DNA of 64,000 nucleotides from an uncultured beta proteobacterium (GTDB taxonomy: Bacteria > Pseudomonadota > Gammaproteobacteria > Burkholderiales > SG8-39): the NCBI GenBank assembly GCA_903859155.1, contig CAIOLO010000162.1:1-64000 (forward strand). The letters run 5' to 3'. Within the stretch, counting starts at the first letter, position 1. Each line of letters opens with the position of its first letter. A program made the translations under genes and the position numbers. The notes beneath the pieces were generated by a model. That model saw nothing but the letters and a program-made list of their open reading frames with translations, did no database searches and was not told where the DNA came from. This document shows positions 1 through 64,000 of this stretch, piece by piece.

Positions 1-486
1 AGCATTTTCCGAGTGTTGCTGCCGTTTCCGGTGGTTGACCGGGGATTACCCGGGCAACCGCCCGGTGCTGACGCCGCGGAACCGGCATCGCAGGCGCTCT
101 GGACGGGGCCGGCATTGAAAGTGCTGCTGGTCGAAGACAATCAGTTCAGCCAGCAATTCGGCGCGGCGCTGCTGAAGAAATGGGGGCATCAGGTTGCCCT
201 CGCAGAGAACGGGCAGCAGGCGCTGGCGGCTCTGGGAGCGGAAACTTTCGACATGATCCTGATGGACATCCAGATGCCGGTGATGAACGGCGACGAAGCG
301 CTTGCGGTGCTGCGCGAGCGCGAGCGGCCATCGGGCAGGCGCCTGCCGGTGATTGCGCTGACCGCTTACGCATTGAAGGGCGACCGGGAGAAATTCCTTG
401 CCATGGGGTTTGACGGTTACGTTTCCAAGCCACTGGAAGTGAAGAAGCTGGTTGCCGAGATGAAGCGGGTGCTGGAGGTCGCTTGA
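1..486 (+). CDS. Hybrid sensor histidine kinase, C-terminal part (5' end outside window)
   Basis: The frame is open from base 1, so the gene begins upstream. The first residues (SIFRVLLPFPV) look like the last strand of a histidine-kinase ATPase domain. They are followed by a linker and a complete receiver domain (about residues 38-157). The receiver shows the acidic VEDN pocket, the phospho-acceptor Asp in LMDIQMP (bases 265-267), the switch Thr in IALTAYA and the Lys in VSKPL. A kinase with an attached receiver usually passes phosphate to an Hpt or separate regulator. The response regulator 52 bp downstream is a plausible partner. The signal sensed is unknown because the sensor part is missing. 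What is seen: receiver plus the kinase end; what is inferred: the hybrid architecture. Confidence 0.8.
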   Translation, partial: SIFRVLLPFPVVDRGLPGQPPGADAAEPASQALWTGPALKVLLVEDNQFSQQFGAALLKKWGHQVALAENGQQALAALGAETFDMILMDIQMPVMNGDEALAVLRERERPSGRRLPVIALTAYALKGDREKFLAMGFDGYVSKPLEVKKLVAEMKRVLEVA

Positions 487-538
487 TTGCCGGTGTCACC
501 GGTGGAAGTCCTTTTAAACAAACAGGGCGGGCCTGATA

Positions 539-1147
539 ATGAAAATTCTGATCGTCGATGACGAGGCGGTGAATGTCGGCGTGCTGGCCAATGCCCTCAA
601 GGGCAGCTACGAGATTTGCACGGCGCTAAGCGGCGAAGAAGCCCTCGGCATGCTCAAGGAGCACTCGCCCGATCTGGTGCTGCTGGACGTGATGATGCCG
701 GAGATGGACGGGTTCGAGGTATGCAGGCTCATGCGGGCCGAGGGCGCGTACGCCGATACGCCGATCATTTTCGTGACCGCGCTCGACTCCGAGGAAGGCG
801 AGAGCGAGGGGCTGGAACTTGGGGCGGTCGATTACATCACCAAACCGGTGAACCTCAAGCTGGCCAAGCTGCGCATTCGCAATCAACTCGAACTCAAGCG
901 GCAGAGAAATGTCGTCGAAGCGCAAAACCGGCTGCTTACGCTGCAGAAGGCGGAACTGGAGGCGACGCTGGCCCGGGTCAAACGCCTGGAAGGCCTGATC
1001 ACGATTTGCATGTCCTGCAAGAAAATCCGCGGCGAGAACAAGGCCTGGCAGCGACTCGAGAAATACATGTCCGAACACTCCGACGCGTTCTTCAGCCATG
1101 GAATCTGCCCGGAGTGCCTGGAGAAGGAGATGAAAAAACTGGAATGA
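539..1147 (+). CDS. Response regulator with coiled coil and C-terminal CxxC...CxxC motif
   Basis: A 202-residue protein. Residues 1-120 are a receiver domain: acidic pair D7-D8, phospho-acceptor D50 in LLDVMMP, T80 and K102 in TKPVN. Residues about 114-150 are charged and heptad-like, probably a coiled coil. The C-terminus has no DNA-binding or enzymatic output domain. Instead it has C157-x2-C160 followed by a KKIR segment and C190-x2-C193 in HGICPEC. This small putative metal-binding motif is found at the ends of many bacterial receiver and PAS proteins; I know of no established function for it. The gene directly follows the hybrid kinase and precedes the FNR-controlled Mo enzyme operon. Whether it regulates that operon is not shown. 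Confidence 0.85.
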   Translation: MKILIVDDEAVNVGVLANALKGSYEICTALSGEEALGMLKEHSPDLVLLDVMMPEMDGFEVCRLMRAEGAYADTPIIFVTALDSEEGESEGLELGAVDYITKPVNLKLAKLRIRNQLELKRQRNVVEAQNRLLTLQKAELEATLARVKRLEGLITICMSCKKIRGENKAWQRLEKYMSEHSDAFFSHGICPECLEKEMKKLE

Positions 1148-1175
1148 ACCATGTGCGCGGATATCCGGTACTGAG

Positions 1176-1189
1176 TTGATTTTGATCAA
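1176..1189. promoter_or_regulatory. FNR/Anr-type box upstream of the Mo oxidoreductase operon
   Basis: TTGAT-TTTG-ATCAA is a perfect match to the FNR/Anr/Dnr consensus half-sites with a 4-bp spacer. Its centre (1182.5) lies 41.5 bp before a start point predicted from a possible -10 (TACGGT, 1212-1217), which is the class II FNR activator geometry. A short dyad (ACGCAC 1219-1224, GTGCGT 1232-1237) lies just downstream in the predicted leader. This suggests activation at low oxygen or by NO. Confidence 0.7.
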
Positions 1190-1248
1190 TGCGTGAACGT
1201 CCGGGAGTCCTTACGGTGACGCACATCTGAGGTGCGTGAGGGGCGGGT

Positions 1249-3834
1249 ATGGGCTTGCAGCGGCCAGTGCAGAATTCCATGAAGCCGGGAAAGTGGGTCA
1301 ACACCTCCTGCAAGATGTGCCTGTTTACCTGCAACATGCGCGTGCTGGTGTCCGAGGACGGCGTGGTGATCAAGGTCGAGGGCAATCCCAGCAGTGTCGC
1401 CAACGGCCCCGGCCTGTGCCCCAAGGGCAATGCCGCGATCATGCGGCACTACGACCCGAACCGTTTCAAGACGCCGCTCAAGCGCGGCAATCCCGAGAAG
1501 GGCCCGGGCGTCGATCCGCAATGGGTGCCGATCAGCTGGGATGAAGCCTTCGACATGGTCGTGCGCGAGCTGAAAAAAACCCGCGCGGACGATCCGCGCA
1601 AGCTGATTCCCGCCACCGGCAATTTTCACAAGGGATACCTGTCGGCGTGGCCGATTATGTTCGGCAGCCGCAACGTGCTCTCGACCATCAGCAATTACTG
1701 CGGCGCCGGCTACCACTCGATGAACGGCATGATCCACTCGACCTTCTCGGTGGCCAATGACGTCAACTACTGCAATTACTGGCTCACCAACGGTTCGGGC
1801 GATGGTTTCTCCTCGCACATGCAGCCGGCCGCGCAGGTCAAGGCGGTGGCCAACGCGCGCGTCGAGCGCGGCATGCGGGTGGTGTGCGTCGAGCCGCGCC
1901 TGTCGGTGGCCGCGGCCAAGGCCGACGAGTGGGTGCCGATCCGCCCGGCCAGCGACAAGTTCTTCGCGCTGGGACTGTGCCAGGTGATGGTCGCGGAGAA
2001 ACTCTACGACCTTGCCTTCCTGAAGAAGGACACCAACGCGCCTTACCTGGTCGGTCCCGACGGTTACTTCGTCAGAAACGCGCAGGGACAGGTGCTGGTG
2101 TGGGACCCGGTCGATAACCGCGCCAAGCTGTGGAACGACGCCACGGTCAAGGACTGGGCGCTCGAGGGCGAATACCAGGTGGACAGCATCAGCTGCAAGC
2201 CGGCCTTCCAGTTGTTCCGTGAAATCCTGGAAGAGTGCACGCCCGAGAAGATGTCCGAGCTGACCACCGTGCCGGCCGACACCATACGGCGCATCGCGCG
2301 GGAAATGGCCAGGGCGGCGCAGATCGGCTCGACCATCAGCATCGACGGCCGGACGCTGCCGCTGCGCCCGGCCTCCTATATCTTTTACCGCGGCGGATCG
2401 GCGCACAAGTATTCGTCGATTACCGTGCATGCGTTCAAGATGGTCAACATGCTGCTGGGCAACATCGACGCGCCGGGAGGGCATATCGGGGTCACGGTGG
2501 ATGACAAGATGGTGGACCGCGGGCATATCAAAGCCGGCAAGAACGGCATGATCGATCCGGTCACGCACCCCTTCGGGCCGCCGCCGCCGTTCTCCTATCC
2601 GCCGGACCAGTCCAACCTGGTCGGCTACTTCCCGTTCGGCTGGATTCCCGGGCATCTCAACCACGAGGTGCTCTCTGACCCGGCGAAATTCGACCTCAAG
2701 GTGAAGCCGGACACGGTGCTGCTTTGCCACGCCAATCCGCTGTGGAACGTGCCCGGGGATCGCGCCACCTGGTACAAGATCCTGCGCGAGATGCGCTTCA
2801 TTTTCGCCGTGGACATCATTCCCAACGAAACCAACGAATTCGCCGACGTGATCCTGCCGGCGCACGACTTTCTCGAGTCCTGGAACATGCTGATGAACGA
2901 CGCGGCGCATACCGAGGGCGTGAATCTGCGCCAGCCGGTGACCGAGCCGCTCTACGACACCAAGAGCGAGGAGGAGATTTTCTATGAGCTGTCCGAGCGC
3001 CTGGGGATGCTCGAACAATGGAACGACGTGCTCAACCACGCCATCGGCCTGCACATGAAACCGGAACTGCAGCTGGACAAGAACCAGCGCCACAGCGACC
3101 GTGAAATCGCCCGCCGCAAGGGTCTGCTGTGGAACGGCAAGGACATCGACTGGTACATCGAGCACGGCCACGCGGTCACGCCGCGGCGCCCGGACAAATG
3201 GTACCGGCCCTGGGAGGGCATGCGGCTGCGTTTTTACGTCGAGGATTTCCTGCGCGCGCGCGACGAACTCAAGCACAACATGGAAAAGGCACAGGTGCCG
3301 ATCCGGCACGAATGGGATTGGGAGTGCTACCAGGCGCTGCCGCGCCCGCTCATCGAACCGGTGCACCAGGAGCCGCCGGAATTCGACCTGTATGCCATCA
3401 CCTTCAAGGAGATACAGCTCAATTTCGGCGAAACGGTGGGCAATCCCTGGCTCGACGACATCGTGTTCCGCGATCCGGTGAGCGCCAATGTGCTGGTGAA
3501 CGCCGCGGCCGGCGCAAAGCGCGGGCTGAAAGACGGCGATCTGGTCGAGGTGGTGTCGCCCTATGGCAAAATCTACGGGCGGGTGTCGCTGTCGCAGGGA
3601 GTGCATCCTGAAACCGTGGCGATTTCCAATTCGCTCTCGCGCATGGCCGGTCAGCACCACGGCGTGCGTCCGGGCGGCGGGCACTTCAACGAGCTGCTGC
3701 CCTCGAACCTGAAGAATACCGATGCCTGCAGTTCGCAACTGGAGTCGGTGGCGCGCGTCAAGTTGCGAAAGATCGCGGTGCTTCCCGAATCCCTGCAATC
3801 GAGCGCGGCGCTGGCCCCGCGCAGCGTGCACTGA
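1249..3834 (+). CDS. Molybdopterin oxidoreductase catalytic subunit (CISM/DMSO reductase family), no Tat signal
   Basis: This 861-residue protein is the catalytic subunit of a complex iron-sulfur molybdoenzyme. Near the N-terminus it has a Cys cluster for one [4Fe-4S]: C21-x2-C24-x3-C28-x28-C57. It then has the molybdopterin oxidoreductase core (about 60-620) and a C-terminal dinucleotide-binding domain. C151 in NYCGAGYHS is a candidate Mo ligand; the following YHS resembles the (Sec/Cys)-His-Ser of formate dehydrogenases, so the ligand assignment is open. Most NrfD-anchored relatives carry a Tat signal, but none is present here, and an in-frame stop at 1237 leaves no room for one upstream. 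The active site may therefore be cytoplasmic. The operon continues with B, C and fdhD. The substrate (thiosulfate, polysulfide, formate, aromatic or other) cannot be read. Confidence 0.85.
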   Translation: MGLQRPVQNSMKPGKWVNTSCKMCLFTCNMRVLVSEDGVVIKVEGNPSSVANGPGLCPKGNAAIMRHYDPNRFKTPLKRGNPEKGPGVDPQWVPISWDEAFDMVVRELKKTRADDPRKLIPATGNFHKGYLSAWPIMFGSRNVLSTISNYCGAGYHSMNGMIHSTFSVANDVNYCNYWLTNGSGDGFSSHMQPAAQVKAVANARVERGMRVVCVEPRLSVAAAKADEWVPIRPASDKFFALGLCQVMVAEKLYDLAFLKKDTNAPYLVGPDGYFVRNAQGQVLVWDPVDNRAKLWNDATVKDWALEGEYQVDSISCKPAFQLFREILEECTPEKMSELTTVPADTIRRIAREMARAAQIGSTISIDGRTLPLRPASYIFYRGGSAHKYSSITVHAFKMVNMLLGNIDAPGGHIGVTVDDKMVDRGHIKAGKNGMIDPVTHPFGPPPPFSYPPDQSNLVGYFPFGWIPGHLNHEVLSDPAKFDLKVKPDTVLLCHANPLWNVPGDRATWYKILREMRFIFAVDIIPNETNEFADVILPAHDFLESWNMLMNDAAHTEGVNLRQPVTEPLYDTKSEEEIFYELSERLGMLEQWNDVLNHAIGLHMKPELQLDKNQRHSDREIARRKGLLWNGKDIDWYIEHGHAVTPRRPDKWYRPWEGMRLRFYVEDFLRARDELKHNMEKAQVPIRHEWDWECYQALPRPLIEPVHQEPPEFDLYAITFKEIQLNFGETVGNPWLDDIVFRDPVSANVLVNAAAGAKRGLKDGDLVEVVSPYGKIYGRVSLSQGVHPETVAISNSLSRMAGQHHGVRPGGGHFNELLPSNLKNTDACSSQLESVARVKLRKIAVLPESLQSSAALAPRSVH

Positions 3835-4448
3835 TGCCAAGGTGGGGCATGGTGTTTGACCTGCGGCGCTGCATCGGCTGCAATGCCTGCGCGGTGGCCT
3901 GCAAGCAGGAGAACAGCCTGCCGCACGACGTGTTCTTCACCAAGACGCTGAGCGAGGAGGTGGGTGAGTTTCCGCAGGTGTCGCGGGTGTACCTGCCGAC
4001 GCTGTGCAACCACTGCGAGGATGCGCCTTGCGAATGGGTGTGTCCGACCGGAGCCACCTATACCCGTCCGGACGGGATCGTCATGGTGAATGAGCAGACC
4101 TGCATCGGCTGCGGCTCATGCATCGTCGCCTGTCCGTACGATGCGCGCACCCTGATCGAGCCCGGGCACCTTGAAGCGGGCCTGTTCATGGATGGCGAGC
4201 TCACCCCTTTCGAGCGCCAGGGCCTGGGCCGCTTTGTCGCCGGCACCGTCGCCAAATGCACCTTCTGCCACGAGCGCGTGGACGCGGGCCTGCAACCGGC
4301 CTGCGTCACCACCTGCCCGGCCGATGCGCGCATCTTCGGCGACCTCGATGATGCGCAAAGCCCGGCCCGGCAGTTGATCCAGGAGCGCGACGGCCGCGTG
4401 CCGCTGCCGGAGAAAAATACCCGCCCGAAGGTTTTCTATATCGACTGA
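3834..4448 (+). CDS. Ferredoxin-like electron-transfer subunit with four [4Fe-4S] clusters
   Basis: A 204-residue DmsB/PhsB/PsrB-like protein. It has sixteen cysteines in four groups: C13-C16-C19-C23, a CNHCEDAPCEWVCP group, a CIGCGSCIVACP group and a final CTFC...CVTTCP group. This is the standard set for four cubane clusters that carry electrons between the Mo subunit and the membrane subunit. The start ATG shares one base with the stop of the catalytic subunit (TGATG), so the two are translationally coupled. Like the A subunit it has no export signal. The family assignment is certain; the partner redox couple is not known. Confidence 0.92.
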   Translation: MPRWGMVFDLRRCIGCNACAVACKQENSLPHDVFFTKTLSEEVGEFPQVSRVYLPTLCNHCEDAPCEWVCPTGATYTRPDGIVMVNEQTCIGCGSCIVACPYDARTLIEPGHLEAGLFMDGELTPFERQGLGRFVAGTVAKCTFCHERVDAGLQPACVTTCPADARIFGDLDDAQSPARQLIQERDGRVPLPEKNTRPKVFYID

Positions 4449-4505
4449 TCCGCCGCGGCAATTTCCGATCGCGGCTATCCACACGCAGACAAAAGAGGCC
4501 CGTAC

Positions 4506-5414
4506 ATGTCAGCCCTGCATCCGCCCGTCGTCGGCGATGAGTTTCGGCCCGGCTTGCGCTTTCAGCGCAACTGGGGCTGGTCCATGGCCACGGCATTTTT
4601 CTTCGGTGAGATCGGCGCCGGGCTGTTCCTCGCCTCGCTGTACTTCGGTTTCGTCCCGGGCATGTGGACCGGGGTGCTGGTGACGGCGGTGGGCAAGACC
4701 ACCGGGCACCTGCTGCACCTGGGGCAGCCGCTGCGCGCCTGGCGCGCCATCACCAGGGTCAACAGTTCCTGGGTGAGCCGCGGCCTGCTCGCCATCATTC
4801 TTTACACCGGCTTTGGCATCCTCTATCTGCTGAGCCTGGCGGACCTGAGCTTCGGCCTGTTCCCCAAGGCCCTGGAACCCTGGGCCGCGGGCATCGCCGC
4901 CGCCGCCGCCATCGTCATCACGCTCTATCAGGGGTTCGCGATGTCGCATTCGGCGGCGATCGCGCTGTGGAGCAGCGGGCTGATGCCGGTGATCGGTTTC
5001 ACTTACGCATTGCTCTCGGGGGTGGCGCTGCTCGCGGTGCTCGGTTACGACGCGGTGATCGCCGGCCGGCCGGGAAATCTGTCGCTGGTGAAAACGCTCG
5101 AGTTTGTGTTGCTGCTGTTCGCCCTGGTGCAGATGCTCAGCCTGATCCATTCGGCGCGCTACGGCTCCAAGGGCGGCCAGGAATCGGCGGCTTTGCTCAC
5201 CCGGGGGAATCTGGCCAAGTGGTTCTTTCCCCTGGTGTTCGCTGTGGGATACTTCGTGCCCATGCTGATGATTCCCTATGCCGGCAGCTCGGCTTCCCTG
5301 CAGATAATCGCCCTGGCGGTGATGGCGGGCTATTACGCCTTCCGGGTGCTGGTGTTCAGGGCCGGCATGTATGACCCGATGCAAAGTTTCAAGTCGCGGA
5401 AGCGGCGGTTCTGA
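4506..5414 (+). CDS. NrfD/PsrC-like membrane anchor subunit
   Basis: A 302-residue hydrophobic protein with about eight predicted membrane helices. It carries the NrfD-family segment HLGQPLRAWRAI followed by SSWVSRG. In this family the subunit anchors the complex and exchanges electrons with the quinone pool. An AAAGAGG ribosome site lies just before the ATG. The gene is third in the Mo operon, 57 bp after the Fe-S subunit. With the A and B subunits both lacking export signals, the complex may face the cytoplasm; this is inference and depends on the helix topology of this subunit. Confidence 0.85.
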   Translation: MSALHPPVVGDEFRPGLRFQRNWGWSMATAFFFGEIGAGLFLASLYFGFVPGMWTGVLVTAVGKTTGHLLHLGQPLRAWRAITRVNSSWVSRGLLAIILYTGFGILYLLSLADLSFGLFPKALEPWAAGIAAAAAIVITLYQGFAMSHSAAIALWSSGLMPVIGFTYALLSGVALLAVLGYDAVIAGRPGNLSLVKTLEFVLLLFALVQMLSLIHSARYGSKGGQESAALLTRGNLAKWFFPLVFAVGYFVPMLMIPYAGSSASLQIIALAVMAGYYAFRVLVFRAGMYDPMQSFKSRKRRF

Positions 5415-5472
5415 GCACCGCTGCTTTGACGCCCGCTGGCGGTGACGCGGCGCCCGCACCGGGCGACGCGCC

Positions 5473-6387
5473 ATGAGCGGGGCGGATGACGGGCGCGAAG
5501 CGGGGTTCCGCAAGGTACCGGCCTATCGCGTTGCCGGCGACGCGCTGGTGGCCGAGCAGTGCCTGGTTGTCGGCGAAGACGCCCTGAGCATCGATGTCGA
5601 GGGCATAGGGTCGTACACCCTGATGTGGACGCCCACCGAGCCGCGCGAGGCCGCCGCCGGCTACAGCCGCGAGGACGGGCTGCTCGCCGATGCCGGCAAT
5701 CCGGAGGCCCTCGCGCTCGCCGCCGGCTTTTGCTTCACCGAAGGACTGATCGCCGGTCTTGACGACATCCGCAGCATCGCCGCCTGCCCGGACACCCCCG
5801 GCGTGATCACCGTGCAGCTGGTGGATCCGCACAAGGTCAAGCCGCGCCGGCGCAATGTCACCATCAACAGTTCCTGCGGAATCTGCGGCGGGCGCGATGC
5901 CATCGATGACGGACTGCTCAATCTGTCACCGGTCCGCGATCTGCTGCGCGTTCGCGCCGGCCAACTGGGCCTGATGATGGCAAAAATGCGCCAGCGGCAA
6001 TCGGTGTTCCAGCAGACCGGCGGCAGCCACGCGGCGGCGGTGTTCTCGGGCGAAGGCGATATTCTTGCAGTGGCAGAGGACCTGGGCCGGCACAATGCGC
6101 TGGACAAGGTGATAGGCGCCTGCGTGCTCAACCGGTGCGACCTGAGCGCCTGCGGCGTGCTGCTGTCGAGCCGCATGAGTTTCGAGATGGTGGTCAAGGC
6201 GGTGCGTGCGGGATTCGAGCTGATCGCGGCGATTTCCGCCCCCACCTCACTGGCGATAGAAATCGCCGAGCGCTATGGCGTCACGCTGTGCGGTTTTGTG
6301 CGCGAGGAGCGCGTCACCGTCTACACCCATCCACGGCGCCTGCAGGCGGCCGCCGTGGTTGCGGCCGGCGACAAGATTCCCTGCTGA
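5473..6387 (+). CDS. fdhD: FdhD-type sulfurtransferase for molybdenum cofactor
   Basis: A 304-residue FdhD homologue. The catalytic cysteines are in the SSCGICGG motif (C135, C138). Other family blocks are QQTGGSHAAA, EDLGRHNALDK and SSRMSFEMV. FdhD transfers sulfur from a cysteine desulfurase to the Mo-bis-MGD cofactor, and is required for formate dehydrogenases. Its place 58 bp after the NrfD-like subunit suggests that the Mo enzyme of this operon needs a sulfurated cofactor, which favours a formate-dehydrogenase-like mechanism. That step is inference; fdhD can also serve an enzyme encoded elsewhere. Confidence 0.93.
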   Translation: MSGADDGREAGFRKVPAYRVAGDALVAEQCLVVGEDALSIDVEGIGSYTLMWTPTEPREAAAGYSREDGLLADAGNPEALALAAGFCFTEGLIAGLDDIRSIAACPDTPGVITVQLVDPHKVKPRRRNVTINSSCGICGGRDAIDDGLLNLSPVRDLLRVRAGQLGLMMAKMRQRQSVFQQTGGSHAAAVFSGEGDILAVAEDLGRHNALDKVIGACVLNRCDLSACGVLLSSRMSFEMVVKAVRAGFELIAAISAPTSLAIEIAERYGVTLCGFVREERVTVYTHPRRLQAAAVVAAGDKIPC

Positions 6388-6540
6388 AACGGGGCTCGAA
6401 GAGGCTTCGCGCGTGGCGGTACTCGGGCGCAGCGCTTAGAATGTCCGCAGCCCGTGCCTATTCCGCCGGGAAAAAACAGCCGGATCCCGGATTTTCGCCG
6501 GTGAGACGGCATTGGCAATACGAATCCCAAGGACGTTGCA

Positions 6541-6984
6541 ATGAGGTATTTCGAGGATTTTCATCCCGGCGAGGTGTTCGATTGCGGCTCGCGCGTGGTG
6601 ACCAAGGAGGAGATCATCACGTTTGCGAAGCAGTTCGATCCGCAATCGTTTCACGTCGACGAGGCGGCCGCAGCCAGGTCCCATTTCGGCGGCCTGGTGG
6701 CAAGCGGCTGGCACAGCGGCAGCATCGCCATGGGCATGGTGGCCACTGCGCTGCTGCTCGATTCCTCCTGCATGGGATCGCCCGGCATGGAGCGCCTGCG
6801 CTGGCTCAAGCCGCTGCGCGGCGGCGAGACCGTGAACGTCAAGTTCCGCATCCTGGAGTCCGAATTGTCGAAAACCCGGCCCGATCGCGGCAAGCTCAAG
6901 GTGAGCCTGGAACTGTACGACAAGGCGGGCAATTTGCTGATGGATGCAATCGCCACGCAGTTCTACGGGCTGCGGCCGAAGTAA
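6541..6984 (+). CDS. MaoC-like hot-dog dehydratase
   Basis: A 147-residue single hot-dog protein. The MaoC/(R)-hydratase catalytic pair is visible as D33 and H38 in FDPQSFHVD, followed by the FGGLVASGWH segment. Family members hydrate enoyl-CoA thioesters or dehydrate 3-hydroxyacyl-CoA. The gene begins a plus-strand run that continues with hyuA, hyuB, an amidohydrolase and a Bug protein, so it probably acts in the same pathway on a CoA-bound intermediate. The substrate is unknown. A TAGAAT hexamer at 6437-6442 could be a -10, but no good -35 accompanies it. Confidence 0.88.
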   Translation: MRYFEDFHPGEVFDCGSRVVTKEEIITFAKQFDPQSFHVDEAAAARSHFGGLVASGWHSGSIAMGMVATALLLDSSCMGSPGMERLRWLKPLRGGETVNVKFRILESELSKTRPDRGKLKVSLELYDKAGNLLMDAIATQFYGLRPK

Positions 6985-7117
6985 TAATTGCTCGCCGGAG
7001 TTCGCGGCGTTCACCCCGATCCACGCGTCGCGGAAGATTCGTGGCCCGGGGCGCTCGCAGCGACCGCCGGCAAGGACGGACGGTGCCGCGGCATCGCAAT
7101 CAGGAGGCAGAACAATA

Positions 7118-9214
7118 ATGGGATTTTTTGTCGGAACGGACGTCGGCGGCACCTTTACCGACCTGTGGGTGTCGGGCAGCGACGGGCACACGCGCGTGTT
7201 CAAATCGCCCACCACCAAGGACGTGCTTAGCGGGGTGATCGACGCGCTGAAGATGGCCAGCGAGGCCTACGGCATCGGCTTTGGCGAATTCTGCGCGCAG
7301 ATCGAGCGCTTCGGGCACGGCACCACGGTGGGCTTGAATGCCCTGCTCACCGGCAGCGCCGCGAAGACCGCCATACTGACCACGCGCGGATTCGGCGACA
7401 CGCTCGAGATCGGACGCCTGCGCCGCCAGAGCGCGGGCATGAACGAAACCGAATTCACCGACGCCTATCTGCGCAACCAGTTCGCGCCGCTGGTGCCGCG
7501 CAGCCTGGTCATTGAAATCGACGAGCGCATCGATGTCTCCGGTCGCGTGGTCACAGCGCTCGACGAGGCGCAGGCGCGCGCCCAACTGCGCCGCTTGCGC
7601 GAGCAGGGCGTCGAAGCCATCGCCGTCTGCACGCTGTGGTCGACGCACAATCCGGCGCACGAGAAGCGCCTGCGCGAACTGGTCAGGGAGGAGCTGCCGG
7701 GCGCCTTTGTCAGCGTCTCCCATGAAATCTCCCCCGCTGTCGGCGAATACGCGCGCATGTCCACCACCGCGGCCAACGCCATGCTGGGACCGCTGGCCGG
7801 GCGTTATCTCTCGAAACTCGAGGCCACGCTGCGCGATGCCGGCATGAAAGTGCCGGTGCTGATGATGACCTGCGCCGGGGGCGTGCTGCCCACGGTGGCG
7901 CTGAACGACCGGCCGGCCTATGCGCTTTTTTCCGGCCCCGCGGGCGGGGTGATGGGCTCGCAGGCCATCGGCGAGCAGATCGGCTTGAGGAACCTGCTCA
8001 CCACCGACATCGGCGGCACCAGCTTCGACGTGGGCGTGGTGGCCAACGGCAAACCGATCATGCGTTCGGAAATATCGCTGGCGGGGGCCGACATCCGCGT
8101 GCACTCCATCGATGTCGATTCCATCGGCGCCGGCGGCGGCAGCATCGCCTCGGTGCAGTTTGGCGAACTGCGCGTCGGCCCAAAGAGTGCCGGCGCCAAT
8201 CCCGGCCCGGCCTGTTACGGCCGCGGCGGCACCCTGCCCACGGCCACCGACGCCGACCTGGTGCTGGGCGTGCTCGATGCGGACAATTTCCTGGGCGGGC
8301 GCATGAAGCTCGATGCCGAGGCTTCGCGCCGCGCCATCGAGACGCACGTGGCCGGGCCGCTGGGCATGAGCGTGATCGAAGCCGCCTGGGGCATACGCGA
8401 AGTGCTCGATTCGCGCATGGCCGACCTGCTTCGCCGCATGACCATCGAACGCGGCTATGACCCGCGCGATTTTGCGCTGTTTGCCAATGGCGGCGCGGGA
8501 CCTTCGCACGCCTGGGTGCTCTCGGCCGAACTGGGCCTCGATAGCTTCATCGTGCCGGCGGCCGCCACCGCGGTGTCCGCGTTCGGCACCGGCAACTCGG
8601 ATCTGGGCTTCACCATCGAGCAGCCGTGCTTTGCGCGGGTGCGACCGGGGGGCGCGCCGAATGCCGAGCAGCTGGCGAAAATATCCGCCGCGCTGCAGGG
8701 GACTGTTGCCGAAGTGCGCAGGAACCTGGATCTGGCCGCGGCCACCGGCCAGGTGCGCGTCGAGCGCTATGTGTCGACGCGGTTTCGCGGGCAGACGCAT
8801 TTTCTGGACATCGCGGTCGATGGCGAGAACTTCGATGCGGCGGCCTTCAAGCAGGTGGTGCAGCGCTTCGAGGCCGAGTACGAAACCCTGTTCGGGCGCG
8901 GCGCCGCGTTTTCCAAGGCGGGTTATGAAATTCTTGCCGCGCGCGCCGTGGGTACCGGCGCATTGCCGCCACCGGCGCTGGCCACCCGGGGTGAACCGCT
9001 CACCTGCGTCAAAAGCCGTGCGGTGATCTTCCGCGATCCGAAAATACCGGTGGACACGAAAATTTACGAAACCAGTTTTCCGCAGCGCGGCGCGCAGGTC
9101 GAGGGGCCCTGCATCATCGAATTTCCCGGCCAGAGCGTGGTGGTGCCGCCGGGCTACGGCGCGCGAGCCGATGATTTCGGCAACCTGCATGTGAAAAAAC
9201 ATCAGGTGCAATGA
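7118..9214 (+). CDS. hyuA: Hydantoinase/oxoprolinase A-family ATPase (HyuA)
   Basis: A 698-residue protein of the HyuA / 5-oxoprolinase / acetone-carboxylase beta family. The N-terminus GTDVGGTFTD is the family phosphate-binding motif of the ASKHA fold. A second ATP-binding segment, TDIGGTSFDVG, lies mid-protein. I chose the ATG at 7118 because an AGGAGG ribosome site precedes it and homologues start just before this motif, although the frame is open further upstream. Together with HyuB it should form an ATP-dependent hydrolase or carboxylase that activates a carbonyl or amide. The order maoC-hyuA-hyuB-amidohydrolase-bug suggests a catabolic operon. The substrate cannot be inferred from sequence. 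Confidence 0.9.
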   Translation: MGFFVGTDVGGTFTDLWVSGSDGHTRVFKSPTTKDVLSGVIDALKMASEAYGIGFGEFCAQIERFGHGTTVGLNALLTGSAAKTAILTTRGFGDTLEIGRLRRQSAGMNETEFTDAYLRNQFAPLVPRSLVIEIDERIDVSGRVVTALDEAQARAQLRRLREQGVEAIAVCTLWSTHNPAHEKRLRELVREELPGAFVSVSHEISPAVGEYARMSTTAANAMLGPLAGRYLSKLEATLRDAGMKVPVLMMTCAGGVLPTVALNDRPAYALFSGPAGGVMGSQAIGEQIGLRNLLTTDIGGTSFDVGVVANGKPIMRSEISLAGADIRVHSIDVDSIGAGGGSIASVQFGELRVGPKSAGANPGPACYGRGGTLPTATDADLVLGVLDADNFLGGRMKLDAEASRRAIETHVAGPLGMSVIEAAWGIREVLDSRMADLLRRMTIERGYDPRDFALFANGGAGPSHAWVLSAELGLDSFIVPAAATAVSAFGTGNSDLGFTIEQPCFARVRPGGAPNAEQLAKISAALQGTVAEVRRNLDLAAATGQVRVERYVSTRFRGQTHFLDIAVDGENFDAAAFKQVVQRFEAEYETLFGRGAAFSKAGYEILAARAVGTGALPPPALATRGEPLTCVKSRAVIFRDPKIPVDTKIYETSFPQRGAQVEGPCIIEFPGQSVVVPPGYGARADDFGNLHVKKHQVQ

Positions 9215-9256
9215 CGAGACAAGTGTCGAGATGCCAAGTTGTGGGTTTGCATACGT

Positions 9257-9304
9257 CCCATCATTTTAAAAAGTTGCGCCTTTGCAACTTTTTAAAATGA
9301 TGGG
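9257..9304. repeat. Perfect 21-bp inverted repeat with 6-nt loop between hyuA and hyuB
   Basis: The arms 9257-9277 and 9284-9304 are exact reverse complements of each other, with the loop GCCTTT between them. The arms are AT-rich (TCATTTTAAAAAGTT core), unlike the GC-rich neighbourhood. There is no T-run after the right arm, so it is not a standard intrinsic terminator. It could be an mRNA processing or stabilising stem that changes the HyuA:HyuB ratio, or the remnant of a small mobile repeat. Confidence 0.8.
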
Positions 9305-9373
9305 AAAAGTGGCCGCCAATTCAAGACACCCAGTTTGATTCCGGCTCCACCTGCTTAACAAGGATCAAAAATC

Positions 9374-11542
9374 ATGAACAGCCCCGCAACCATGAACCCC
9401 GTCACCTTCGAGGTGATCCGCAACCGCCTGGTGGCCATCGCCGAGGAAATGCGCATTGCCCTGCAAAGCGTCTCCGGCTCGCCCACGGTGACCGAAGCCT
9501 CCGATTTTTTCACCGGACTGTTCCGCGACGACGGCTCGGTGGTGTCGATGGGATTCCAGGTGTCGTTCCAGGCGCCGGTCTCCGGGACGGTGATCCGCCA
9601 CATCCGCTCCAAACCGGAGCTGAAGGTGCGCGATGGCGACATGTTCATCGGCAATGATCCCTTCATCGGCGCGCTGCACCAGAACGACGTGCAGATGATC
9701 GGGCCGATCTTCGCGGGCGAGCGGATCATCGCCTGGGCCGGAGTGCAGGCGCACCAGACCGACGTGGGCGGCATGGATTTCGCCAGCTGGTGCCCCAAGG
9801 CGAAGAATGTATTCCAAGAAGGGATTAGGATTCCCTGCGTAAAGCTCATGGATAGGGGAGAGTTGCGCGAAGATGTTCTGGAAATGATCACCACCGCCTC
9901 GCGCCTCCCGGATGCGCTGGGTCTGGATATCCGCGCCTTCATCGCCACCCTCAACGTGGCCCGCAACCGCGTCACCGAGCTGGTTGGGCGTTATGGCGCC
10001 GATCTCATCGCGCAGGCGATGCAGCGCATGATCGACTCCTCGGCGGCGCGCACGCGCGCGCGGCTGGCCGAGCTGCCCGACGGTGAATACCACGCCGCGG
10101 ATTTCCTCGAGCACGACGGGCACAGTAACGAGCTCTACAAGGTGGATGTGCACATCACCAAGAAAGGCGAGCGCCTGAGGCTCGACTACAGCGGCTCGAG
10201 CAGGCAGTCGCCCGGGTTCATCAATGCCACGCGCGCCGGCCTGATGGGCGGCGTGGCCGGCAGCCTGCTGACCACGCTGGGCTGGGACATCCAGTGGAAC
10301 CAGGGCATTCTCGATGCGGCCGAAGTGATTGCCCCCGACGGCCTCATCTGCACCGCGCAGTTTCCCGCGCCGGTGGGCTCGGCCACGGTGGAGGCCATCT
10401 GGGTGGTGGCCAATGCCACCATGATGGGCCTGAACAAGATGCTGGCGGTGGCGCCCGCCTACCGGCATCGCGCCCAGACCATCAGCGACGGTTGCATGGC
10501 GACTTTCAACCTCGGGGGCGTCAACCAGTTCGGCGAAGCATTCGGCCTGCATCTGATGGATCCGCTCGCCGGCGGCTCGGGTGCCTGGGCCAGCAAGGAC
10601 GGCGTCGACGCGGGCGGGCCGATTTCATCGCCGGTGTCTGCGATCGCCGACATCGAGCGCAACGAGCAGGTCTCGCCGCTGTTTTACCTGCATCGGCGCC
10701 TGGCCTGCGATACCGGGGGCGCAGGCAGATTCCGCGGCGGCATGACTGCCGAGGTGGCGCTGACGCTGGGCGGCATCGAACGCGCCGAGGCGCTTATCAT
10801 GACCCACGGCGCCGAGGTGCCCAACTCCGCGGGGCTGGCCGGCGGCTGGCCGGGCAGCACCGTGAAGCAGGCCATGGGACGCGGCGCCATCGAAAACGGG
10901 CAGGTGCGCAGCGGCAAATGGGAAGTGTTCGGTCCCAAGCCAGGGCTGATGGAGATGACCAACCGCGATGTGTTTGCAGTGACCTGGCAGGGCTCGGGCG
11001 GCTGGGGCGATCCTCTGCAGCGGGACCCCGCGGCGATGCAGCGCGATCTGGACACCGGCCGGGTTTCGGCCAAGGCGGCAAAGGAACTCTATGGCGTGGT
11101 GACGCGCTCGGGCAAGGTGAGCAAGAAGGCGAGCGAGGCGCTGCGCCGCAAAATGCGCCTGGCGCGCGTGGGCAGCCTGGTCACCGACGAGGCCCGCTTC
11201 TGCCGGGCGCTGCCGTTCGCGCGCATGGGCGAGTCGCTGGCGCTGGCGCGCGATGAGCGCGGCGTGCATGTGGTCAGCAACGCCGGCTGCATCCTGGCCA
11301 GCGGCAGCACGCAATGGCGCGGGGGCGCGGTTGCGCAAACGCTGCAAAAGCTGCCGCGCTCGCAGGGCATCACCCTGCATGCGGACCTGGCGCTGACTGC
11401 GTTTTACTGCCCCGCCAGCGGCGCGCTGCTCTCGGTGGATGTGCATCGCAAGGGCGAAACACCCTGCGACGATTTGATGCTTGAGGTGAATTCGCTGGAA
11501 GCGCTCAATGCCGCGGCGGGGAATTGCCATGCAATACAGTAG
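9374..11542 (+). CDS. hyuB: HyuB-family subunit with C-terminal acetone-carboxylase-gamma-like domain
   Basis: A 722-residue protein. Residues about 1-570 are a hydantoinase B / acetone carboxylase alpha-type domain, beginning NPVTFEVIRNRL. Family members are usually about 550-600 residues, so roughly 140 residues are extra. In the tail, GESLALARDERG, later TAFYCPASGALLSVDV and then a CDDLMLEV end follow the pattern of the acetone carboxylase gamma subunit, whose motif is normally CPxCG with a second CxCG. Here the zinc cysteines are partly lost (CPAS; NAGC). This suggests a ketone-carboxylase-like complex rather than a plain hydantoinase. The gene overlaps the amidohydrolase start by 14 bp. 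The domain match is by eye and should be treated as a hypothesis. Confidence 0.85.
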   Translation: MNSPATMNPVTFEVIRNRLVAIAEEMRIALQSVSGSPTVTEASDFFTGLFRDDGSVVSMGFQVSFQAPVSGTVIRHIRSKPELKVRDGDMFIGNDPFIGALHQNDVQMIGPIFAGERIIAWAGVQAHQTDVGGMDFASWCPKAKNVFQEGIRIPCVKLMDRGELREDVLEMITTASRLPDALGLDIRAFIATLNVARNRVTELVGRYGADLIAQAMQRMIDSSAARTRARLAELPDGEYHAADFLEHDGHSNELYKVDVHITKKGERLRLDYSGSSRQSPGFINATRAGLMGGVAGSLLTTLGWDIQWNQGILDAAEVIAPDGLICTAQFPAPVGSATVEAIWVVANATMMGLNKMLAVAPAYRHRAQTISDGCMATFNLGGVNQFGEAFGLHLMDPLAGGSGAWASKDGVDAGGPISSPVSAIADIERNEQVSPLFYLHRRLACDTGGAGRFRGGMTAEVALTLGGIERAEALIMTHGAEVPNSAGLAGGWPGSTVKQAMGRGAIENGQVRSGKWEVFGPKPGLMEMTNRDVFAVTWQGSGGWGDPLQRDPAAMQRDLDTGRVSAKAAKELYGVVTRSGKVSKKASEALRRKMRLARVGSLVTDEARFCRALPFARMGESLALARDERGVHVVSNAGCILASGSTQWRGGAVAQTLQKLPRSQGITLHADLALTAFYCPASGALLSVDVHRKGETPCDDLMLEVNSLEALNAAAGNCHAIQ

Positions 11543-12596
11543 TCCGGGTCGTTATGGTTTGCTTGCGTGCGGGTGCCGTGCGCCCGCGGAGGCCGCGCGC
11601 AGCGCCGGTGGCGGCGGCGGCGCGCGGGGTCCGCACCGCATCGATGTGCACCACCACATTCTGCCGCCGGACTATCTTGCCGCGCTTGGCGCGGAAAAGA
11701 TATTCCGCCAGGCCGGCGGCGTCTACGCGGGGCCGCTGGAATGGACCCCCGCAGGCGCGGTCGAACTCATGGACAGGAACGGCATTGCCACCGGCATCGC
11801 CTCGGTCTCCGCGCCCGGCACCTGGTTCGGCGACGTTGCACAGGGCCGCAAGTTGTCGCGCATCTGCAACGAGTACGCGGCCCGCATCGCGGCGGATTTT
11901 CCCGGGCGCTTCGGCAGTTTCGCGGCGCTGCCCTTGCCCGATGTCGAGGGCAGTCTGCGCGAGATCGAATATGCCTTCGATGTGCTCGGGGCCGACGGCA
12001 TCTGCCTGATGACCAGCTACGGCAACCGCTGGCCCGGGGAAAAGGAATTCGCCCCGGTGTTCGACGAACTCAATCGCCGCGGTGCGGTGGTGTTCTTCCA
12101 TCCGACGGTGGCCCCCTGCAGCATGAACCTGATCACCGACGTGCCCGATTCGGTGATCGAATTTCCCATCGACACCATGCGCGCGGTGGTGAGCATGCTC
12201 TACAGCGGCACCCTGACCCGCTGCCGCAACCTGAAATGCATTTTCTCGCACACCGGCGCCGGGGTGCCGCTGCTCTCGGCGCGCATCAGCGGCCTGGTGC
12301 GCCGCGACAAGCGTCTGGCCGAAATGATTCCCGAGGGGCCGATGGCGGAACTCAAAAGGCTCTACTACGACACTGCCCTGTCGGCGCGCCCGGAGTTGCT
12401 CGCGCCGCTGTTGCATCTGGTAACGCCGGCGAATATAGTCTTCGGCACCGACACTCCGTGGGGTTCGATGACGGTTGCCGACACCGTCGCCGGCCTGGCC
12501 GGGCACGGCTTCAGTCCGGCCGAGTTGCAGCGGATCGAGCGCGATAACGCCCTGGCATTGATGCCCTCGCTGTCGCGCCGGCAAGCGACCCAGTAA
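11529..12596 (+). CDS. Amidohydrolase family 2 (ACMSD-like) metal-dependent hydrolase/decarboxylase
   Basis: A protein of about 355 residues with the TIM-barrel amidohydrolase_2 fold. The metal ligands are visible: IDVHHHILPPDY (H41, H43), FHPTVAP, FSHTGAG and the Asp in FGTDTPWGS. Relatives decarboxylate aminocarboxymuconate semialdehyde, resorcylate or similar acids, or hydrolyse lactones. The start is uncertain. ATG 11529 is chosen, overlapping hyuB; the first 35 residues are Gly/Ala-rich and unconserved in appearance, and 11508 is an alternative. Coupling to hyuB points to a shared pathway in which this enzyme removes a carboxylate or opens a ring. Substrate unknown. Confidence 0.85.
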   Translation: MQYSSPGRYGLLACGCRAPAEAARSAGGGGGARGPHRIDVHHHILPPDYLAALGAEKIFRQAGGVYAGPLEWTPAGAVELMDRNGIATGIASVSAPGTWFGDVAQGRKLSRICNEYAARIAADFPGRFGSFAALPLPDVEGSLREIEYAFDVLGADGICLMTSYGNRWPGEKEFAPVFDELNRRGAVVFFHPTVAPCSMNLITDVPDSVIEFPIDTMRAVVSMLYSGTLTRCRNLKCIFSHTGAGVPLLSARISGLVRRDKRLAEMIPEGPMAELKRLYYDTALSARPELLAPLLHLVTPANIVFGTDTPWGSMTVADTVAGLAGHGFSPAELQRIERDNALALMPSLSRRQATQ

Positions 12597-12619
12597 GCTA
12601 TCCCTTATCGAGGATTGAT

Positions 12620-13648
12620 ATGAGTAAATCATGCACACAGAAAGCCATGTCTCATAATAATAAGTATGACTTTTGTCGCCGTGCCGGAGTGCTGCTGACG
12701 CTTGGTGTCGCGCTGTGCGCCCTGGCGCCGCATGCGGTGCTGGGACAATCAAAAGACTTTCCCAACCGTCCGGTGAGACTGATCGTCCCCTTCGCGCCAG
12801 GCAGTGCCACCGATATTTCCGGTCGGTTTTTCGGCAACCAGCTCGGCATTGTCCTCGGCCAGCCGATCGTCATCGAAAACCGGCCGGGCGCCGATGGCAG
12901 CATCGGCATCATGGCCGCAAAAAATGCGCCGGCAGACGGCTATACGCATGTCGTGGCCGGTTGGACCAATCTCACCGTGAATCCGGTGGTGATGAAGGAT
13001 CTGCCCTACGATCCGATCAAGGACCTCAAGCCGGTCTCCGGGCTCACGCGCAGCATGCTGGGCCTGACGGTCTCGGGTGCTTCCCCTATCAAGACGCTGG
13101 ACGATCTGGTTGCCGCCGCGAAAAAATCGCCCAAGCTTCTCGATGTCGGGACTTTTTCGGCGGGTTATCTGCTGGCGGTGGAATGGTTCGCCAACACCTC
13201 GGGTGTGCGCTTCAACAATGTTCCCTACAAGAGCGGGGCGACCATCAATAATGATCTGATGGGCAATCAGATCACCGCCACCGCCGACGCCATGTCAGCG
13301 CTGGGCCCGCTGGTGAAATCCGGCAAACTGCGGGTGCTGGCGGTCACCGGCGAGGCGCGCCATTCCGATTTTCCCGACATTCCCACGGTCAAGGAAAGCG
13401 GCTATCCCGAGTATTCCATCTACGGCTGGTCGGCGATCTACACGCGCGCCGAAACGCCCGATGACATCACCAACAAGATGGCAGAGGCGATGCAGAAGGT
13501 GATGGTCTCAGCGGCCGCGCAGGAGTACCGCAAGAAGGTGGGATCGGATTTTCTCACCGGACCGCCCAGCGCGATGCGCAAGTTCCAGATCGATCAGTAT
13601 CAGAACTTCAAGCGCGTGGCTGACGCCGCGGGGATCAAGGCAGAGTGA
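12620..13648 (+). CDS. Bug/TctC-type periplasmic substrate-binding protein
   Basis: A 342-residue exported binding protein. A hydrophobic signal segment (about residues 23-40) ends in AVLGQS. The mature start FPNRPVRLIVPFAPG is the hallmark of the tripartite tricarboxylate transporter (Bug) family, and the later RPGADGSIG block also fits. These proteins bind small carboxylates or related ligands in the periplasm. No TctA or TctB membrane genes are nearby, so it would depend on a transporter elsewhere or act in sensing. An ATG at 12647 is an alternative start. As the last gene of the maoC-hyu run, its ligand is probably the operon's substrate. Confidence 0.9.
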   Translation: MSKSCTQKAMSHNNKYDFCRRAGVLLTLGVALCALAPHAVLGQSKDFPNRPVRLIVPFAPGSATDISGRFFGNQLGIVLGQPIVIENRPGADGSIGIMAAKNAPADGYTHVVAGWTNLTVNPVVMKDLPYDPIKDLKPVSGLTRSMLGLTVSGASPIKTLDDLVAAAKKSPKLLDVGTFSAGYLLAVEWFANTSGVRFNNVPYKSGATINNDLMGNQITATADAMSALGPLVKSGKLRVLAVTGEARHSDFPDIPTVKESGYPEYSIYGWSAIYTRAETPDDITNKMAEAMQKVMVSAAAQEYRKKVGSDFLTGPPSAMRKFQIDQYQNFKRVADAAGIKAE

Positions 13649-13688
13649 GCGCGCGGTGCTGCTGGTTGTCTGTACTGGTTGCCTGTGC

Positions 13689-13717
13689 TTGAGATTCAAT
13701 CAGACGGCTTATATACT
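13689..13717 (+). promoter_or_regulatory. Promoter of the toxin-antitoxin pair
   Basis: TTGAGA (13689-13694), a 17-bp spacer and TATACT (13712-13717) make a near-consensus sigma-70 promoter, one of the strongest-looking in the window. Confidence 0.75.
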
Positions 13718-13727
13718 GAGTATATAA
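13709..13727. promoter_or_regulatory. Palindromic operator over the -10 of the toxin-antitoxin promoter
   Basis: TTATATAC-TGA-GTATATAA is a perfect palindrome with 8-bp arms covering the -10 hexamer. This is the expected layout for autorepression by an antitoxin or toxin-antitoxin complex. Confidence 0.7.
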
Positions 13728-13740
13728 CCTGGATGAAAAC

Positions 13741-14013
13741 ATGGCCCAAGACATCGCCAACAAAGAAGCACTCTTGATCAATTTCAAAAATGACACGCTG
13801 ACCACGGTGAGTCGAGGTACTTTGCGCAACGTTGCAAAGGCGCTCGGCTTTTCGGAGACGCAGGCCGTGCACTTTGCACTTGCCAGGCTTCGTTCGGAGG
13901 CGCTAAGCAGCGATTCGGAAGACTATCCACCACTAACAAAGGCGCAACTCTCGGCAATTCGCGAGCGCCAGCCAAAGCGTAAGGGCCGCGTTTTGAGCAC
14001 ACTGCTCAAGTGA
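13741..14013 (+). CDS. Antitoxin-like small protein paired with a PemK/MazF-type toxin
   Basis: A 90-residue protein with a basic C-terminus (KRKGRVLSTLLK). The segment VSRGTLRNVAKALGFSETQAVHFALARL could form a ribbon-helix-helix or similar DNA-binding N-domain, but I do not recognise a named family with confidence. The reason for the antitoxin call is position. It sits directly behind a palindromic operator and its stop overlaps the start of a PemK/MazF-like gene (GTGA). Antitoxins normally bind the operator and neutralise the toxin. The pair looks less GC-rich than its surroundings, which would fit horizontal acquisition. Confidence 0.7.
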   Translation: MAQDIANKEALLINFKNDTLTTVSRGTLRNVAKALGFSETQAVHFALARLRSEALSSDSEDYPPLTKAQLSAIRERQPKRKGRVLSTLLK

Positions 14014-14450
14014 CGCTCGTCCCACCCTGGGCGCCGCCACCAAACGCCGGGGATGTCGTCCAGTGCCGTTTCCCGGAAGGCATGGCGGGAAAACCCGGCC
14101 CGAAGGACAGGCCGGCACTGGTTCTGCAAGTCGAGGAGAACCCGGGGGATCCTTTGGGTGTGATCGTCCAGGTGGCCTTCGGGACATCCCAAAACGTTGA
14201 TCAGCGCTACCCGGGTGAACTCACGATCTCGGCCGCAGACCCTAAGCATGGTTTGAGCCGGGACACGAAGTTCGACTTGGGCAATTCAGTCCGCCTGCCA
14301 TTTGACGCCGAATGGTTCGCGCCCGCGCCCGCGCCTGATCGCCATTTTGTCGAACATCCCAAACGAGGCGCTTTGAATTTGCGTGATCAGAAAGTGAAGC
14401 GTGCGTTGCAGGCTGCCATTGTTGAGGCGAAAACAGCAGGCCGGATTTGA
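14010..14450 (+). CDS. PemK/MazF-like toxin (probable mRNA interferase)
   Basis: A 146-residue protein starting at GTG 14010, overlapping the antitoxin stop by 4 bp. The N-terminal half shows the MazF/PemK beta-barrel pattern: GDVVQCRFPEG, then RPALVLQVEE and VIVQVAFGTSQ. The family cleaves single-stranded RNA at short motifs and halts growth when the antitoxin is degraded. The C-terminal region, with a charged helix near the end, is longer than in classical MazF (about 110 residues). Family membership is likely; ribonuclease activity is inferred from the family and gene pairing only. Confidence 0.75.
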   Translation: MTLVPPWAPPPNAGDVVQCRFPEGMAGKPGPKDRPALVLQVEENPGDPLGVIVQVAFGTSQNVDQRYPGELTISAADPKHGLSRDTKFDLGNSVRLPFDAEWFAPAPAPDRHFVEHPKRGALNLRDQKVKRALQAAIVEAKTAGRI

Positions 14451-14499
14451 TAAGTCCGTACTCGGCGAAGAACGCGTCGATGTCCGTGCAGCGCGAAGC

Positions 14500-14913
14500 T
14501 TACTTGGCGTTGGCGCCGCGATCCAGCGCCCAGGCGCCGCTGCCCGCGATGATGAATCCCAGCAGGCCGCCGATGATGGCAAGGTTTTTCATGAACTGAA
14601 GCTGCTGCATGCCCGCCTGCGCCGCGGGTGCCGCCCAGAAAGCGTGAAAGATCAAGGTGGCCGGGATGGTGAAGAGCACCAGCGCCAGTGCCGCCCAGCG
14701 CGCTCTCCAGCCCAGCGCGAGCGCCAGCCCGCCGCCGAATTCGAACACGATGGCCAGCGGCAGCATGACGGTGACAAACGGCACGCCGCCGCCTGTCATG
14801 TAAGCGGCCGTGCCCCCGAAATGCATGATCTTGTCGAAGCCCGAGAGGATGAAAACCAGGGACAGCAGAATGCGGCCGGCGAGGAGCAGTGTGTTTTGCA
14901 GTTGCGGATTCAC
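14500..14913 (-). CDS. DoxX-family membrane protein
   Basis: A 137-residue protein with about four membrane helices. It has the DoxX pattern LLAGRILLSLVFILSGFDKI near its N-terminus and a glycine-rich helix (EFGGGLALALGW). It starts at GTG with an AAAGGA site 8 bp upstream. DoxX proteins are linked to redox or thiol stress in some bacteria, but a precise function is not settled. The gene is 24 bp behind a pirin gene, a common pairing, and the two are probably cotranscribed under the divergent LysR regulator. Confidence 0.88.
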   Translation of the reverse strand: MNPQLQNTLLLAGRILLSLVFILSGFDKIMHFGGTAAYMTGGGVPFVTVMLPLAIVFEFGGGLALALGWRARWAALALVLFTIPATLIFHAFWAAPAAQAGMQQLQFMKNLAIIGGLLGFIIAGSGAWALDRGANAK

Positions 14914-14937
14914 GGCAGGTTCCTTTTCAGTGAGTTT

Positions 14938-15636
14938 TTAAGCAAGGTCGAACAGCAGTACTTCGGCCTGGTCGCCTTGTTCGACAACGATTTCGGTCAG
15001 GTTCGCCGCTTCCAGTGAATCACCCGCGGCAAGCTTTTCGCCATTTACAGTTACGGAGCCGCGCGCAACATGCACATAGGCGCGCCGTCCCGCGGCGAGT
15101 GCGTGACGCGCCGATTCCGCGCCATCGATGAGCGCCGCATACAGGCGCGCGTCCTGGTGGATGCGCACCGAACCCCCGGCGCCGTCGCTGGAGGCCAGCA
15201 GGCGCAGACGTCCGCGTTTTTCGGCCGCGTCAAAACGTTTCTCTTCGTAGCCGGGGGCGATCCCGGTAGCGGCCGGTTCTATCCAGATCTGGAGAAAGTG
15301 AACCAGTTCGGTCTTGGATGGATTGAACTCGGAATGCCGCACGCCGGTGCCGGCGCTCATGCGTTGCACATCGCCGGGCCGGATGACCGAGCCATTGCCC
15401 ATCGAATCCTTGTGTTCGAGTTCGCCTTCGAGAACATAGCTGATGATCTCCATGTCCCGATGTCCGTGGGTGCCAAAGCCCATGCCCGGCTTGACCCGGT
15501 CCTCGTTGATGACACGCAGGGCACCGAAGCCCATGCGCTTCGGATCGTAGTAATCGGCAAAGGAGAAAGTGTGGCAAGAGCGCAGCCAGCCATGGTCGGC
15601 GAAACCGCGCTGGTCGGACTTGCGTATCTGGATCAT
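14938..15636 (-). CDS. Pirin-family bicupin protein (YhhW-like)
   Basis: A 232-residue bicupin. The N-terminal cupin carries the pirin metal motif around FGTHGHRDMEIISYVLEGE and HSEFNPS; the second cupin is degenerate, as in the family. Bacterial relatives such as E. coli YhhW show quercetin dioxygenase activity in vitro, but the physiological role is unclear. An AAGGAG ribosome site lies 7 bp before the ATG. It is transcribed away from a LysR gene and ahead of doxX; the pirin-doxX-lysR set is a recurrent stress-response arrangement in proteobacteria. Confidence 0.9.
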   Translation of the reverse strand: MIQIRKSDQRGFADHGWLRSCHTFSFADYYDPKRMGFGALRVINEDRVKPGMGFGTHGHRDMEIISYVLEGELEHKDSMGNGSVIRPGDVQRMSAGTGVRHSEFNPSKTELVHFLQIWIEPAATGIAPGYEEKRFDAAEKRGRLRLLASSDGAGGSVRIHQDARLYAALIDGAESARHALAAGRRAYVHVARGSVTVNGEKLAAGDSLEAANLTEIVVEQGDQAEVLLFDLA

Positions 15637-15707
15637 GTTGGGCTCCTTAGATCAAATCTAACGTTGCGACAAGCAAATGATCTGCTTGAAGTTAAGTGAT
15701 GGATAGC

Positions 15708-15730
15708 GAATAATTATGAGTAACTTATTC
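15708..15730. promoter_or_regulatory. LysR-type dyad in the pirin/lysR divergent region
   Basis: GAATAA (15708-15713) and TTATTC (15725-15730) form an inverted repeat separated by 11 bp, the spacing of LysR-family boxes. It lies 17 bp before the lysR start. A second small dyad (AAGCA 15671-15675, TGCTT 15683-15687) is nearer the pirin gene. Either could be the regulator's site. Confidence 0.5.
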
Positions 15731-15747
15731 AAAATAATTGATTAACT

Positions 15748-16665
15748 ATGGCTGCCTTGAAAATCACCCTGGACTCACTTCAGGTCATTGATGCAATTGA
15801 TAGAAAAGGCAGCTATGCAGCGGCGGCTGAGGAACTGCACCGGGTGCCGTCGGCGCTCAGTTATTCAGTGCAGAGGCTGGAGCAGGATCTTGATGTGCAA
15901 CTGTTCGACCGCAGCGGCCACCGCGCACAACTGACCGGGGCCGGACGCGAACTGCTTGCCGAGGGCAGGCACTTGCTCAGGGCGGCGGGTGAACTCGAAT
16001 GCCGGGTGAAACGCGTCGCCACCGGCTGGGAAACCGAACTGCGCATCGCCGTGGATACCGTGATTGCGGTGCCGCGCCTGTTCCCGCTGATCGAAGCCTT
16101 CTACGCCGAAGGCTCGGGCACGCGCATCCGCATCAGCAGCGAGGTGCTTGGCGGCAGCTGGGATGCGCTTGCCGACAACCGCGCCGATCTGGTGTTCGGC
16201 GCATCCGGCGACGCGCCGCCGGGCGGCGGCTATACGGCGAAACTTCTGGGCTGGCGTGGCCATGCATACGCCGTAGCGCCGACGCATCCGCTCGCAGGCG
16301 AGTCCGGAGCGCTCAAGCGCGAGCAGATACTCGCGCATCGCGCCGTGGCCGTGGGCGATAGCTCGCGAAGTCTTGCGCCGAGATCGGTGGGCTTGCTCAC
16401 CGGTCAGGACGTGTTGACCGTCCCCGACATGGCGACCAAGGCGGCGGCGCAGATGGCGGGTCTGGGTTCGGGCTATCTGCCGGCGGCTATTGCGATGCCG
16501 CTTGCGAAGGCGGGCAAACTGGTGATCAAGGAGACCGAGGAGGACGCGATCGCGGCGAATCTTTACTACGCGTGGCGATCGGCGGATCGGGGAAAGGCGT
16601 TGCGCTGGTTCATCAAAAGCCTGGAGGACGAGAAAACCAGGACGGAGGTGCTGGAGCCGATCTGA
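15748..16665 (+). CDS. LysR-family transcriptional regulator
   Basis: A 305-residue LysR protein. The N-terminal winged helix-turn-helix is clear: LDSLQVIDAIDRKGSYAAAA, then SALSYSVQRLEQDL and LFDR. The substrate-binding domain follows from about residue 90. It is divergent to pirin-doxX, which is the usual arrangement for a LysR activator of that pair and for autorepression. The inducer is unknown. The ATG sits in an AT-rich divergent region (15637-15747) that holds two dyads. Confidence 0.92.
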   Translation: MAALKITLDSLQVIDAIDRKGSYAAAAEELHRVPSALSYSVQRLEQDLDVQLFDRSGHRAQLTGAGRELLAEGRHLLRAAGELECRVKRVATGWETELRIAVDTVIAVPRLFPLIEAFYAEGSGTRIRISSEVLGGSWDALADNRADLVFGASGDAPPGGGYTAKLLGWRGHAYAVAPTHPLAGESGALKREQILAHRAVAVGDSSRSLAPRSVGLLTGQDVLTVPDMATKAAAQMAGLGSGYLPAAIAMPLAKAGKLVIKETEEDAIAANLYYAWRSADRGKALRWFIKSLEDEKTRTEVLEPI

Positions 16666-16776
16666 GTCGGCTCAAGGAAAAACCGCAGCGGTGAAAAGCA
16701 GCGGTCGGCGGGATTCTGCCGAGTCCGAGGCATTCCGTCTGCTCCCGGCGACGCCGCCATCGGGCAGCGGGGCGGT

Positions 16777-17403
16777 TCAGAACTTCGGAAACCGTATGCG
16801 GCTGACCATGAGCGAACCCGATGCCGCGAACAACAGCACCAGAGGGTGAAGCGTGAATCCGGCAATTTCGACGCTGCCGAACCACAGCGAATCGCCCACC
16901 GCGCCCTGCAGGGCCGCGACGAACAGCATGACCACCAGCAGCAGCGACGAGGGGATCGGCGTTCCCTCGAAGTACTTCACCTTGTCGCCGCCATCGGACA
17001 ATGCTTCTGCGGTCACGTTGTAGCGCGCCAGGCGGGATACCCCGCAGGCGACAAAGCCGGCCAGGACAATCCGGTCGTACAGGCCCTGCATGCCGCAACC
17101 GTAGGCAATCACCGCCGGGGCCACGCCGAAGGAGATGACGTCGGCGAGCGAGTCGAGCTCGCGACCCATCGCCGAGGCCTTCTGCCGCCACCTGGCAATG
17201 CGTCCATCGAGCACATCGAAGACGCCCGCCGCGAGCACCATGCCGCAGGCGAAGTAGATGTGCATGACGTTGGTGGTCTGCAGGTAGGTCATCATGGAAA
17301 ACATCGCCCCGGTGCCGCACACCGCATTGGCCAGTGTGAACCAGTCGGCCAGATGGAATTCCCGGATCAGGGAAAAGGGTTTGTTCAATTTGAATAGGGC
17401 CAT
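16777..17403 (-). CDS. pssA: CDP-diacylglycerol-serine O-phosphatidyltransferase (PssA-like)
   Basis: A 208-residue integral membrane enzyme. The CDP-alcohol phosphotransferase motif D-G-x2-A-R-x8-G-x3-D-x3-D is present as LDGRIARW, then MGRELDSLAD. The segment SRLARYNV is typical of phosphatidylserine synthases. The product, phosphatidylserine, feeds phosphatidylethanolamine synthesis in the inner membrane. The frame extends 67 codons further upstream, but that stretch is basic and unlike the family, so I take the ATG at 17403 (MALFKLNKPF). No good ribosome site is seen there, so the start is moderately certain. Closely related CDP-alcohol transferases remain a possibility. Confidence 0.85.
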   Translation of the reverse strand: MALFKLNKPFSLIREFHLADWFTLANAVCGTGAMFSMMTYLQTTNVMHIYFACGMVLAAGVFDVLDGRIARWRQKASAMGRELDSLADVISFGVAPAVIAYGCGMQGLYDRIVLAGFVACGVSRLARYNVTAEALSDGGDKVKYFEGTPIPSSLLLVVMLFVAALQGAVGDSLWFGSVEIAGFTLHPLVLLFAASGSLMVSRIRFPKF

Positions 17404-17548
17404 AGAGGCCAAGGATAACGCACTGTGCCGGCAAGCGAGGGTCCGTATCTCTGTGATGGCGCAGCAAGCGGCAGTTTTTGTGCGGCAGCCGCGGCGCGTG
17501 GCCGCGCCACCGGTGGCATACTGGCAGTCGAACCTGAGGAGGATCGAC

Positions 17549-18532
17549 ATGCACACACCGGAATGCATCCGCCGGGCGGCGCTGGCCGCCATCGCCATCT
17601 GCACTCTTGTTTTTCCGCCGATCGCGCCGGCCCAGGACTATCCATCGAAACCGGTGAGGATCATCGTGCCTTATGCGCCGGGCGGTCCCACCGAATTCGT
17701 CTCCCGCACTGTGGGCGACGGACTCTCGAAGCGCCTCGGCCAGGGCTTCCTCATAGAAAGCCGTCCCGGCGCCAACACGCGCATCGGCACCGAAGCGGCC
17801 GCGCGCGCGCCCGCCGACGGCTATACGCTGTTGCTGGTGAGCACGCCGTTTTCCACCAACCCGGCTCTATTTGCATCGCTGCCTTATGACTCGGCGCGGG
17901 ATTTCAGGGCGGTGGTGCACATGGTGAATGTGCCGACCGCGATCTTCGTGCCGCAGGATTCGCCCATCAAGGACGTGCGCGAACTGGTCGCGCTGGCCAA
18001 GGCCAGGCCGGGCGAGGTGACCGTGGGTACCGCCGGCAACGCGACATCGACGCACCTGCTTCTGGAAAACCTCGGCATGCTGACTGGCGCGCAATTCACG
18101 CACGTTCCCTTCAAGGGTGATGCGCCCTCGGTGACCGAGCTAATCGCCGGCCGTATTACCGCCAGCATCAATCCGCTCGGGGTGCCGCTGCCGCATGTGA
18201 AATCGGGACGCCTTCGCGCCATCTCGGTCAATGTCGATCGTCGCCTGGCGCTGCTGCCGGATGTTGCCACGCTCACCGAGCAGGGCCTGAAAGAGGCAAC
18301 GTCCTCAACCTGGTTCGGCTTTGCGGCGCATGCGGGGGTGTCCAACGCCATCGTCGGCCGGCTCAATGCCGAGGCCGTGGCGATACTGGCGCAGCCCGAG
18401 GTGCGCGACCGTCTCGCCGATACCGGTCTGCTGACCGTGGGCGGAACGCCGGAGCAGTTCGACGCCCACATACGCGCCGAGATCCAGCGCTGGGGCACCG
18501 TGATCCGGGCGCGCGGCATCAAGGTCGAATAG
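17549..18532 (+). CDS. Bug/TctC-type periplasmic substrate-binding protein
   Basis: A 327-residue exported protein, second of this family in the window. The start ATG 17549 is fixed by a GAGGAGG ribosome site 6 bp before it. The signal peptide (residues 1-28) ends in APAQD, and the mature protein begins YPSKPVRIIVPYAPGGPTE. The RPGANTRIG block is typical. No tctAB genes accompany it, so it is an orphan Bug protein. The ligand is unknown. It precedes an Old Yellow Enzyme gene by 155 bp and is divergent to pssA; a functional link to either is not evident. Confidence 0.92.
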   Translation: MHTPECIRRAALAAIAICTLVFPPIAPAQDYPSKPVRIIVPYAPGGPTEFVSRTVGDGLSKRLGQGFLIESRPGANTRIGTEAAARAPADGYTLLLVSTPFSTNPALFASLPYDSARDFRAVVHMVNVPTAIFVPQDSPIKDVRELVALAKARPGEVTVGTAGNATSTHLLLENLGMLTGAQFTHVPFKGDAPSVTELIAGRITASINPLGVPLPHVKSGRLRAISVNVDRRLALLPDVATLTEQGLKEATSSTWFGFAAHAGVSNAIVGRLNAEAVAILAQPEVRDRLADTGLLTVGGTPEQFDAHIRAEIQRWGTVIRARGIKVE

Positions 18533-18687
18533 GGACGCCTGCTCTCCCGAATATCGAGCCCAGGCCCGCGCAGGGGTATTGCTTCGGCATCCTGAGCCGC
18601 CTTGCCGGGCTGGAATGGTCTTGCGCTTCGTCCGTGCTAGGATCGCCCGCGATTTTTCCTTAATCTCAAATTTCACAGGCTCTGCTC

Positions 18688-19764
18688 ATGACATCGGCTC
18701 TGTTTTCGCCTTTTACACTGCGCGGTTTGACGATTGCCAACCGCATCATGCTCTCGCCGCTTTGCCAGTACTCCAGCGTCGATGGCTGCATGAACGACTG
18801 GCAAATGACCCACCTTGGGATGTACTCCATGTCCGGCGCAGCCTTCGTGTGTTTCGAGATGACCGACGTGGAACCGGTCGGGCGCATTACCCATGGTTGT
18901 TCGGGCTTGTATAACGATGAGCAGGAAGCGGCGCTTGCCCGCGTGCTGGCCCATTGCCGCAAATATGGCCAGGCGAAATATGCGCTGCAGATCGCGCACG
19001 CGGGACGCCGTGCGTCGAAGCGGGCGCCCTTCGAGGGCAGCAAGCCGATTTCAGTTGCGGCTGGCGGCTGGCAGACCGTGGCGCCTTCGGCCATTCCCGA
19101 AGGCGACGGCAGCGACCCGCCGCATGCGTTGACGCGTGAGGAGATCAAGTCGCTGGTGGAAAAGTTTGCCGCCGCAACCCGGCGTGCGGCGCGCGTGGGC
19201 TTCGATGCGATCGAGTTGCACGGCGCGCATGGCTACCTGTTGCACCAGTTTCTGTCGCCGCTGTCCAATCAGCGCGACGATGAATACGGCGGTTCGCTCG
19301 AGAACCGCATGCGCTTTCCGCTTGAAGTGTTTGCCGCGATGCGCGCCGTGTGGCCCGCCGACAAACCCCTCGGTGTGCGCATCTCCTGCAGCGAATGGAT
19401 GCCCGGCGGCTGGGAGGCCGATGACGCGGTGGCGCTCTCTCACGAGCTGAAAAAACTCGGCTGCGACTGGATCGATGCCTCCAGCGGCGCCGGCTACAAG
19501 CAGGCGAAAATTCCCTACGCACCCGGCTATCAGGTGCCCTTTGCAGAGCGCATCCGCAGGGAAGTGAAAATTCCGACCATCGCCGTGGGCCTGATCACCG
19601 AGTACGAGCATGCCGAGAAAATCGTCGCCAGCGGCCAGGCCGATATCGTGGCGCTCGGGCGCGGCCTGATGTGGAATCCGCGCTGGGGCTGGCATGCGGC
19701 CAAGGCACTGGGGGTGAATCTGGAGATTGCGCCGCAGTATCTGCGGGTGCGACCTGGGGCCTGA
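18688..19764 (+). CDS. Old Yellow Enzyme family NADH:flavin oxidoreductase (YqjM class)
   Basis: A 358-residue FMN-dependent TIM-barrel enzyme. The N-terminal PLCQYSS carries the Cys characteristic of class II (YqjM/XenA-like) enzymes. HAGRRAS, the catalytic region HGAHGYLLHQFLSPLSNQR and the phosphate-binding region VALGRGLMWNPRW are all present. The family reduces activated C=C bonds of enones or xenobiotics using NAD(P)H. A TGCTAGGAT extended -10 (18635-18643) could drive it. A strong terminator follows, so the gene ends the accessory region before the dcw cluster. Confidence 0.92.
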   Translation: MTSALFSPFTLRGLTIANRIMLSPLCQYSSVDGCMNDWQMTHLGMYSMSGAAFVCFEMTDVEPVGRITHGCSGLYNDEQEAALARVLAHCRKYGQAKYALQIAHAGRRASKRAPFEGSKPISVAAGGWQTVAPSAIPEGDGSDPPHALTREEIKSLVEKFAAATRRAARVGFDAIELHGAHGYLLHQFLSPLSNQRDDEYGGSLENRMRFPLEVFAAMRAVWPADKPLGVRISCSEWMPGGWEADDAVALSHELKKLGCDWIDASSGAGYKQAKIPYAPGYQVPFAERIRREVKIPTIAVGLITEYEHAEKIVASGQADIVALGRGLMWNPRWGWHAAKALGVNLEIAPQYLRVRPGA

Positions 19765-19789
19765 ACTCGTTACGGGGCAGGATTTTTGG

Positions 19790-19826
19790 GGCCGGCAGGT
19801 GAAAACCTGCCGGCCTTTTTGTTTTT
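19790..19826 (+). terminator. Intrinsic terminator after the Old Yellow Enzyme gene
   Basis: A perfect 10-bp GC-rich stem (19790-19799 with 19806-19815), loop TGAAAA, then TTTTTGTTTTT. This is the clearest rho-independent terminator in the window and separates the accessory genes from the dcw cluster. Confidence 0.92.
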
Positions 19827-20012
19827 AGTGGGGTTTCCACTGAAATCATGTGGAAATCCTTCCCACTTGTGGGTATGTCCTTAATTATTCTTAAGGCTAT
19901 ACATTCATTAGCATTTATAACTTATTGTATTAAAATAAATAAAAATTGACGAAACAGTTGGGAAAAGTGTCTTAAGTCCCTGTCGCCGTTACAAAATTTC
20001 CTAATTTCCTCC
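19827..20012. other. AT-rich non-coding stretch before the dcw promoter
   Basis: Together with the terminator and the mra leader, this is part of a 337-bp gene-free interval. The stretch is markedly AT-rich against a GC-rich background. A second weak promoter-like TTGACG lies at 19946-19951 without a convincing -10. No ORF or RNA gene is seen. Confidence 0.6.
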
Positions 20013-20041
20013 TTGACCCTCGAAATATTATGGTCTAAAGT
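20013..20041 (+). promoter_or_regulatory. Main promoter of the dcw cluster (Pmra)
   Basis: TTGACC (20013-20018), a 17-bp spacer and TAAAGT (20036-20041) fit sigma-70. The predicted start, near 20048, lies just before three MraZ-type repeats. Confidence 0.7.
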
Positions 20042-20050
20042 GGTATTTAG

Positions 20051-20075
20051 TAGGGTTTGGTGGGAATTTATGGGA
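20051..20075. promoter_or_regulatory. MraZ operator: three 10-bp-spaced TGGG-type repeats
   Basis: TAGGG (20051), TGGGA (20061) and TGGGA (20071) recur every 10 bp, one helical turn. E. coli MraZ binds TGGGN direct repeats with 5-bp spacers in front of its own gene. The repeats cover the predicted transcription start, so binding would repress the whole cluster. Confidence 0.75.
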
Positions 20076-20101
20076 AATTCCTGCCGCGCAAGGGGAATTC
20101 T

Positions 20102-20545
20102 TTGTTTCAGGGGGCGACCGAACTCACTCTAGATGCCAAAGGCCGGCTTGCGGTGCCGACCCGGCATCGTGACGCCCTGCTTTCGGGCGGGCGGGCTGTC
20201 GTTCTGACGGCGCATCCCGATCGCTGCGTGTTGCTGTACCCGCGCGTTTCCTGGGAGCCGATCGGGGCGCGCGTTCAAGCGCTTTCGTCTTTCAATGAAC
20301 AGGCGCGCATGTGGCAGCGTCTGCTGGTGGGATTCGCAGAAGAACTCGAACTGGATGCGCAGGGTCGCATCCTCGTTTCCCCGGCGTTGCGCAAATTCGC
20401 AGCGCTGAAAAAAGACGTGATGCTGGTCGGCCAGGGCAGCCACTTTGAAATCTGGGACGTCGAGTCCTGGGATCAAAAGCTCTCGCAGGCGCTGGCGCAG
20501 GCCGGCTCCTCAGCGCCGCCGGGCACCGACAACTTTGCGCTGTGA
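20102..20545 (+). CDS. mraZ: Transcriptional regulator MraZ
   Basis: A 147-residue protein with two AbrB-like halves, each with the family signature: [15 protein letters not shown] at the N-terminus and [14 protein letters not shown] in the second half. MraZ binds repeats in front of its own operon and represses dcw expression. The start is taken as TTG 20102, because homologues begin MFQGA/MFRGA and AAGGGG lies 6 bp upstream. A longer frame from 20057 would read through the MraZ operator and is rejected. It overlaps rsmH by 4 bp. Confidence 0.93.
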
Positions 20546-21468
20546 ACCATGAACCTGTCCTCGCGCATGAAGCCATTGAGTTACTGCAGATCGATCTGCA
20601 CAGAGACGCTGTTTTCGTCGATGCAACGTTTGGCCGGGGAGGGCACGCCAGGCTGATTCTCGAACGTCTCGGACCACGGGGGCGCCTGGTGGCGCTGGAC
20701 CGCGATCCGCAGGCCATCGAGGCCGGCAGGCAAATGCAGGATCCGCGGCTGGAACTGGTGCATGCGCGCTTTGGCCTGCTCGACGAGGTAATGAAGGCGC
20801 GCGCTGTGACAGAAGTGGCGGGAGTGTTGATCGACCTGGGTGTGTCTTCACCGCAGATCGACGACCCGGAGCGCGGATTCAGCTTCCGCGGCGACGGGCC
20901 GCTCGACATGCGCATGGACACCACGCAGGGGGAAACGGTGGCGCAGTGGCTGGACCGTGCGGACGAAGGCGACATAAGGGAGGTAATAAGAAGCCATGGG
21001 GAAGAACGGTTTGCTAAACAGATTGCAAAGGCGATTGTTGCTGCTCGGCAGGGAGGGCCTATCACCCGTACCGGGCAGCTTGCCGACCTCGTGGGTGCGG
21101 CCGTCTGGACGCGTGAGCCTGGCCAGAATCCGGCGACGCGCACGTTTCAAGCTCTACGGATTCACATCAATCAGGAGCTTGAAGAATTGTCGGTAGTGCT
21201 TCCCCAGGCGGTGTCTGTCCTGTCCCCCGGCGGCAGGCTGGCGGTCATCAGCTTTCACTCGCTGGAGGATCGCATCGTCAAGCGCTTTATGCGGGCCGGT
21301 GCGAATCCCGGGGAGATGCCCGAGAAACTGCCGATTCGCGCCGCGCAACTGCCCCCGCCTTCGCTGCGTCTGGTGGGCAAGGCGGTGCGCCCGGGCGAGG
21401 CGGAAATCCGCGCCAATGCGCGCTCCCGCAGCGCCACCCTGAGGGTGGCGGAGAAAATCGAACGATGA
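20542..21468 (+). CDS. rsmH: 16S rRNA (cytosine-1402-N4)-methyltransferase RsmH (MraW)
   Basis: A 308-residue SAM-dependent methyltransferase that modifies C1402 in the ribosomal decoding centre. It begins [10 protein letters not shown] and has the SAM-binding [11 protein letters not shown] (about 25-35), plus [20 protein letters not shown]. The C-terminal [17 protein letters not shown] is conserved. The start is GTG, overlapping the mraZ stop as GTGA. Its stop overlaps the ATG of a 43-codon mini-ORF (ATGA) that leads to ftsL. Confidence 0.96.
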
Positions 21469-21596
21469 ACCGGGAATTCGCAAGCCGGCATCCCCTGGTC
21501 GAAGCGTCGGATGCCATTTTTGATCGTTTTTGCTCCGCGCTCCGGCCGCAATTCCAGGGCTGCATCGCGGTTCGTGCAGGGGTTTTTGTCGCATGA
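21465..21596 (+). other. 43-codon mini-ORF bridging rsmH and ftsL (candidate translational relay)
   Basis: The ATG at 21465 overlaps the rsmH stop as ATGA. The frame ([16 protein letters not shown]...) ends in a TGA at 21594-21596 that overlaps the ftsL ATG, again as ATGA. It therefore exactly fills the 124-bp gap. No family is recognised, and the peptide may be irrelevant while its translation keeps ribosomes moving to ftsL. It is not a displaced FtsL start, since FtsL is complete in its own frame. Confidence 0.4.
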
Positions 21597-21865
21597 CACG
21601 CCTGAACCTCATGCTGCTCGCCGTACTGATCGCCTGCGCGCTCGGATTGGTGAATTCGCAGCATCAGGCCAGAAAACTGTTCACTTCCCTGGAAGAGGAA
21701 AGTGAGCGCGCGCGGCAACTGGAGGTCGAATTCGGCCAGCTGCAACTGGAGCAAAGCACCTGGGCGATGCATGCGCGCATCGAAAAAATCGCGGGGCAGA
21801 CGCTGCGCATGCGTGCGCCGGACGCGCGCCGCATCCAGCTGGTCCCCGCGGAGGGTGCGCAATGA
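21593..21865 (+). CDS. ftsL: Cell division protein FtsL
   Basis: A 90-residue bitopic protein: a short cytoplasmic start, one membrane helix (residues 4-20, LNLMLLAVLIACALGLV), then a periplasmic leucine-zipper-like coiled coil with QLEVEFGQLQLEQSTWA. FtsL forms a subcomplex with FtsB and FtsQ that activates FtsW-FtsI at the septum. CAGGGG lies about 9-10 bp before the ATG. Its stop overlaps ftsI (ATGA). Length and position match betaproteobacterial FtsL. Confidence 0.92.
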   Translation: MTRLNLMLLAVLIACALGLVNSQHQARKLFTSLEEESERARQLEVEFGQLQLEQSTWAMHARIEKIAGQTLRMRAPDARRIQLVPAEGAQ

Positions 21866-23592
21866 ATTTCGCCACCAGCCCGGTGCTCGACCTGCGCCTG
21901 CCGCTGTGGCGCTCGCGTTTGCTGTTGGTGATATTTGCCGCCGGATTTGCCGCGCTGGCGGTGCGCGCGGCCTACCTGCAGGGATGGAACAACGATTTTC
22001 TGCGCGCCAAGGGCGAGTCCCGTTACAGTCGCGTTCTCGAGATCACCGCCAATCGCGGCCGCATCAGCGATCGCAACGGCGAGGTGCTCGCGATGTCCAC
22101 GCCGGTGAAGTCCATCGGGGCGATTCGCGACGAGGTCAAGCTGGACAATGCCATGCTGGCGCGCCTGGCGCCGTTGCTGGGGATCTCCGGCGAGGACATC
22201 AGGAAGCGCATCCAGTCGACCGAGAGCGATTTCGTCTACCTGAAGCGCCAGGTGCCCCCGGAGATCGCCGACCGCATCGCCGAATTGCGCATCCCCGGCA
22301 TCTTCCAGAACCGCGAGTACCGGCGCTACTACCCCGGCGGAGAAGTGATGGCGCATGTGCTGGGATTCACCGGCGCGGAGGACTCGGGGCAGGAGGGCAT
22401 TGAACTGGCGTTTCAGGAGCAGCTCGCGGGCAAGGCGGGCAGCCGCAAGGTGATTCGCGACCGCATGGGCCAGATTGTCGAAGACATGGAATCGATCAAG
22501 CCGGCGCAGGAAGGCAAGGACCTCATCCTTTCCATCGACGCGAAGATACAGAGCCACGCCTTTTCGCAATTGAAGGCCGCCATTGACGAAAATCGTGCCA
22601 AGGCCGGCGCCGTGCTGGTGCTCGATGTGAGCACCGGAGAGGTGCTCGCGCTGGCCAACCTTCCGTCGTACAACCCCAACAACCGCGCGCATCTTGCCGG
22701 GGCGCAACTGCGCAACCGCGTGCTCACCGACACCTTCGAGCCCGGATCCACCATGAAGCCCTTCACCATCGCGCTCGCGCTGGAGGAGGGCAAGGTCAGG
22801 CCCGATACGATGATCCAGACCTCGCCGGGCAAGCTCACCATCGGACGCGCGACGATCAGCGATGCGCATCCGCTGGGCACGCTCAGCGTGTCCCAGGTGA
22901 TTCAGAAATCGAGCAACGTGGGGACTTCCAAGATCGCGCTGACGCTCACGCGCGAGGACATGTGGGAGATGTTCAACAAGTCCGGCTTTGGAAGCATCCC
23001 CAGCGTGCCATTTCCGGGAGCGGTTTCGGGAAAGCTGCGCCCCCACAATACCTGGCGCCCGATCGAGCAGGTCACCATGTCCTATGGTTATGGACTGTCG
23101 GTGTCGCTGTTTCAGCTCGCGCAGGCCTACACGATCTTCGCGCGCGACGGCGAACTGGTGCCGGTTTCATTCGTCAAGAACTCCGGCGTGGTGCCGGGCA
23201 GGCAGATTATTTCCGCGGAAACCGCGCGCGCGGTTCGCGCCATGCTCGAGGCCGCGGCAGGGCCCGGGGGCACCGCGCCCAAGGCGCAGATCATGGGCTA
23301 CCGCGTCGCCGGCAAGACCGGCACCGCATACAAGCAGGAAGGCTCCGGCTATTCCGGCCACAAGTATCGCGCCTCCTTCGTCGGTTTCGCGCCGGTCAGC
23401 AATCCCAGGCTGGTGGTGGCGGTGACCATCGACGAGCCTTCCGCTGGCAAGCATTTTGGCGGTGATGTTGCGGCACCGGTGTTTGCAAAACTGATGGAGG
23501 GCGCGCTGCGCAGCCTGGGCGTGCTCCCCGATGCGCCGATGCAACCGGTGAAACTCCCCGCCGAGAGCGAGCGCATCGAGGAGAGCATCTGA
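21862..23592 (+). CDS. ftsI: Septal peptidoglycan transpeptidase FtsI (PBP3)
   Basis: A 576-residue class B penicillin-binding protein. A membrane anchor (about 18-38) is followed by the PBP dimer domain and the transpeptidase domain. The active-site motifs are S296-T-M-K299 (EPGSTMKPF), S350-S-N352 and K485-T-G487. It cross-links septal peptidoglycan together with the polymerase FtsW, which is encoded downstream. It overlaps ftsL by 4 bp. After its stop a 19-codon mini-ORF starts in a TGATG overlap and leads to murE. Confidence 0.97.
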   Translation: MNFATSPVLDLRLPLWRSRLLLVIFAAGFAALAVRAAYLQGWNNDFLRAKGESRYSRVLEITANRGRISDRNGEVLAMSTPVKSIGAIRDEVKLDNAMLARLAPLLGISGEDIRKRIQSTESDFVYLKRQVPPEIADRIAELRIPGIFQNREYRRYYPGGEVMAHVLGFTGAEDSGQEGIELAFQEQLAGKAGSRKVIRDRMGQIVEDMESIKPAQEGKDLILSIDAKIQSHAFSQLKAAIDENRAKAGAVLVLDVSTGEVLALANLPSYNPNNRAHLAGAQLRNRVLTDTFEPGSTMKPFTIALALEEGKVRPDTMIQTSPGKLTIGRATISDAHPLGTLSVSQVIQKSSNVGTSKIALTLTREDMWEMFNKSGFGSIPSVPFPGAVSGKLRPHNTWRPIEQVTMSYGYGLSVSLFQLAQAYTIFARDGELVPVSFVKNSGVVPGRQIISAETARAVRAMLEAAAGPGGTAPKAQIMGYRVAGKTGTAYKQEGSGYSGHKYRASFVGFAPVSNPRLVVAVTIDEPSAGKHFGGDVAAPVFAKLMEGALRSLGVLPDAPMQPVKLPAESERIEESI

Positions 23593-23651
23593 TGTCGAAC
23601 TTCCTGGCCGGCGCTCAAGCGGGAAGCTGGTGCAGTCAATGGGCGCGGTGA
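23592..23651 (+). other. 19-codon mini-ORF between ftsI and murE (candidate relay)
   Basis: ATG 23592 shares its A with the ftsI stop (TGATG). The frame MSNFLAGAQAGSWCSQWAR ends at 23651, only 4 nt before the murE ATG. It is the weakest member of the mini-ORF set because its stop does not overlap the next start. Confidence 0.25.
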
Positions 23652-23655
23652 CGGC

Positions 23656-25167
23656 ATGGCCGCCCCGCTCAACGAGCTGCTCGGCTGGTTCCATTCCAGG
23701 GGACTGCGCGTGAATGCCCTTGCCATCGACAGCCGCCGCGTCAATCCCGGCGACGTGTTTCTCGCCTACCCCGGCGAATCGGGCGACGGACGCCGCCACA
23801 TCGGCCAGGCCGTGGAGCGTGGCGCGGCCGCGGTGCTCTGGGACGAGGGCGGATACGACTGGCAGGCCGGGCCGGTGATTCCGCACAGGCCGGTCGCCAA
23901 TTTGCGCGCGCTCGCCGGAGTCCTCGCGCACGAGGTCTATGGCCGGCCCTCCGAGAGCCTGTGGACCGTGGGCGTGACCGGCACCAACGGCAAGACTTCG
24001 TGCAGCCAGTGGCTGGCACAGGCGAGCAGCTTGTGCGGCGAGCGCACCGCCGTGATCGGCACCCTGGGCAGCGGATTTCCCGGCGACCCGGGCGAGGATG
24101 CCAGCGCAGTGCTTGCGCCCAATCTGAACACCACACCCGATCCGGTGACGCTGCACAGTTCGCTGGCGGCCTTGTTGCGCGAGGGCGGACAGGGTGTCGC
24201 CATGGAGGTCTCCTCGATCGGCATCGACCAGGGCCGCGTCAACGGGGTCGCATTCGGTGCGGCACTCTTTACCAACCTGTCGCGCGATCACCTCGATTAT
24301 CACGGCGACATGGAAAGCTATGCACGCGCCAAGCAGCGCCTTTTTCTGCTGCCCGGCCTGCGCCATGCGGTGCTCAACCTCGATGATGTGCAGGGTGTGC
24401 AGATCGCGCGCCAGCTCTCTGGCAGTGGCGTGAACCGCGTCGGCTACAGCTGCGCGCAGGGCGTTGCGGCGCACGCCGGGCTGGAATGTTTCGTGCAGGC
24501 GCATGCCATCCGGACTTCGCCGCAAGGCACCGAGTTCTCCATTGCCAGTTCCTGGGGCGAAGCGCGGCTGCGCAGCGTGCTGCTGGGACGCTTCAACGTC
24601 TCCAACCTGGCCGGGGTCCTCGGCACGATGCTCGCCTCGGGCGTGCCCTTTGAGCGCGCCGTTGCGGCGCTCGCGCGCATGCAACCGGTGACCGGGCGCA
24701 TGCAAAGACTGGGCGGCGGCGAACGTCCCCTGGTGATCGTCGATTACGCGCATTCGCCGGACGGGCTGGAGCAGACGCTGGGCGCCCTGAAGGAAGTGGC
24801 GCAGGCGCAAGGCGGCCGGCTCGCGCTGGTGTTCGGCTGCGGCGGGGAGCGTGACCGCGGCAAGCGCTCGATAATGGGTACGGTGGCGGCGCGGCATGCC
24901 GATCGCATCATCATCACCAGCGACAATCCGCGCGGCGAAGACCCCGCGGCCATCATCGCCGAGATCGCCTCCGGCATCGATGCCGCGCATGAGCGCATTA
25001 CCGACCGCCGCGAGGCGATAGCGCACGCGGTGCGTGAAGCGGCACGCCCGGACGTGGTGCTGCTCGCCGGCAAAGGCCACGAGACCTATCAGGAAATCGG
25101 CGGCAGGCGCATCGAATTCTCCGACCTGGCCGAAGCGCGGCGCGCGCTCGATGGATGGGGCGCATGA
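23656..25167 (+). CDS. murE: UDP-MurNAc-L-Ala-D-Glu:meso-diaminopimelate ligase MurE
   Basis: A 503-residue Mur ligase. The ATP loop is TGTNGKT (108-114). The central domain has the carbamylated-lysine region and SRDHLDYHG. The DNPRGEDP motif is the signature of meso-diaminopimelate specificity. It adds the third residue of the stem peptide in the cytoplasm. The frame is open back to the ftsI stop but has no ATG, GTG or TTG start with support, so 23656 is chosen. Its stop overlaps murF. Confidence 0.96.
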   Translation: MAAPLNELLGWFHSRGLRVNALAIDSRRVNPGDVFLAYPGESGDGRRHIGQAVERGAAAVLWDEGGYDWQAGPVIPHRPVANLRALAGVLAHEVYGRPSESLWTVGVTGTNGKTSCSQWLAQASSLCGERTAVIGTLGSGFPGDPGEDASAVLAPNLNTTPDPVTLHSSLAALLREGGQGVAMEVSSIGIDQGRVNGVAFGAALFTNLSRDHLDYHGDMESYARAKQRLFLLPGLRHAVLNLDDVQGVQIARQLSGSGVNRVGYSCAQGVAAHAGLECFVQAHAIRTSPQGTEFSIASSWGEARLRSVLLGRFNVSNLAGVLGTMLASGVPFERAVAALARMQPVTGRMQRLGGGERPLVIVDYAHSPDGLEQTLGALKEVAQAQGGRLALVFGCGGERDRGKRSIMGTVAARHADRIIITSDNPRGEDPAAIIAEIASGIDAAHERITDRREAIAHAVREAARPDVVLLAGKGHETYQEIGGRRIEFSDLAEARRALDGWGA

Positions 25168-26540
25168 TGAGCCTTGCACAGGCCGCGCAATCCCTGGATG
25201 CCAGGCTGGTGGGCCAGGATGCGCACTTTGATTCGGTTTCAACCGACAGCCGCAAACTGGATCGCGGTGCATTGTTCATTGCGCTGCGCGGGGAACGTTT
25301 CGACGCGCACGCATTCATCGACGCGGTGGCGCGATCGGGCGCGGCCGGGGCGATGGTGGATCGTGCCGCCAATCCGGAGGGCGCGCCGCTGCCCCTGCTG
25401 GTGGTCGAGGACACCAGGGTGTCCCTTGGCAGGCTGGCGGCCGCGTGGCGGGCGCGTTTTGCGATTCCGTTGATTGCGGTGGCGGGCTCCAACGGCAAGA
25501 CGACGGTCAAGGAGATGATCGCCGCCATCCTGCGCGAGCATGCCGGCGCCGATCGGGTGCTCGCCACCGAGGGCAATTTCAACAACGATGTCGGCCTGCC
25601 GCTCACTTTGCTCAGGTTGCGCGACAAGCACCTGGCGGCGGTGGTCGAGATCGGCATGAACCATCCGGGCGAGACCGCAAGTCTTGCCGCGATTGCGCGC
25701 CCGAGCATTGCGCTGGTCAACAATGCCCAGCGCGAGCACCAGGAGTTCATGAAGAGCGTGGCCGACGTGGCGCGTGAACACGCGGCCCTGCCCGCGAGCC
25801 TCGCGCGCGGCGGCGTGGCGGTGATCAATGCCGATGACGAGCATGCCGATCTGTGGCGCGCGGCGGCGGCGCAAAGCGGCGCCAGCGTGCGCGACTTCGG
25901 CCTGGATTCGCGGGCCGCGGTCCACGCCGAATATCAACTCGACCAATTCTCCAGCCGCTTGAAGCTGCACGCGCCCGAGGGCGACGTGCACATCGACCTG
26001 CCGGTCCCCGGACTGCACAACGTGCGCAATGCGCTCGCGGCGGTGGCGGCGGCGCTCGCGGCAGGCGCGTCGCTCGACGCGGCGGCACGGGCGCTGGGGG
26101 CGTTCAGCGCGGTCAAGGGCCGCATGCAGCAAAAGAGCACCGCCGGCGGCGCGGTTGTTCTTGACGACACCTACAACGCCAACCCGGAATCGGTGCACGC
26201 GGCGATCGAAGTATTGTCGGCATGCCCCGAGCCGCGCGTGCTGGTGCTTGGCGACATGGGCGAGGTCGGCGAGCACGGTCCGGCATTTCACGCCGAAGTG
26301 GGCGAACACGCGCGCCGGGCGCGCCTCACCAGCCTGCTGGTGATGGGCGAACTCACGCGCCACTGCCTGGCGTCCTTCGGCGGCGGCCTGCACGCTGCCA
26401 CGGTCGAGGAACTGCTCGGTGCATTGCGCTCGTATGACCATGACGGCGCCACGCTGCTGGTGAAGGGGTCGCGCTTCATGCGCATGGAACGCGTGGTCGA
26501 ATCCCTCACGGCCCGCGGCGCAACCGGGGAGGTGCACTGA
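25164..26540 (+). CDS. murF: UDP-MurNAc-tripeptide:D-Ala-D-Ala ligase MurF
   Basis: A 458-residue Mur ligase that completes the pentapeptide with the D-Ala-D-Ala made by Ddl. The ATP loop is GSNGKTT (about 108-114), followed by EIGMNHPGE and [11 protein letters not shown], all MurF hallmarks. Two adjacent ATGs (25164, 25167) are possible; the first gives the usual ATGA overlap with murE. It ends in a 1-bp TGATG overlap with mraY. Confidence 0.96.
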
Positions 26541-27709
26541 TGCTGCTTGCCCTGGCGCAATGGCTGTCCGCGGATGTGCGCGTGTTCAACGTGTTCAACT
26601 ACATTACCCTGCGCGCGGTGCTGGCCTGCCTGACGGCGCTGGCGATATCGCTGCTGGCCGGACCGGCGGTCATCAGGAAGCTCACCGCCTACAAGATCGG
26701 CCAGTCGGTGCGCGATGACGGGCCGCAGACGCACCTGATCAAAGCCGGCACGCCCACCATGGGCGGCGCCCTGGTGCTGATGGCCATCCTCATCACCACC
26801 CTGTTGTGGGCCGACCTTTCCAACCGCTTTGTCTGGGTGGTGCTGGTGGTGACTTTCGGTTTCGGCGCGGTGGGCTGGGTTGACGACTACCGCAAGGTGG
26901 TGCATCGCAATCCCAAGGGTCTGTCGGCGAGGGCGAAATTTTTCTGGCAGTCGATCATCGGCCTGGTTGCCGCGGTGTACCTCGCGTTCGCGGTGTCGGC
27001 ACCCGGCAGCGCACAGATTCTGGATCTGTTTCTCGCCTGGATGAAGAGCGGCTTCGAGATGAACCTGCCGTCCAAGGCCGACCTGATGGTGCCGTTCTTC
27101 AAGGACATCGCCTATCCGCTGGGGGTGTGGGGTTTCATTACGCTGACCTATCTGGTGATCGTGGGAACCTCCAACGCCGTGAACCTTACCGACGGACTCG
27201 ATGGCCTGGCGATCATGCCTGCGGTGATGGTGGGCGCGGCGCTGGGATTGTTTGCCTACGTGGTGGGCAACACGGTGTACGCCAGGTACCTGCTGTTTCC
27301 CTACATCCCGGGCGCAGGGGAGTTGCTGGTGTTCTGCGCCGCGCTGGCCGGCGCCGGCCTGGGGTTTCTCTGGTTCAACGCCTATCCGGCGGAAGTGTTC
27401 ATGGGCGACGTGGGCGCCCTGGCCATCGGTGCAGCGCTTGGCACAGTTGCGGTGATCGTGCGCCAGGAGATCGTGCTCTTCATCATGGGCGGCGTGTTCG
27501 TCGCCGAAACGCTTTCGGTGATGCTGCAGGTGGGCTGGTTCAAATACACGCGGCGCAGGTACGGCGAAGGGCGTCGCATTCTGCGCATGGCGCCGCTGCA
27601 CCATCATTTCGAGGAAGAAGGCTGGAAGGAGACGCAGGTGGTGGTGCGCTTCTGGATCATCACCATCATGCTGGTGCTGTTCGGTTTGTCGACCCTGAAA
27701 CTGCGGTAA
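26540..27709 (+). CDS. mraY: Phospho-MurNAc-pentapeptide transferase MraY
   Basis: A 389-residue polytopic membrane enzyme (about ten helices) that links the UDP-MurNAc-pentapeptide to undecaprenyl phosphate, forming lipid I. Family segments include GTPTMGG near the N-terminus, GWVDDYRK with the catalytic aspartates, [10 protein letters not shown] and APLHHHFE near the end. It overlaps murF by 1 bp and murD by 1 bp (TAATG). The length is slightly greater than E. coli MraY (360), as in betaproteobacteria. Confidence 0.97.
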
Positions 27710-29136
27710 TGAGAAATGTGCGGGCGATGCAGGATTCGCAACTTAAAGGAAAGACGGTAATCGTGCTGGGGCTGGGTGAAACCGGAATCTCGATGGTGCA
27801 ATGGCTGAGCCGCCAGGGCGCGAGCGTGCGCGCCGCAGACAGCCGGCGCGATCCGCCGGGCAAGGGCGCGCTCGCGGCCAATCCCGCGGTGGTTCTCCAT
27901 CTGGGCGGATTTCCGCGCCACGCATTCGACGGCGTCGACCTGGTCGCGATCAGCCCCGGTCTTTCGTTGCAGGATCCTGCCTTTGCGGATTTTCTGAAGC
28001 GCCTCGCCAGCGCGGGCACACCGCTGGTGGGCGACGTGGAGTTGTTTGCCCGGGCGCTCGCCGCGCGCCTGCCACGCCCGCGCATCGCCGCCATAACCGG
28101 TACCAATGGCAAGACCACCGTCACCGCGCTCACCGGGGCGATGTGCCGGGCGGCGGGCCAGGATTGCGAAGTGGCCGGCAATATCGGCCCTGCGGTGCTC
28201 GATGCATTGGCGCGCCGCGACGCAAGCGGCAGCGCCGCGGCGATGTGGGTTTTGGAGTTGTCGAGTTTTCAGCTGGAGACCACGGCAACGCTTGCCGCCG
28301 ACGCCGCGGCGGTTCTCAATGTGACCGAGGATCACCTCGATCGCCACGGTTCGATGGAAAACTACGCCGCCGCCAAGCAGCGCATCTTTGCCGGCAGCGG
28401 GGCACAAATCCTCAATCGCGACGATGCCGCTTCCCTGGCAATGGCCATTGCCGGCCGGCCGGTCATCACCTTCGGTGTGGATGCTCCCCGGCGGGACACG
28501 GATTTCGGCCTGATCAGGGACGGCTCGAGGTGCTGGCTCGCGCAGGGTCCGGCTCTATTGTTCGACACGCGCGAGCTGCCCATAGCCGGGTTGCACAACG
28601 CCGCCAATGCGCTGGCCGCGCTGGCTTTGTGCCGTTCACTGGACCTGCCGCTGGAGCCCCTGCTGCAGGCGCTGCGGGAATTTCGCGGTCTGCCGCATCG
28701 GGTCGAACTGGTGAGCACCAGGAACGAGGTGCGCTATTACGACGACTCCAAGGGTACCAACGTCGGCGCGACCGTCGCCGCGCTCGACGGTCTGGGCTCG
28801 GGCGGCGGCAAGGTGGTGTTGATCGCCGGCGGCGAGGGCAAGGGGCAGGACTTCCGCCCGCTCGCGCCGGCTGTGGCGCGGCATGCGCGCGCGGCGGTGT
28901 TGATCGGCCGCGATGCGGCGGTTATCGAGCACTCGCTGGCCGCGACCGCAGTGCCCGTGAGTCACGCTCGCGACATGGATGATGCCGTGACGCAGGCGGC
29001 AAGCCTGGCGCATGCGGGCGATGCCGTGCTGCTGTCACCGGCATGCGCGAGTTTCGACATGTTCCGCAATTACGCACATCGCGGCGAGGCGTTCCGCGCC
29101 GTCGTGGAAGGGTTGGGCCATGCTGGCGCGCGCTGA
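27709..29136 (+). CDS. murD: UDP-MurNAc-L-Ala:D-Glu ligase MurD
   Basis: A 475-residue Mur ligase that adds D-glutamate. It has an N-terminal Rossmann-like domain with [10 protein letters not shown], the ATP loop GTNGKTT (131-137), [20 protein letters not shown] and YYDDSKGTN. The start ATG 27709 overlaps the mraY stop (TAATG) and gives the expected N-terminus; longer readings of this frame run inside mraY and are not real. The gene overlaps ftsW by 17 bp. Confidence 0.96.
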
Positions 29137-30280
29137 CTCCGGCCGTCAAAATCCCGGCGAATACGATGCCGGTTTGCTCTGGTCCAGCCTGTTGTTGCTC
29201 GGCCTGGGCCTGGTGATGGTTTATTCGTCCTCGATCGCAACGGCCGAAACGCTCCGCTACACCGGCGGCAGGACCGGATTCTTCCTGACGCGCCACACGA
29301 CATTCCTGGCGATCTCGATTGTCGCCTCGCTGTTCGTTTTTCAGGTGCCGATGCGGGTCTGGCAGCAGCTCGCGCCATGGCTGTTCCTGGCGGCCGGGGC
29401 GCTGCTGGCGATGGTTTTGCTGCCGGGGCTCGGGCGTGAAGTCAACGGCGCGCGCCGCTGGGTATCGCTGGGGATCATCACCATTCAGCCCTCCGAATTC
29501 ATGAAATTCTTCGCGGTGCTCTACGCCGCCGATTACACCGTCAGGAAATCCGCGCTGATGCACAGCTTCAAGCGCGGCTTGCTGCCGATGCTGGGGGTCA
29601 TGCTGGTGGTGGGCTGGCTGCTCTTGCGCGAGCCGGATTTCGGCGCGTTCGTCGTGATCACCTGCATTGCCATGGGCATTCTTTTCCTGGGGGGCATGAG
29701 CGGCACATGGTTTGCAGGACTGGGCGTGCTGCTTGCCATCGGTTTTGCCGGGCTGGTGGTGTCCTCGCCCTATCGCATGCAGCGCATTTTCGGTTTCATG
29801 GATCCCTGGGCCGATCCTTTCGGGCGCGGCTACCAGCTGTCGCACGCACTGATCGCCTTTGGTCGCGGCGAGTGGTTCGGGGTCGGGCTGGGCGGCAGCG
29901 TTGAAAAGCTCATGTACCTGCCCGAGGCCCACACCGATTTTCTGCTCGCTGTGATTGGCGAGGAACTCGGCTTTGTCGGCGTCGCCGCGGTCATTCTGCT
30001 GTTTGCGTGGCTGGTGCTGCGCGCGCTCGCGGTTGGCAGGAAGGCGGTTTCGCTGGAACGCCCGTTTTCCGCGCTGGTGGCACAGGGCATCGGCATGTGG
30101 GTCGGCGTGCAGGCGCTCATCAACATGGGGGTCAACCTGGGTCTGCTTCCCACCAAGGGCCTTACCTTGCCGCTGATGAGTTTTGGCGGCACCGGCATCC
30201 TCGTGAATTGCATGGCGCTGGCGGTGCTGCTGCGGGTGGATTGGGAGAACCGGGCTTTGATGAGAGGTGAAACGTTATGA
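29120..30280 (+). CDS. ftsW: Septal peptidoglycan polymerase FtsW (SEDS family)
   Basis: A 386-residue SEDS protein with about ten membrane helices. Conserved parts include [19 protein letters not shown], the [17 protein letters not shown] loop with the catalytic Asp, and PLMSFGGTG near the end. It polymerises lipid II at the septum with FtsI. The ATG 29120 lies inside murD (17-bp overlap) and gives the normal N-terminus. The stop overlaps an ATG (30277) of a short frame that runs into murG. Confidence 0.96.
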
Positions 30281-30299
30281 CTGGGAGGCGACGCATCGC

Positions 30300-31361
30300 A
30301 TGGCGCGCACCATCATGATCATGGCGGGTGGAACCGGCGGGCATGTGTTTCCAGGCCTCGCCGTGGCCGAATGCCTGCGCGCCGCGGATTGGCGCGTCGT
30401 ATGGCTGGGCAGTCGCGCGGGAATCGAAGCGCGGCTGGTGCCTGCGCGCGGCATCGAGATGGCGTGGATGGATTTCTCCGGCCTGCGCGGCAAGGGGCCG
30501 GCAGCACTCGCGCTGCTGCCCTTGCGCCTGCTGCGCGCCTTCTGGAACGGCGCCAGGGCGATCCTCGCCCATCGTCCCGACGTGGTGCTCGGCCTGGGGG
30601 GCTTTCAATCCTTTCCGGGGGGCATGATGGCGGCATTGCTGCGGCGGCCGCTGGTCATACACGAGCAGAATTCCGTGGCCGGGCTTGCCAATCGCGTGCT
30701 TGCCAGGGTTGCGGACAAGGTGCTGACCGCGTTCCCCGGCACCTTGTCCAAAGCCCAGGCCATCGGCAATCCGGTGCGCGCCGAGATTGCTGCAGCCGAG
30801 GAACCGCACATCCGCTATGCCGCGCGCAGCGGCGCGCTGCGTGTGCTGGTGATGGGCGGCAGCCTCGGCGCGAAGGCGCTCAATGAAGCAGTTCCCGCCG
30901 CGCTTGCGCGCCTTGCCGGCACGGCGCGGCCACTGGTTGTGCACCAGAGCGGGCGGGGGCATCGCGAGGCGCTCGAGGCCGCCTATCGGGAAGCCGGGGT
31001 GGCGGCCGAAATAGTGGAGTTCATCGACGACGTTGCCTCGGCCCTGGCCGCTGCCGACCTGGTCATCTGCCGCTCAGGCGCGCTCACCGTCGCCGAGCTT
31101 GCCTGCATGGGTGTGGCGAGCGTGCTGGTTCCCTATCCCCACGCGGTTGACGACCATCAAACCGGCAATGCGCGCTTCCTCGCCGATGCCGGCGCCGCGG
31201 TGCTGCTGCCGCAGGCGCAACTGGATGGCGAACGCCTGGGGGCTTTGCTTGGCGGATTTTCACGCGACAGCCTTGCACAGATGGCCGCTCGTGCGCGTGC
31301 CCTGGGCATGCCCGATGCCACGCAACGACTGGCGCAGGCCTGCATGGAGATGGCGGCATGA
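30300..31361 (+). CDS. murG: UDP-GlcNAc:lipid I N-acetylglucosaminyltransferase MurG
   Basis: A 353-residue peripheral GT-B glycosyltransferase that converts lipid I to lipid II. The N-terminal [15 protein letters not shown] and the lipid-binding [11 protein letters not shown] are diagnostic; [13 protein letters not shown] and [10 protein letters not shown] are the donor site. ATG 30300 is chosen, with GGGAGG 11 bp upstream. A 13-codon frame starting in the ftsW stop (ATGA 30277) ends in ATGA at an internal in-frame ATG (30315), which would give a protein five residues shorter. The murG stop overlaps the duplicated murC start at 31358. Confidence 0.95.
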
Positions 31362-31444
31362 AGCACAAAGTCAAACGCATCCACTTTGTCGGTATCGGCG
31401 AACGGGATTTACGAACCGCCGATGCAAGCGGAGTGCGATCATGA
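31358..31444 (+). other. 28-codon mini-ORF: diverged duplicate of the murC start
   Basis: ATG 31358 overlaps the murG stop (ATGA). The first 14 codons encode [14 protein letters not shown], identical in protein to the start of murC 83 bp downstream, but with synonymous changes (AAA/AAG, GTC/GTT, ATC/ATT). The frame then diverges ([14 protein letters not shown]) and its TGA (31442-31444) overlaps the true murC ATG as ATGA. It cannot make MurC. It may act as a translational relay, or it may be a duplication scar or an assembly artefact. Confidence 0.5.
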
Positions 31445-32832
31445 AGCACAAGGTTAAACGCATTCACTTTGTCGGTATCGGCGGTAGTGGCATGAGCGGC
31501 ATTGCCGAAGTGCTGCTCAATCTGGGTTTTCAGATCAGCGGTTCGGACCTGAGCGCGGGCGCGGTGACTGAGCGCCTCGCCGGACTCGGGGCGAAGGTGA
31601 CTCTCGGCCATGAGGCGGTGCACGTGGCGGATGCCGATGTGGTGGTGATTTCCAGCGCGGTGCGCTCGGACAATACCGAAGTCGTGGCGGCGCGCGCGCG
31701 TCGCATACCGGTGGTGCCGCGCGCCTTGATGCTGGCCGAGTTGATGCGCCTGCGCCACGGCATTGCCGTGGCCGGTACGCACGGCAAGACCACCACCACC
31801 AGCCTGGTCGCCAGCGTGCTCGCCGAAGGCGGGCTCGACCCGACCTTTGTCATTGGCGGGCGCCTCAACGCGGCGGCTTCCAATGCGCGCCTCGGCGAGG
31901 GCGAATTCATTGTGGTCGAGGCCGACGAGTCTGACGCGTCGTTTTTGCACCTGCAGCCGGTGATGGCGGTGGTGACGAACATCGATGCCGATCACATGGA
32001 GACCTATCAGCATGATTTCGCCAAGCTCAAGCACGCCTTCGTCGAATTCCTGCAGAACCTGCCTTTTTACGGCAGCGCGATACTTTGCATCGATGACGCC
32101 AATGTGCGCGAGATCCTGCCCTTCGTTTCCAAACCGGTGGTGAGCTACGGCTTTCACGCCGATGCCATGGTGCGTGCCGTGGATGTGGCGCAGGGCGAGC
32201 GCATGCGCTTTCGCTGCCTGCGCGAAGGCCTGGCCGACCTCGATGTCACGCTCAATCTGCCCGGCCGCCACAACGTGCAGAACGCGCTGGCGGCGATCGC
32301 CGTGGGCACAGAACTGGGAGTCGACGATGCGGCCATTGCCAAGGCGCTGGCGGAATTTCGCGGCGTGGGACGACGCTTCCAGCGCTACGGCGAGATCGCG
32401 CCCGCCGGCAAGGCAATGCATTTCACCCTGGTCGACGATTACGGCCATCACCCCGCAGAAATGCGCGCAACGCTGGCCGCGGCGCGCGGCGCGTTTCCGG
32501 GGAGGCGATTGGTGCTTGCATTCCAGCCGCACCGTTTCACCCGCACGCGCGATCTGTTCGAGGACTTCGTCAAGGTGCTCTCCGAGCCGGACCTGCTGCT
32601 GCTCGGTGAGGTCTATGCGGCGGGTGAAGCGCCGATTGTTGCCGCCGACGGGCGTTCGCTGGCCAGGGCGGTGCGCGTCGCCGGCGGCATCGAGCCGGTA
32701 TTCGTGGCCGATATCGCCGACATGCCGGAGGCCATCCTCAAAGTGGCGCGCGAGGGCGATGTGGTGATTACCATGGGTGCGGGATCGATCGGATCGGTAC
32801 CGGCGCGCATTGTGCAGGCCGGGGCAAGATGA
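31441..32832 (+). CDS. murC: UDP-MurNAc:L-alanine ligase MurC
   Basis: A 463-residue Mur ligase, the first step of stem-peptide assembly. It begins with the Rossmann motif [18 protein letters not shown], has the ATP loop GTHGKTTT (112-119), [10 protein letters not shown], and DDYGHHPAE in the C-terminal domain. The true start is ATG 31441; the earlier near-identical start at 31358 leads only to a short peptide. It overlaps murB by 4 bp (ATGA). Confidence 0.96.
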
Positions 32833-33803
32833 ACATGGCTGAGCTCACCGGACTCGCCCCGCCGCCATTGCGCGGGCGCCTGCTGTTTGACGAGGCGATG
32901 TCACGGCACGTGTCGTGGCGGGCGGGCGGGGTGGCCGATCGCCTTTACATTCCGGCCGACGCTGAAGACCTTGCGGTGTTTCTGCGCGGTCTCGCGCCGC
33001 GCGAAGCGCTGTGCTTTGTGGGCCTGGGCAGCAATCTTCTGGTGCGCGACGGCGGATTTCGCGGCACCGTGATCCTGACGCACAGCTCGCATGCGCAGAT
33101 CCGTGCCGAGGGCGCGCTGATGCACGCCAGCGCGGGCGCCGCGTGCCCAAAGCTGGCGCGATTTGCGGCTCTGCGGCAGCTCGAAGGTGCGGAGTTCCTC
33201 GCCGGCATACCGGGTACGGTGGGCGGGGCGCTGGCCATGAATGCCGGCTGCTACGGTTCGCAAACCTGGGAGTTCGTGCGCAGCGCAAACACCATTGATC
33301 GCTTTGGCGCGCTGCGCGAGCGCAGTCCGGCGGATTTCGATATCGGCTACCGGCATGTGGTGCTGCGCGGCGCTGCCATCCTGGGAGAAGACGAATGGTT
33401 TGTCGGCGCGAGCTTCACCTTCACCCCCGGGGACGGTGCGCGTGCGCGCCGGCGCATTCGCGAATTACTGGCGCAGCGCATTGCCACGCAGCCGCTCGGT
33501 CTGCCCAACGCAGGGTCGGTATTCCGCAACCCCGCAGGCGATTACGCCGCGCGGCTGATCGAGGCCTGCGACCTCAAGGGATTTTCCATCGGCGGCGCGA
33601 GGGTGTCGGAGAAGCACGCCAATTTCATTGTCAATCCCGGCGGCAAGGCGCTAGCCGCTGATATCGAGGCGCTGATCGTACATATCCGTGGTGCGGTGCG
33701 CGCGAAATTCGGCGTTGAACTGGTGCCGGAGGTGCGCATCATCGGCCAGGCCGCCGCACAGGTGCCGCAGGGTGACGCTGCTGCCGGTGAAAGGCGCTCA
33801 TGA
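32829..33803 (+). CDS. murB: UDP-N-acetylenolpyruvoylglucosamine reductase MurB
   Basis: A 324-residue FAD enzyme that reduces UDP-GlcNAc-enolpyruvate to UDP-MurNAc. FAD-binding segments are [12 protein letters not shown] and [18 protein letters not shown]. The catalytic Ser region is NAGSVFRNP and [10 protein letters not shown] is conserved. It is the shorter, type II-like form. ATGA overlaps at both ends (murC and ddl) show tight translational coupling. Confidence 0.95.
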
Positions 33804-34789
33804 GCAAGGCCCCCGAGTTGAATCCCGCTTTTTTCGGCAAGGTCGCCGTGTTGTTCGGCGGGGACTCGGCCGAGCGTGAAGTGTCATTGAAGAGCGGCAC
33901 CATGGTGCTCGAGGCGCTGCGCGGGGCCGGGGTGGATGCGCACGGTTTCGATCCGGCGCAGCGGCCGCTGGAGGATTTGTCGCGGGAGGGCTTTGGGTGC
34001 GTGTTCATCGCGTTGCATGGCCGCCACGGCGAGGACGGCACGGTGCAGGGGGCGCTGGAACTGCTGGGCATTCCCTATACCGGGTCGGGAGTACTGGCTA
34101 GCGCGCTTGCCATGGACAAGATGCGCACCAAGCTGCTGTGGCGTGGTGCCGGCATCGCCACGCCGGCCTACGAGCAATTGGACCAACACACCGATGCCGA
34201 GGCGCTGGTGAGGCGCATTGGGCTGCCCATCATGGTGAAGCCCGCCTGCGAGGGTTCGTCGATCGGCATGAGCAAGGTGCGGCGCGCCGAGGACCTTGCC
34301 GGCGCCTACGCGCTTGCCGCGCGCCACGACAGCATCATCATCGCGGAACAGTTTATCGATGGCATTGAACTCACCGCGGGCGTGCTGGACAACGTGCCGT
34401 TGCCTCTGATCCGACTGGAGACGCCGCGCGATTTCTACGACTACGAGGCGAAGTATATCTCCGACGACACGCGCTATATCCTGCCTTGCGGCCTGCCCGC
34501 GGACGCGGAGAGGGTGCTGCAAGGAGAAGCCTTGCGTGCCTACGCGTCGCTCGGTTGCCGCGGCTGGGGGCGCGTGGATTTTCTCCTGAACCGCGAAGGC
34601 AGGCCCTTCTTTCTGGAAGTGAACACCTCGCCGGGCATGACCGATCATTCGCTGGTGCCCATGGCGGCGCGGCACATGGGGTTGTCCTACCCAGACCTGT
34701 GCCTGCGCATTCTGGCGCTCGCCAGGCATGGCGCCGCAAGCCTTGGCGGCAACGACCAACGCAGCGGACAGGGCGCCCATGTGGAATAA
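33800..34789 (+). CDS. ddl: D-alanine-D-alanine ligase
   Basis: A 329-residue ATP-grasp enzyme of the DdlB type. [14 protein letters not shown] is the N-terminal substrate-binding motif, [15 protein letters not shown] follows, [10 protein letters not shown] is in the ATP-grasp domain and [14 protein letters not shown] is the C-terminal metal site. It makes the D-Ala-D-Ala dipeptide used by MurF. It overlaps murB by 4 bp and ftsQ by 11 bp. Confidence 0.96.
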
Positions 34790-35537
34790 CCCGCGCCTGC
34801 TCACCTTGCTGGCCAACGCGCTGTTTGTGTTGGTGGCTTTGCTTGCGGTCGCTACCGGCGTCTATGCGCTGGTGCGCTCGCCGATGTTTCCCCTGAAGGT
34901 CATCCGGGTCGAGGGGGAACTCTCCAAGGTCGGCCGCGCCGGCATCGTCGAGGCACTGCAGGGGCATTTGCAGGGAACCATATTCACCGTCGATCTGGAA
35001 CTTGTCAGGGCGCGTTTTGAAACGATTCCCTGGGTGCGTCGCGCCGAGGTGCGACGTGCCTGGCCGGACCGGCTCGAGGTGCGCATCGAGGAGCACGTGG
35101 AACTGGCGCGCTGGGGTCGCCGCGAGGATTTGCGGCTGGTCAACCTGCAGGGCGAGATCTTCAATGCGGCCTCCGATCGCGACCTGCCGGTGTTCGCCGG
35201 GCCGGCGGGCAGCGAGGGTGAGGTGGCGCGCGCTTACGCCGATTTCGCGAAACTGCTGCAGCCGCTGGGCATGGAGCCGCGCCAGGTGGTGTTGAGCGAG
35301 CGACGCGCCTGGCAGTTGAAGCTGGATTCCGGCCTGGTGGTGCAACTGGGGCGCAATCTGGCCAAGGATGGCGTCAACGAGCGCCTGCTCCGCTTTGTCC
35401 AAGCCTATCCGCGCGCACTCGAGCCGATGAAGCGCCGGCTCGACTATGTCGACCTGCGTTATCCGGGCGGGTTTGCGCTGCGCGTCCCCGGCCTGCAGCG
35501 TATCGAAGATCCCAAGACGTCGCGACCCAAAGCATAG
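34779..35537 (+). CDS. ftsQ: Cell division protein FtsQ
   Basis: A 252-residue bitopic protein. One membrane helix (residues about 7-28) is followed by a POTRA domain ([20 protein letters not shown]...) and the FtsQ beta domain with [21 protein letters not shown]. FtsQ recruits FtsL and FtsB to the septum. ATG 34779 ([11 protein letters not shown]) puts the helix at the expected place; an upstream in-frame start lies within ddl and is less likely. It is followed 10 bp later by ftsA. Confidence 0.93.
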
Positions 35538-35547
35538 GTTCAATGAC

Positions 35548-36783
35548 ATGGCACTGAGAAGCGAAAACAAGAATTTGATCGTGGGTCTGGACATCGGCAC
35601 CTCGAAGGTGGTGGCCGTGGTCGCGGAACTCGCCCCGGACGGACGCATCGAGATCGTCGGGCTGGGAAGCCACGAGTCGCGCGGCCTCAAGAAGGGCGTG
35701 GTGGTCAACATCGAGTCCACCGTCAACGCGATCCAGCGCGCGCTCGAGGAAGCCGAGCTGATGGCCGATTGCAAGATCACCAGGGTTTATACCGGCATCG
35801 CCGGCAGCCACATCCGCAGCTTCAATTCCACGGGCATGGTCGCGGTGAAAGACAAGGAGGTGACCGCTCTCGACGTGCAGCGGGCGATCGATACTGCGCG
35901 CGCGATGCCCATCCCGACCGATCAGCAGGTGCTGCACATCCTCACCCAGGAATTCATCGTCGACGGACAGGACGGGGTGCGCGAACCCATGGGTATGAGC
36001 GGGGTGCGGCTCGAGGTGAAAGTGCATATTGTCACCGGCGCCGTATCCGCGGCGCAGAACATCGTCAAATGCGTGCGCCGCTGCGGGCTCGAGGTCAGTG
36101 ACCTGGTGCTGCAACCGCTGGCCTCGTCGCTGGCGGTGTTGACCGAGGACGAGAAGGAACTGGGCGTGTGCCTGGTCGACATCGGCGGCGGCACCACCGA
36201 CATTGCGGTGTTCCGCGAGGGCGCGATCCGCCATACCGCGGTGGTCCCCATTGCCGGTGACCAGATCACCAACGACATCGCAATGGCGCTGCGCACGCCG
36301 ACAGCGGACGCCGAGGAACTCAAGATCCGCTACGGCTGCGCATTGCGGCAGCTTGCCGATGCCGGCGAAAACATCGAGGTGCCGGGCGTTGGCGACCGGC
36401 CGTCGCGCCAGTTGTCGCGCCAGGTGCTCGCCGAGGTCATTGAACCGCGCGTCGAGGAGTTGTATTCGCTGATCCAGAAGGTGCTGCGCGAATCGGGCTA
36501 TGAGGAATTGCTCTCCTCGGGCCTGGTGCTCACCGGCGGCAGTTCGGTCATGCAGGGCATGGTCGATCTGGGCGAGGAGATCTTTCACATGCCGGTGCGC
36601 CTGGGCGTGCCGCGTTATGCAGGAGGACTGTCGGAGGTGGTGCGCAGTCCGCGCTACGCAACCGTGGTGGGGTTGTTGCTCGAGGGCAGGACCCAGACCG
36701 AGCGCGGATTGCTCGCGCGCCAGGGGGTGTCGATCAAGCAGGTGTTTTCGCGGATGAAAGAATGGTTTCAGCGGAATTTCTAG
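35548..36783 (+). CDS. ftsA: Cell division actin homologue FtsA
   Basis: A 411-residue actin-like ATPase that tethers FtsZ to the membrane. It has LIVGLDIGTSKVVAVV at the N-terminus, the 1C domain with GIAGSHIRSFNSTG, the second phosphate motif VDIGGGTTDIAVF and the adenosine motif LVLTGGSSVMQGM. The C-terminal residues (QVFSRMKEWFQRNF) form the expected amphipathic membrane-targeting helix. ATG 35548 is used. Confidence 0.97.
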   Translation: MALRSENKNLIVGLDIGTSKVVAVVAELAPDGRIEIVGLGSHESRGLKKGVVVNIESTVNAIQRALEEAELMADCKITRVYTGIAGSHIRSFNSTGMVAVKDKEVTALDVQRAIDTARAMPIPTDQQVLHILTQEFIVDGQDGVREPMGMSGVRLEVKVHIVTGAVSAAQNIVKCVRRCGLEVSDLVLQPLASSLAVLTEDEKELGVCLVDIGGGTTDIAVFREGAIRHTAVVPIAGDQITNDIAMALRTPTADAEELKIRYGCALRQLADAGENIEVPGVGDRPSRQLSRQVLAEVIEPRVEELYSLIQKVLRESGYEELLSSGLVLTGGSSVMQGMVDLGEEIFHMPVRLGVPRYAGGLSEVVRSPRYATVVGLLLEGRTQTERGLLARQGVSIKQVFSRMKEWFQRNF

Positions 36784-36874
36784 CGGGGGCGATGAATAAG
36801 GGGCCGTGTTTGTCTGGTCAGGCCCCAGTCTCCCGCTTCACGGGGAACGACGGCGGTTTTTGTATTTTGGCGGG

Positions 36875-36903
36875 GCCTGAATTTCAGGCGATTTGTATTT
36901 TTT
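36875..36903 (+). promoter_or_regulatory. Small hairpin with T-rich tail in the ftsA-ftsZ leader
   Basis: GCCTGA-ATT-TCAGGC (36875-36889) is a perfect 6-bp stem followed by GATTTGTATTTTTT. A TTTGTATTTT copy also lies 33 bp upstream (36859-36868). It resembles an attenuator or weak terminator in the 143-bp ftsA-ftsZ gap, which is also where ftsZ-specific promoters often lie. No clear promoter was found. Confidence 0.4.
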
Positions 36904-36926
36904 CATAAGACATGGAGGCATAAAAA

Positions 36927-38087
36927 ATGTTCGAAATTGTGGAACCTCAACACAACGGCACGGTGATCAAGGTTTTCGGCGTTGGCGGCGCCGGCGGCAA
37001 TGCGGTTGATCACATGATCCGAAACAGCGTTCTGGGGGTGGAGTTCGTTGCCGCGAATACCGATGCCCAGGCCTTGCAGCGCGGCCAGGCAAAAAGTCAG
37101 ATTCAACTGGGCGCGACGGGCCTGGGGGCCGGTGCCAAACCCGAGGCGGGAAAATGTGCCGCGCTCGAGGCGCGCGACCAGATTGCCGAGGCGCTGCGCG
37201 GTGCGCACATGGCCTTCATCACCGCGGGAATGGGCGGGGGCACCGGCACCGGCGCGGCGCCGGTGATTGCCGAGATCGCCAAGGAGATGGGTATTCTGAC
37301 CGTGGCGGTGGTGACCAAGCCGTTTTCCTTCGAGGGTTCGCGGCGCCTCGCGTCGGCGGAAGCGGGCATCGAGGAACTGGCGCGGCATGTGGATTCGGTC
37401 ATCGTCATCCTCAACGAAAAGCTGGAAGAAGTGTTGGGCGAGGACGTGTTGATGGAGGAGGCTTTCGCTGCGGCGGACAACGTGCTGAAAAATGCGGTCG
37501 CCGGCATATCCGAGATCATCAATGTGCCCGGCCTGGTCAACGTGGACTTTCAGGATGTGCGCACCGTCATGGCCGAGCAGGGCATGGCCATGATGGGGTC
37601 GGCCTCAGCCTCGGGCGTCGATCGGGCCCGCATTGCCGCGGAACAGGCAGTCGCCAGTCCGCTGCTGGAAGGCGTCAACCTGTCCGGCGCACGCGGTGTG
37701 CTGGTCAATGTCACGGCCAACAAGTCCAGTCTCAAGATGCGTGAGACGCGCGAGATCATGAATACGATTCGCGGATTCGCAGCCGACGATGCCACCATCA
37801 TCCAGGGTGCGGTCTACGACGAGAGCATGGGCGAAGAATTGCGCGTTACGGTGGTCGCCACCGGGCTCGGCCAGCCATTTGGCACGCGCGTGTCCAAGCC
37901 GCATCTGGTGGTGTCCCAGAAAACCGGCACCGACAATATGCCGGTGGGGGTGGGTGTGGACTACAACGGCATGGACGCGCTTCCTGCGGTGATACGCAAG
38001 AACCGCAGCCAGACCGTCGAGGCGCTGGCCAATAGCGGCGTGGACAAATACGACATTCCTGCGTTCCTGCGCAAACAGGCGGACTGA
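36927..38087 (+). CDS. ftsZ: Cell division GTPase FtsZ
   Basis: A 386-residue tubulin-like GTPase. It has VFGVGGAGGNAVDHMI (about 16-31) and the GTP signature GGGTGTG (103-109). The T7 region NVDFQDV and a short linker lead to the C-terminal conserved peptide DKYDIPAFLRKQAD, which binds FtsA and other partners such as ZapD. GGAG lies upstream of the ATG. The gene is separated from ftsA by 143 bp and is followed by a terminator-like hairpin overlapping its stop. Confidence 0.98.
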   Translation: MFEIVEPQHNGTVIKVFGVGGAGGNAVDHMIRNSVLGVEFVAANTDAQALQRGQAKSQIQLGATGLGAGAKPEAGKCAALEARDQIAEALRGAHMAFITAGMGGGTGTGAAPVIAEIAKEMGILTVAVVTKPFSFEGSRRLASAEAGIEELARHVDSVIVILNEKLEEVLGEDVLMEEAFAAADNVLKNAVAGISEIINVPGLVNVDFQDVRTVMAEQGMAMMGSASASGVDRARIAAEQAVASPLLEGVNLSGARGVLVNVTANKSSLKMRETREIMNTIRGFAADDATIIQGAVYDESMGEELRVTVVATGLGQPFGTRVSKPHLVVSQKTGTDNMPVGVGVDYNGMDALPAVIRKNRSQTVEALANSGVDKYDIPAFLRKQAD

Positions 38088-38106
38088 GCGTCGGTCCGTT
38101 TTTTTT
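38080..38106 (+). terminator. Terminator overlapping the ftsZ stop codon
   Basis: CGGAC (38080-38084) pairs with GTCCG (38094-38098) and is followed by eight T residues (38099-38106). The ftsZ stop is in the loop. The 5-bp stem is short, so termination may be partial. Confidence 0.55.
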
Positions 38107-38163
38107 ACAGCAGATCTCTTCGCGGTGATATTCCGCCAAAAAGGCACCGCTGAATGAGTTGAG

Positions 38164-38203
38164 GCAGGCCCGAGCGAACCACCCTCCGTTCGCGCGGGCC
38201 TGC
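38164..38203. repeat. Long hairpin between ftsZ and lpxC
   Basis: GCAGGCCCG (38164-38172) and GCGAAC (38174-38179) pair with GTTCGC (38188-38193) and CGGGCCTGC (38195-38203), giving a 15-bp stem with one internal mismatch and an 8-nt loop. No T-run follows. It may be a REP-like or rho-dependent 3' stem. Confidence 0.65.
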
Positions 38204-38251
38204 GAATTCCACAGCTTGCGCGTGCCCTGGTCCGGGCGCGCGCAGGTCGAA

Positions 38252-38260
38252 TGCTACAAT
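38252..38260 (+). promoter_or_regulatory. Extended -10 promoter of lpxC
   Basis: TGC-TACAAT has the extended -10 TGn element; no good -35 is seen. It would start transcription about 50 bp before lpxC, giving it expression independent of ftsZ. Confidence 0.5.
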
Positions 38261-38317
38261 CGCGCATATGCAAGGCCATGAAATCCCGGGAATTCGACTC
38301 CCCGGCGGGAAATCCCC

Positions 38318-39235
38318 ATGTTGAAGCAGCGCACCCTTAAATCCCTGATACGTACTACCGGCGTCGGGCTGCACACCGGTCAGAAGGTGGCAATGTGCCT
38401 GCGTCCGGCGCAGCCGGATACCGGGATTGTTTTCCGGCGCGTCGATCTGCGCGAACCGGTTGATGTCCGCGCTGATGCGCTGCTGGTCACCGACACGCGC
38501 CTTTGCAGCCTGATCGAGCACAATGGGGTCAAGGTCGCCACCATTGAACACCTGATGTCGGCCTTCTCGGGGCTGGGCATCGACAACGCCTACGTTGACT
38601 TGAACGGCCCGGAGGTGCCCATCATGGATGGATCGGCCGGGCCCTTCGTGTACCTCATTCAGTCAGCGGGCATAGAGGAGCAACCGGTCGCCAAGAGATT
38701 TCTGCGAATGCGGCGCGCGGTACGGGTGGAAGAGGGCGACAAGTGGGCATGCCTGGAACCCTATGCCGGATTTCGCCTGTCTTTCTCCATAGATTTTGCC
38801 CACCCGGTGTTTGAGCGTTCCGTGCAGGAGGCGACGGTTGATTTTGCCCAGACCTCCTACGTCAAGGAAGTGGCGCTGGCGCGCACCTTTGGCTTCATGC
38901 AGGACGTCGAAAATCTCCGAAGCAACGGCCTGGCACTGGGGGGCAGCCTCGATAACGCCATCGTCATGGACGAATACCGGGTGCTCAACAGCGACGGACT
39001 GCGATACGAGGACGAGTTCGTAAAGCACAAAATGCTCGATGCCATCGGTGATCTGTACCTCATCGGTCACCCGGTGATAGGCGCTTTTTCGGCACACAAA
39101 TCCGGCCACGGCTTGAACAATTTGCTGGTGCGCAAGATTCTGGCCAACCGCGACGCCTGGGATCTGGTCAGCTTCGACCGGGCCGAAGATGCCCCGGCGG
39201 GCCTCGAGCGCCTTGTCGTTCAGTCCTCCGCTTAG
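38318..39235 (+). CDS. lpxC: UDP-3-O-acyl-N-acetylglucosamine deacetylase LpxC
   Basis: A 305-residue zinc enzyme for the committed step of lipid A synthesis. Zinc ligands are in [13 protein letters not shown] and in the later [17 protein letters not shown] segment. DYQ-like and [12 protein letters not shown] parts are conserved. It shows the organism is Gram-negative with lipid A. It ends the classical dcw cluster and is convergent with dciA. Confidence 0.97.
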
Positions 39236-39277
39236 CCAGATTCGGCGCGCCTGGGGCTTGGGTCTTGCTGGTACTTC

Positions 39278-39316
39278 GCATCCCGGGCATGCTGGCCGCG
39301 GCAGCATCCCGGATGC
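39278..39316. terminator. Hairpin between convergent lpxC and dciA
   Basis: GCATCC, GGG and ATGCTG (39278-39294) pair with CAGCAT, CCC and GGATGC (39302-39316), giving 15 bp with two bulged C residues and a 7-nt loop. It lies between two convergent genes, where a bidirectional terminator is expected, but there is no T-run on either side. Confidence 0.5.
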
Positions 39317-39370
39317 TGATTTCGCCTCGGTTCAGCTGGTTTCACGAGATGCAAGTTAGCGTTTCTAAAC

Positions 39371-39820
39371 TTATTTTTGGCTGCGCGACGCCAGTGATGC
39401 CAGGATATGTTTTAGTTTGGAATCAGTAACTTGCTCGGCGAGTATACGAATTTCATCGGCGCTGCGCGGACTCAGGGATGTGGTTTTTCTAGGGGCCACC
39501 GCCACCGCTGCCCGGGGTTGCACTTCAATGACCACTACGGTAACCTGCCTACCAGTCTGCTTCAGTTGTGCTGATATTTTTTCGGGCAATCCCGTTGCAA
39601 GCAGTTTTAGCTTGGCCGCAATCGCGTTGTTGTCGGCAAATACGACCAGTTTTCCACTCTTGTAGTTGGCAATCGAACAATGACTGGCGAGATCGCCCGG
39701 CAATACCTTGGCAAGCACCTTGCGTAGGTCTAAAATAAAATTGGCATGCGATATCAAAGAGTTGCTTTGATCGCCGTGTTCGAGGAGTTCGCCAAGGCTT
39801 TTGGTGCGCATGTTGACCAT
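39371..39820 (-). CDS. dciA: DUF721/DciA-family protein
   Basis: A 149-residue DUF721 protein. The core ANYKSGKLVVFADNNAIAAKL followed by VVIEVQP is the DciA-like KH-fold region. DciA helps load the DnaB helicase in bacteria that lack DnaC/DnaI. The location between lpxC and the M23 peptidase/secA is the usual one in betaproteobacteria. The start is uncertain: ATG 39820 or the ATG three codons later, neither with a clear ribosome site. The gene appears less GC-rich than its neighbours. Confidence 0.75.
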   Translation of the reverse strand: MVNMRTKSLGELLEHGDQSNSLISHANFILDLRKVLAKVLPGDLASHCSIANYKSGKLVVFADNNAIAAKLKLLATGLPEKISAQLKQTGRQVTVVVIEVQPRAAVAVAPRKTTSLSPRSADEIRILAEQVTDSKLKHILASLASRSQK

Positions 39821-39932
39821 TTCGCGAAATGCAGAGTTAGCTCAACGAACCGTCCGGCATCAAGTTCGCCGCACGGCGATCAAGAAGCGGCGGTAGCGTT
39901 TTAACCGCTGCCGATTTCAAAGGAATCACGCC

Positions 39933-40856
39933 TTGCATATTATTCTAGTTCGCAGCCGCCTCGCCGCGGCGCGCAGTTTGACGCTGGGTCCTGGGCACCT
40001 GCTCATGGTCGGTTTCCTGGCCGCGACAGGCGTAGTGCTGATCGCGGTTGCGCTTTTTTACCTGACGCTGCGCTATTCGGTCGAGTTCAAACTGCCGCTG
40101 CTGGAGTCCGCACTGGCCACGGTGCAGGAGCGCGAGGCACGCAAGGCGGAGAGCTTTCTACGCGAGAATCTCAACGCCATGGCAGTAAAACTGGGGCAGA
40201 TGCAGGCACAACTCATACGCCTGGATGCATTGGGCGACCGCGTATCTTCCCTGGCTGGTTTGAAGCCCAGCGAATTCCGATTCAACGAGAACCCGGGTCG
40301 GGGTGGTGCCATGACCAGCAGCATGCCCTCCCAGGACCTGTCGATGGCCGATTTCAGCCGCCAGCTTGAAGCGCTTTCGCGGCAGATGGATAACCGCACC
40401 GACAGCCTCGGCATACTGGAGACGACCTTGTTTGACGTGCGCGTGAAGAAACGCCTGTTGCCCACCGTGACGCCGGTGGATGCGAGCTGGAGTGCTTCCA
40501 GCTTTGGCTGGCGCATCGACCCGTTTACCGGGCAGAACGCGGTGCATGAAGGCGTGGATTTCATTTCCGATGTGGGCACGCCGGTATTCGCGGCTGCGGG
40601 CGGCGTGGTGATTTCGGCCGAAAAACACCCGCAATATGGAAACTTGGTCGAGATCGATCACGGCAATGACTTTGTCACCCGCTATGCTCATGCCTCGAAG
40701 CTGCTGGTCAAGGCCGGCGACGTAGTGCAAAGGGGACGCAAAATCGCCGAGGTCGGCTCGACCGGCCGCTCTACCGGTCCGCACCTGCATTTCGAAGTGC
40801 GTTACCGCGGCGTGGCGCAGAATCCGGCGCGTTTTCTGCAGGCCGCGGCACACTAA
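39933..40856 (+). CDS. Membrane-anchored M23 (LytM-type) metallopeptidase
   Basis: A 307-residue protein starting at TTG with AAAGGA 8-9 bp upstream. A membrane helix (about 22-44) is followed by a periplasmic coiled coil (about 60-170) and a C-terminal M23 domain. The zinc motifs are HEGVDF and GPHLHFEV, so the catalytic residues are intact. Such enzymes cut peptidoglycan cross-links or act as regulators of amidases. It directly precedes secA, a conserved betaproteobacterial arrangement. Confidence 0.9.
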   Translation: MHIILVRSRLAAARSLTLGPGHLLMVGFLAATGVVLIAVALFYLTLRYSVEFKLPLLESALATVQEREARKAESFLRENLNAMAVKLGQMQAQLIRLDALGDRVSSLAGLKPSEFRFNENPGRGGAMTSSMPSQDLSMADFSRQLEALSRQMDNRTDSLGILETTLFDVRVKKRLLPTVTPVDASWSASSFGWRIDPFTGQNAVHEGVDFISDVGTPVFAAAGGVVISAEKHPQYGNLVEIDHGNDFVTRYAHASKLLVKAGDVVQRGRKIAEVGSTGRSTGPHLHFEVRYRGVAQNPARFLQAAAH

Positions 40857-40954
40857 TCGCGGCGATTTCAGCGTTGCTTCGCGCCTTCCTGGTGCATCCT
40901 GCCTGCGGGGGCCTGAAATCCCGGCTGTTCACCGCGGGAAGCGTCTGTTCCGCA

Positions 40955-40963
40955 TGATAAAAT
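40955..40963 (+). promoter_or_regulatory. Extended -10 promoter of secA
   Basis: TGA-TAAAAT lies 32 bp before the secA ATG and is followed by CCGCG. The same TAAAATC element recurs in front of rpsP, ribB and the MEMO1-AMMECR1 gene. No strong -35 is seen. Confidence 0.5.
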
Positions 40964-40994
40964 CCGCGTCTTTCCGCGAAGCGCCCAACTCCTG

Positions 40995-43784
40995 ATGTCC
41001 AATATTCTTGCCAAGATCTCCCGCGTACCCAGGGCGATTTTCGGCAGCCGCAATGATCGGCTGCTGAAGCGTTACCGCAAAACCGTCAGGGAGGTCAACG
41101 CGTTTGAAACGGCAATTGCCGCGCTCAGCGACGCAGAACTGAAGGCAAAAACCCCCGAGCTGAAGGCGCGCCTGGCCAAGCATATTGCCGATGCGCCCGA
41201 GGCAACGCGCGTCGCGGCCGAGACCGAGGGACTGGCGCAACTGCTGCCCGAGGCATTCGCGGTCGTCAGGGAGGCCTCGCGGCGCGTCCTCAAGATGCGC
41301 CATTTCGACGTGCAGTTGATCGGGGGCATGGTGCTGCACGACGGCAAGATCGCCGAGATGCGCACCGGCGAAGGCAAGACGCTGGTCGCAACCCTGCCTG
41401 CGTATCTGAACGCCCTTTCAGGGCGCGGCGTGCATATCGTGACGGTCAACGACTACCTGGCGCAACGCGACTCGGAATGGATGGGCAAGGTATACGGATT
41501 CCTCGGCCTCTCGGTGGGTGTGCTGCTGTCCCAGATGCCGCATTCCAGCAAGAACGCGGCCTATGCCGCCGATATCACCTACGGTACCAACAACGAGTTC
41601 GGCTTCGATTATCTGCGCGACAACATGGCGATGAGCGTGCCGGACCGTTTCCAGCGCGGCCTGAACTTCGCGATTGTCGATGAGGTCGATTCGATCCTGA
41701 TCGACGAGGCGCGCACACCGCTCATCATTTCAGGCCAGGCGGAGGACCGCACCGAAGTTTATTACCGCATGAATGAAGTCGCGCCGCTTCTGAAAAAGCA
41801 GGAAAAAGAGGATGCGCCCGGTGATTTCATGGTGGACGAAAAAGCACATACCGTGCTGCTTTCGGAAGAAGGCCATGAAAACGCGGAGAAGCTGCTCGCG
41901 CGCGTGGGCTTGCTGCCGGAGGGCCGCAGTCTCTACGAGCCTGCGTATGTGAACCTGATGCACCACCTGAACGCGGCCCTGCGGGCCCATCACCTGTTCT
42001 TCCGCGACCGCCACTATGTGGTGCAGGAGGGCGAAGTGGTGATTGTCGACGAGTTCACCGGCCGGTTGATGGCGGGCAGGCGCTGGTCGGACGGGCTGCA
42101 CCAGGCGGTTGAGGCCAAGGAAAACGTCTCTATACAGAGCGAAAACCAGACGCTCGCCTCGATTACCTTCCAGAATTTCTTCCGCATGTACCACAAGCTC
42201 TCGGGCATGACCGGTACTGCGGACACCGAGGCCTACGAATTCCAGGAAATTTATGGGCTCGAGACCGTGGTGATCCCGACCCACCACAACATGATCCGCG
42301 AGGACCGGCTCGACCAGGTATACCGTTCGTCCACCGAAAAGTATCTCGCCATGGTTGCCGACATCGCCGATTGCTACGAGCGCGGCCAGCCGGTGCTGGT
42401 GGGCACCACTTCCATCGAGAACTCCGAACTGGTCTCGGGCTTGCTGCAGAAGGATAAGCTGCCCCACCAGGTGCTCAATGCCAAGCAGCACGCACGCGAG
42501 GCCGAGATTGTTGCGCAGGCGGGGCGGCCGAAAATGGTGACCATCGCCACCAACATGGCAGGGCGCGGCACCGATATCGTGCTTGGCGGCAATGTCGAGA
42601 AGCAGGTGGAGTTGGTCAATGCCATGGAGAACCTGCCCGATGACGAGAAGAGCCGCCGCGTCGAGCAGTTGCATTCGGAATGGCAATCGTTGCACGACCA
42701 GGTGATCGCCGCCGGTGGACTGCACATCATCGGCACCGAGCGACATGAGTCGCGCCGCATCGACAACCAGTTGCGCGGCCGCTCCGGCAGGCAGGGCGAC
42801 CCGGGATCCTCGCGCTTCTATCTGTCCCTGGATGACCCCCTGCTGCGGATTTTCGCCGGCGAGCGTGTGCGCATGATCATGGACCGCCTGAAAATGCCCG
42901 AGGGCGAACCGATCGAGCATACGCTGGTCACGCGATCCATCGAATCGGCCCAGCGCAAGGTCGAGGCGCACAACTTCGACATTCGCAAGCAGTTGCTCGA
43001 GTACGACGACGTTTCCAATGACCAGCGCAAGCAGATTTATTCCCTGCGCAACGACATCCTCGATTCGACCGATGCAACCGAACAGGTCACCTCCTTGCGC
43101 CATGGCGTGATCACGGACATGTTCCGCACCTACGTGCCCGCGGAAAGCGTCGAGGAGCAATGGAATATCGACGGGCTGTGCAAGGCCTATGCGGCAGAGC
43201 TCAAGCTCGAGGTGCTGCTTCCGAAGTGGCTGGAAGCCGAGCCCGGTCTTGATGACGAGGGCATGCTAGAGCGCGTCACCGGGGCAGCCGATGCGGCCTA
43301 TGCCGTGAAATGGGATCAGGTTCCCGCGGAGACCGCGCGCCACTATGAGAGGCAGGTTCTGCTCACCGCCCTCGATATGCATTGGCGCGAGCACCTCTCG
43401 GCGCTGGATCACCTGCGCCAGGGAATTCATCTGCGCGGTTATGCGCAGAAGAACCCCAAGCAGGAGTACAAGCGGGAGGCTTTCGAACTTTTCGGCAGCA
43501 TGCTGGAACTCGTGAAACTCGAGGTCACCCGCACCCTGATGACGGTCGAGATCAAAACCCGAGAGGAAGTCGAGCTTGCCGAACGCCAGAATGCGGCGGC
43601 GGTGGAGAACGTGCAGTATCAGCACGCTTCCTACGATGAGGCCCTGGGTGTGTCGGACGAGGATGCCGGAGCAGCGCCCAAAGAGACGCCTTTCGTCAGA
43701 CGCATGGGAAAGATCGGACGCAATGATCCTTGCCCCTGCGGCTCGGGCAAGAAGTACAAGCAATGCCACGGCAAGCTGAGTTGA
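40995..43784 (+). CDS. secA: Preprotein translocase ATPase SecA
   Basis: A 929-residue motor that drives export through SecYEG. Walker A is [11 protein letters not shown], the DEAD-like motif is [16 protein letters not shown], and the helicase-like part has [15 protein letters not shown] and [10 protein letters not shown]. The C-terminus (residues 913-925) is the zinc finger [13 protein letters not shown] that binds SecB. All parts are intact and the length is typical of betaproteobacteria. Confidence 0.98.
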
Positions 43785-43793
43785 GTCGGTTCC

Positions 43794-45020
43794 ATGCCCG
43801 TCAATCTCAGCGCGCCTGACGCCGCGGCATTGCTCGCGATTCCCGGTGTCGAACTGGGTGCGGCCTATGCGGGAATACGCAAGGCCCCGCGCGCCGATCT
43901 GATGCTCATGCGCCTGTGTCAGGGCGCACGAACGGCGGGTGTGTTTACCCGGAACAGTTTTGCGGCGGCGCCGGTGCAGGTATGCCGTGAAGTATTGGCG
44001 GCGGGTGGTCCGGTGAGGGCATTGGTTGTCAATGCCGGCAACGCCAACTGCGGTACCGGGAAAGCCGGACTGGAGGCGGCGCGGCGCAGTTGCGACGCGG
44101 TGGCCCGCCTTCTGGGATGTGACGCGCGGGAGGTTCTGCCGTTTTCAACGGGGGTGATCCTTGAACCCTTGCCGGTGGAACTCATTGAATCCACATTGCC
44201 GGCATGCGTGAGTTCGCTTGCCGCCGGGAACTGGGGGACGGCGGCCGAAGCCATTATGACCACCGACACCGTGGCGAAGGCCTGCTCGCGCAGCCTGGAG
44301 ATCGCAGGCAGGCGCATAAGCGTCACCGGCATGGCCAAGGGGGTGGGAATGCTTGCGCCGAACATGGCAACCATGCTCACGTTCATCGCCACCGATGCCT
44401 GCGTCGGCCCGGGGGCGTTGCAGACCATGGTGCGCGAAGTCGCGGACGTCTCCTTCAACCGGGTAACGGTCGATGGTGACACCTCGACCAACGATTCCTT
44501 CATTCTTGTCGCCACGGGACAGGCGGGTAACGCTGAAATTGCCGGGTCGGCGGCGGAGTACGAAATGCTGCGCTCCGCGATTGCCCAGGTGGCGGTACAT
44601 CTGGCGCAATCGATTGCCCGCGACGGCGAAGGCGCCACAAAATTCATCACCGTCGAGGTGTGCGGTGCTCGCGATGAAGCCGAAGCGGTGCGCGTTGCCA
44701 GGGGGATCGCACAGTCGCCCCTGGTCAAGACCGCTTTTTTTGCATCTGATCCCAACCTGGGGCGCCTGCTCATGGCGATAGGCAATGCCGGTATCGATGG
44801 ACTGGATATTGCGCGAGTCAACCTGTGGCTGGGTGATGTGCGCGTCATCGATGCTGGCGGCCGCGCCGCGAGCTACAGCGAAGAAGAGGGTGCGCGCGTC
44901 ATGAAGTCCGCTGAAATCACCGTCAGGGTGGATCTTGGCCGTGGCGCGGCGCAAACCACCGTCTGGACCTGCGATTTTTCCTACGATTACGTGAAGATCA
45001 ACGCGGAATACCGCACCTGA
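43794..45020 (+). CDS. argJ: Bifunctional glutamate N-acetyltransferase/N-acetylglutamate synthase ArgJ
   Basis: A 408-residue enzyme of arginine synthesis that recycles the acetyl group from N-acetylornithine to glutamate. The autocleavage motif KGVGMLAPNMATMLTFI is present; cleavage before the Thr gives the two subunits. VVNAGNANCGTG near the N-terminus and TSTNDSF in the second half are also conserved. It follows secA by 9 bp and precedes a DUF815 ATPase by 19 bp, so the three may be cotranscribed. Confidence 0.96.
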   Translation: MPVNLSAPDAAALLAIPGVELGAAYAGIRKAPRADLMLMRLCQGARTAGVFTRNSFAAAPVQVCREVLAAGGPVRALVVNAGNANCGTGKAGLEAARRSCDAVARLLGCDAREVLPFSTGVILEPLPVELIESTLPACVSSLAAGNWGTAAEAIMTTDTVAKACSRSLEIAGRRISVTGMAKGVGMLAPNMATMLTFIATDACVGPGALQTMVREVADVSFNRVTVDGDTSTNDSFILVATGQAGNAEIAGSAAEYEMLRSAIAQVAVHLAQSIARDGEGATKFITVEVCGARDEAEAVRVARGIAQSPLVKTAFFASDPNLGRLLMAIGNAGIDGLDIARVNLWLGDVRVIDAGGRAASYSEEEGARVMKSAEITVRVDLGRGAAQTTVWTCDFSYDYVKINAEYRT

Positions 45021-45039
45021 GCCGGGGGCCTGCGGGGAT

Positions 45040-45954
45040 ATGGCGGCATCCAAGGACCTGAATCAGTGGCTGGCGCGCCTGGACGCGCTGATGGACAGGG
45101 TCGAGGGCATGTTGCCCGCGCCCGCGGCTCCTCCGGACTGGCATGCCAGTGTGGCCTTTCGCTGGAAGGTCCAGAACGGCAGGCCCGCGCTGCTGCCGGT
45201 GTTGCGCCCGCATCGCGTACGCCTTGCCAACCTGCGTGGTATCGACCGTCAAAAGGCCCTCATCGAGGACAACACGCGGCAGTTCGTCTCGGGCCGGCCG
45301 GCGAACAACGTCCTGTTGACCGGGGCGCGCGGCACCGGCAAGTCATCACTGGTCAAGGCGGTGCTCAACCGCTTTTCGCGCGACGGACTGCGTCTGATCG
45401 AAGTCGACAAGCACGATCTGATATCGCTGACGGACATCGTCGATTTGTTGGCGGAGCGGCCGGAACGATTCATCATTTTTTGCGACGACCTGTCCTTTGA
45501 CGCAACGGAAGCCGCGTACAAGGCGCTCAAATCCGTGCTCGATGGATCGATCTCCGCAGCCTCGGACAACGTGCTGATTTATGCGACCTCCAACCGGCGG
45601 CACCTGATGCCCGAGTTCATGCAGGAGAATCTGGATTATCAGCATCAGGGCGAGGAGATTCACGCCAGTGAAACCGCCGAGGAAAAGATCTCCCTGTCGG
45701 AGCGCTTCGGATTGTGGGTGTCGTTTTACGCCTTTGACCAGGGCGACTACCTGGATATTGCCGGGCACTGGCTGACGGAATTCGGTTGCCGGCAAAGCGA
45801 AGAATCCCGCGCCGAAGCCCTGCGCTGGGCGCTCACGCGCGGCTCGCGCTCGGGTCGCGTCGCCTGGCAATTTGCGCGCGACTGGGCGGGCCGCCATGGC
45901 ACCGGGAAACAAGTCGTCAAACAGCGTTCGCCGCGCGGCGTAAAGCACCGTTGA
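45040..45954 (+). CDS. DUF815-family AAA-type ATPase
   Basis: A 304-residue P-loop ATPase. It has Walker A GARGTGKSSL (about 94-103), Walker B FIIFCDDLSF, an ATSNRRHL sensor-1-like segment and a C-terminal lid. The DUF815 family is widespread in proteobacteria but has no established function. It is usually found near argJ and mutT, as here. Its stop overlaps a TTG that may start the MutT-ThiE fusion (TTGA). The role is unknown. Confidence 0.88.
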   Translation: MAASKDLNQWLARLDALMDRVEGMLPAPAAPPDWHASVAFRWKVQNGRPALLPVLRPHRVRLANLRGIDRQKALIEDNTRQFVSGRPANNVLLTGARGTGKSSLVKAVLNRFSRDGLRLIEVDKHDLISLTDIVDLLAERPERFIIFCDDLSFDATEAAYKALKSVLDGSISAASDNVLIYATSNRRHLMPEFMQENLDYQHQGEEIHASETAEEKISLSERFGLWVSFYAFDQGDYLDIAGHWLTEFGCRQSEESRAEALRWALTRGSRSGRVAWQFARDWAGRHGTGKQVVKQRSPRGVKHR

Positions 45955-46937
45955 AATCGCCCCAAGCGACAAATTCCTCCGTCTTGAATAACCCGGTGGA
46001 GTCCGCTCCGGTCGAGGTCGCGGTCGGCGTGCTGCTGCGCGGGGATGGCGCCGTCTTGCTGGCCCGCCGGCCGCCTTCAAAAGTCTATGCGGGATATTGG
46101 GAGTTTCCCGGGGGAAAGGTGGAACCGGGCGAGACCGTCCGAGCGGCCCTCGATCGCGAACTTGCGGAAGAACTGGGCATCCGGGTTGAAACGGCCTATC
46201 GCTGGATAACCCAGGTGTTCACCTATCCCCACGCGACGGTGCGGCTGAACTTCTTTCGTGTGATCTCCTGGCAAGATGAGGTGCATGCCATCGAACACGA
46301 CGGCATGAGTTGGGAGCAACCGGACCGGGTCGGGGTTGCACCGCTGCTGCCGGCCAATCACCCGGTGCTGCGCGGTTTGGCCCTGCCTGCGGAATATGCG
46401 ATCACGCAGTGTACGGATCTGGGAATCGATGCGCAGATTGCGCGGCTGCGCGAGCGCATCGAGGGCGGCCTGCGCCTTGTTCAGGTACGGGAGCCGCGGA
46501 TGGCGGAGGCCCCCAGGGAGGCGTTCCTTGCGCGTGTGCTCGAGGTGGCAAGACCGAGCGGCGTGCGCATTCTGGTCAACGCCGATATCGGTCTGGCGCA
46601 GCGCATGGGTGCCGACGGCGTGCATCTGACTTCGCGGCAACTGGGTACGTTGCACTCGCGTCCTGACCTGCCATGGGTGGGCGCATCCTGTCATGATCGC
46701 GCCGAGTTGCGCGCCGCTGAAAAACTGGGGGCGGATTTTGCAGTGCTGGGCTCGGTGCTGCCGACGCAGACGCACCCCGGCGTCGCACCGTTGGGCTGGG
46801 AGCGCTTCGAGTCGATTGTGCAAGAGGCCGCGATTCCGGTGTACTCGCTCGGAGGCATGAGACCAGGCGACCTGCAAACGGCCTGGAGCCGCGGCGGCCA
46901 TGGCATCGCGATGCAGCGGGCCTCGTGGGACCGCTAG
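45951..46937 (+). CDS. Nudix hydrolase (MutT) fused to a thiamine-phosphate-synthase-like domain
   Basis: A two-domain protein of about 328 residues. Residues 21-145 are a MutT-like Nudix domain; the Nudix box begins GGKVEPGETVRAALDRE and ends EELGI. Residues about 155-320 are a ThiE/TenI-type TIM barrel (LRLVQVREP, GADGVHLTSRQL, GASCHDRAEL, ADFAVLGSV, YSLGGM). MutT clears 8-oxo-dGTP; the attached barrel is of uncertain activity. The fusion is common in beta- and gammaproteobacteria. TTG 45951 overlaps the DUF815 stop; TTG 45984 and GTG 45996 are alternatives. There is no clear ribosome site. Confidence 0.9.
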   Translation: MKSPQATNSSVLNNPVESAPVEVAVGVLLRGDGAVLLARRPPSKVYAGYWEFPGGKVEPGETVRAALDRELAEELGIRVETAYRWITQVFTYPHATVRLNFFRVISWQDEVHAIEHDGMSWEQPDRVGVAPLLPANHPVLRGLALPAEYAITQCTDLGIDAQIARLRERIEGGLRLVQVREPRMAEAPREAFLARVLEVARPSGVRILVNADIGLAQRMGADGVHLTSRQLGTLHSRPDLPWVGASCHDRAELRAAEKLGADFAVLGSVLPTQTHPGVAPLGWERFESIVQEAAIPVYSLGGMRPGDLQTAWSRGGHGIAMQRASWDR

Positions 46938-46941
46938 CTGG

Positions 46942-47005
46942 GACCGCCGTCGCATAAAGCTTGCGCCGGCTGTTGGAAGCAGCGCGGCGAGCTTTTGGCC
47001 GCGCG
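46942..47005. repeat. Tandem repeat, copy 1 (64 nt)
   Basis: This unit is identical to 47018-47081, with a 12-nt spacer (period 76). It contains the dyad GCGCGGC/GCCGCGC around a 9-nt loop and AAGCTT-type ends, so it can fold into a stem. It begins 4 nt after the mutT-thiE stop. Confidence 0.92.
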
Positions 47006-47017
47006 GTCGTTGTAATA

Positions 47018-47081
47018 GACCGCCGTCGCATAAAGCTTGCGCCGGCTGTTGGAAGCAGCGCGGCGAGCTTTTGGCCGCGCG
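47018..47081. repeat. Tandem repeat, copy 2 (64 nt)
   Basis: An exact second copy of 46942-47005. It ends 7 nt before the yacG stop on the other strand, so the pair fills the space between two convergent genes. A REP/BIME-like extragenic repeat or a transcription-end element is plausible. Confidence 0.92.
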
Positions 47082-47088
47082 ATCCTGG

Positions 47089-47289
47089 CTAGTTGCCTTC
47101 CCCGTTTTGCGTGGGAGGCGCGCCTTCTTCGGCTTCCTCATGCGGTTTCGCGACCCGGTATTTCTCTGTGGCCCAGGCGCCCAGGTCGACGAGTTTGCAG
47201 CGTTCCGAGCAGAACGGCCGGTAAGGTGAATTCGCCTCCCATCTGACCTGGCAGCAGCAGGCGGGACAACTCACGCTGAGCACGTTCAT
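47089..47289 (-). CDS. yacG: DNA gyrase inhibitor YacG (zinc-binding)
   Basis: A 66-residue protein with the YacG zinc motif C8-x2-C11 ... C27-x3-C31 ([17 protein letters not shown]). In E. coli YacG binds GyrB and inhibits gyrase. The tail is acidic and unstructured. ATG 47289 is used ([11 protein letters not shown]); a longer start at 47325 is possible. The ATG overlaps the stop of a 24-codon mini-ORF that begins 12 nt after the coaE-zapD stop. Confidence 0.9.
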
Positions 47290-47360
47290 GCGGGCCGTCC
47301 GGAGGTGGGCCGGGAGCTCGAGCAACTCGGCAGCAAGCCTGGGAGGTCGGGGGATTTCAT
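47286..47360 (-). other. 24-codon mini-ORF between zapD and yacG (candidate relay)
   Basis: On the minus strand an ATG (47360) 12 nt after the zapD stop opens a frame ([18 protein letters not shown]...) that ends in a TGA overlapping the yacG ATG as ATGA. It fills most of the 83-bp gap. No homology is recognised. Confidence 0.3.
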
Positions 47361-47372
47361 CGCGCCGCGGGG

Positions 47373-48824
47373 CTAAAGGTTGCAGAAGCTCAGCTCGAAA
47401 TCAATATCCGACTCGACAACCCGCGGGCGCGGTTCGATGCCGGACATGACGAAACGGATATTGAGTGCGTACTTGTTGGCGCTGATCTCGGGTATGCACT
47501 GCAGATCCAGCGACAGCTTGATCCGCACCATCTGTGCCACCTTGCCCCCCAGCATCTGCGAGAAAGCGCCCTGCCGCGCGACCACCCTGGCGGGCTTGCC
47601 CCCTTCGCGCAGCAGCCGCAGCACAATGGCGCCGCCGTCGCGAATAGGATAAAGAGGATTGATCCATGCATTCAGATCGGCAAGCCGCGATTCGTTGTCG
47701 CGGTGCTGCCAGTAATGGTAGGAGGGCAGATCGAATTCGCAGGCGCCGCCCGGAATGCCGGTGCGCTGCTTGATACTCATGAGCCACTCGTTTTCCCGAA
47801 GATACTGGCCGATCTTTCCGGTCATCGCGAACAGCGAGTGACTGGCCTGCTCGATGTCGGCGAGCACTTGACTGAGAGCATCCTCGGCAATTTCCGGATT
47901 ATTGCGAAACAGGGATAGCACCTGCTTCTGGCGCTCCAGTTCCTGCAGCAAATCGGATTTCATATCCGCGCGGCTGGCCACCTCGAGTATCTCGAACAGC
48001 GTCAACAAAGTGATGTGATGCTCGAGGGGATCACTCTTGGCGAGAAAAAACTGCACGCGGGCGAAAAGAGTTTCAAGCCGCAGCAAGGTGCGCACGCGTT
48101 CGTTCAGCGGATATTCGTAGACAATCACAGGCGCCGCTGGGTTAAGGGAACCCCGTGATTCTCGCCTATTCTCGGGGGCGCTGGCTAGCCCCCCGGTGTG
48201 TGAAGTCGTGCGATTTCGGCCCGATTCCCGGGATTCCGCCAGGTAGCGCTGGTGCAACGACTCAACCTTCGCATCGATGCTCTCGAGGTTGTCCTCGTTG
48301 AAAAGCAGGTCATCCGCTCGGGAAAGGCGGTTTTCACGGCTCGCCTGGGTCGCCATGATGCGTCGCACTTCGTCCTCGCTCAGTCCATTGCGCGCACGGA
48401 CCCGCTCCACCTGTGTCGACTCTTCGCAATCGACCACCAGGATGCGGTTGAAGCGCTCGTGGCCCATCCCGGTCTCCACCAGGAGCGGTACAACCTGGAT
48501 CACGTAAGGGCTGGCCGCGGCGGCAGTCTGCCGGGCACTTGCCAGGCCGATGAGTGGGTGCAGGATGGACTCGAGCTTCTGCTTGGCCCCGGCGTCGGTG
48601 AATGCGAGTTGGCGCATCTGCGAGCGGTCCAGCGCACCGTCCGCTGCAATCATGGCGTCGCCGAAAGCCTCCCGAATGGCCCGAATCGCCTCGCCGCCGG
48701 GTGCGGTCAGCGCGTGCGCGATCAGGTCGCTGTCGACCACGGCGACACCTCGCCTGGCAAATGCCTGGGCCACCACGCTCTTGCCGCTGCCGATGCCGCC
48801 GGTGAGACCGATGAGGTAGGGCAT
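47373..48824 (-). CDS. coaE-zapD: CoaE-ZapD in-frame fusion: dephospho-CoA kinase joined to Z-ring protein ZapD
   Basis: One uninterrupted 483-codon frame covers two genes that are normally separate. Residues 1-197 are dephospho-CoA kinase (P-loop [11 protein letters not shown], 7-17; [11 protein letters not shown]). Residues 198-232 are a polar Ser/Arg/Gly-rich linker. From residue 233 the frame encodes a full ZapD ([19 protein letters not shown] to the end, about 251 residues), which bundles FtsZ. A GTG at 48128 could still start a separate ZapD, but no ribosome site precedes it. The linker DNA holds a GGGGGC/GCCCCC dyad and looks like former intergenic DNA. The coaE start overlaps the pilD stop (TGATG). 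A sequencing indel that hides a stop cannot be excluded. Confidence 0.85.
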
Positions 48825-49687
48825 CAGTAAATCAGCTTCAGGTACTCGTGTGTCAGTGGCGGCCCCCAGAACAGCGCCACCGCGCCCGCGCCGGCAAGAT
48901 AGGGGCCGAAAGGTATCGGAACCTCGCGGCCATGGCGCGTGAGCACGATCAAAAGGATACCCACCACCGCGCCGATGACCGAGGAGGCGAGAATCACCAG
49001 GGGCAGCATTTTCCAGCCGGTCCAGGCCCCTATCGCGGCAAGCAGCTTGAAATCGCCGTACCCCATGCCGTCCTTGCCGGTTGCAAGCTTGAATAACCAG
49101 AACACGCTCCACAGGAAAAGGTAGCCCGCGGCTGCGCCGATCACGGCCGACTGGAGATCCACGAACGTACCCGGGATGTTGACGAGCAAGCCCAACCAGA
49201 GCAGCGGCAGGGTAATGGCGTCCGGAAGAAACTGGGTGTCGAAATCGATGAAACAAGCTGCTATCAAGGCGCACAGGAATACGATCGCACCGAGGCCGGC
49301 CAGCGTGGCGCCATAGCGGGTTGCGCAATAGGCCACGCCGATACCGGTGAGCAGTTCGACCAGCGGATAGCGCACGCTGATCGGGGCGCGGCACGCGGAG
49401 CATTTTCCCCTGAGCCAGACCCAGGACAAGAGGGGGATGTTTTCCAGCACGGTAATCTGGTGCCCGCAGGACGGGCATCGCGAGCGCGGAACCGCCAGGT
49501 TCATCGGGGCCGCCGCAGGGACCGGTTCGCCGCGCAATTCGGCGCACTGCGCGGCCCAGTCGTGCTCCATCATCCGGGGCAGGCGGTGAATCACCACATT
49601 GAGAAAGGAACCCAGCGCCAGGCCGAGCACCAAGCCAAGCCACAGGAGGGCCGTAACCGAGGAGAAAAACAGGGCAGCGTCAGACAA
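48824..49687 (-). CDS. pilD: Prepilin peptidase/N-methyltransferase PilD
   Basis: A 287-residue membrane aspartyl protease that cleaves and N-methylates type IV prepilins. The N-terminal zinc motif has C71-x2-C74 and C96-x2-C99. The catalytic aspartates are in FIDFDTQFLPD (about 148) and GMGYGDFKL (212). It starts at TTG 49687, supported by AGGAGG 6 bp upstream. It overlaps coaE by 1 bp. Confidence 0.95.
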   Translation of the reverse strand: MSDAALFFSSVTALLWLGLVLGLALGSFLNVVIHRLPRMMEHDWAAQCAELRGEPVPAAAPMNLAVPRSRCPSCGHQITVLENIPLLSWVWLRGKCSACRAPISVRYPLVELLTGIGVAYCATRYGATLAGLGAIVFLCALIAACFIDFDTQFLPDAITLPLLWLGLLVNIPGTFVDLQSAVIGAAAGYLFLWSVFWLFKLATGKDGMGYGDFKLLAAIGAWTGWKMLPLVILASSVIGAVVGILLIVLTRHGREVPIPFGPYLAGAGAVALFWGPPLTHEYLKLIY

Positions 49688-49707
49688 TGCATCCCTCCTG
49701 AGATATG

Positions 49708-49752
49708 GCTCCGTAGCGCCGGAGCATGCCGGCTTCGCCGGTTGTTTTTTTC
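49708..49752 (+). terminator. Tandem hairpins with T-run, plus-strand orientation, between pilC and pilD
   Basis: GCTCCG-TAGCGC-CGGAGC (49708-49725) and CCGGC-TTC-GCCGG (49729-49741) are followed by TTGTTTTTTTC. The T-run suits transcription on the plus strand, yet both flanking genes are on the minus strand. It may stop antisense transcription, or it may only act as a leader structure for pilD. Confidence 0.55.
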
Positions 49753-49854
49753 TTTTGCAACCTGCGCAAATCCGAAATCATGATGGCCACAAAGCGCTGT
49801 TCAGGTGCCTGGACGAGGTGGCTGGCTCGCCCGCATTTTCAGGTCAGTCCTTTG

Positions 49855-51078
49855 TCAGACTGCCTGGCCCAGTTTGAAGATCGGCAGATACATGGCGACG
49901 ACCATCCCGCCGATGAGCGTCCCGAGCACCACCATGATCACCGGTTCCATCAGGCTGGACAGCGCCTCCACAGCGTCGTCGACCTCTGCCTCGAAAAAGT
50001 CCGCAACCTTGCCCAGCATGTTGTCCAGCGCACCGGATTCCTCGCCGATCGAAACCATCTGGATCACCATGTTGGGAAAAATGAGGGTGTTCTGCATGGC
50101 AACGGTCAGGCTGGAGCCGACCGAGACCTCGTTTTGAATCTGCTTGGTGGCGATGGTGTAGACGTAGTTTCCGCAGGCGCCGCCCACCGAATCCAGTGCT
50201 TCCACCAGCGGCACGCCGGCGGCGAACATGGTCGAGAGCGTCCGCGTCCAGCGGGCGATGGTGGAGATGCGCACCAGATGGCCGAAAACCGGCGCTTTCA
50301 ACATGAGCTTGTCCATCATGATCTGCACCGGCACCGAGCGCTTCCACATATACAGAAAACCGTAGATCCCGCCGCCGACACCGCCGATGATGAGATACCA
50401 GAATTTGACGAAATAATCCGAGATTGCCATCACGATCAGGGTCGGAGCGGGCAGATCGGCGCCAAAGCTGGTGAACACCTGTTTGAAAGCCGGGATCACG
50501 AAAATCATGATGACCGCGGTAATGATGAAAGCCACGCCGATAATCGCGATCGGGTAAAACAGCGCCGCTTTGATCTTGGACTTGATCGCCAGAGTCTTTT
50601 CCTTGTAGGTGGCGAGGCGGTCGAGCAGGGTTTCCAGAATACCGGCCTGCTCGCCGGCCGCTACCAGGTTGCAGAACAGGGCATCAAACTGCAGTGGATA
50701 TTTGCGGAACGCCGCGGCCAGGGTCGAGCCGGTTTCGACTTCGGTTTTCAGTTCCATCAGCAGCCGGGCGACGGCGGGATTGGAATGGCCCTTGCCGACA
50801 ATGTCAAAGGCCTGCAGCAACGGCACACCGGCTTTCATCATGGTGGCGAGCTGGCGGGAAAAAAGCGTGACGTCCTTTTCCGATACCGAACCGCCGCTCC
50901 CGGCGCGCTGCTTCTTGATCTTGTTGACCAGTATGCCCTGGCGGCGCAGGGTGGCGCTGACAACGGCTTCGCCGCCGGCACGCATCTCGCCCTTGACGAC
51001 TTTTCCGGACTTGTCCCTGCCTTCCCAGTTGAAGTTGAACTCTTTGACCTTGTCTTTGCCAATTGCTGCGGTGGCCAT
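49855..51078 (-). CDS. pilC: Type IV pilus inner-membrane platform protein PilC
   Basis: A 407-residue PilC/GspF-family protein with two cytoplasmic GspF domains and three membrane helices (TLAIKSKIKAALFYPIAI; PVQIMMDKLMLKAPVFG; VADFFEAEVDDAVEALSSLMEP). It forms the platform on which the PilB and PilT motors act. AGGAG precedes the ATG. In most betaproteobacteria pilB lies directly upstream; here it is absent, with 476 bp of non-coding sequence instead. Confidence 0.95.
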   Translation of the reverse strand: MATAAIGKDKVKEFNFNWEGRDKSGKVVKGEMRAGGEAVVSATLRRQGILVNKIKKQRAGSGGSVSEKDVTLFSRQLATMMKAGVPLLQAFDIVGKGHSNPAVARLLMELKTEVETGSTLAAAFRKYPLQFDALFCNLVAAGEQAGILETLLDRLATYKEKTLAIKSKIKAALFYPIAIIGVAFIITAVIMIFVIPAFKQVFTSFGADLPAPTLIVMAISDYFVKFWYLIIGGVGGGIYGFLYMWKRSVPVQIMMDKLMLKAPVFGHLVRISTIARWTRTLSTMFAAGVPLVEALDSVGGACGNYVYTIATKQIQNEVSVGSSLTVAMQNTLIFPNMVIQMVSIGEESGALDNMLGKVADFFEAEVDDAVEALSSLMEPVIMVVLGTLIGGMVVAMYLPIFKLGQAV

Positions 51079-51554
51079 GGTGCTTCTCCTAACAGCTTAT
51101 GAACGGCGATCGAGGCTTATTGGCATTGCCGAGCCAGTTTGGGTGCGCCGCATTGAGCATTCTCGCGGATGTTATCTGCCGCCACAGATGCACACAAGCG
51201 AGACGCCAAGGCGCATCCGGACTATTTCACATTTGGCATAGGTGCCGGGAAGACGGGCGGCGCAGCACTGCAGCCGTTGCGAATTTCGGCCCGCGCATGA
51301 CATTGCAATGACATTCGCTTCCCTCAAATTTCTGCCCTGCGGATTCGTGAGTTGCAAAAAAACCGGCCGATGCCGATTGCACGGCGAGTCCCTGCTCGCC
51401 ACCAATGATGCCTTGCCCATAAGCTTTTGTAAAGCTTTAGGAAAAACCGCTATTCTTTTGAAGAATATGGATTTATCGTCTAAAAATTGCGGCTCTGGTC
51501 AATCACCCGAAAAGGCTCTCGAAGATCGCGCCGCCGGCCGTTTGCATGACGCCT
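51079..51554. other. 476-bp gene-free stretch upstream of pilC
   Basis: No convincing gene. It contains a direct repeat ATGACATT (51297 and 51308) and two perfect 7-bp-arm palindromes 30 bp apart. A 123-codon plus-strand frame (51242-51613) has no recognisable features and overlaps the end of the CNNM gene; I do not call it. This is the place where pilB is usually found. Confidence 0.6.
51421..51467. promoter_or_regulatory. Two 17-bp palindromes 30 bp apart
   Basis: AAGCTTT-TGT-AAAGCTT (51421-51437) and TATTCTT-TTG-AAGAATA (51451-51467) each have 7-bp arms and a 3-bp spacer, with centres 30 bp (about three helical turns) apart. On the minus strand the second is followed by GCGGTTTTT, so it may end transcription of the CNNM gene. 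Alternatively they are operator sites. Confidence 0.4.
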
Positions 51555-52847
51555 TTATCGGACCCGGACGGCCTGATCGGCCGCCGCTGTCCGGAACAGG
51601 CGCACCGATTTGATGACCCGATCCTGGGTATGCACGATTTCCATGGCGACATTGGCGATCTTGACCGACAGACCGGACTCCGGAATATCCTGCAGGTGTT
51701 CCAGGATCAGGCCATTCAAGGTCTTCGGGCCGTCCAGCGGCAGTGTCAGGGCGAGTTTGCGGTTGATCTCGCGCAGGCTGGTCGATCCCTCCACCAGAAT
51801 GCTGCCATCGGCGCCCCAGGCGAAAATGCCGGGCCGCGAAGGCGATGTTGTGGTGAATTCGCCGATGAACTCCTCGATGATGTCCTCCAGCGTCACCAGC
51901 CCCTGCAGTTCGCCGTATTCATCGACCACCAGCGCGATGCGCTGCTTTGCTTCCTGGAAGTACTGCAACTGCTCGAAAACAGGCGTGCCCGCAGGGACGA
52001 AGTAAGCCTTCGCGAGCAGGGCCTCCAGGCTTTCCCTGTCCAGTTCCTGATTCTGGATCAGGTGCAGGACGCGGCGCAGGTGGAGCACGCCGATGACCGT
52101 GCCGGGTTCGCGCCGGTAGACCGGCAGGCGAGTGTGGTAACTGGTGGCCAATTGTTCCGCAATCGTTTCGATCGGCGCCTCGATGTCGATCGACTCGATG
52201 CGCGCGCGTGGTGTCATCACGTCCTCGACAGTGATCGATTCGAGATCGAAAAGATTCATCAGGATGCTCTGGTGCTTTTTAGGGATGATCTGGCTCGATT
52301 CGAGCACCAGATGACGCAATTCTTCCATGGTGAGCCTCTGGTTCTGTTCGCCACTCGCGGGTTTGAGTCCGGTTGCCAGCAGCAGGGCCGAGACGAACAG
52401 ATTGACGAACCAGACCACCGGGCTGAGCAGGCGGAGCAAAGGCTTCAGCAAATAGGACGCGGGCAGCGCAATGCGTTCCGAATTGGCTGCCGCCACAACT
52501 TTTGGGGTGATCTCGGAGAACACCAGTATCAGGAAGGTCACCGCCAGGGTGCCCACGCCGAGCGCGATTTTGTCCTGACCGAAAAGCTCAACCGTAATCA
52601 CCGAGACCAGCACCGCGGCGCCGGCGTTGAGCAGATTGTTCATCAGCAGGACCACGCCCAGCAGCTTGTCAGTCTGGGCGAGGAGTTCCGCGGCGATGAT
52701 GGCGCCGCGATTCCCCATCCGAACCATGGCGCGCAGACGATAGCGGTTGAGGGCCATCATGCTGGTCTCCGCCAGGGAGAAAAAGCATGAGCAGAGCAAA
52801 AGCAGGGCCAGCAGACCGAAATGCCACCCTAGGGGAATGTCCTGCAA
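51555..52847 (-). CDS. HlyC/CorC family membrane protein (CNNM, two CBS domains, CorC_HlyC)
   Basis: A 430-residue protein. An N-terminal CNNM membrane domain (about 1-190) contains VFSEITPKVVAAANSER. A CBS pair follows (about 205-330; VEDVMTPRARIESI, IALVVDEYGELQGLVTLEDI). A C-terminal CorC_HlyC transporter-associated domain starts near SILVEGSTSLREINRKL. The family takes part in magnesium/cobalt efflux or transport control. It starts at TTG without a clear ribosome site, so the start is uncertain. It shares the minus strand with the CcsA-like gene 76 bp upstream. Confidence 0.9.
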   Translation of the reverse strand: MQDIPLGWHFGLLALLLLCSCFFSLAETSMMALNRYRLRAMVRMGNRGAIIAAELLAQTDKLLGVVLLMNNLLNAGAAVLVSVITVELFGQDKIALGVGTLAVTFLILVFSEITPKVVAAANSERIALPASYLLKPLLRLLSPVVWFVNLFVSALLLATGLKPASGEQNQRLTMEELRHLVLESSQIIPKKHQSILMNLFDLESITVEDVMTPRARIESIDIEAPIETIAEQLATSYHTRLPVYRREPGTVIGVLHLRRVLHLIQNQELDRESLEALLAKAYFVPAGTPVFEQLQYFQEAKQRIALVVDEYGELQGLVTLEDIIEEFIGEFTTTSPSRPGIFAWGADGSILVEGSTSLREINRKLALTLPLDGPKTLNGLILEHLQDIPESGLSVKIANVAMEIVHTQDRVIKSVRLFRTAAADQAVRVR

Positions 52848-52923
52848 CGCGATGTGTCGATCAAAATTGGGGAAATCCAGTATAGCTCAGCGCCTGTTCC
52901 CGGACGGGAACGCTTCGCGCAGG

Positions 52924-53769
52924 CTATGTCAGGGCGCGCTGCAGCACCACCTCCAGTATGAAGCGGCTGCCGATGTAAGCGAGCAATAGCACTGCGAATC
53001 CGCTCAGCGTCCAGCGCAGTGCGAGCCGGCCGCGCCAACCGTAGAGGTGCCTGCCGATCAGCAGCGCGGCGAAAATCAGCCAGGAAATCACCGCGAATAA
53101 GGTCTTGTGGTTGAATTTCATGGCCAGGCCGAAAAGAGTTTCCGAGTAGATCACGCCGCTCGCCAGCGTCAGGGTGAGCAACAGAAAGCCCATCGCGATC
53201 AGGCGAAACAGCAGCGACTCCATGGTCAAGAGCGGCGGCAAGGCGGCAATCGGTCCGGTGATCGGGCCTCCGCCGGAGCGCCCGTGCAGGCGGCGCTCGA
53301 GCACCGTCATCAACAGAGCGTGCACCGCCGCCATGGTGAACAGGCTGTAGGCGAGCATGGCGAGCGCAGTGTGCACGCGAAACTCGAAGGTTTGTGCCGA
53401 GGGCGGCGCGGCAAGACCGGGGAACAGCAACGGCCATGGCGCGCACAGCGCGGCCAGCGCCAGCACCGGCGCCTGCATGCCCTCGAGTTTCATGAACAGG
53501 CTCTCGACCCAGTAAATCAGCACCGTGAGCCACAGCATGGCCGACAAAGCGATGGCAAAACCGAAGCGCAATTCGGCGGAAAGCAACAGCCTTTCCCAGA
53601 GCAGCCAGGTGTGCACCGCCAGGGGCACGAGGATCAGCATGCGCTCCGAGGAGGTCATCGGGGTGGGCGTGGAGCCCTGCCAGCGGCTGCGCCAGAAATG
53701 CAGCGCCAGCGCCGCGTAGGCCAGCGCGGTGAATACGTGGAGTAAAATGTCCTGCGGTGAAATTTCCAT
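52924..53769 (-). CDS. CcsA/YpjD-like cytochrome c assembly family membrane protein
   Basis: A 281-residue protein with about eight membrane helices. The conserved His and context are in AMKFNHKTLFAVISWLIFAALL, and H132 lies in EFRVHTALAMLAYS. The family includes the heme-handling CcsA proteins and E. coli YpjD, whose role is not settled. It is divergent to ffh, the normal arrangement for ypjD. Function beyond family membership is not shown. Confidence 0.87.
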   Translation of the reverse strand: MEISPQDILLHVFTALAYAALALHFWRSRWQGSTPTPMTSSERMLILVPLAVHTWLLWERLLLSAELRFGFAIALSAMLWLTVLIYWVESLFMKLEGMQAPVLALAALCAPWPLLFPGLAAPPSAQTFEFRVHTALAMLAYSLFTMAAVHALLMTVLERRLHGRSGGGPITGPIAALPPLLTMESLLFRLIAMGFLLLTLTLASGVIYSETLFGLAMKFNHKTLFAVISWLIFAALLIGRHLYGWRGRLALRWTLSGFAVLLLAYIGSRFILEVVLQRALT

Positions 53770-53855
53770 GTTCCCAGTTTACACCGGGTGTTTAAGGGAA
53801 TATCGGCATTCCGCCATTCCCCCCCGATAGTTTTATCACGGTAAATGACAATCCC

Positions 53856-55205
53856 ATGCTCGAGTCCCTGACCCAACGACTATCCAAGGTCGTCAAGACA
53901 CTGCGCGGCGAAGCGCGGCTGACCGAATCCAACATCCAGGACGCACTGCGGGAGGTGCGCGTGGCTCTGCTTGAGGCCGATGTGGCGCTGCCAGTGGTGC
54001 GCGATTTCATCGCGCGGGTGAAGGAACTGGCCGTCGGCGAGGAGGTCCTGGGAAGCCTCAATCCGGGCCAGGCGCTGGTCGGTGTCGTGCACCGCGAACT
54101 GACTGTGCTGATGGGGGGGGGCGAAGCCGCGCTCGATCTGGCGGTGGTACCACCCGCGGTGATCCTGATGGCCGGTTTGCAGGGGTCGGGCAAAACCACC
54201 TCCAGCGGAAAAATCGCGCGCCGTCTGGTTGCTGACCAGGGCAAAAAAGTGCTGCTCGTTTCCTGCGATGTGTACCGGCCGGCGGCCATCGAGCAATTGC
54301 GCCTGGTCGCGGAGCAGGCAGGGGCCGATTTTTTTCCGTCCGCGCCCGAGCAGAAGCCGCTCGATATAGCTCGCGCGGCGCTGGAATTCGCGCGCACTCA
54401 TTATCACCAGGTTCTCATTGTCGATACCGCAGGGCGGCTGGCGATCGACGCGGCCATGATGGAGGAAATCCGCCAGCTGCACGCGGCCTTGAATCCTGCC
54501 GAAACGCTGTTTGTCGTCGACGCCATGCAGGGGCAGGACGCCGTAAATGTGGCGCGCGTCTTCAGCGAAGCGCTGCCGCTGACCGGGGTGGTGCTGACCA
54601 AGCTCGACGGCGACTCGCGCGGCGGCGCGGCGCTTTCGGTGCGCCAGGTTACCGGCCAGCCCATCAAGTTCGTGGGTGTCAGCGAAAAACTCGACGGCCT
54701 CGAGACCTTTCATCCGGATCGCATGTCCGCACGCATTCTGGGCATGGGGGATGTGCTGTCGCTGGTGGAGGAGGCGCGCAAGGCCGTTGATGTCGACGAG
54801 GCGAAGAAACTTGCCGACAAGTTCAAAAAAGGCAAGGGATTCGACCTCGAGGATTTCAAACAACAGATCCTGCAGATGAAAAAGATGGGCGGCGTATCCG
54901 CGCTGATGGACAAGCTGCCCGCGCAAATGGCCCAGGCGGCGCAGGGAGCGCAGGTCGATGAGGGCCAGTTGCGCCGCACCGAGGGCATCATCAATTCCAT
55001 GACCATGCACGAGCGCGCCAAGCCTGAAGTACTCAAGGCTTCGCGCAAGCGACGCATAGCCGCCGGCGCCGGCGTCTCGGTGCAGGAGGTCAACCGCCTG
55101 CTCAACCAGTTCGAACAGATGCAGAAGATGATGAAAATGATGCAAAAAGGCGGCATGGCGAAAATGATGCGTTCGATGAAAGGTATGCTGCCGCGGGCGT
55201 TTTGA
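53856..55205 (+). CDS. ffh: Signal recognition particle protein Ffh
   Basis: A 449-residue SRP54 GTPase. The N domain is followed by the G domain with P-loop [10 protein letters not shown] (107-116), [10 protein letters not shown] and [10 protein letters not shown]. The Met-rich M domain at the C-terminus ([21 protein letters not shown]) binds 4.5S RNA and signal peptides. A run of nine G residues (54112-54121) encodes MGGGE where relatives have MGEAN; it keeps the frame. Confidence 0.97.
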
Positions 55206-55290
55206 GAGCGCTGCCGGGGGCGTTTCGACCCCGATTGACACCCAGGTGCCGGGGCGGCGCCGGCTTAGGCGGGCAAAAGCGTGTTTCCCC

Positions 55291-55320
55291 TTGCCAAACA
55301 GGCCAAAAACCGATTAAAAT
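55291..55320 (+). promoter_or_regulatory. Promoter of the rpsP-rimM-trmD-rplS operon
   Basis: TTGCCA (55291-55296), an 18-bp spacer and TAAAAT (55315-55320). It lies 29 bp before the rpsP ATG. Confidence 0.7.
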
Positions 55321-55348
55321 CACGCCCTTTTCGCATCTCGGAATCCCC

Positions 55349-55603
55349 ATGGTCGTTATACGTCTAGCACGCGGCGGCGCAAAAAAGCGTCCCTTCTACA
55401 GTATCGTCGTCGCGGATTCGCGCCGTACGGTGAGCGGCAGGTTCATCGAGCGAGTCGGGTTTTACAATCCCAAGGCCCCTGAGGGGATGGAAGCGCTGCG
55501 TTTTTCCCTGGATCGCTTGAGTTACTGGACGGGCAAGGGGGCGCAACTCTCTCCCACGGTCGCGCGTCTGCAAAGAACTTACGTCCGGGCGCAGCCCAAA
55601 TAA
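55349..55603 (+). CDS. rpsP: 30S ribosomal protein S16
   Basis: An 84-residue S16. It begins [20 protein letters not shown] and has [13 protein letters not shown], both diagnostic. The gene heads the classical rpsP-rimM-trmD-rplS operon and has its own promoter. ATG 55349 is clear; upstream in-frame codons belong to the ffh-rpsP intergenic region. Confidence 0.98.
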
Positions 55604-55617
55604 GCAGCGCGTCCGGG

Positions 55618-56130
55618 GTGGGTGAGCCGCAATCCCGCCTGGTCGTCATGGGGCGGGTACTTGGGCCCTTTGGCGTTAAAGGCTGGGTCAAGATCCAGCC
55701 ATATACGGAACGGCCAGGCAGCCTGGCGCAGTACCCGGCGTGGTGGATACGGATTGAGCAGGATTGGTGCGAATTCCAGCCGGAGGAGAGCGAGCAGCAC
55801 GGACAGCACCTGGTGGCGCGCATGCGCGGATTTGTGAACCGGGACGAGGCGGCGCGGTTCAGCGGCGCGGAAATCGCGGTGAGGCGGGATGCCCTGCCCA
55901 AAGCCGAAGCGGGAGAGTTTTACCGCTCTGACCTGGTGGATCTGAAGGTGGTCAACCAGGCCGGGGACGATCTTGGCAGGGTGAAGGAAATGTTTGACAA
56001 CGGCGCGCATGACATTCTGCGTGTCGAATGGGAGGGCGGCGAGCGCTTGTTGCCGTTTATTCCTGCGGTGGTAAAGGAAATCGATCTGGATGCCGGGGAG
56101 ATCCGGGTGGAATGGGGTGCGGACTGGTGA
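55618..56130 (+). CDS. rimM: Ribosome maturation factor RimM
   Basis: A 170-residue protein that assists 30S head assembly and binds S19. The RimM domain has [21 protein letters not shown]; the PRC-barrel half has [10 protein letters not shown] and [17 protein letters not shown]. It starts at GTG 55618 (ATG 55648 is possible but would truncate the first strand). Its stop overlaps trmD as GTGA. Confidence 0.95.
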
Positions 56131-56873
56131 TCCGGTTCGATTGTGTCACCCTGTTTCCCGAGATGTTCGACGCGGTGTCCGGTTGGGGCATAACGCACCG
56201 GGCGTTGGAACGGGGCCTGTGGAGCCTGGGGTTGTGGAACCCGCGCGATTTCACCGCGGATAATTACCGCACCGTGGATGACAGGCCTTATGGCGGTGGC
56301 CCGGGAATGGTCATGTTGGCCGAACCGCTGGAGAAGGCGATCGCCGCGGCCAGGGAGGCCGCGGAGGGCGAGGCAAGAGTGGTTCACCTGTCGCCCCAGG
56401 GCGGCAAGCTGGACGAGGCGCGAGTGGCTCGTATGGTGCAGGACGGCAGGGTCATCCTGCTGTGCAGCCGCTACGAGGGTGTCGATCAGCGGTTGATCGA
56501 GCAGTGCGTGGATGAAGAAATATCCATCGGGGATTATGTGATCTCCGGGGGAGAGTTGGCGGCGATGGTGTTGATAGACGCGGTGGTGCGACGGCTGCCC
56601 GGTGCTTTGGGTCATGAACGTTCGGCAATCGAGGATTCCTTTGCCGGGGGGCTGCTGGATTGTCCGCAGTACACCCGTCCTGAACGCTATCGGAACAGGG
56701 ATGTTCCGCCGGTACTGCTCTCCGGGCATCATGCGGACATTGGCCGGTGGCGCCTGAAGCAGGCGCTGGGAAGTACCTGGTTGCGGCGGCCGGAGTTGAT
56801 TGAGCAGCGCGGATTGAATAAGCTGGAATTGAGCCTGCTGGATGAGTTCCGGCGGGAGCAAATGGAACGGTAG
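56127..56873 (+). CDS. trmD: tRNA (guanine-37-N1)-methyltransferase TrmD
   Basis: A 248-residue SPOUT methyltransferase. [12 protein letters not shown] is the N-terminus; [19 protein letters not shown] and [15 protein letters not shown] form the knot and SAM site. It makes m1G37 and prevents frameshifting. The start is GTG, overlapping rimM. Confidence 0.97.
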
Positions 56874-56998
56874 CCGCTGGCCAATGCTGGCTGCGGTTGG
56901 ATGTGGGGCCGGTTCGGAATAGCTGGAACGGCCGCGGAAGCAGTGGAGCACGGGGGGAAGTACCCTTCGTGTTGTCAGGCACTCTTGGGAGCATGAGC

Positions 56999-57406
56999 AT
57001 GAACCTGTTACAAACCCTCGAAAACGAGGAAATCGCCCGTCTGGGCCGCAAGATCCCCACGTTCGCCCCCGGCGACACCGTGGTTGTCAACGTGAGCGTG
57101 GTCGAGGGCGAGCGCAAGCGCGTACAGGCCTATGAAGGCGTGGTTATCGCGAAAAAGAACCGCGGTCTGAATTCGGCCTTCACGGTACGCAAAATGTCCT
57201 CCGGCGAGGGCGTCGAGCGGACCTTCCAGACCTACTCGCCGTTGATCGCCTCGGTCGAGGTCAAGCGCAAGGGCGCCGTGCGCAGCGCCAAGCTCTATTA
57301 CATGCGCGGGCGTTCCGGCAAGTCGGCGCGTATTCGCGAAAAGATCGGCGAAAAGATCGTCAAGGCAGACAAGGTTGCGGAGGCGGCCGTCAAGGTCGCC
57401 GAGTAA
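56999..57406 (+). CDS. rplS: 50S ribosomal protein L19
   Basis: A 135-residue L19. It has [41 protein letters not shown] and [17 protein letters not shown] 56999 has a better-spaced ribosome site (GGGA, about 7 bp) than ATG 56993. It is the last gene of the operon; a hairpin follows at 57481. Confidence 0.97.
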
Positions 57407-57480
57407 CAGCCCTGCCGGGCTTGTGCCGCGGAACGGGCCGCGTTTCTTCATTCGGGACGTCGCTCTGCCGCGTTCGTCAA

Positions 57481-57502
57481 ACGGGACGCCACGGCGTCCC
57501 GT
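57481..57502 (+). terminator. Hairpin downstream of rplS
   Basis: ACGGGACGC (57481-57489) pairs with GCGTCCCGT (57494-57502) around CACG, followed by CTCGTTTG. The stem is strong and the T-run weak. It lies in the 221-bp rplS-ribB gap. A TAAAAT at 57540-57545 may be the -10 for ribB. No FMN riboswitch is seen. Confidence 0.55.
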
Positions 57503-57627
57503 CTCGTTTGTAAAGACTGCGTCAGCGGGGCAAACACCTTAAAATCGGTTTGCCTCGACACAGTTTGTCGAACCTTTCGCGCCAGTCCCTGAAATATTTG
57601 TCGGCGTACCTGTTGAATGGAGTGCTA

Positions 57628-58740
57628 ATGGGCCTGCAACCGATTCCCGAAATCATCGCCGATATCAAGGCGGGCAAGATGGTGATCCTGGTCGACGACG
57701 AGGATCGGGAGAACGAAGGCGACCTGATAGTCGCCGCGCAGTTTGTGACACCCGAGGCGGTCAATTTCATGGCGAAGTTCGGCCGCGGCCTGGTGTGCCT
57801 CGCGCTCACCGAGGTGCGTTGCCGGCAACTCAATCTGCCGCTGATGGTGCGCGACAACCAGGCGCCCCTCGGTACCGCATTTACCGTGTCGATCGAGGCC
57901 GCCAAAGGCGTCACCACCGGCATTTCCGCGCATGACAGGTCGCGGACCATACAGGCCGCAGTGGCCACGGATGCCAGGCCGGAGGATATCGTTCAACCCG
58001 GCCATATCTTTCCGCTGATGGCGCAGGCGGGCGGCGTGCTGGTGCGCGCCGGCCACACCGAGGCCGGATGCGACCTTGCCACGCTGGCGGGTCTGACCCC
58101 GGCAGCGGTGATATGCGAGATCCTGAAAGACGACGGCACCATGGCGCGCCTGCCGGACCTCATCGAATTCGGCCGCACGCACGGGCTGAAGATCGGCACC
58201 ATCGCCGACCTGATCCACTACCGCAGCCAGAATGAAAGCCTGGTCCGCCGCGTCACCGAGCGCCCGGTGAAGACTGCGCAAGGTGAATTCCAGATGCTCG
58301 CGTTTCTGGAGAAAATGACCGGGCAGGTGCACATCGCTTTGACCCTCGGCGAGATCGTGCCCGAGGAGGAAACCCTGGTGCGTGTGCATCAACCGCTGTC
58401 GCTGATCGACCTGATGGACCTGGCAGCGAGCGGCCACTCGTGGACGGTGCCCGATGCGATGGCAAAAATCGCGGAAGAAGGCAAGGGCGTGCTGGTGCTG
58501 CTCAACTGCTCGAGCAGCGCCTCGCAATTGATCGACGATGTGGCGGCCACGCGGCGGCGCAATCCGCATGCCAAGATGGACCTGCTCACCTATGGCATAG
58601 GCGCGCAGATACTGCGCGACCTCAATGTCGGGCGCATGCGCCTGCTTGCGACGCAGCGCAAGATGCCCAGCATGGCCGGATTCGGCCTGGAGGTCAGTGA
58701 CTTCGAGACCCATCACGCACACGCCAGGGGCAACACGTGA
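57628..58740 (+). CDS. ribB: 3,4-dihydroxy-2-butanone-4-phosphate synthase with degenerate RibA-like domain (RibBX)
   Basis: A 370-residue two-domain protein. Residues 1-205 are RibB, with [13 protein letters not shown] (about 22-34) and [13 protein letters not shown]; it makes the four-carbon unit of riboflavin. The C-terminal half aligns with GTP cyclohydrolase II but lacks the three zinc cysteines and the GDxFGSxRCDCG-type region, so it should be inactive, as in the RibBX proteins of other proteobacteria. A separate ribA must exist elsewhere. ATG 57628 has GGAG upstream. It overlaps ribH (GTGA). Confidence 0.93.
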
Positions 58741-59201
58741 ACACGATCGGCGCCAATCTCGATGCGACCGGCCTGTGTGTGGGCATCGTACGCAGTCGCT
58801 TCAACGAGCGCGTCGGCCTGGCCTTGCTCGACAGTTGCGTGAAGCGCCTGGCCGAGCTCGGTGCTGCGGGCGACGCCATCACCGTGCTCAGCGTGCCGGG
58901 TGCGCTTGAGATTCCCCTCGCGTTGAAAAAGCTTGCCGCCACCGGGCGCTTCCAGGCGTTGATTGCGCTGGGCGCGGTCATTCGCGGGGAGACCTATCAT
59001 TTCGAAATCGTCTCCAACGAATCCTCTGCGGGAATCACCGCGGTCTCGCTGGGCGCCGGCATCCCGATCGCCAACGGCATTCTGACCACCGAAAGCGACG
59101 CGCAGGCCGAAGCGCGCACCACCGAAAAAGGGCGTGATTGCGCCGATGCCGCGGTGGAAATGGCCAATCTCGGCCGCGCCATCGACAAGCTGCGTCCATG
59201 A
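58737..59201 (+). CDS. ribH: 6,7-dimethyl-8-ribityllumazine synthase
   Basis: A 154-residue lumazine synthase, the penultimate riboflavin step. [36 protein letters not shown] (catalytic His) and [12 protein letters not shown] are conserved. It starts at GTG overlapping ribB and its stop overlaps nusB (ATGA). Confidence 0.97.
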
Positions 59202-59617
59202 AATCAGCGCGTCGCCGCGCGCGTGAACTGGCTGTGCAGGGCTTGTACGCGTGGCAGATGTCGGGCCTGCCCGCTGCCGAGATCCTCGCGCATTTGTCGG
59301 ACACCAAGGAGTTCGAGCGCGCCGATCGCGCCTATCTGAACCGGCTGCTCGGCGGCGTGATCGCAGAGTCTGAGGCCCTGCGGGAAATCATTTCGCCGCT
59401 GCTCGATCGTCCCTGGACCGGGCTGTCACCGGTGGAGCGGGCGGTCCTGCTGCTGGCCGCCTTCGAGTTGAGTGCCATGCCGGAGGTTCCCTTCCGTGTG
59501 GTGATCAACGAAGCGGTCGATCTGGCCAAGATATTCGGCGGCACCGACGGTCATAAATACGTCAATGGCGTTCTTGACCGCGTGTCGCGCGCGCTGCGGC
59601 CCGCGGAGACTGCCTGA
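59198..59617 (+). CDS. nusB: Transcription antitermination protein NusB
   Basis: A 139-residue all-helical protein that binds boxA RNA with S10 in rRNA antitermination. [20 protein letters not shown] and [28 protein letters not shown] are diagnostic. It overlaps ribH by 4 bp; thiL starts 22 bp after its stop. ribH-nusB-thiL-pgpA is a conserved proteobacterial order. Confidence 0.97.
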
Positions 59618-59639
59618 GCCAGAGGGTTTCACATCGCCC

Positions 59640-60602
59640 ATGGCTTCGGAGTTCGACCTCATCCGGCGTTATTTCACCCGCCCCGCGGTGAATGCGGTAC
59701 TGGGCGTCGGCGACGATTGCGCGCTGTGGAGCCCCGCTCCCGGCATGCTTCAGGCGGTGTCCACCGACATGCTGATCGAGGGGCGGCATTTTCTCGCCGC
59801 GACCGACCCTGAAAAGCTGGGGCGCAAGTCGCTGGCCGTAAACCTCTCCGATCTGGCCGCCATGGGTGCCGATCCCCGTTACGCGCTGCTGGCCATCGCG
59901 CTGCCTGCGCCCGACGAGCACTGGATCGCCGCGTTTGCGCGCGGCTTCTTCGCGCAGGCCGGGCGCCACGGGGTGGAGTTGATCGGCGGCGACACCACGC
60001 GCGGACCGCTGGCCATCAGCATCACCGTGATTGGCGAAGTGCCGCAGGCCCATGCGCTGCGCCGCGGCGCCGTGCTCGCGGGCGACGAGGTGTGGCTCTC
60101 GGGGGACACCGGTGGTGCTGCGCTTGCCCTGGCGCATCAGCAGGGCCGCATCCATCTGGGCGGGGACGACCTGGTTGGCTGCCTGGCGCGCCTGGACGAT
60201 CCCGAGCCGCGTGTGGAACTGGGACGACGCCTGCGCGGCATCGCACGCGCGGCCATCGACATTTCCGACGGACTGCTGGCCGATCTTGGCCACGTCGCCG
60301 AAAATTCGGGCGTGGGCATCGATATCACAGCAGAGCGTCTCCCGATGGCGCCGGCCCTGCGTGCCTGTGCCGACGCCGACCTGCGCTGGGAATGCGTTGC
60401 CGCCGGCGGGGACGATTACGAACTTGCCTTCACCGCGCCGCCAGCCTGTCATGCGGCGATCGAACGCATCGGCGCCGAGCTGGGCCTCGCGTTGACGGTC
60501 ATCGGCACGGCGGTGCCCGGTGCGCCCAGGGTGACGCTGCGAGATGTGCGCGGTCAGCCGATGCAACTGGCGCGCTCCGGCTTCGATCACTTCGGCGCAT
60601 GA
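59640..60602 (+). CDS. thiL: Thiamine-monophosphate kinase ThiL
   Basis: A 320-residue enzyme that makes thiamine diphosphate. It has SEFDLIRRYF, GVGDDCALWSP, VNLSDLAAMGADPRYALL, the GGDTTRG metal and phosphate site and AGGDDYELAFT. ATG 59640 is preferred; there is no ribosome site of note. Its stop overlaps an 11-codon mini-ORF that leads to pgpA. Confidence 0.95.
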   Translation: MASEFDLIRRYFTRPAVNAVLGVGDDCALWSPAPGMLQAVSTDMLIEGRHFLAATDPEKLGRKSLAVNLSDLAAMGADPRYALLAIALPAPDEHWIAAFARGFFAQAGRHGVELIGGDTTRGPLAISITVIGEVPQAHALRRGAVLAGDEVWLSGDTGGAALALAHQQGRIHLGGDDLVGCLARLDDPEPRVELGRRLRGIARAAIDISDGLLADLGHVAENSGVGIDITAERLPMAPALRACADADLRWECVAAGGDDYELAFTAPPACHAAIERIGAELGLALTVIGTAVPGAPRVTLRDVRGQPMQLARSGFDHFGA

Positions 60603-60634
60603 AGGCCGCCCCCCTTACCGCAGAACATCCATGA
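60599..60634 (+). other. 11-codon mini-ORF bridging thiL and pgpA (candidate relay)
   Basis: ATG 60599 overlaps the thiL stop (ATGA) and the frame MKAAPLTAEHP ends in a TGA (60632-60634) that overlaps the pgpA ATG (60631) as ATGA. It has exact stop-start overlap at both ends across a 28-bp gap. Confidence 0.45.
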
Positions 60635-61131
60635 TCGTTCGTCCCGACAGGGCATTCCTCGTCTCGCATCCGGCTCATCTGCTGGCGCTGGGATTCGGCA
60701 CCGGCCTCGCGCCGCTGGCACCCGGCACGGTGGGTACGCTGCTGGGTTTTCCGGCGTACTTGATGCTCGCCCGGTGGCTGGATCCCGCCGGCGTGCTGCT
60801 GGCGGCCGTGGTTCTGTTCTTGGTGGGAATCTGGGCCTGCGGGAAAACCGGCGACGATATGGGCATCGCCGACCACAGCGGCATGGTTTGGGACGAAATC
60901 GTCGCTTTTGTCGTGATTCTGGTGTTCACCCCGCCGGGCCTTGCCTGGCAGGCGCTGGCATTTTTCGGGTTCCGGGTGTTTGATGTGCTCAAGCCCCCGC
61001 CGATCCGCCAGGCGGATCGAAAATGGAAAGGCGGATTTGGCGTGATGTTCGACGATATTCTTGCGGCAGGCTACACACTGCTGTTGATGGCGGTGGTGAA
61101 GCGCGTGCTTCCCGCAGACTTCATGTCATGA
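60631..61131 (+). CDS. pgpA: Phosphatidylglycerophosphatase A
   Basis: A 166-residue membrane phosphatase that makes phosphatidylglycerol. GTGLAPLAPGTVGTL, KTGDDMGIADHSGMVWDEIV and RVFDVLKPPPIRQAD with GGFGVMFDDILA are conserved. The start is ATG 60631, giving the usual length; no closer Shine-Dalgarno is seen, so coupling via the mini-ORF may matter. It ends the rib-nus-thi operon. Confidence 0.95.
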   Translation: MIVRPDRAFLVSHPAHLLALGFGTGLAPLAPGTVGTLLGFPAYLMLARWLDPAGVLLAAVVLFLVGIWACGKTGDDMGIADHSGMVWDEIVAFVVILVFTPPGLAWQALAFFGFRVFDVLKPPPIRQADRKWKGGFGVMFDDILAAGYTLLLMAVVKRVLPADFMS

Positions 61132-61275
61132 CTAATGTTGCTTTATTAAACAACGTATATGCCTGTAAATGTACGCCAATAAACGATTGTGCCAATAAAA
61201 TGTTTATGTTTTATGGATCCGAAAAGCGGCCGCGTTTGAGCGGGCCGCGCGCGCATCGTTGCGCCGGGGATTGAT
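61132..61275. other. AT-rich intergenic region between pgpA and pncC
   Basis: The first ~85 bp are strikingly AT-rich. GCCAATAAA occurs twice (61175-61183 and 61191-61199). The GC-rich hairpin GCGGCC/GGCCGC (61226-61231, 61243-61248) follows without a T-run. It is a candidate promoter or terminator region; no gene is seen. Confidence 0.55.
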
Positions 61276-61785
61276 GTGGACCCGGCTGCGATGGATGCTG
61301 CTCTTGCGACGCTGGCAACACTCGCCGGTGCGCGCCTCAAGGCGCGCGGGCTGAAGCTTGCTGCCGCCGAATCGTGCACCGGCGGCTGGATAGCGATGGC
61401 GATAACCGCGGTGGCCGGCAGTTCGCAGTGGTTTGAACGCGGCTTTGTCACCTATTCCAACGAGGCCAAGCACGAAATGCTGGGCGTGGCGCAGGCCACG
61501 CTTGATGCGCAGGGCGCGGTGAGCGAGGCGAGCGCCCGCGAAATGGCGCAGGGCGCAGTCGCACACAGCAGGGCACAGATCGCAGTGGCGGTGACCGGTA
61601 TCGCCGGTCCGGGCGGCGGTTCGGCGGCCAAGCCTGTCGGCACGGTGTGTTTCGCATGGGCCGGACCCGACACCCGATTGCGCAGCGAAACGCGCCTTTT
61701 TCAGGGAAGCCGGGAACAGGTGCGGCGGCAAACGGTGATCGCTGCCCTGCAGGGCATAATTGAGGCGCTGGAGGAAAACCGATGA
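61276..61785 (+). CDS. pncC: Nicotinamide-nucleotide amidohydrolase PncC (CinA C-terminal domain)
   Basis: A 169-residue stand-alone CinA_C protein. AAAESCTGGWIA contains the catalytic Ser region; VTGIAGPGGGSAAKPVGTV is the other block. It deamidates NMN to nicotinate mononucleotide in NAD salvage. The start is GTG 61276 or ATG 61291. It overlaps the following methyltransferase gene by 4 bp (ATGA). Confidence 0.93.
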   Translation: MDPAAMDAALATLATLAGARLKARGLKLAAAESCTGGWIAMAITAVAGSSQWFERGFVTYSNEAKHEMLGVAQATLDAQGAVSEASAREMAQGAVAHSRAQIAVAVTGIAGPGGGSAAKPVGTVCFAWAGPDTRLRSETRLFQGSREQVRRQTVIAALQGIIEALEENR

Positions 61786-62627
61786 AACGATGGCTCTGCG
61801 GGCTGGGATTGTTTTTCGCGCTGGGTGCGGCGCCCTGCGCCTTCGCGCAGGGGAGCTTCGGCCCCTATGTGCCCACGCCCACGGTCATCGTCGAGCGCCT
61901 CCTCGACATGGGATCGGTGACCGGCAAGGACTACCTGATCGACCTGGGCTCGGGTGACGGGCGCATTGTCATCACCGCGGCAAAGAAGCTCGGCGCGCGC
62001 GGCCACGGCATCGATATCCAGGAAAAGCTGGTGGCGATGGCCAACCAGAATGCCGCGAATGAAGGGGTCGCCGACAGGGTGAATTTCGTGCGAGGCGACA
62101 TCATGGAAGCCGATTTGTCGCAGGCGAGCGTCATCACCACTTACCTTCTGCCCAGCACCATCACCAAGCTGGTGCCCAAATTCCTTGCCGAGTTGAAACC
62201 GGGCACGCGCATCGTCTCGCATGATTATCCGATCAGTCCGCTGACCTACGACAAGGTCGTCAGTTTCGACCTGGAGGAAAAAATCAAGATCAGCGGTACT
62301 CCGCTCACCGTGATCTATCTTTATGTGATCCCCGCGAGGGTGAACGGCGAGTGGGCCCTGAGTCTCACCGCGCCTGGAGCGGCGGCCAGGACGTTGAATC
62401 TGCGCATCGAGCAGCGGCCCGAATCGATCGCGGGCAGTATCGAAATCGGCGGCGCGCGCTTTCCGTTGCGCGATCTGCGGGTGCGGGGCGAGGAAATTTC
62501 GTTTTCCTACGCGGCGGGCACGGAGGGCAGTGTTGCGCTGCGCGGCACCGTCAAGGGCGCGGAGATGACCGGAACGGTGGTCTCGTCCCCATCACCGGCA
62601 AAAAACTGGATCGCACAGCGCAGGTAG
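61782..62627 (+). CDS. Exported class I SAM-dependent methyltransferase (FAM173-like)
   Basis: A 281-residue protein with a Sec signal peptide (positively charged MKR, hydrophobic 5-20, cleavage near AFA-QG). The mature part begins YVPTPTVIVERLLDMG and has the SAM motif LIDLGSGDGRIVI (52-64), then GIDIQEKL and VRGDIMEADLS. This pattern resembles the FAM173 lysine methyltransferases. The C-terminal ~90 residues are a separate beta-rich region with no family that I recognise. Export of a SAM enzyme is odd, because SAM is cytoplasmic; the segment could instead be an uncleaved anchor. It overlaps pncC. Substrate unknown. Confidence 0.75.
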   Translation: MKRWLCGLGLFFALGAAPCAFAQGSFGPYVPTPTVIVERLLDMGSVTGKDYLIDLGSGDGRIVITAAKKLGARGHGIDIQEKLVAMANQNAANEGVADRVNFVRGDIMEADLSQASVITTYLLPSTITKLVPKFLAELKPGTRIVSHDYPISPLTYDKVVSFDLEEKIKISGTPLTVIYLYVIPARVNGEWALSLTAPGAAARTLNLRIEQRPESIAGSIEIGGARFPLRDLRVRGEEISFSYAAGTEGSVALRGTVKGAEMTGTVVSSPSPAKNWIAQRR

Positions 62628-62710
62628 GCGCACCCGGGCACGCTCTGTCTGCTGCCGCATCGGCGAATGCGCGCAGCGTAAAATCTGCGCGAAAAAGGAA
62701 GGAGCTGCCG

Positions 62711-64000
62711 ATGAGCGTCAGGGCGCCCGCTGTGGCCGGAATGTTCTATCCTCGCGAGCCCGCGATACTGGCGGGCGAGATCGCCGACTATCTGGACCAG
62801 GCCAACGAGGACACCCTGTGTCCGGGTTTCCCCAAGATGGTCATCGTGCCGCACGCGGGCTTCATTTATTCCGGTGCCGTGGCCGCGCACGCCTATGATC
62901 TGCTGCGCCCTGCGCGCGGCCTCGTCAAACGGGTGGTGCTGATGGGGCCCTGTCACCGCGTCGCCGTGCGTGGTCTGGCGCTGCCGGGGGCGAGCGCGTT
63001 TGATACCCCTCTGGGGCGTATTCCCGTCGACCTCGAGGGGGAAAAGCTGGCACGAACACTGCCCCAGGTATGCGTGATGCCCGCCACCCACGCCCAGGAG
63101 CACGCCATCGAGGTGCAACTGCCGTTCCTGCAGCAGGTGCTGGGGCAGTTCACGCTGCTGCCTTTTGTGGTCGGCACGGCGAGCCCCGAGCAGGTGGCCG
63201 AAGTCATTGAAATGCTCTGGGGCGGCGAGGAAACGCTGTTCGTGATCAGTTCCGACATGTCGCACTATCGAAGCTATGCGGCCGCGTGCGCCATGGACGA
63301 GGTCACCGCGAAGGCGATCGTGAATTTCGCTACCGGTATCAGCCACGAGCAGGCCTGTGGCGCGACGCCGATAGCGGGCGCGCTGCGGGTGGCGCAACGG
63401 CGCGGCCTGAAGCCGCGGCTGCTCGACCTGCGCAATTCCGGCGACACCGCCGGCGGCAAGGACCGCGTGGTCGGCTATGCGTCCTTTGCACTGGAGGATC
63501 AGCCGCACGCTTACTCCGACGAGCAGGGAAAAATACTTCTTGATGCGGCACGCCGCTCGATCGGCACCGCGCTGGCGGGTGCGCCCATGCCCGATTTGCC
63601 CGACCAGGCCTGGTTGAGGGAATTGCGCGCCACCTTCGTGACGCTGAAACAAAAGGGTCAATTGCGCGGTTGCATCGGCATGCTGGAGGCCTCGCGGCCT
63701 CTCGGGGCGGATGTCCTTGCCAATGCCCGCGCCGCGGCCTTCAGCGATCCGCGTTTCCGGGCGCTCACCCAGGCCGAGCTGGCTTCGCTGGAAATCGAGG
63801 TGTCGATACTCTCACGGCCGGCGCGCCTCATTTTCGAGGACCACGCCGACCTTCTGCGGCAGCTGGAGCCAGGCAAGGACGGCCTGATCATCGAGTCGGG
63901 CAACGGCGCGGCGCGGCGGCGCGGTACTTTTCTGCCGCAGGTGTGGGAGAGCATTCCCGGAGGCGAGGAATTCATCGCCCAGCTCAAACTCAAGGCCGGC
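62711..64000 (+). CDS. MEMO1-AMMECR1 fusion (AmmeMemoRadiSam system proteins B and A), 3' end outside window
   Basis: A two-domain protein, 430 codons to the window edge without a stop. Residues 1-about 258 are a MEMO1 domain: VPHAGFIYSG (H48), GPCHRV (H82), SSDMSHY and CGATPIAGAL keep the residues that line the family's metal-like pocket. Residues about 265-430 are an AMMECR1 domain with LRGCIG (318-323) and FSDPRF. In bacteria and archaea these two families co-occur with a radical SAM enzyme, which would be expected downstream. The function of the system is not established. GGAAGGAG precedes the ATG; a TAAAATC -10-like element lies at 62679. Confidence 0.93.
   Translation, partial: MSVRAPAVAGMFYPREPAILAGEIADYLDQANEDTLCPGFPKMVIVPHAGFIYSGAVAAHAYDLLRPARGLVKRVVLMGPCHRVAVRGLALPGASAFDTPLGRIPVDLEGEKLARTLPQVCVMPATHAQEHAIEVQLPFLQQVLGQFTLLPFVVGTASPEQVAEVIEMLWGGEETLFVISSDMSHYRSYAAACAMDEVTAKAIVNFATGISHEQACGATPIAGALRVAQRRGLKPRLLDLRNSGDTAGGKDRVVGYASFALEDQPHAYSDEQGKILLDAARRSIGTALAGAPMPDLPDQAWLRELRATFVTLKQKGQLRGCIGMLEASRPLGADVLANARAAAFSDPRFRALTQAELASLEIEVSILSRPARLIFEDHADLLRQLEPGKDGLIIESGNGAARRRGTFLPQVWESIPGGEEFIAQLKLKAG

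Follow-up and report, generated by a model that had tools for sequence, protein, structure and literature searches.

A recurrent coaE-zapD gene fusion in an uncultured betaproteobacterium and its relatives, with a candidate zapD promoter inside the coding sequence

The locus described here raises the question of whether a dephospho-CoA kinase, CoaE, and a cell-division protein, ZapD, are made as a single chain, and whether ZapD is then still made on its own. A coaE-zapD(yacF)-yacG operon with pil genes was described for Neisseria, and the likeness extends to the neighbours pilC, pilD, coaE and zapD and to the same two proteins; in the passages of PMC4498754 that deal with the operon, however, coaE and yacF appear as separate genes, whereas in the source genome they share one frame. 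This frame lies on the minus strand of a 64,000-nucleotide stretch of DNA from an uncultured beta proteobacterium (hereafter, the window), and its parts are as follows.

47373..48824, minus strand: coaE-zapD fusion gene, 483 codons plus a TAG stop
48231..48824, minus strand: CoaE (dephospho-CoA kinase) part, residues 1-198, P-loop intact
48129..48230, minus strand: linker, residues 199-232, predicted to be disordered
47376..48128, minus strand: ZapD part, residues 233-483, with profile matches and solved-chain matches

The frame runs without a stop from the ATG at 48824 to the TAG ending at 47373, and profile searches of the 483-amino-acid chain placed both domains above curated cut-offs: residues 3-180 matched PF01121 (CoaE) with 190.5 bits against a cut-off of 27, and residues 248-457 matched PF07072 (ZapD) with 273.3 bits against a cut-off of 27. 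The NCBIfam models TIGR00152 for CoaE (152.2 bits; cut-off, 65.55) and NF003656 for ZapD (357.8 bits; cut-off, 213) were also exceeded. The CoaE half resembles the solved chain 4i1u over its length (E = 2.2e-58) and also matches chain 2f6r, and the ZapD half resembles 5dko over residues 233-481 and 5imj, 5koa and 5gnp over residues 234-481 (E = 1.2e-37 to 1.8e-37). The AlphaFold model contains two confident domains (mean pLDDT, 89.6; pTM, 0.55), with pLDDT below 50 at residues 210-228 in between, and the linker is thus predicted to be a flexible, disordered joint. These data bear out the original prediction that CoaE and ZapD are encoded by one open frame; its coordinates were correct, with the GTG at 48128 being residue 233, and a complete CoaE is joined to a complete ZapD, although the linker comprises 34 residues rather than the 35 then given.

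In the source genome (98.7% complete, 172 contigs), PF01121 and PF07072 each have one match, both in the fusion frame, so that the sequenced part of the genome has no second gene from which free CoaE could be made, and the CoaE part has no stop of its own. Being the sole copy, the CoaE of the fusion is likely to be active as a kinase. In an alignment of 11 fused genes of the source family, the P-loop is invariant except for I11, which is V in one row, and S16 is N in two rows.

A search of close relatives for the same frame found it in ten other genomes of this family. Among 98 family genomes, 92 had a ZapD match, and the 90 with coaE and zapD in one locus were scored; the eight excluded were six without a ZapD match and two (G075 and G099) with a partial one, and for G061, with two ZapD matches, one locus was taken. 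The genes were fused in 11 of the 90, from four genera, and separate in 79. Fused members include all three genomes of the source genus (G000, G001 and G002), G005 (g4), G012 (g11) and six of genus g6 (G007, G032 and G079-G082); G030 (g4) and G078 (g6) gave no match to CoaE or to ZapD in the sequence searched. In a genome collection, 75 of the 80 best loci were separate and five were fused, and these five, all among the 11, come from metagenome assemblies of different samples (MEQV01000019, CANIEV010000236, CAMCYY010000238, CANKAJ010000085 and CANJRC010000094). Five metagenome bins (L126, L136, L158, L165 and L177) are titled 'Bordetella parapertussis' and look like mislabelled environmental betaproteobacteria. 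ZapD matched once in each of the 11 fused genomes, and CoaE matched once in the source genome and in nine of the other ten; the second CoaE match of G080 lies on another contig and is possibly contamination.

The fused linkers measure 96, 102, 126, 129, 141, 144, 150, 162 or 288 nucleotides, all of which are multiples of three, and all are open. At the separate loci coaE ends before zapD, none of the 79 is open in frame, and the phases are spread 23/30/26. Dinucleotide shuffles of the source linker stay open in 56% of cases; an open frame by itself is therefore unremarkable in such GC-rich DNA, and the weight rests on conservation. A chance frame was rejected on this ground, since the frame is conserved across relatives.

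Between coaE and zapD, the separate-gene relatives of the family carry a conserved pattern, TTGTCA-N17-(C/G)AGAAT, which in a looser form, TTGTNN-N17-(C/G)A(G/A)AAT, lies mostly 24-55 nucleotides upstream of the GTG start. We found counterparts of both hexamers and of this start within the fusion gene, as follows.

48182..48187, minus strand: -35-like hexamer TAGCCA, counterpart of TTGTCA in separate-gene relatives
48158..48163, minus strand: -10-like hexamer GAGAAT, 18 nucleotides after TAGCCA and 29 nucleotides before the internal start
48126..48128, minus strand: internal GTG, at the same place as the zapD start of separate-gene relatives

The strict pattern was present in 69 of 78 separate intergenic regions versus 0.35% of shuffles, and in nine of 11 fused linkers versus 0.05%. 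The separate loci number 78 rather than 79 in the motif and start-codon counts because G088, counted as separate, was dropped there; the zapD of this relative (locus L087) has an in-frame TAG near its start, which may be a real loss or a sequencing error. Inside the coding sequence of the fused genes the pattern takes the form TAG(G/C)CA-N18-GAGAAT, with TTGTCG in G012, and the strict motif is degenerate in G001 (TATCCA) and G005 (GACAAT). Element scores were 13.7-17.2 in nine fused genes, 8.9 in G001 and 10.5 in G005. When amino acids were kept fixed and codons were resampled according to the usage of each gene, few recoded linkers scored as high as the real one (P = 0.0003 to 0.016 in ten of the 11 genes; 0.052 in G001). 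The element matches 8 of 12 positions of the generic sigma-70 consensus and was recognised only via the relatives; a scan of the linker with that consensus at a threshold of 9 of 12 returned no promoter.

At the place of the old zapD start, all 11 fused family genomes have a start-capable codon (GTG in four, TTG in seven), and free ZapD from the GTG at 48128, which the original prediction had envisaged beside the fusion, is likely on this account. No clear Shine-Dalgarno sequence was seen by eye ahead of the internal start. Five of the 78 separate loci have GTC at the presumed zapD start, and the true start of those five must lie elsewhere.

In the linker, CTA, a rare Leu codon here (0.01-0.09 of Leu codons), is retained in 9/9 rows with Leu at that place, CGA in 8/9 rows with Arg, and TTG at the old start in 7/7 rows with Leu. 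In the domains, among columns with at least seven rows carrying the residue, a single codon was kept in none of 46 Leu columns and in one of 36 Arg columns, the codon in that Arg column being a different one from the rare codons tested. Complete retention of one codon thus does occur, if rarely, and the relatedness of the 11 rows means that they do not count as independent observations. Synonymous divergence (pS) is 0.2-0.7 even within genera, so that shared descent alone does not account for the freezing of these codons while the surrounding synonymous sites are far diverged. At the protein level, G212 and S223 are invariant and E222 nearly so in the 11 rows (consensus GL...GRES), and these conserved residues are the ones spelled by the promoter-like DNA. 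The pN and pS values of the linker, 0.27 and 0.39 for G000 and G002, give a high ratio, which indicates that linker residues are weakly constrained.

In g19, whose genes are separate, the TAG stop of coaE forms the first half of the TAGCCA hexamer, and G013 (g12, also with separate genes) carries an identical module, TAGGCA-N18-GAGAAT, in non-coding DNA. Most fused genes read the counterpart bases with a shift of one base, as the codons CTA GCC or CTA GGC. The stop within the hexamer, together with the shifted reading, suggests how the fusion arose: the coaE frame would have slipped past its stop at the birth of the fusion, the intergenic stretch would have become read in the coaE frame, and the zapD promoter would have stayed put. 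On the evidence, the linker DNA appears to be the zapD promoter, retained, and keeping it in a stretch turned coding would place this DNA under a double constraint, that of the open frame and that of the promoter. The intergenic-like look of the linker had earlier been taken as a possible sign that a stop was recently lost; the look stands and reads as a retained promoter, whereas recent loss is contradicted by the presence of the fusion in four genera and of its equivalents in two other families.

These equivalents came from a wider survey of the class. ZapD was found in 63 of 94 genomes of one class sample and in 161 of 229 of a larger, overlapping one, and these samples gave fusions in G343, G377 and G396, among the matches listed. 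In family f103, 11 of 12 ZapD-bearing genomes were fused, and in f137, two of three (loci L218-L228, L230 and L231; L214 and L215 also belong here). CoaE above the cut-off occurs once per genome in the 15 genomes of both families. None of the 13 fused genes has ATG, GTG or TTG where zapD used to start; three (L219, L225 and L231) have GTG one or two codons after this place, and 12 of the 13 have one of these codons elsewhere, within the linker or among the first codons of ZapD. The loss of the old start here indicates that making free ZapD from it is not a general requirement. Shuffled f103 linkers stay open in 1.4-6.2% of cases in five of 11 rows and in 12-52% in the other six, and the short f137 linkers in 38% and 91%, so that an open frame alone is weak proof in these families. 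The sole separate f103 genome, G394 (L217), falls inside a group of fused genomes with starred support. Its zapD frame has no stop in the 68 codons ahead of the ZapD match, through the former linker, and the locus has the look of a fusion that a frameshift has broken in two, or else of an assembly error.

Elsewhere, no fusion was seen among the matches listed, of which mainly frames long enough for both proteins were examined. In an order sample with ZapD in 182 of 200 genomes, the seven longest other frames listed (370-563 amino acids) include no fusion, and coaE lies in another frame at those seven loci. Nor are the class frames of G376 (352 amino acids), G517 (429) and G423 (379) fusions; in 20 class loci including G517 and G423, 18 had both genes, none fused, and two had no CoaE in the stretch taken.

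Taken together, the comparisons make it probable that the source family carries a conserved, functional gene fusion that yields two proteins, CoaE-ZapD and free ZapD. Transcripts from upstream would be translated into the CoaE-ZapD chain, which alone supplies dephospho-CoA kinase in the source genome, and the internal promoter TAGCCA-N18-GAGAAT with the old start GTG at 48128 would give free ZapD; we infer expression of both products. ZapD is a dimer in known structures, and mixed dimers of fusion and free ZapD could therefore carry the kinase on the Z-ring, which would place part of the kinase there, and free ZapD would preserve bundling capacity beside them. The kinase would be attached to most or all of the ZapD in f103 and f137.

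The strongest competitor holds that the CoaE-ZapD chain is the sole product also in the source family, with the promoter remnant and the GTG or TTG as inherited relics. The fusions of f103 and f137 seem to be of this kind, with 0/13 start-capable codons at the old start, although 12/13 have one elsewhere, and element scores in the source family fall below the median of the separate relatives (8.9-17.2 vs. 19.7). We nevertheless regard this account as unlikely for the source family, in which rare codons are frozen in the DNA despite pS of up to 0.7 elsewhere and the old place is start-capable in 11/11 genomes. Less probable still is a chain that is made and then cut in the linker into the two ordinary proteins, the frame having no meaning at the protein level. 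A linker that is predicted to be disordered, variable and weakly constrained in its amino acids does resemble a protease-accessible stretch, but the frame has been kept although the linker changed in length many times, the fusion appears repeatedly on separate branches, and no conserved linker residues were seen beyond those spelled by the promoter-like DNA.

A programmed +1 frameshift at GGG-CTA-G, by which ribosomes would read the old coaE stop TAG and make free CoaE too, is very improbable. TAG[GC]CA is kept in 9/11 fused genes and CTAG[GC]C in 8/11, the source genome has this TAG in the +1 frame immediately behind GGG GGG C, and CTA is rare among Leu codons. However, no stop would be met in G001, which has CTATCC, or in G012, from which the sequence is absent, and the preceding codon is GGA in G032, G079 and G081, on which a tRNA could not re-pair in +1; reading the bases as a -35 hexamer accounts for these exceptional genomes. 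Deletion of a stop by an assembly or sequencing error, for which the metagenomic origin of the fused records might speak, is counted as refuted, since the frame occurs in eleven genomes whose linkers differ and which come from different samples.

The two-protein reading of the source family leaves the number of origins to be considered. A single origin of all fusions, tested as one clade of the 24 fused rows of three families with their separate members left out, was rejected (AU p = 0.000293) at a cost of 355 log-likelihood units. A clade of f103 and f137 was also rejected, both with their separate members included (AU p = 0.00202) and without them. When 18 further separate-gene class genomes were added, f137 grouped with the separate-gene genomes G347 and G517 (95/89), apart from f103. 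At least three gains of the fusion are favoured by parsimony, and one very old fusion with many losses would be formally admissible. Within the source family, a single origin was compatible with the CoaE and ZapD tree (AU p = 0.304) and with a tree of four genes (p = 0.255 with all 11 as one clade and 0.165 when G012 was left out), and the PilD and PilC tree placed ten of the 11 fused genomes together at 81/68, with G012 outside. The position of G005 varies, being with g1 (once also g11) in three trees and with g19 in another. In this family the fusion may have arisen once and been split again in g12 or g19, or it may have arisen twice.

When fusion of two genes recurs, this is classically read as an indication that their products work together, and we know of no reason for the adjacency of coaE and zapD in operons. 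Dephospho-CoA kinase is likewise fused to another protein in the bifunctional eukaryotic CoA synthase (PPAT-DPCK), to which the matched chain 2f6r belongs and in which the N-terminal partner is the enzyme that acts just before it in the pathway; the UPF0157 domain of mycobacterial CoaE is C-terminal, and the long form of Salmonella SpaO is not known to combine two genes that are separate elsewhere. As presented in PMC2765170, the mycobacterial enzyme too joins dephospho-CoA kinase to a second domain, UPF0157, which is assigned a role in enzyme folding and is not a cell-division protein as ZapD is here. The C-terminal part of SpaO is made both in a long chain and alone, and the forms bind each other, according to PMC13059759; these forms offer a model for fusion plus free ZapD, although the proteins are unrelated. 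We found no report of a CoaE-ZapD fusion in the open-access literature searched. The gene neighbourhood, a CoaE with another added domain, and pairs of long and C-terminal-only proteins are known.

The fusion unites an essential cofactor enzyme with an FtsZ-bundling protein. A bolder proposal, which we put forward as doubtful, is that CoaE, the last enzyme of CoA synthesis, has repeatedly been tied to the Z-ring via ZapD, coupling the activity or position of the kinase or the level of (dephospho-)CoA to division. On this proposal, the recurrence would indicate that CoaE and ZapD are linked, physically or through regulation, also where the genes are merely neighbours. The adjacency of coaE and zapD becomes testable in this way, by asking whether CoaE binds ZapD or FtsZ and whether CoA status acts on the Z-ring. 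Separate genes, fusions with an internal promoter and start, and fusions with the old start erased form a natural series, and the f103 and f137 fusions, which have lost the old start, may be the better systems for fusion-only cells.

Upstream and downstream of the fusion, the window contains the following gene and several smaller features.

48824..49687, minus strand: presumed pilD-like prepilin peptidase gene, directly upstream of coaE-zapD

The stop codon of this presumably pilD-like gene shares one base with the coaE start, and its name draws partly on the operon set out in PMC4498754. A PilD relative is present in 107 related loci. Directly downstream of the fusion lies a small Cys-rich frame (47089-47325, minus strand), which presumably resembles YacG and would complete the order coaE-zapD-yacG. 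Between its end at 47089 and a gene ending at 46937 sit two identical 54-base direct copies (46952-47005 and 47028-47081), 76 bases apart from start to start, with no third copy in the window. The nearby frame at 45786-46937 on the plus strand has two domains, as judged by eye from the translation, and we assume its halves to be Nudix (MutT-like) and thiamine-phosphate-synthase-like, a known kind of pairing.
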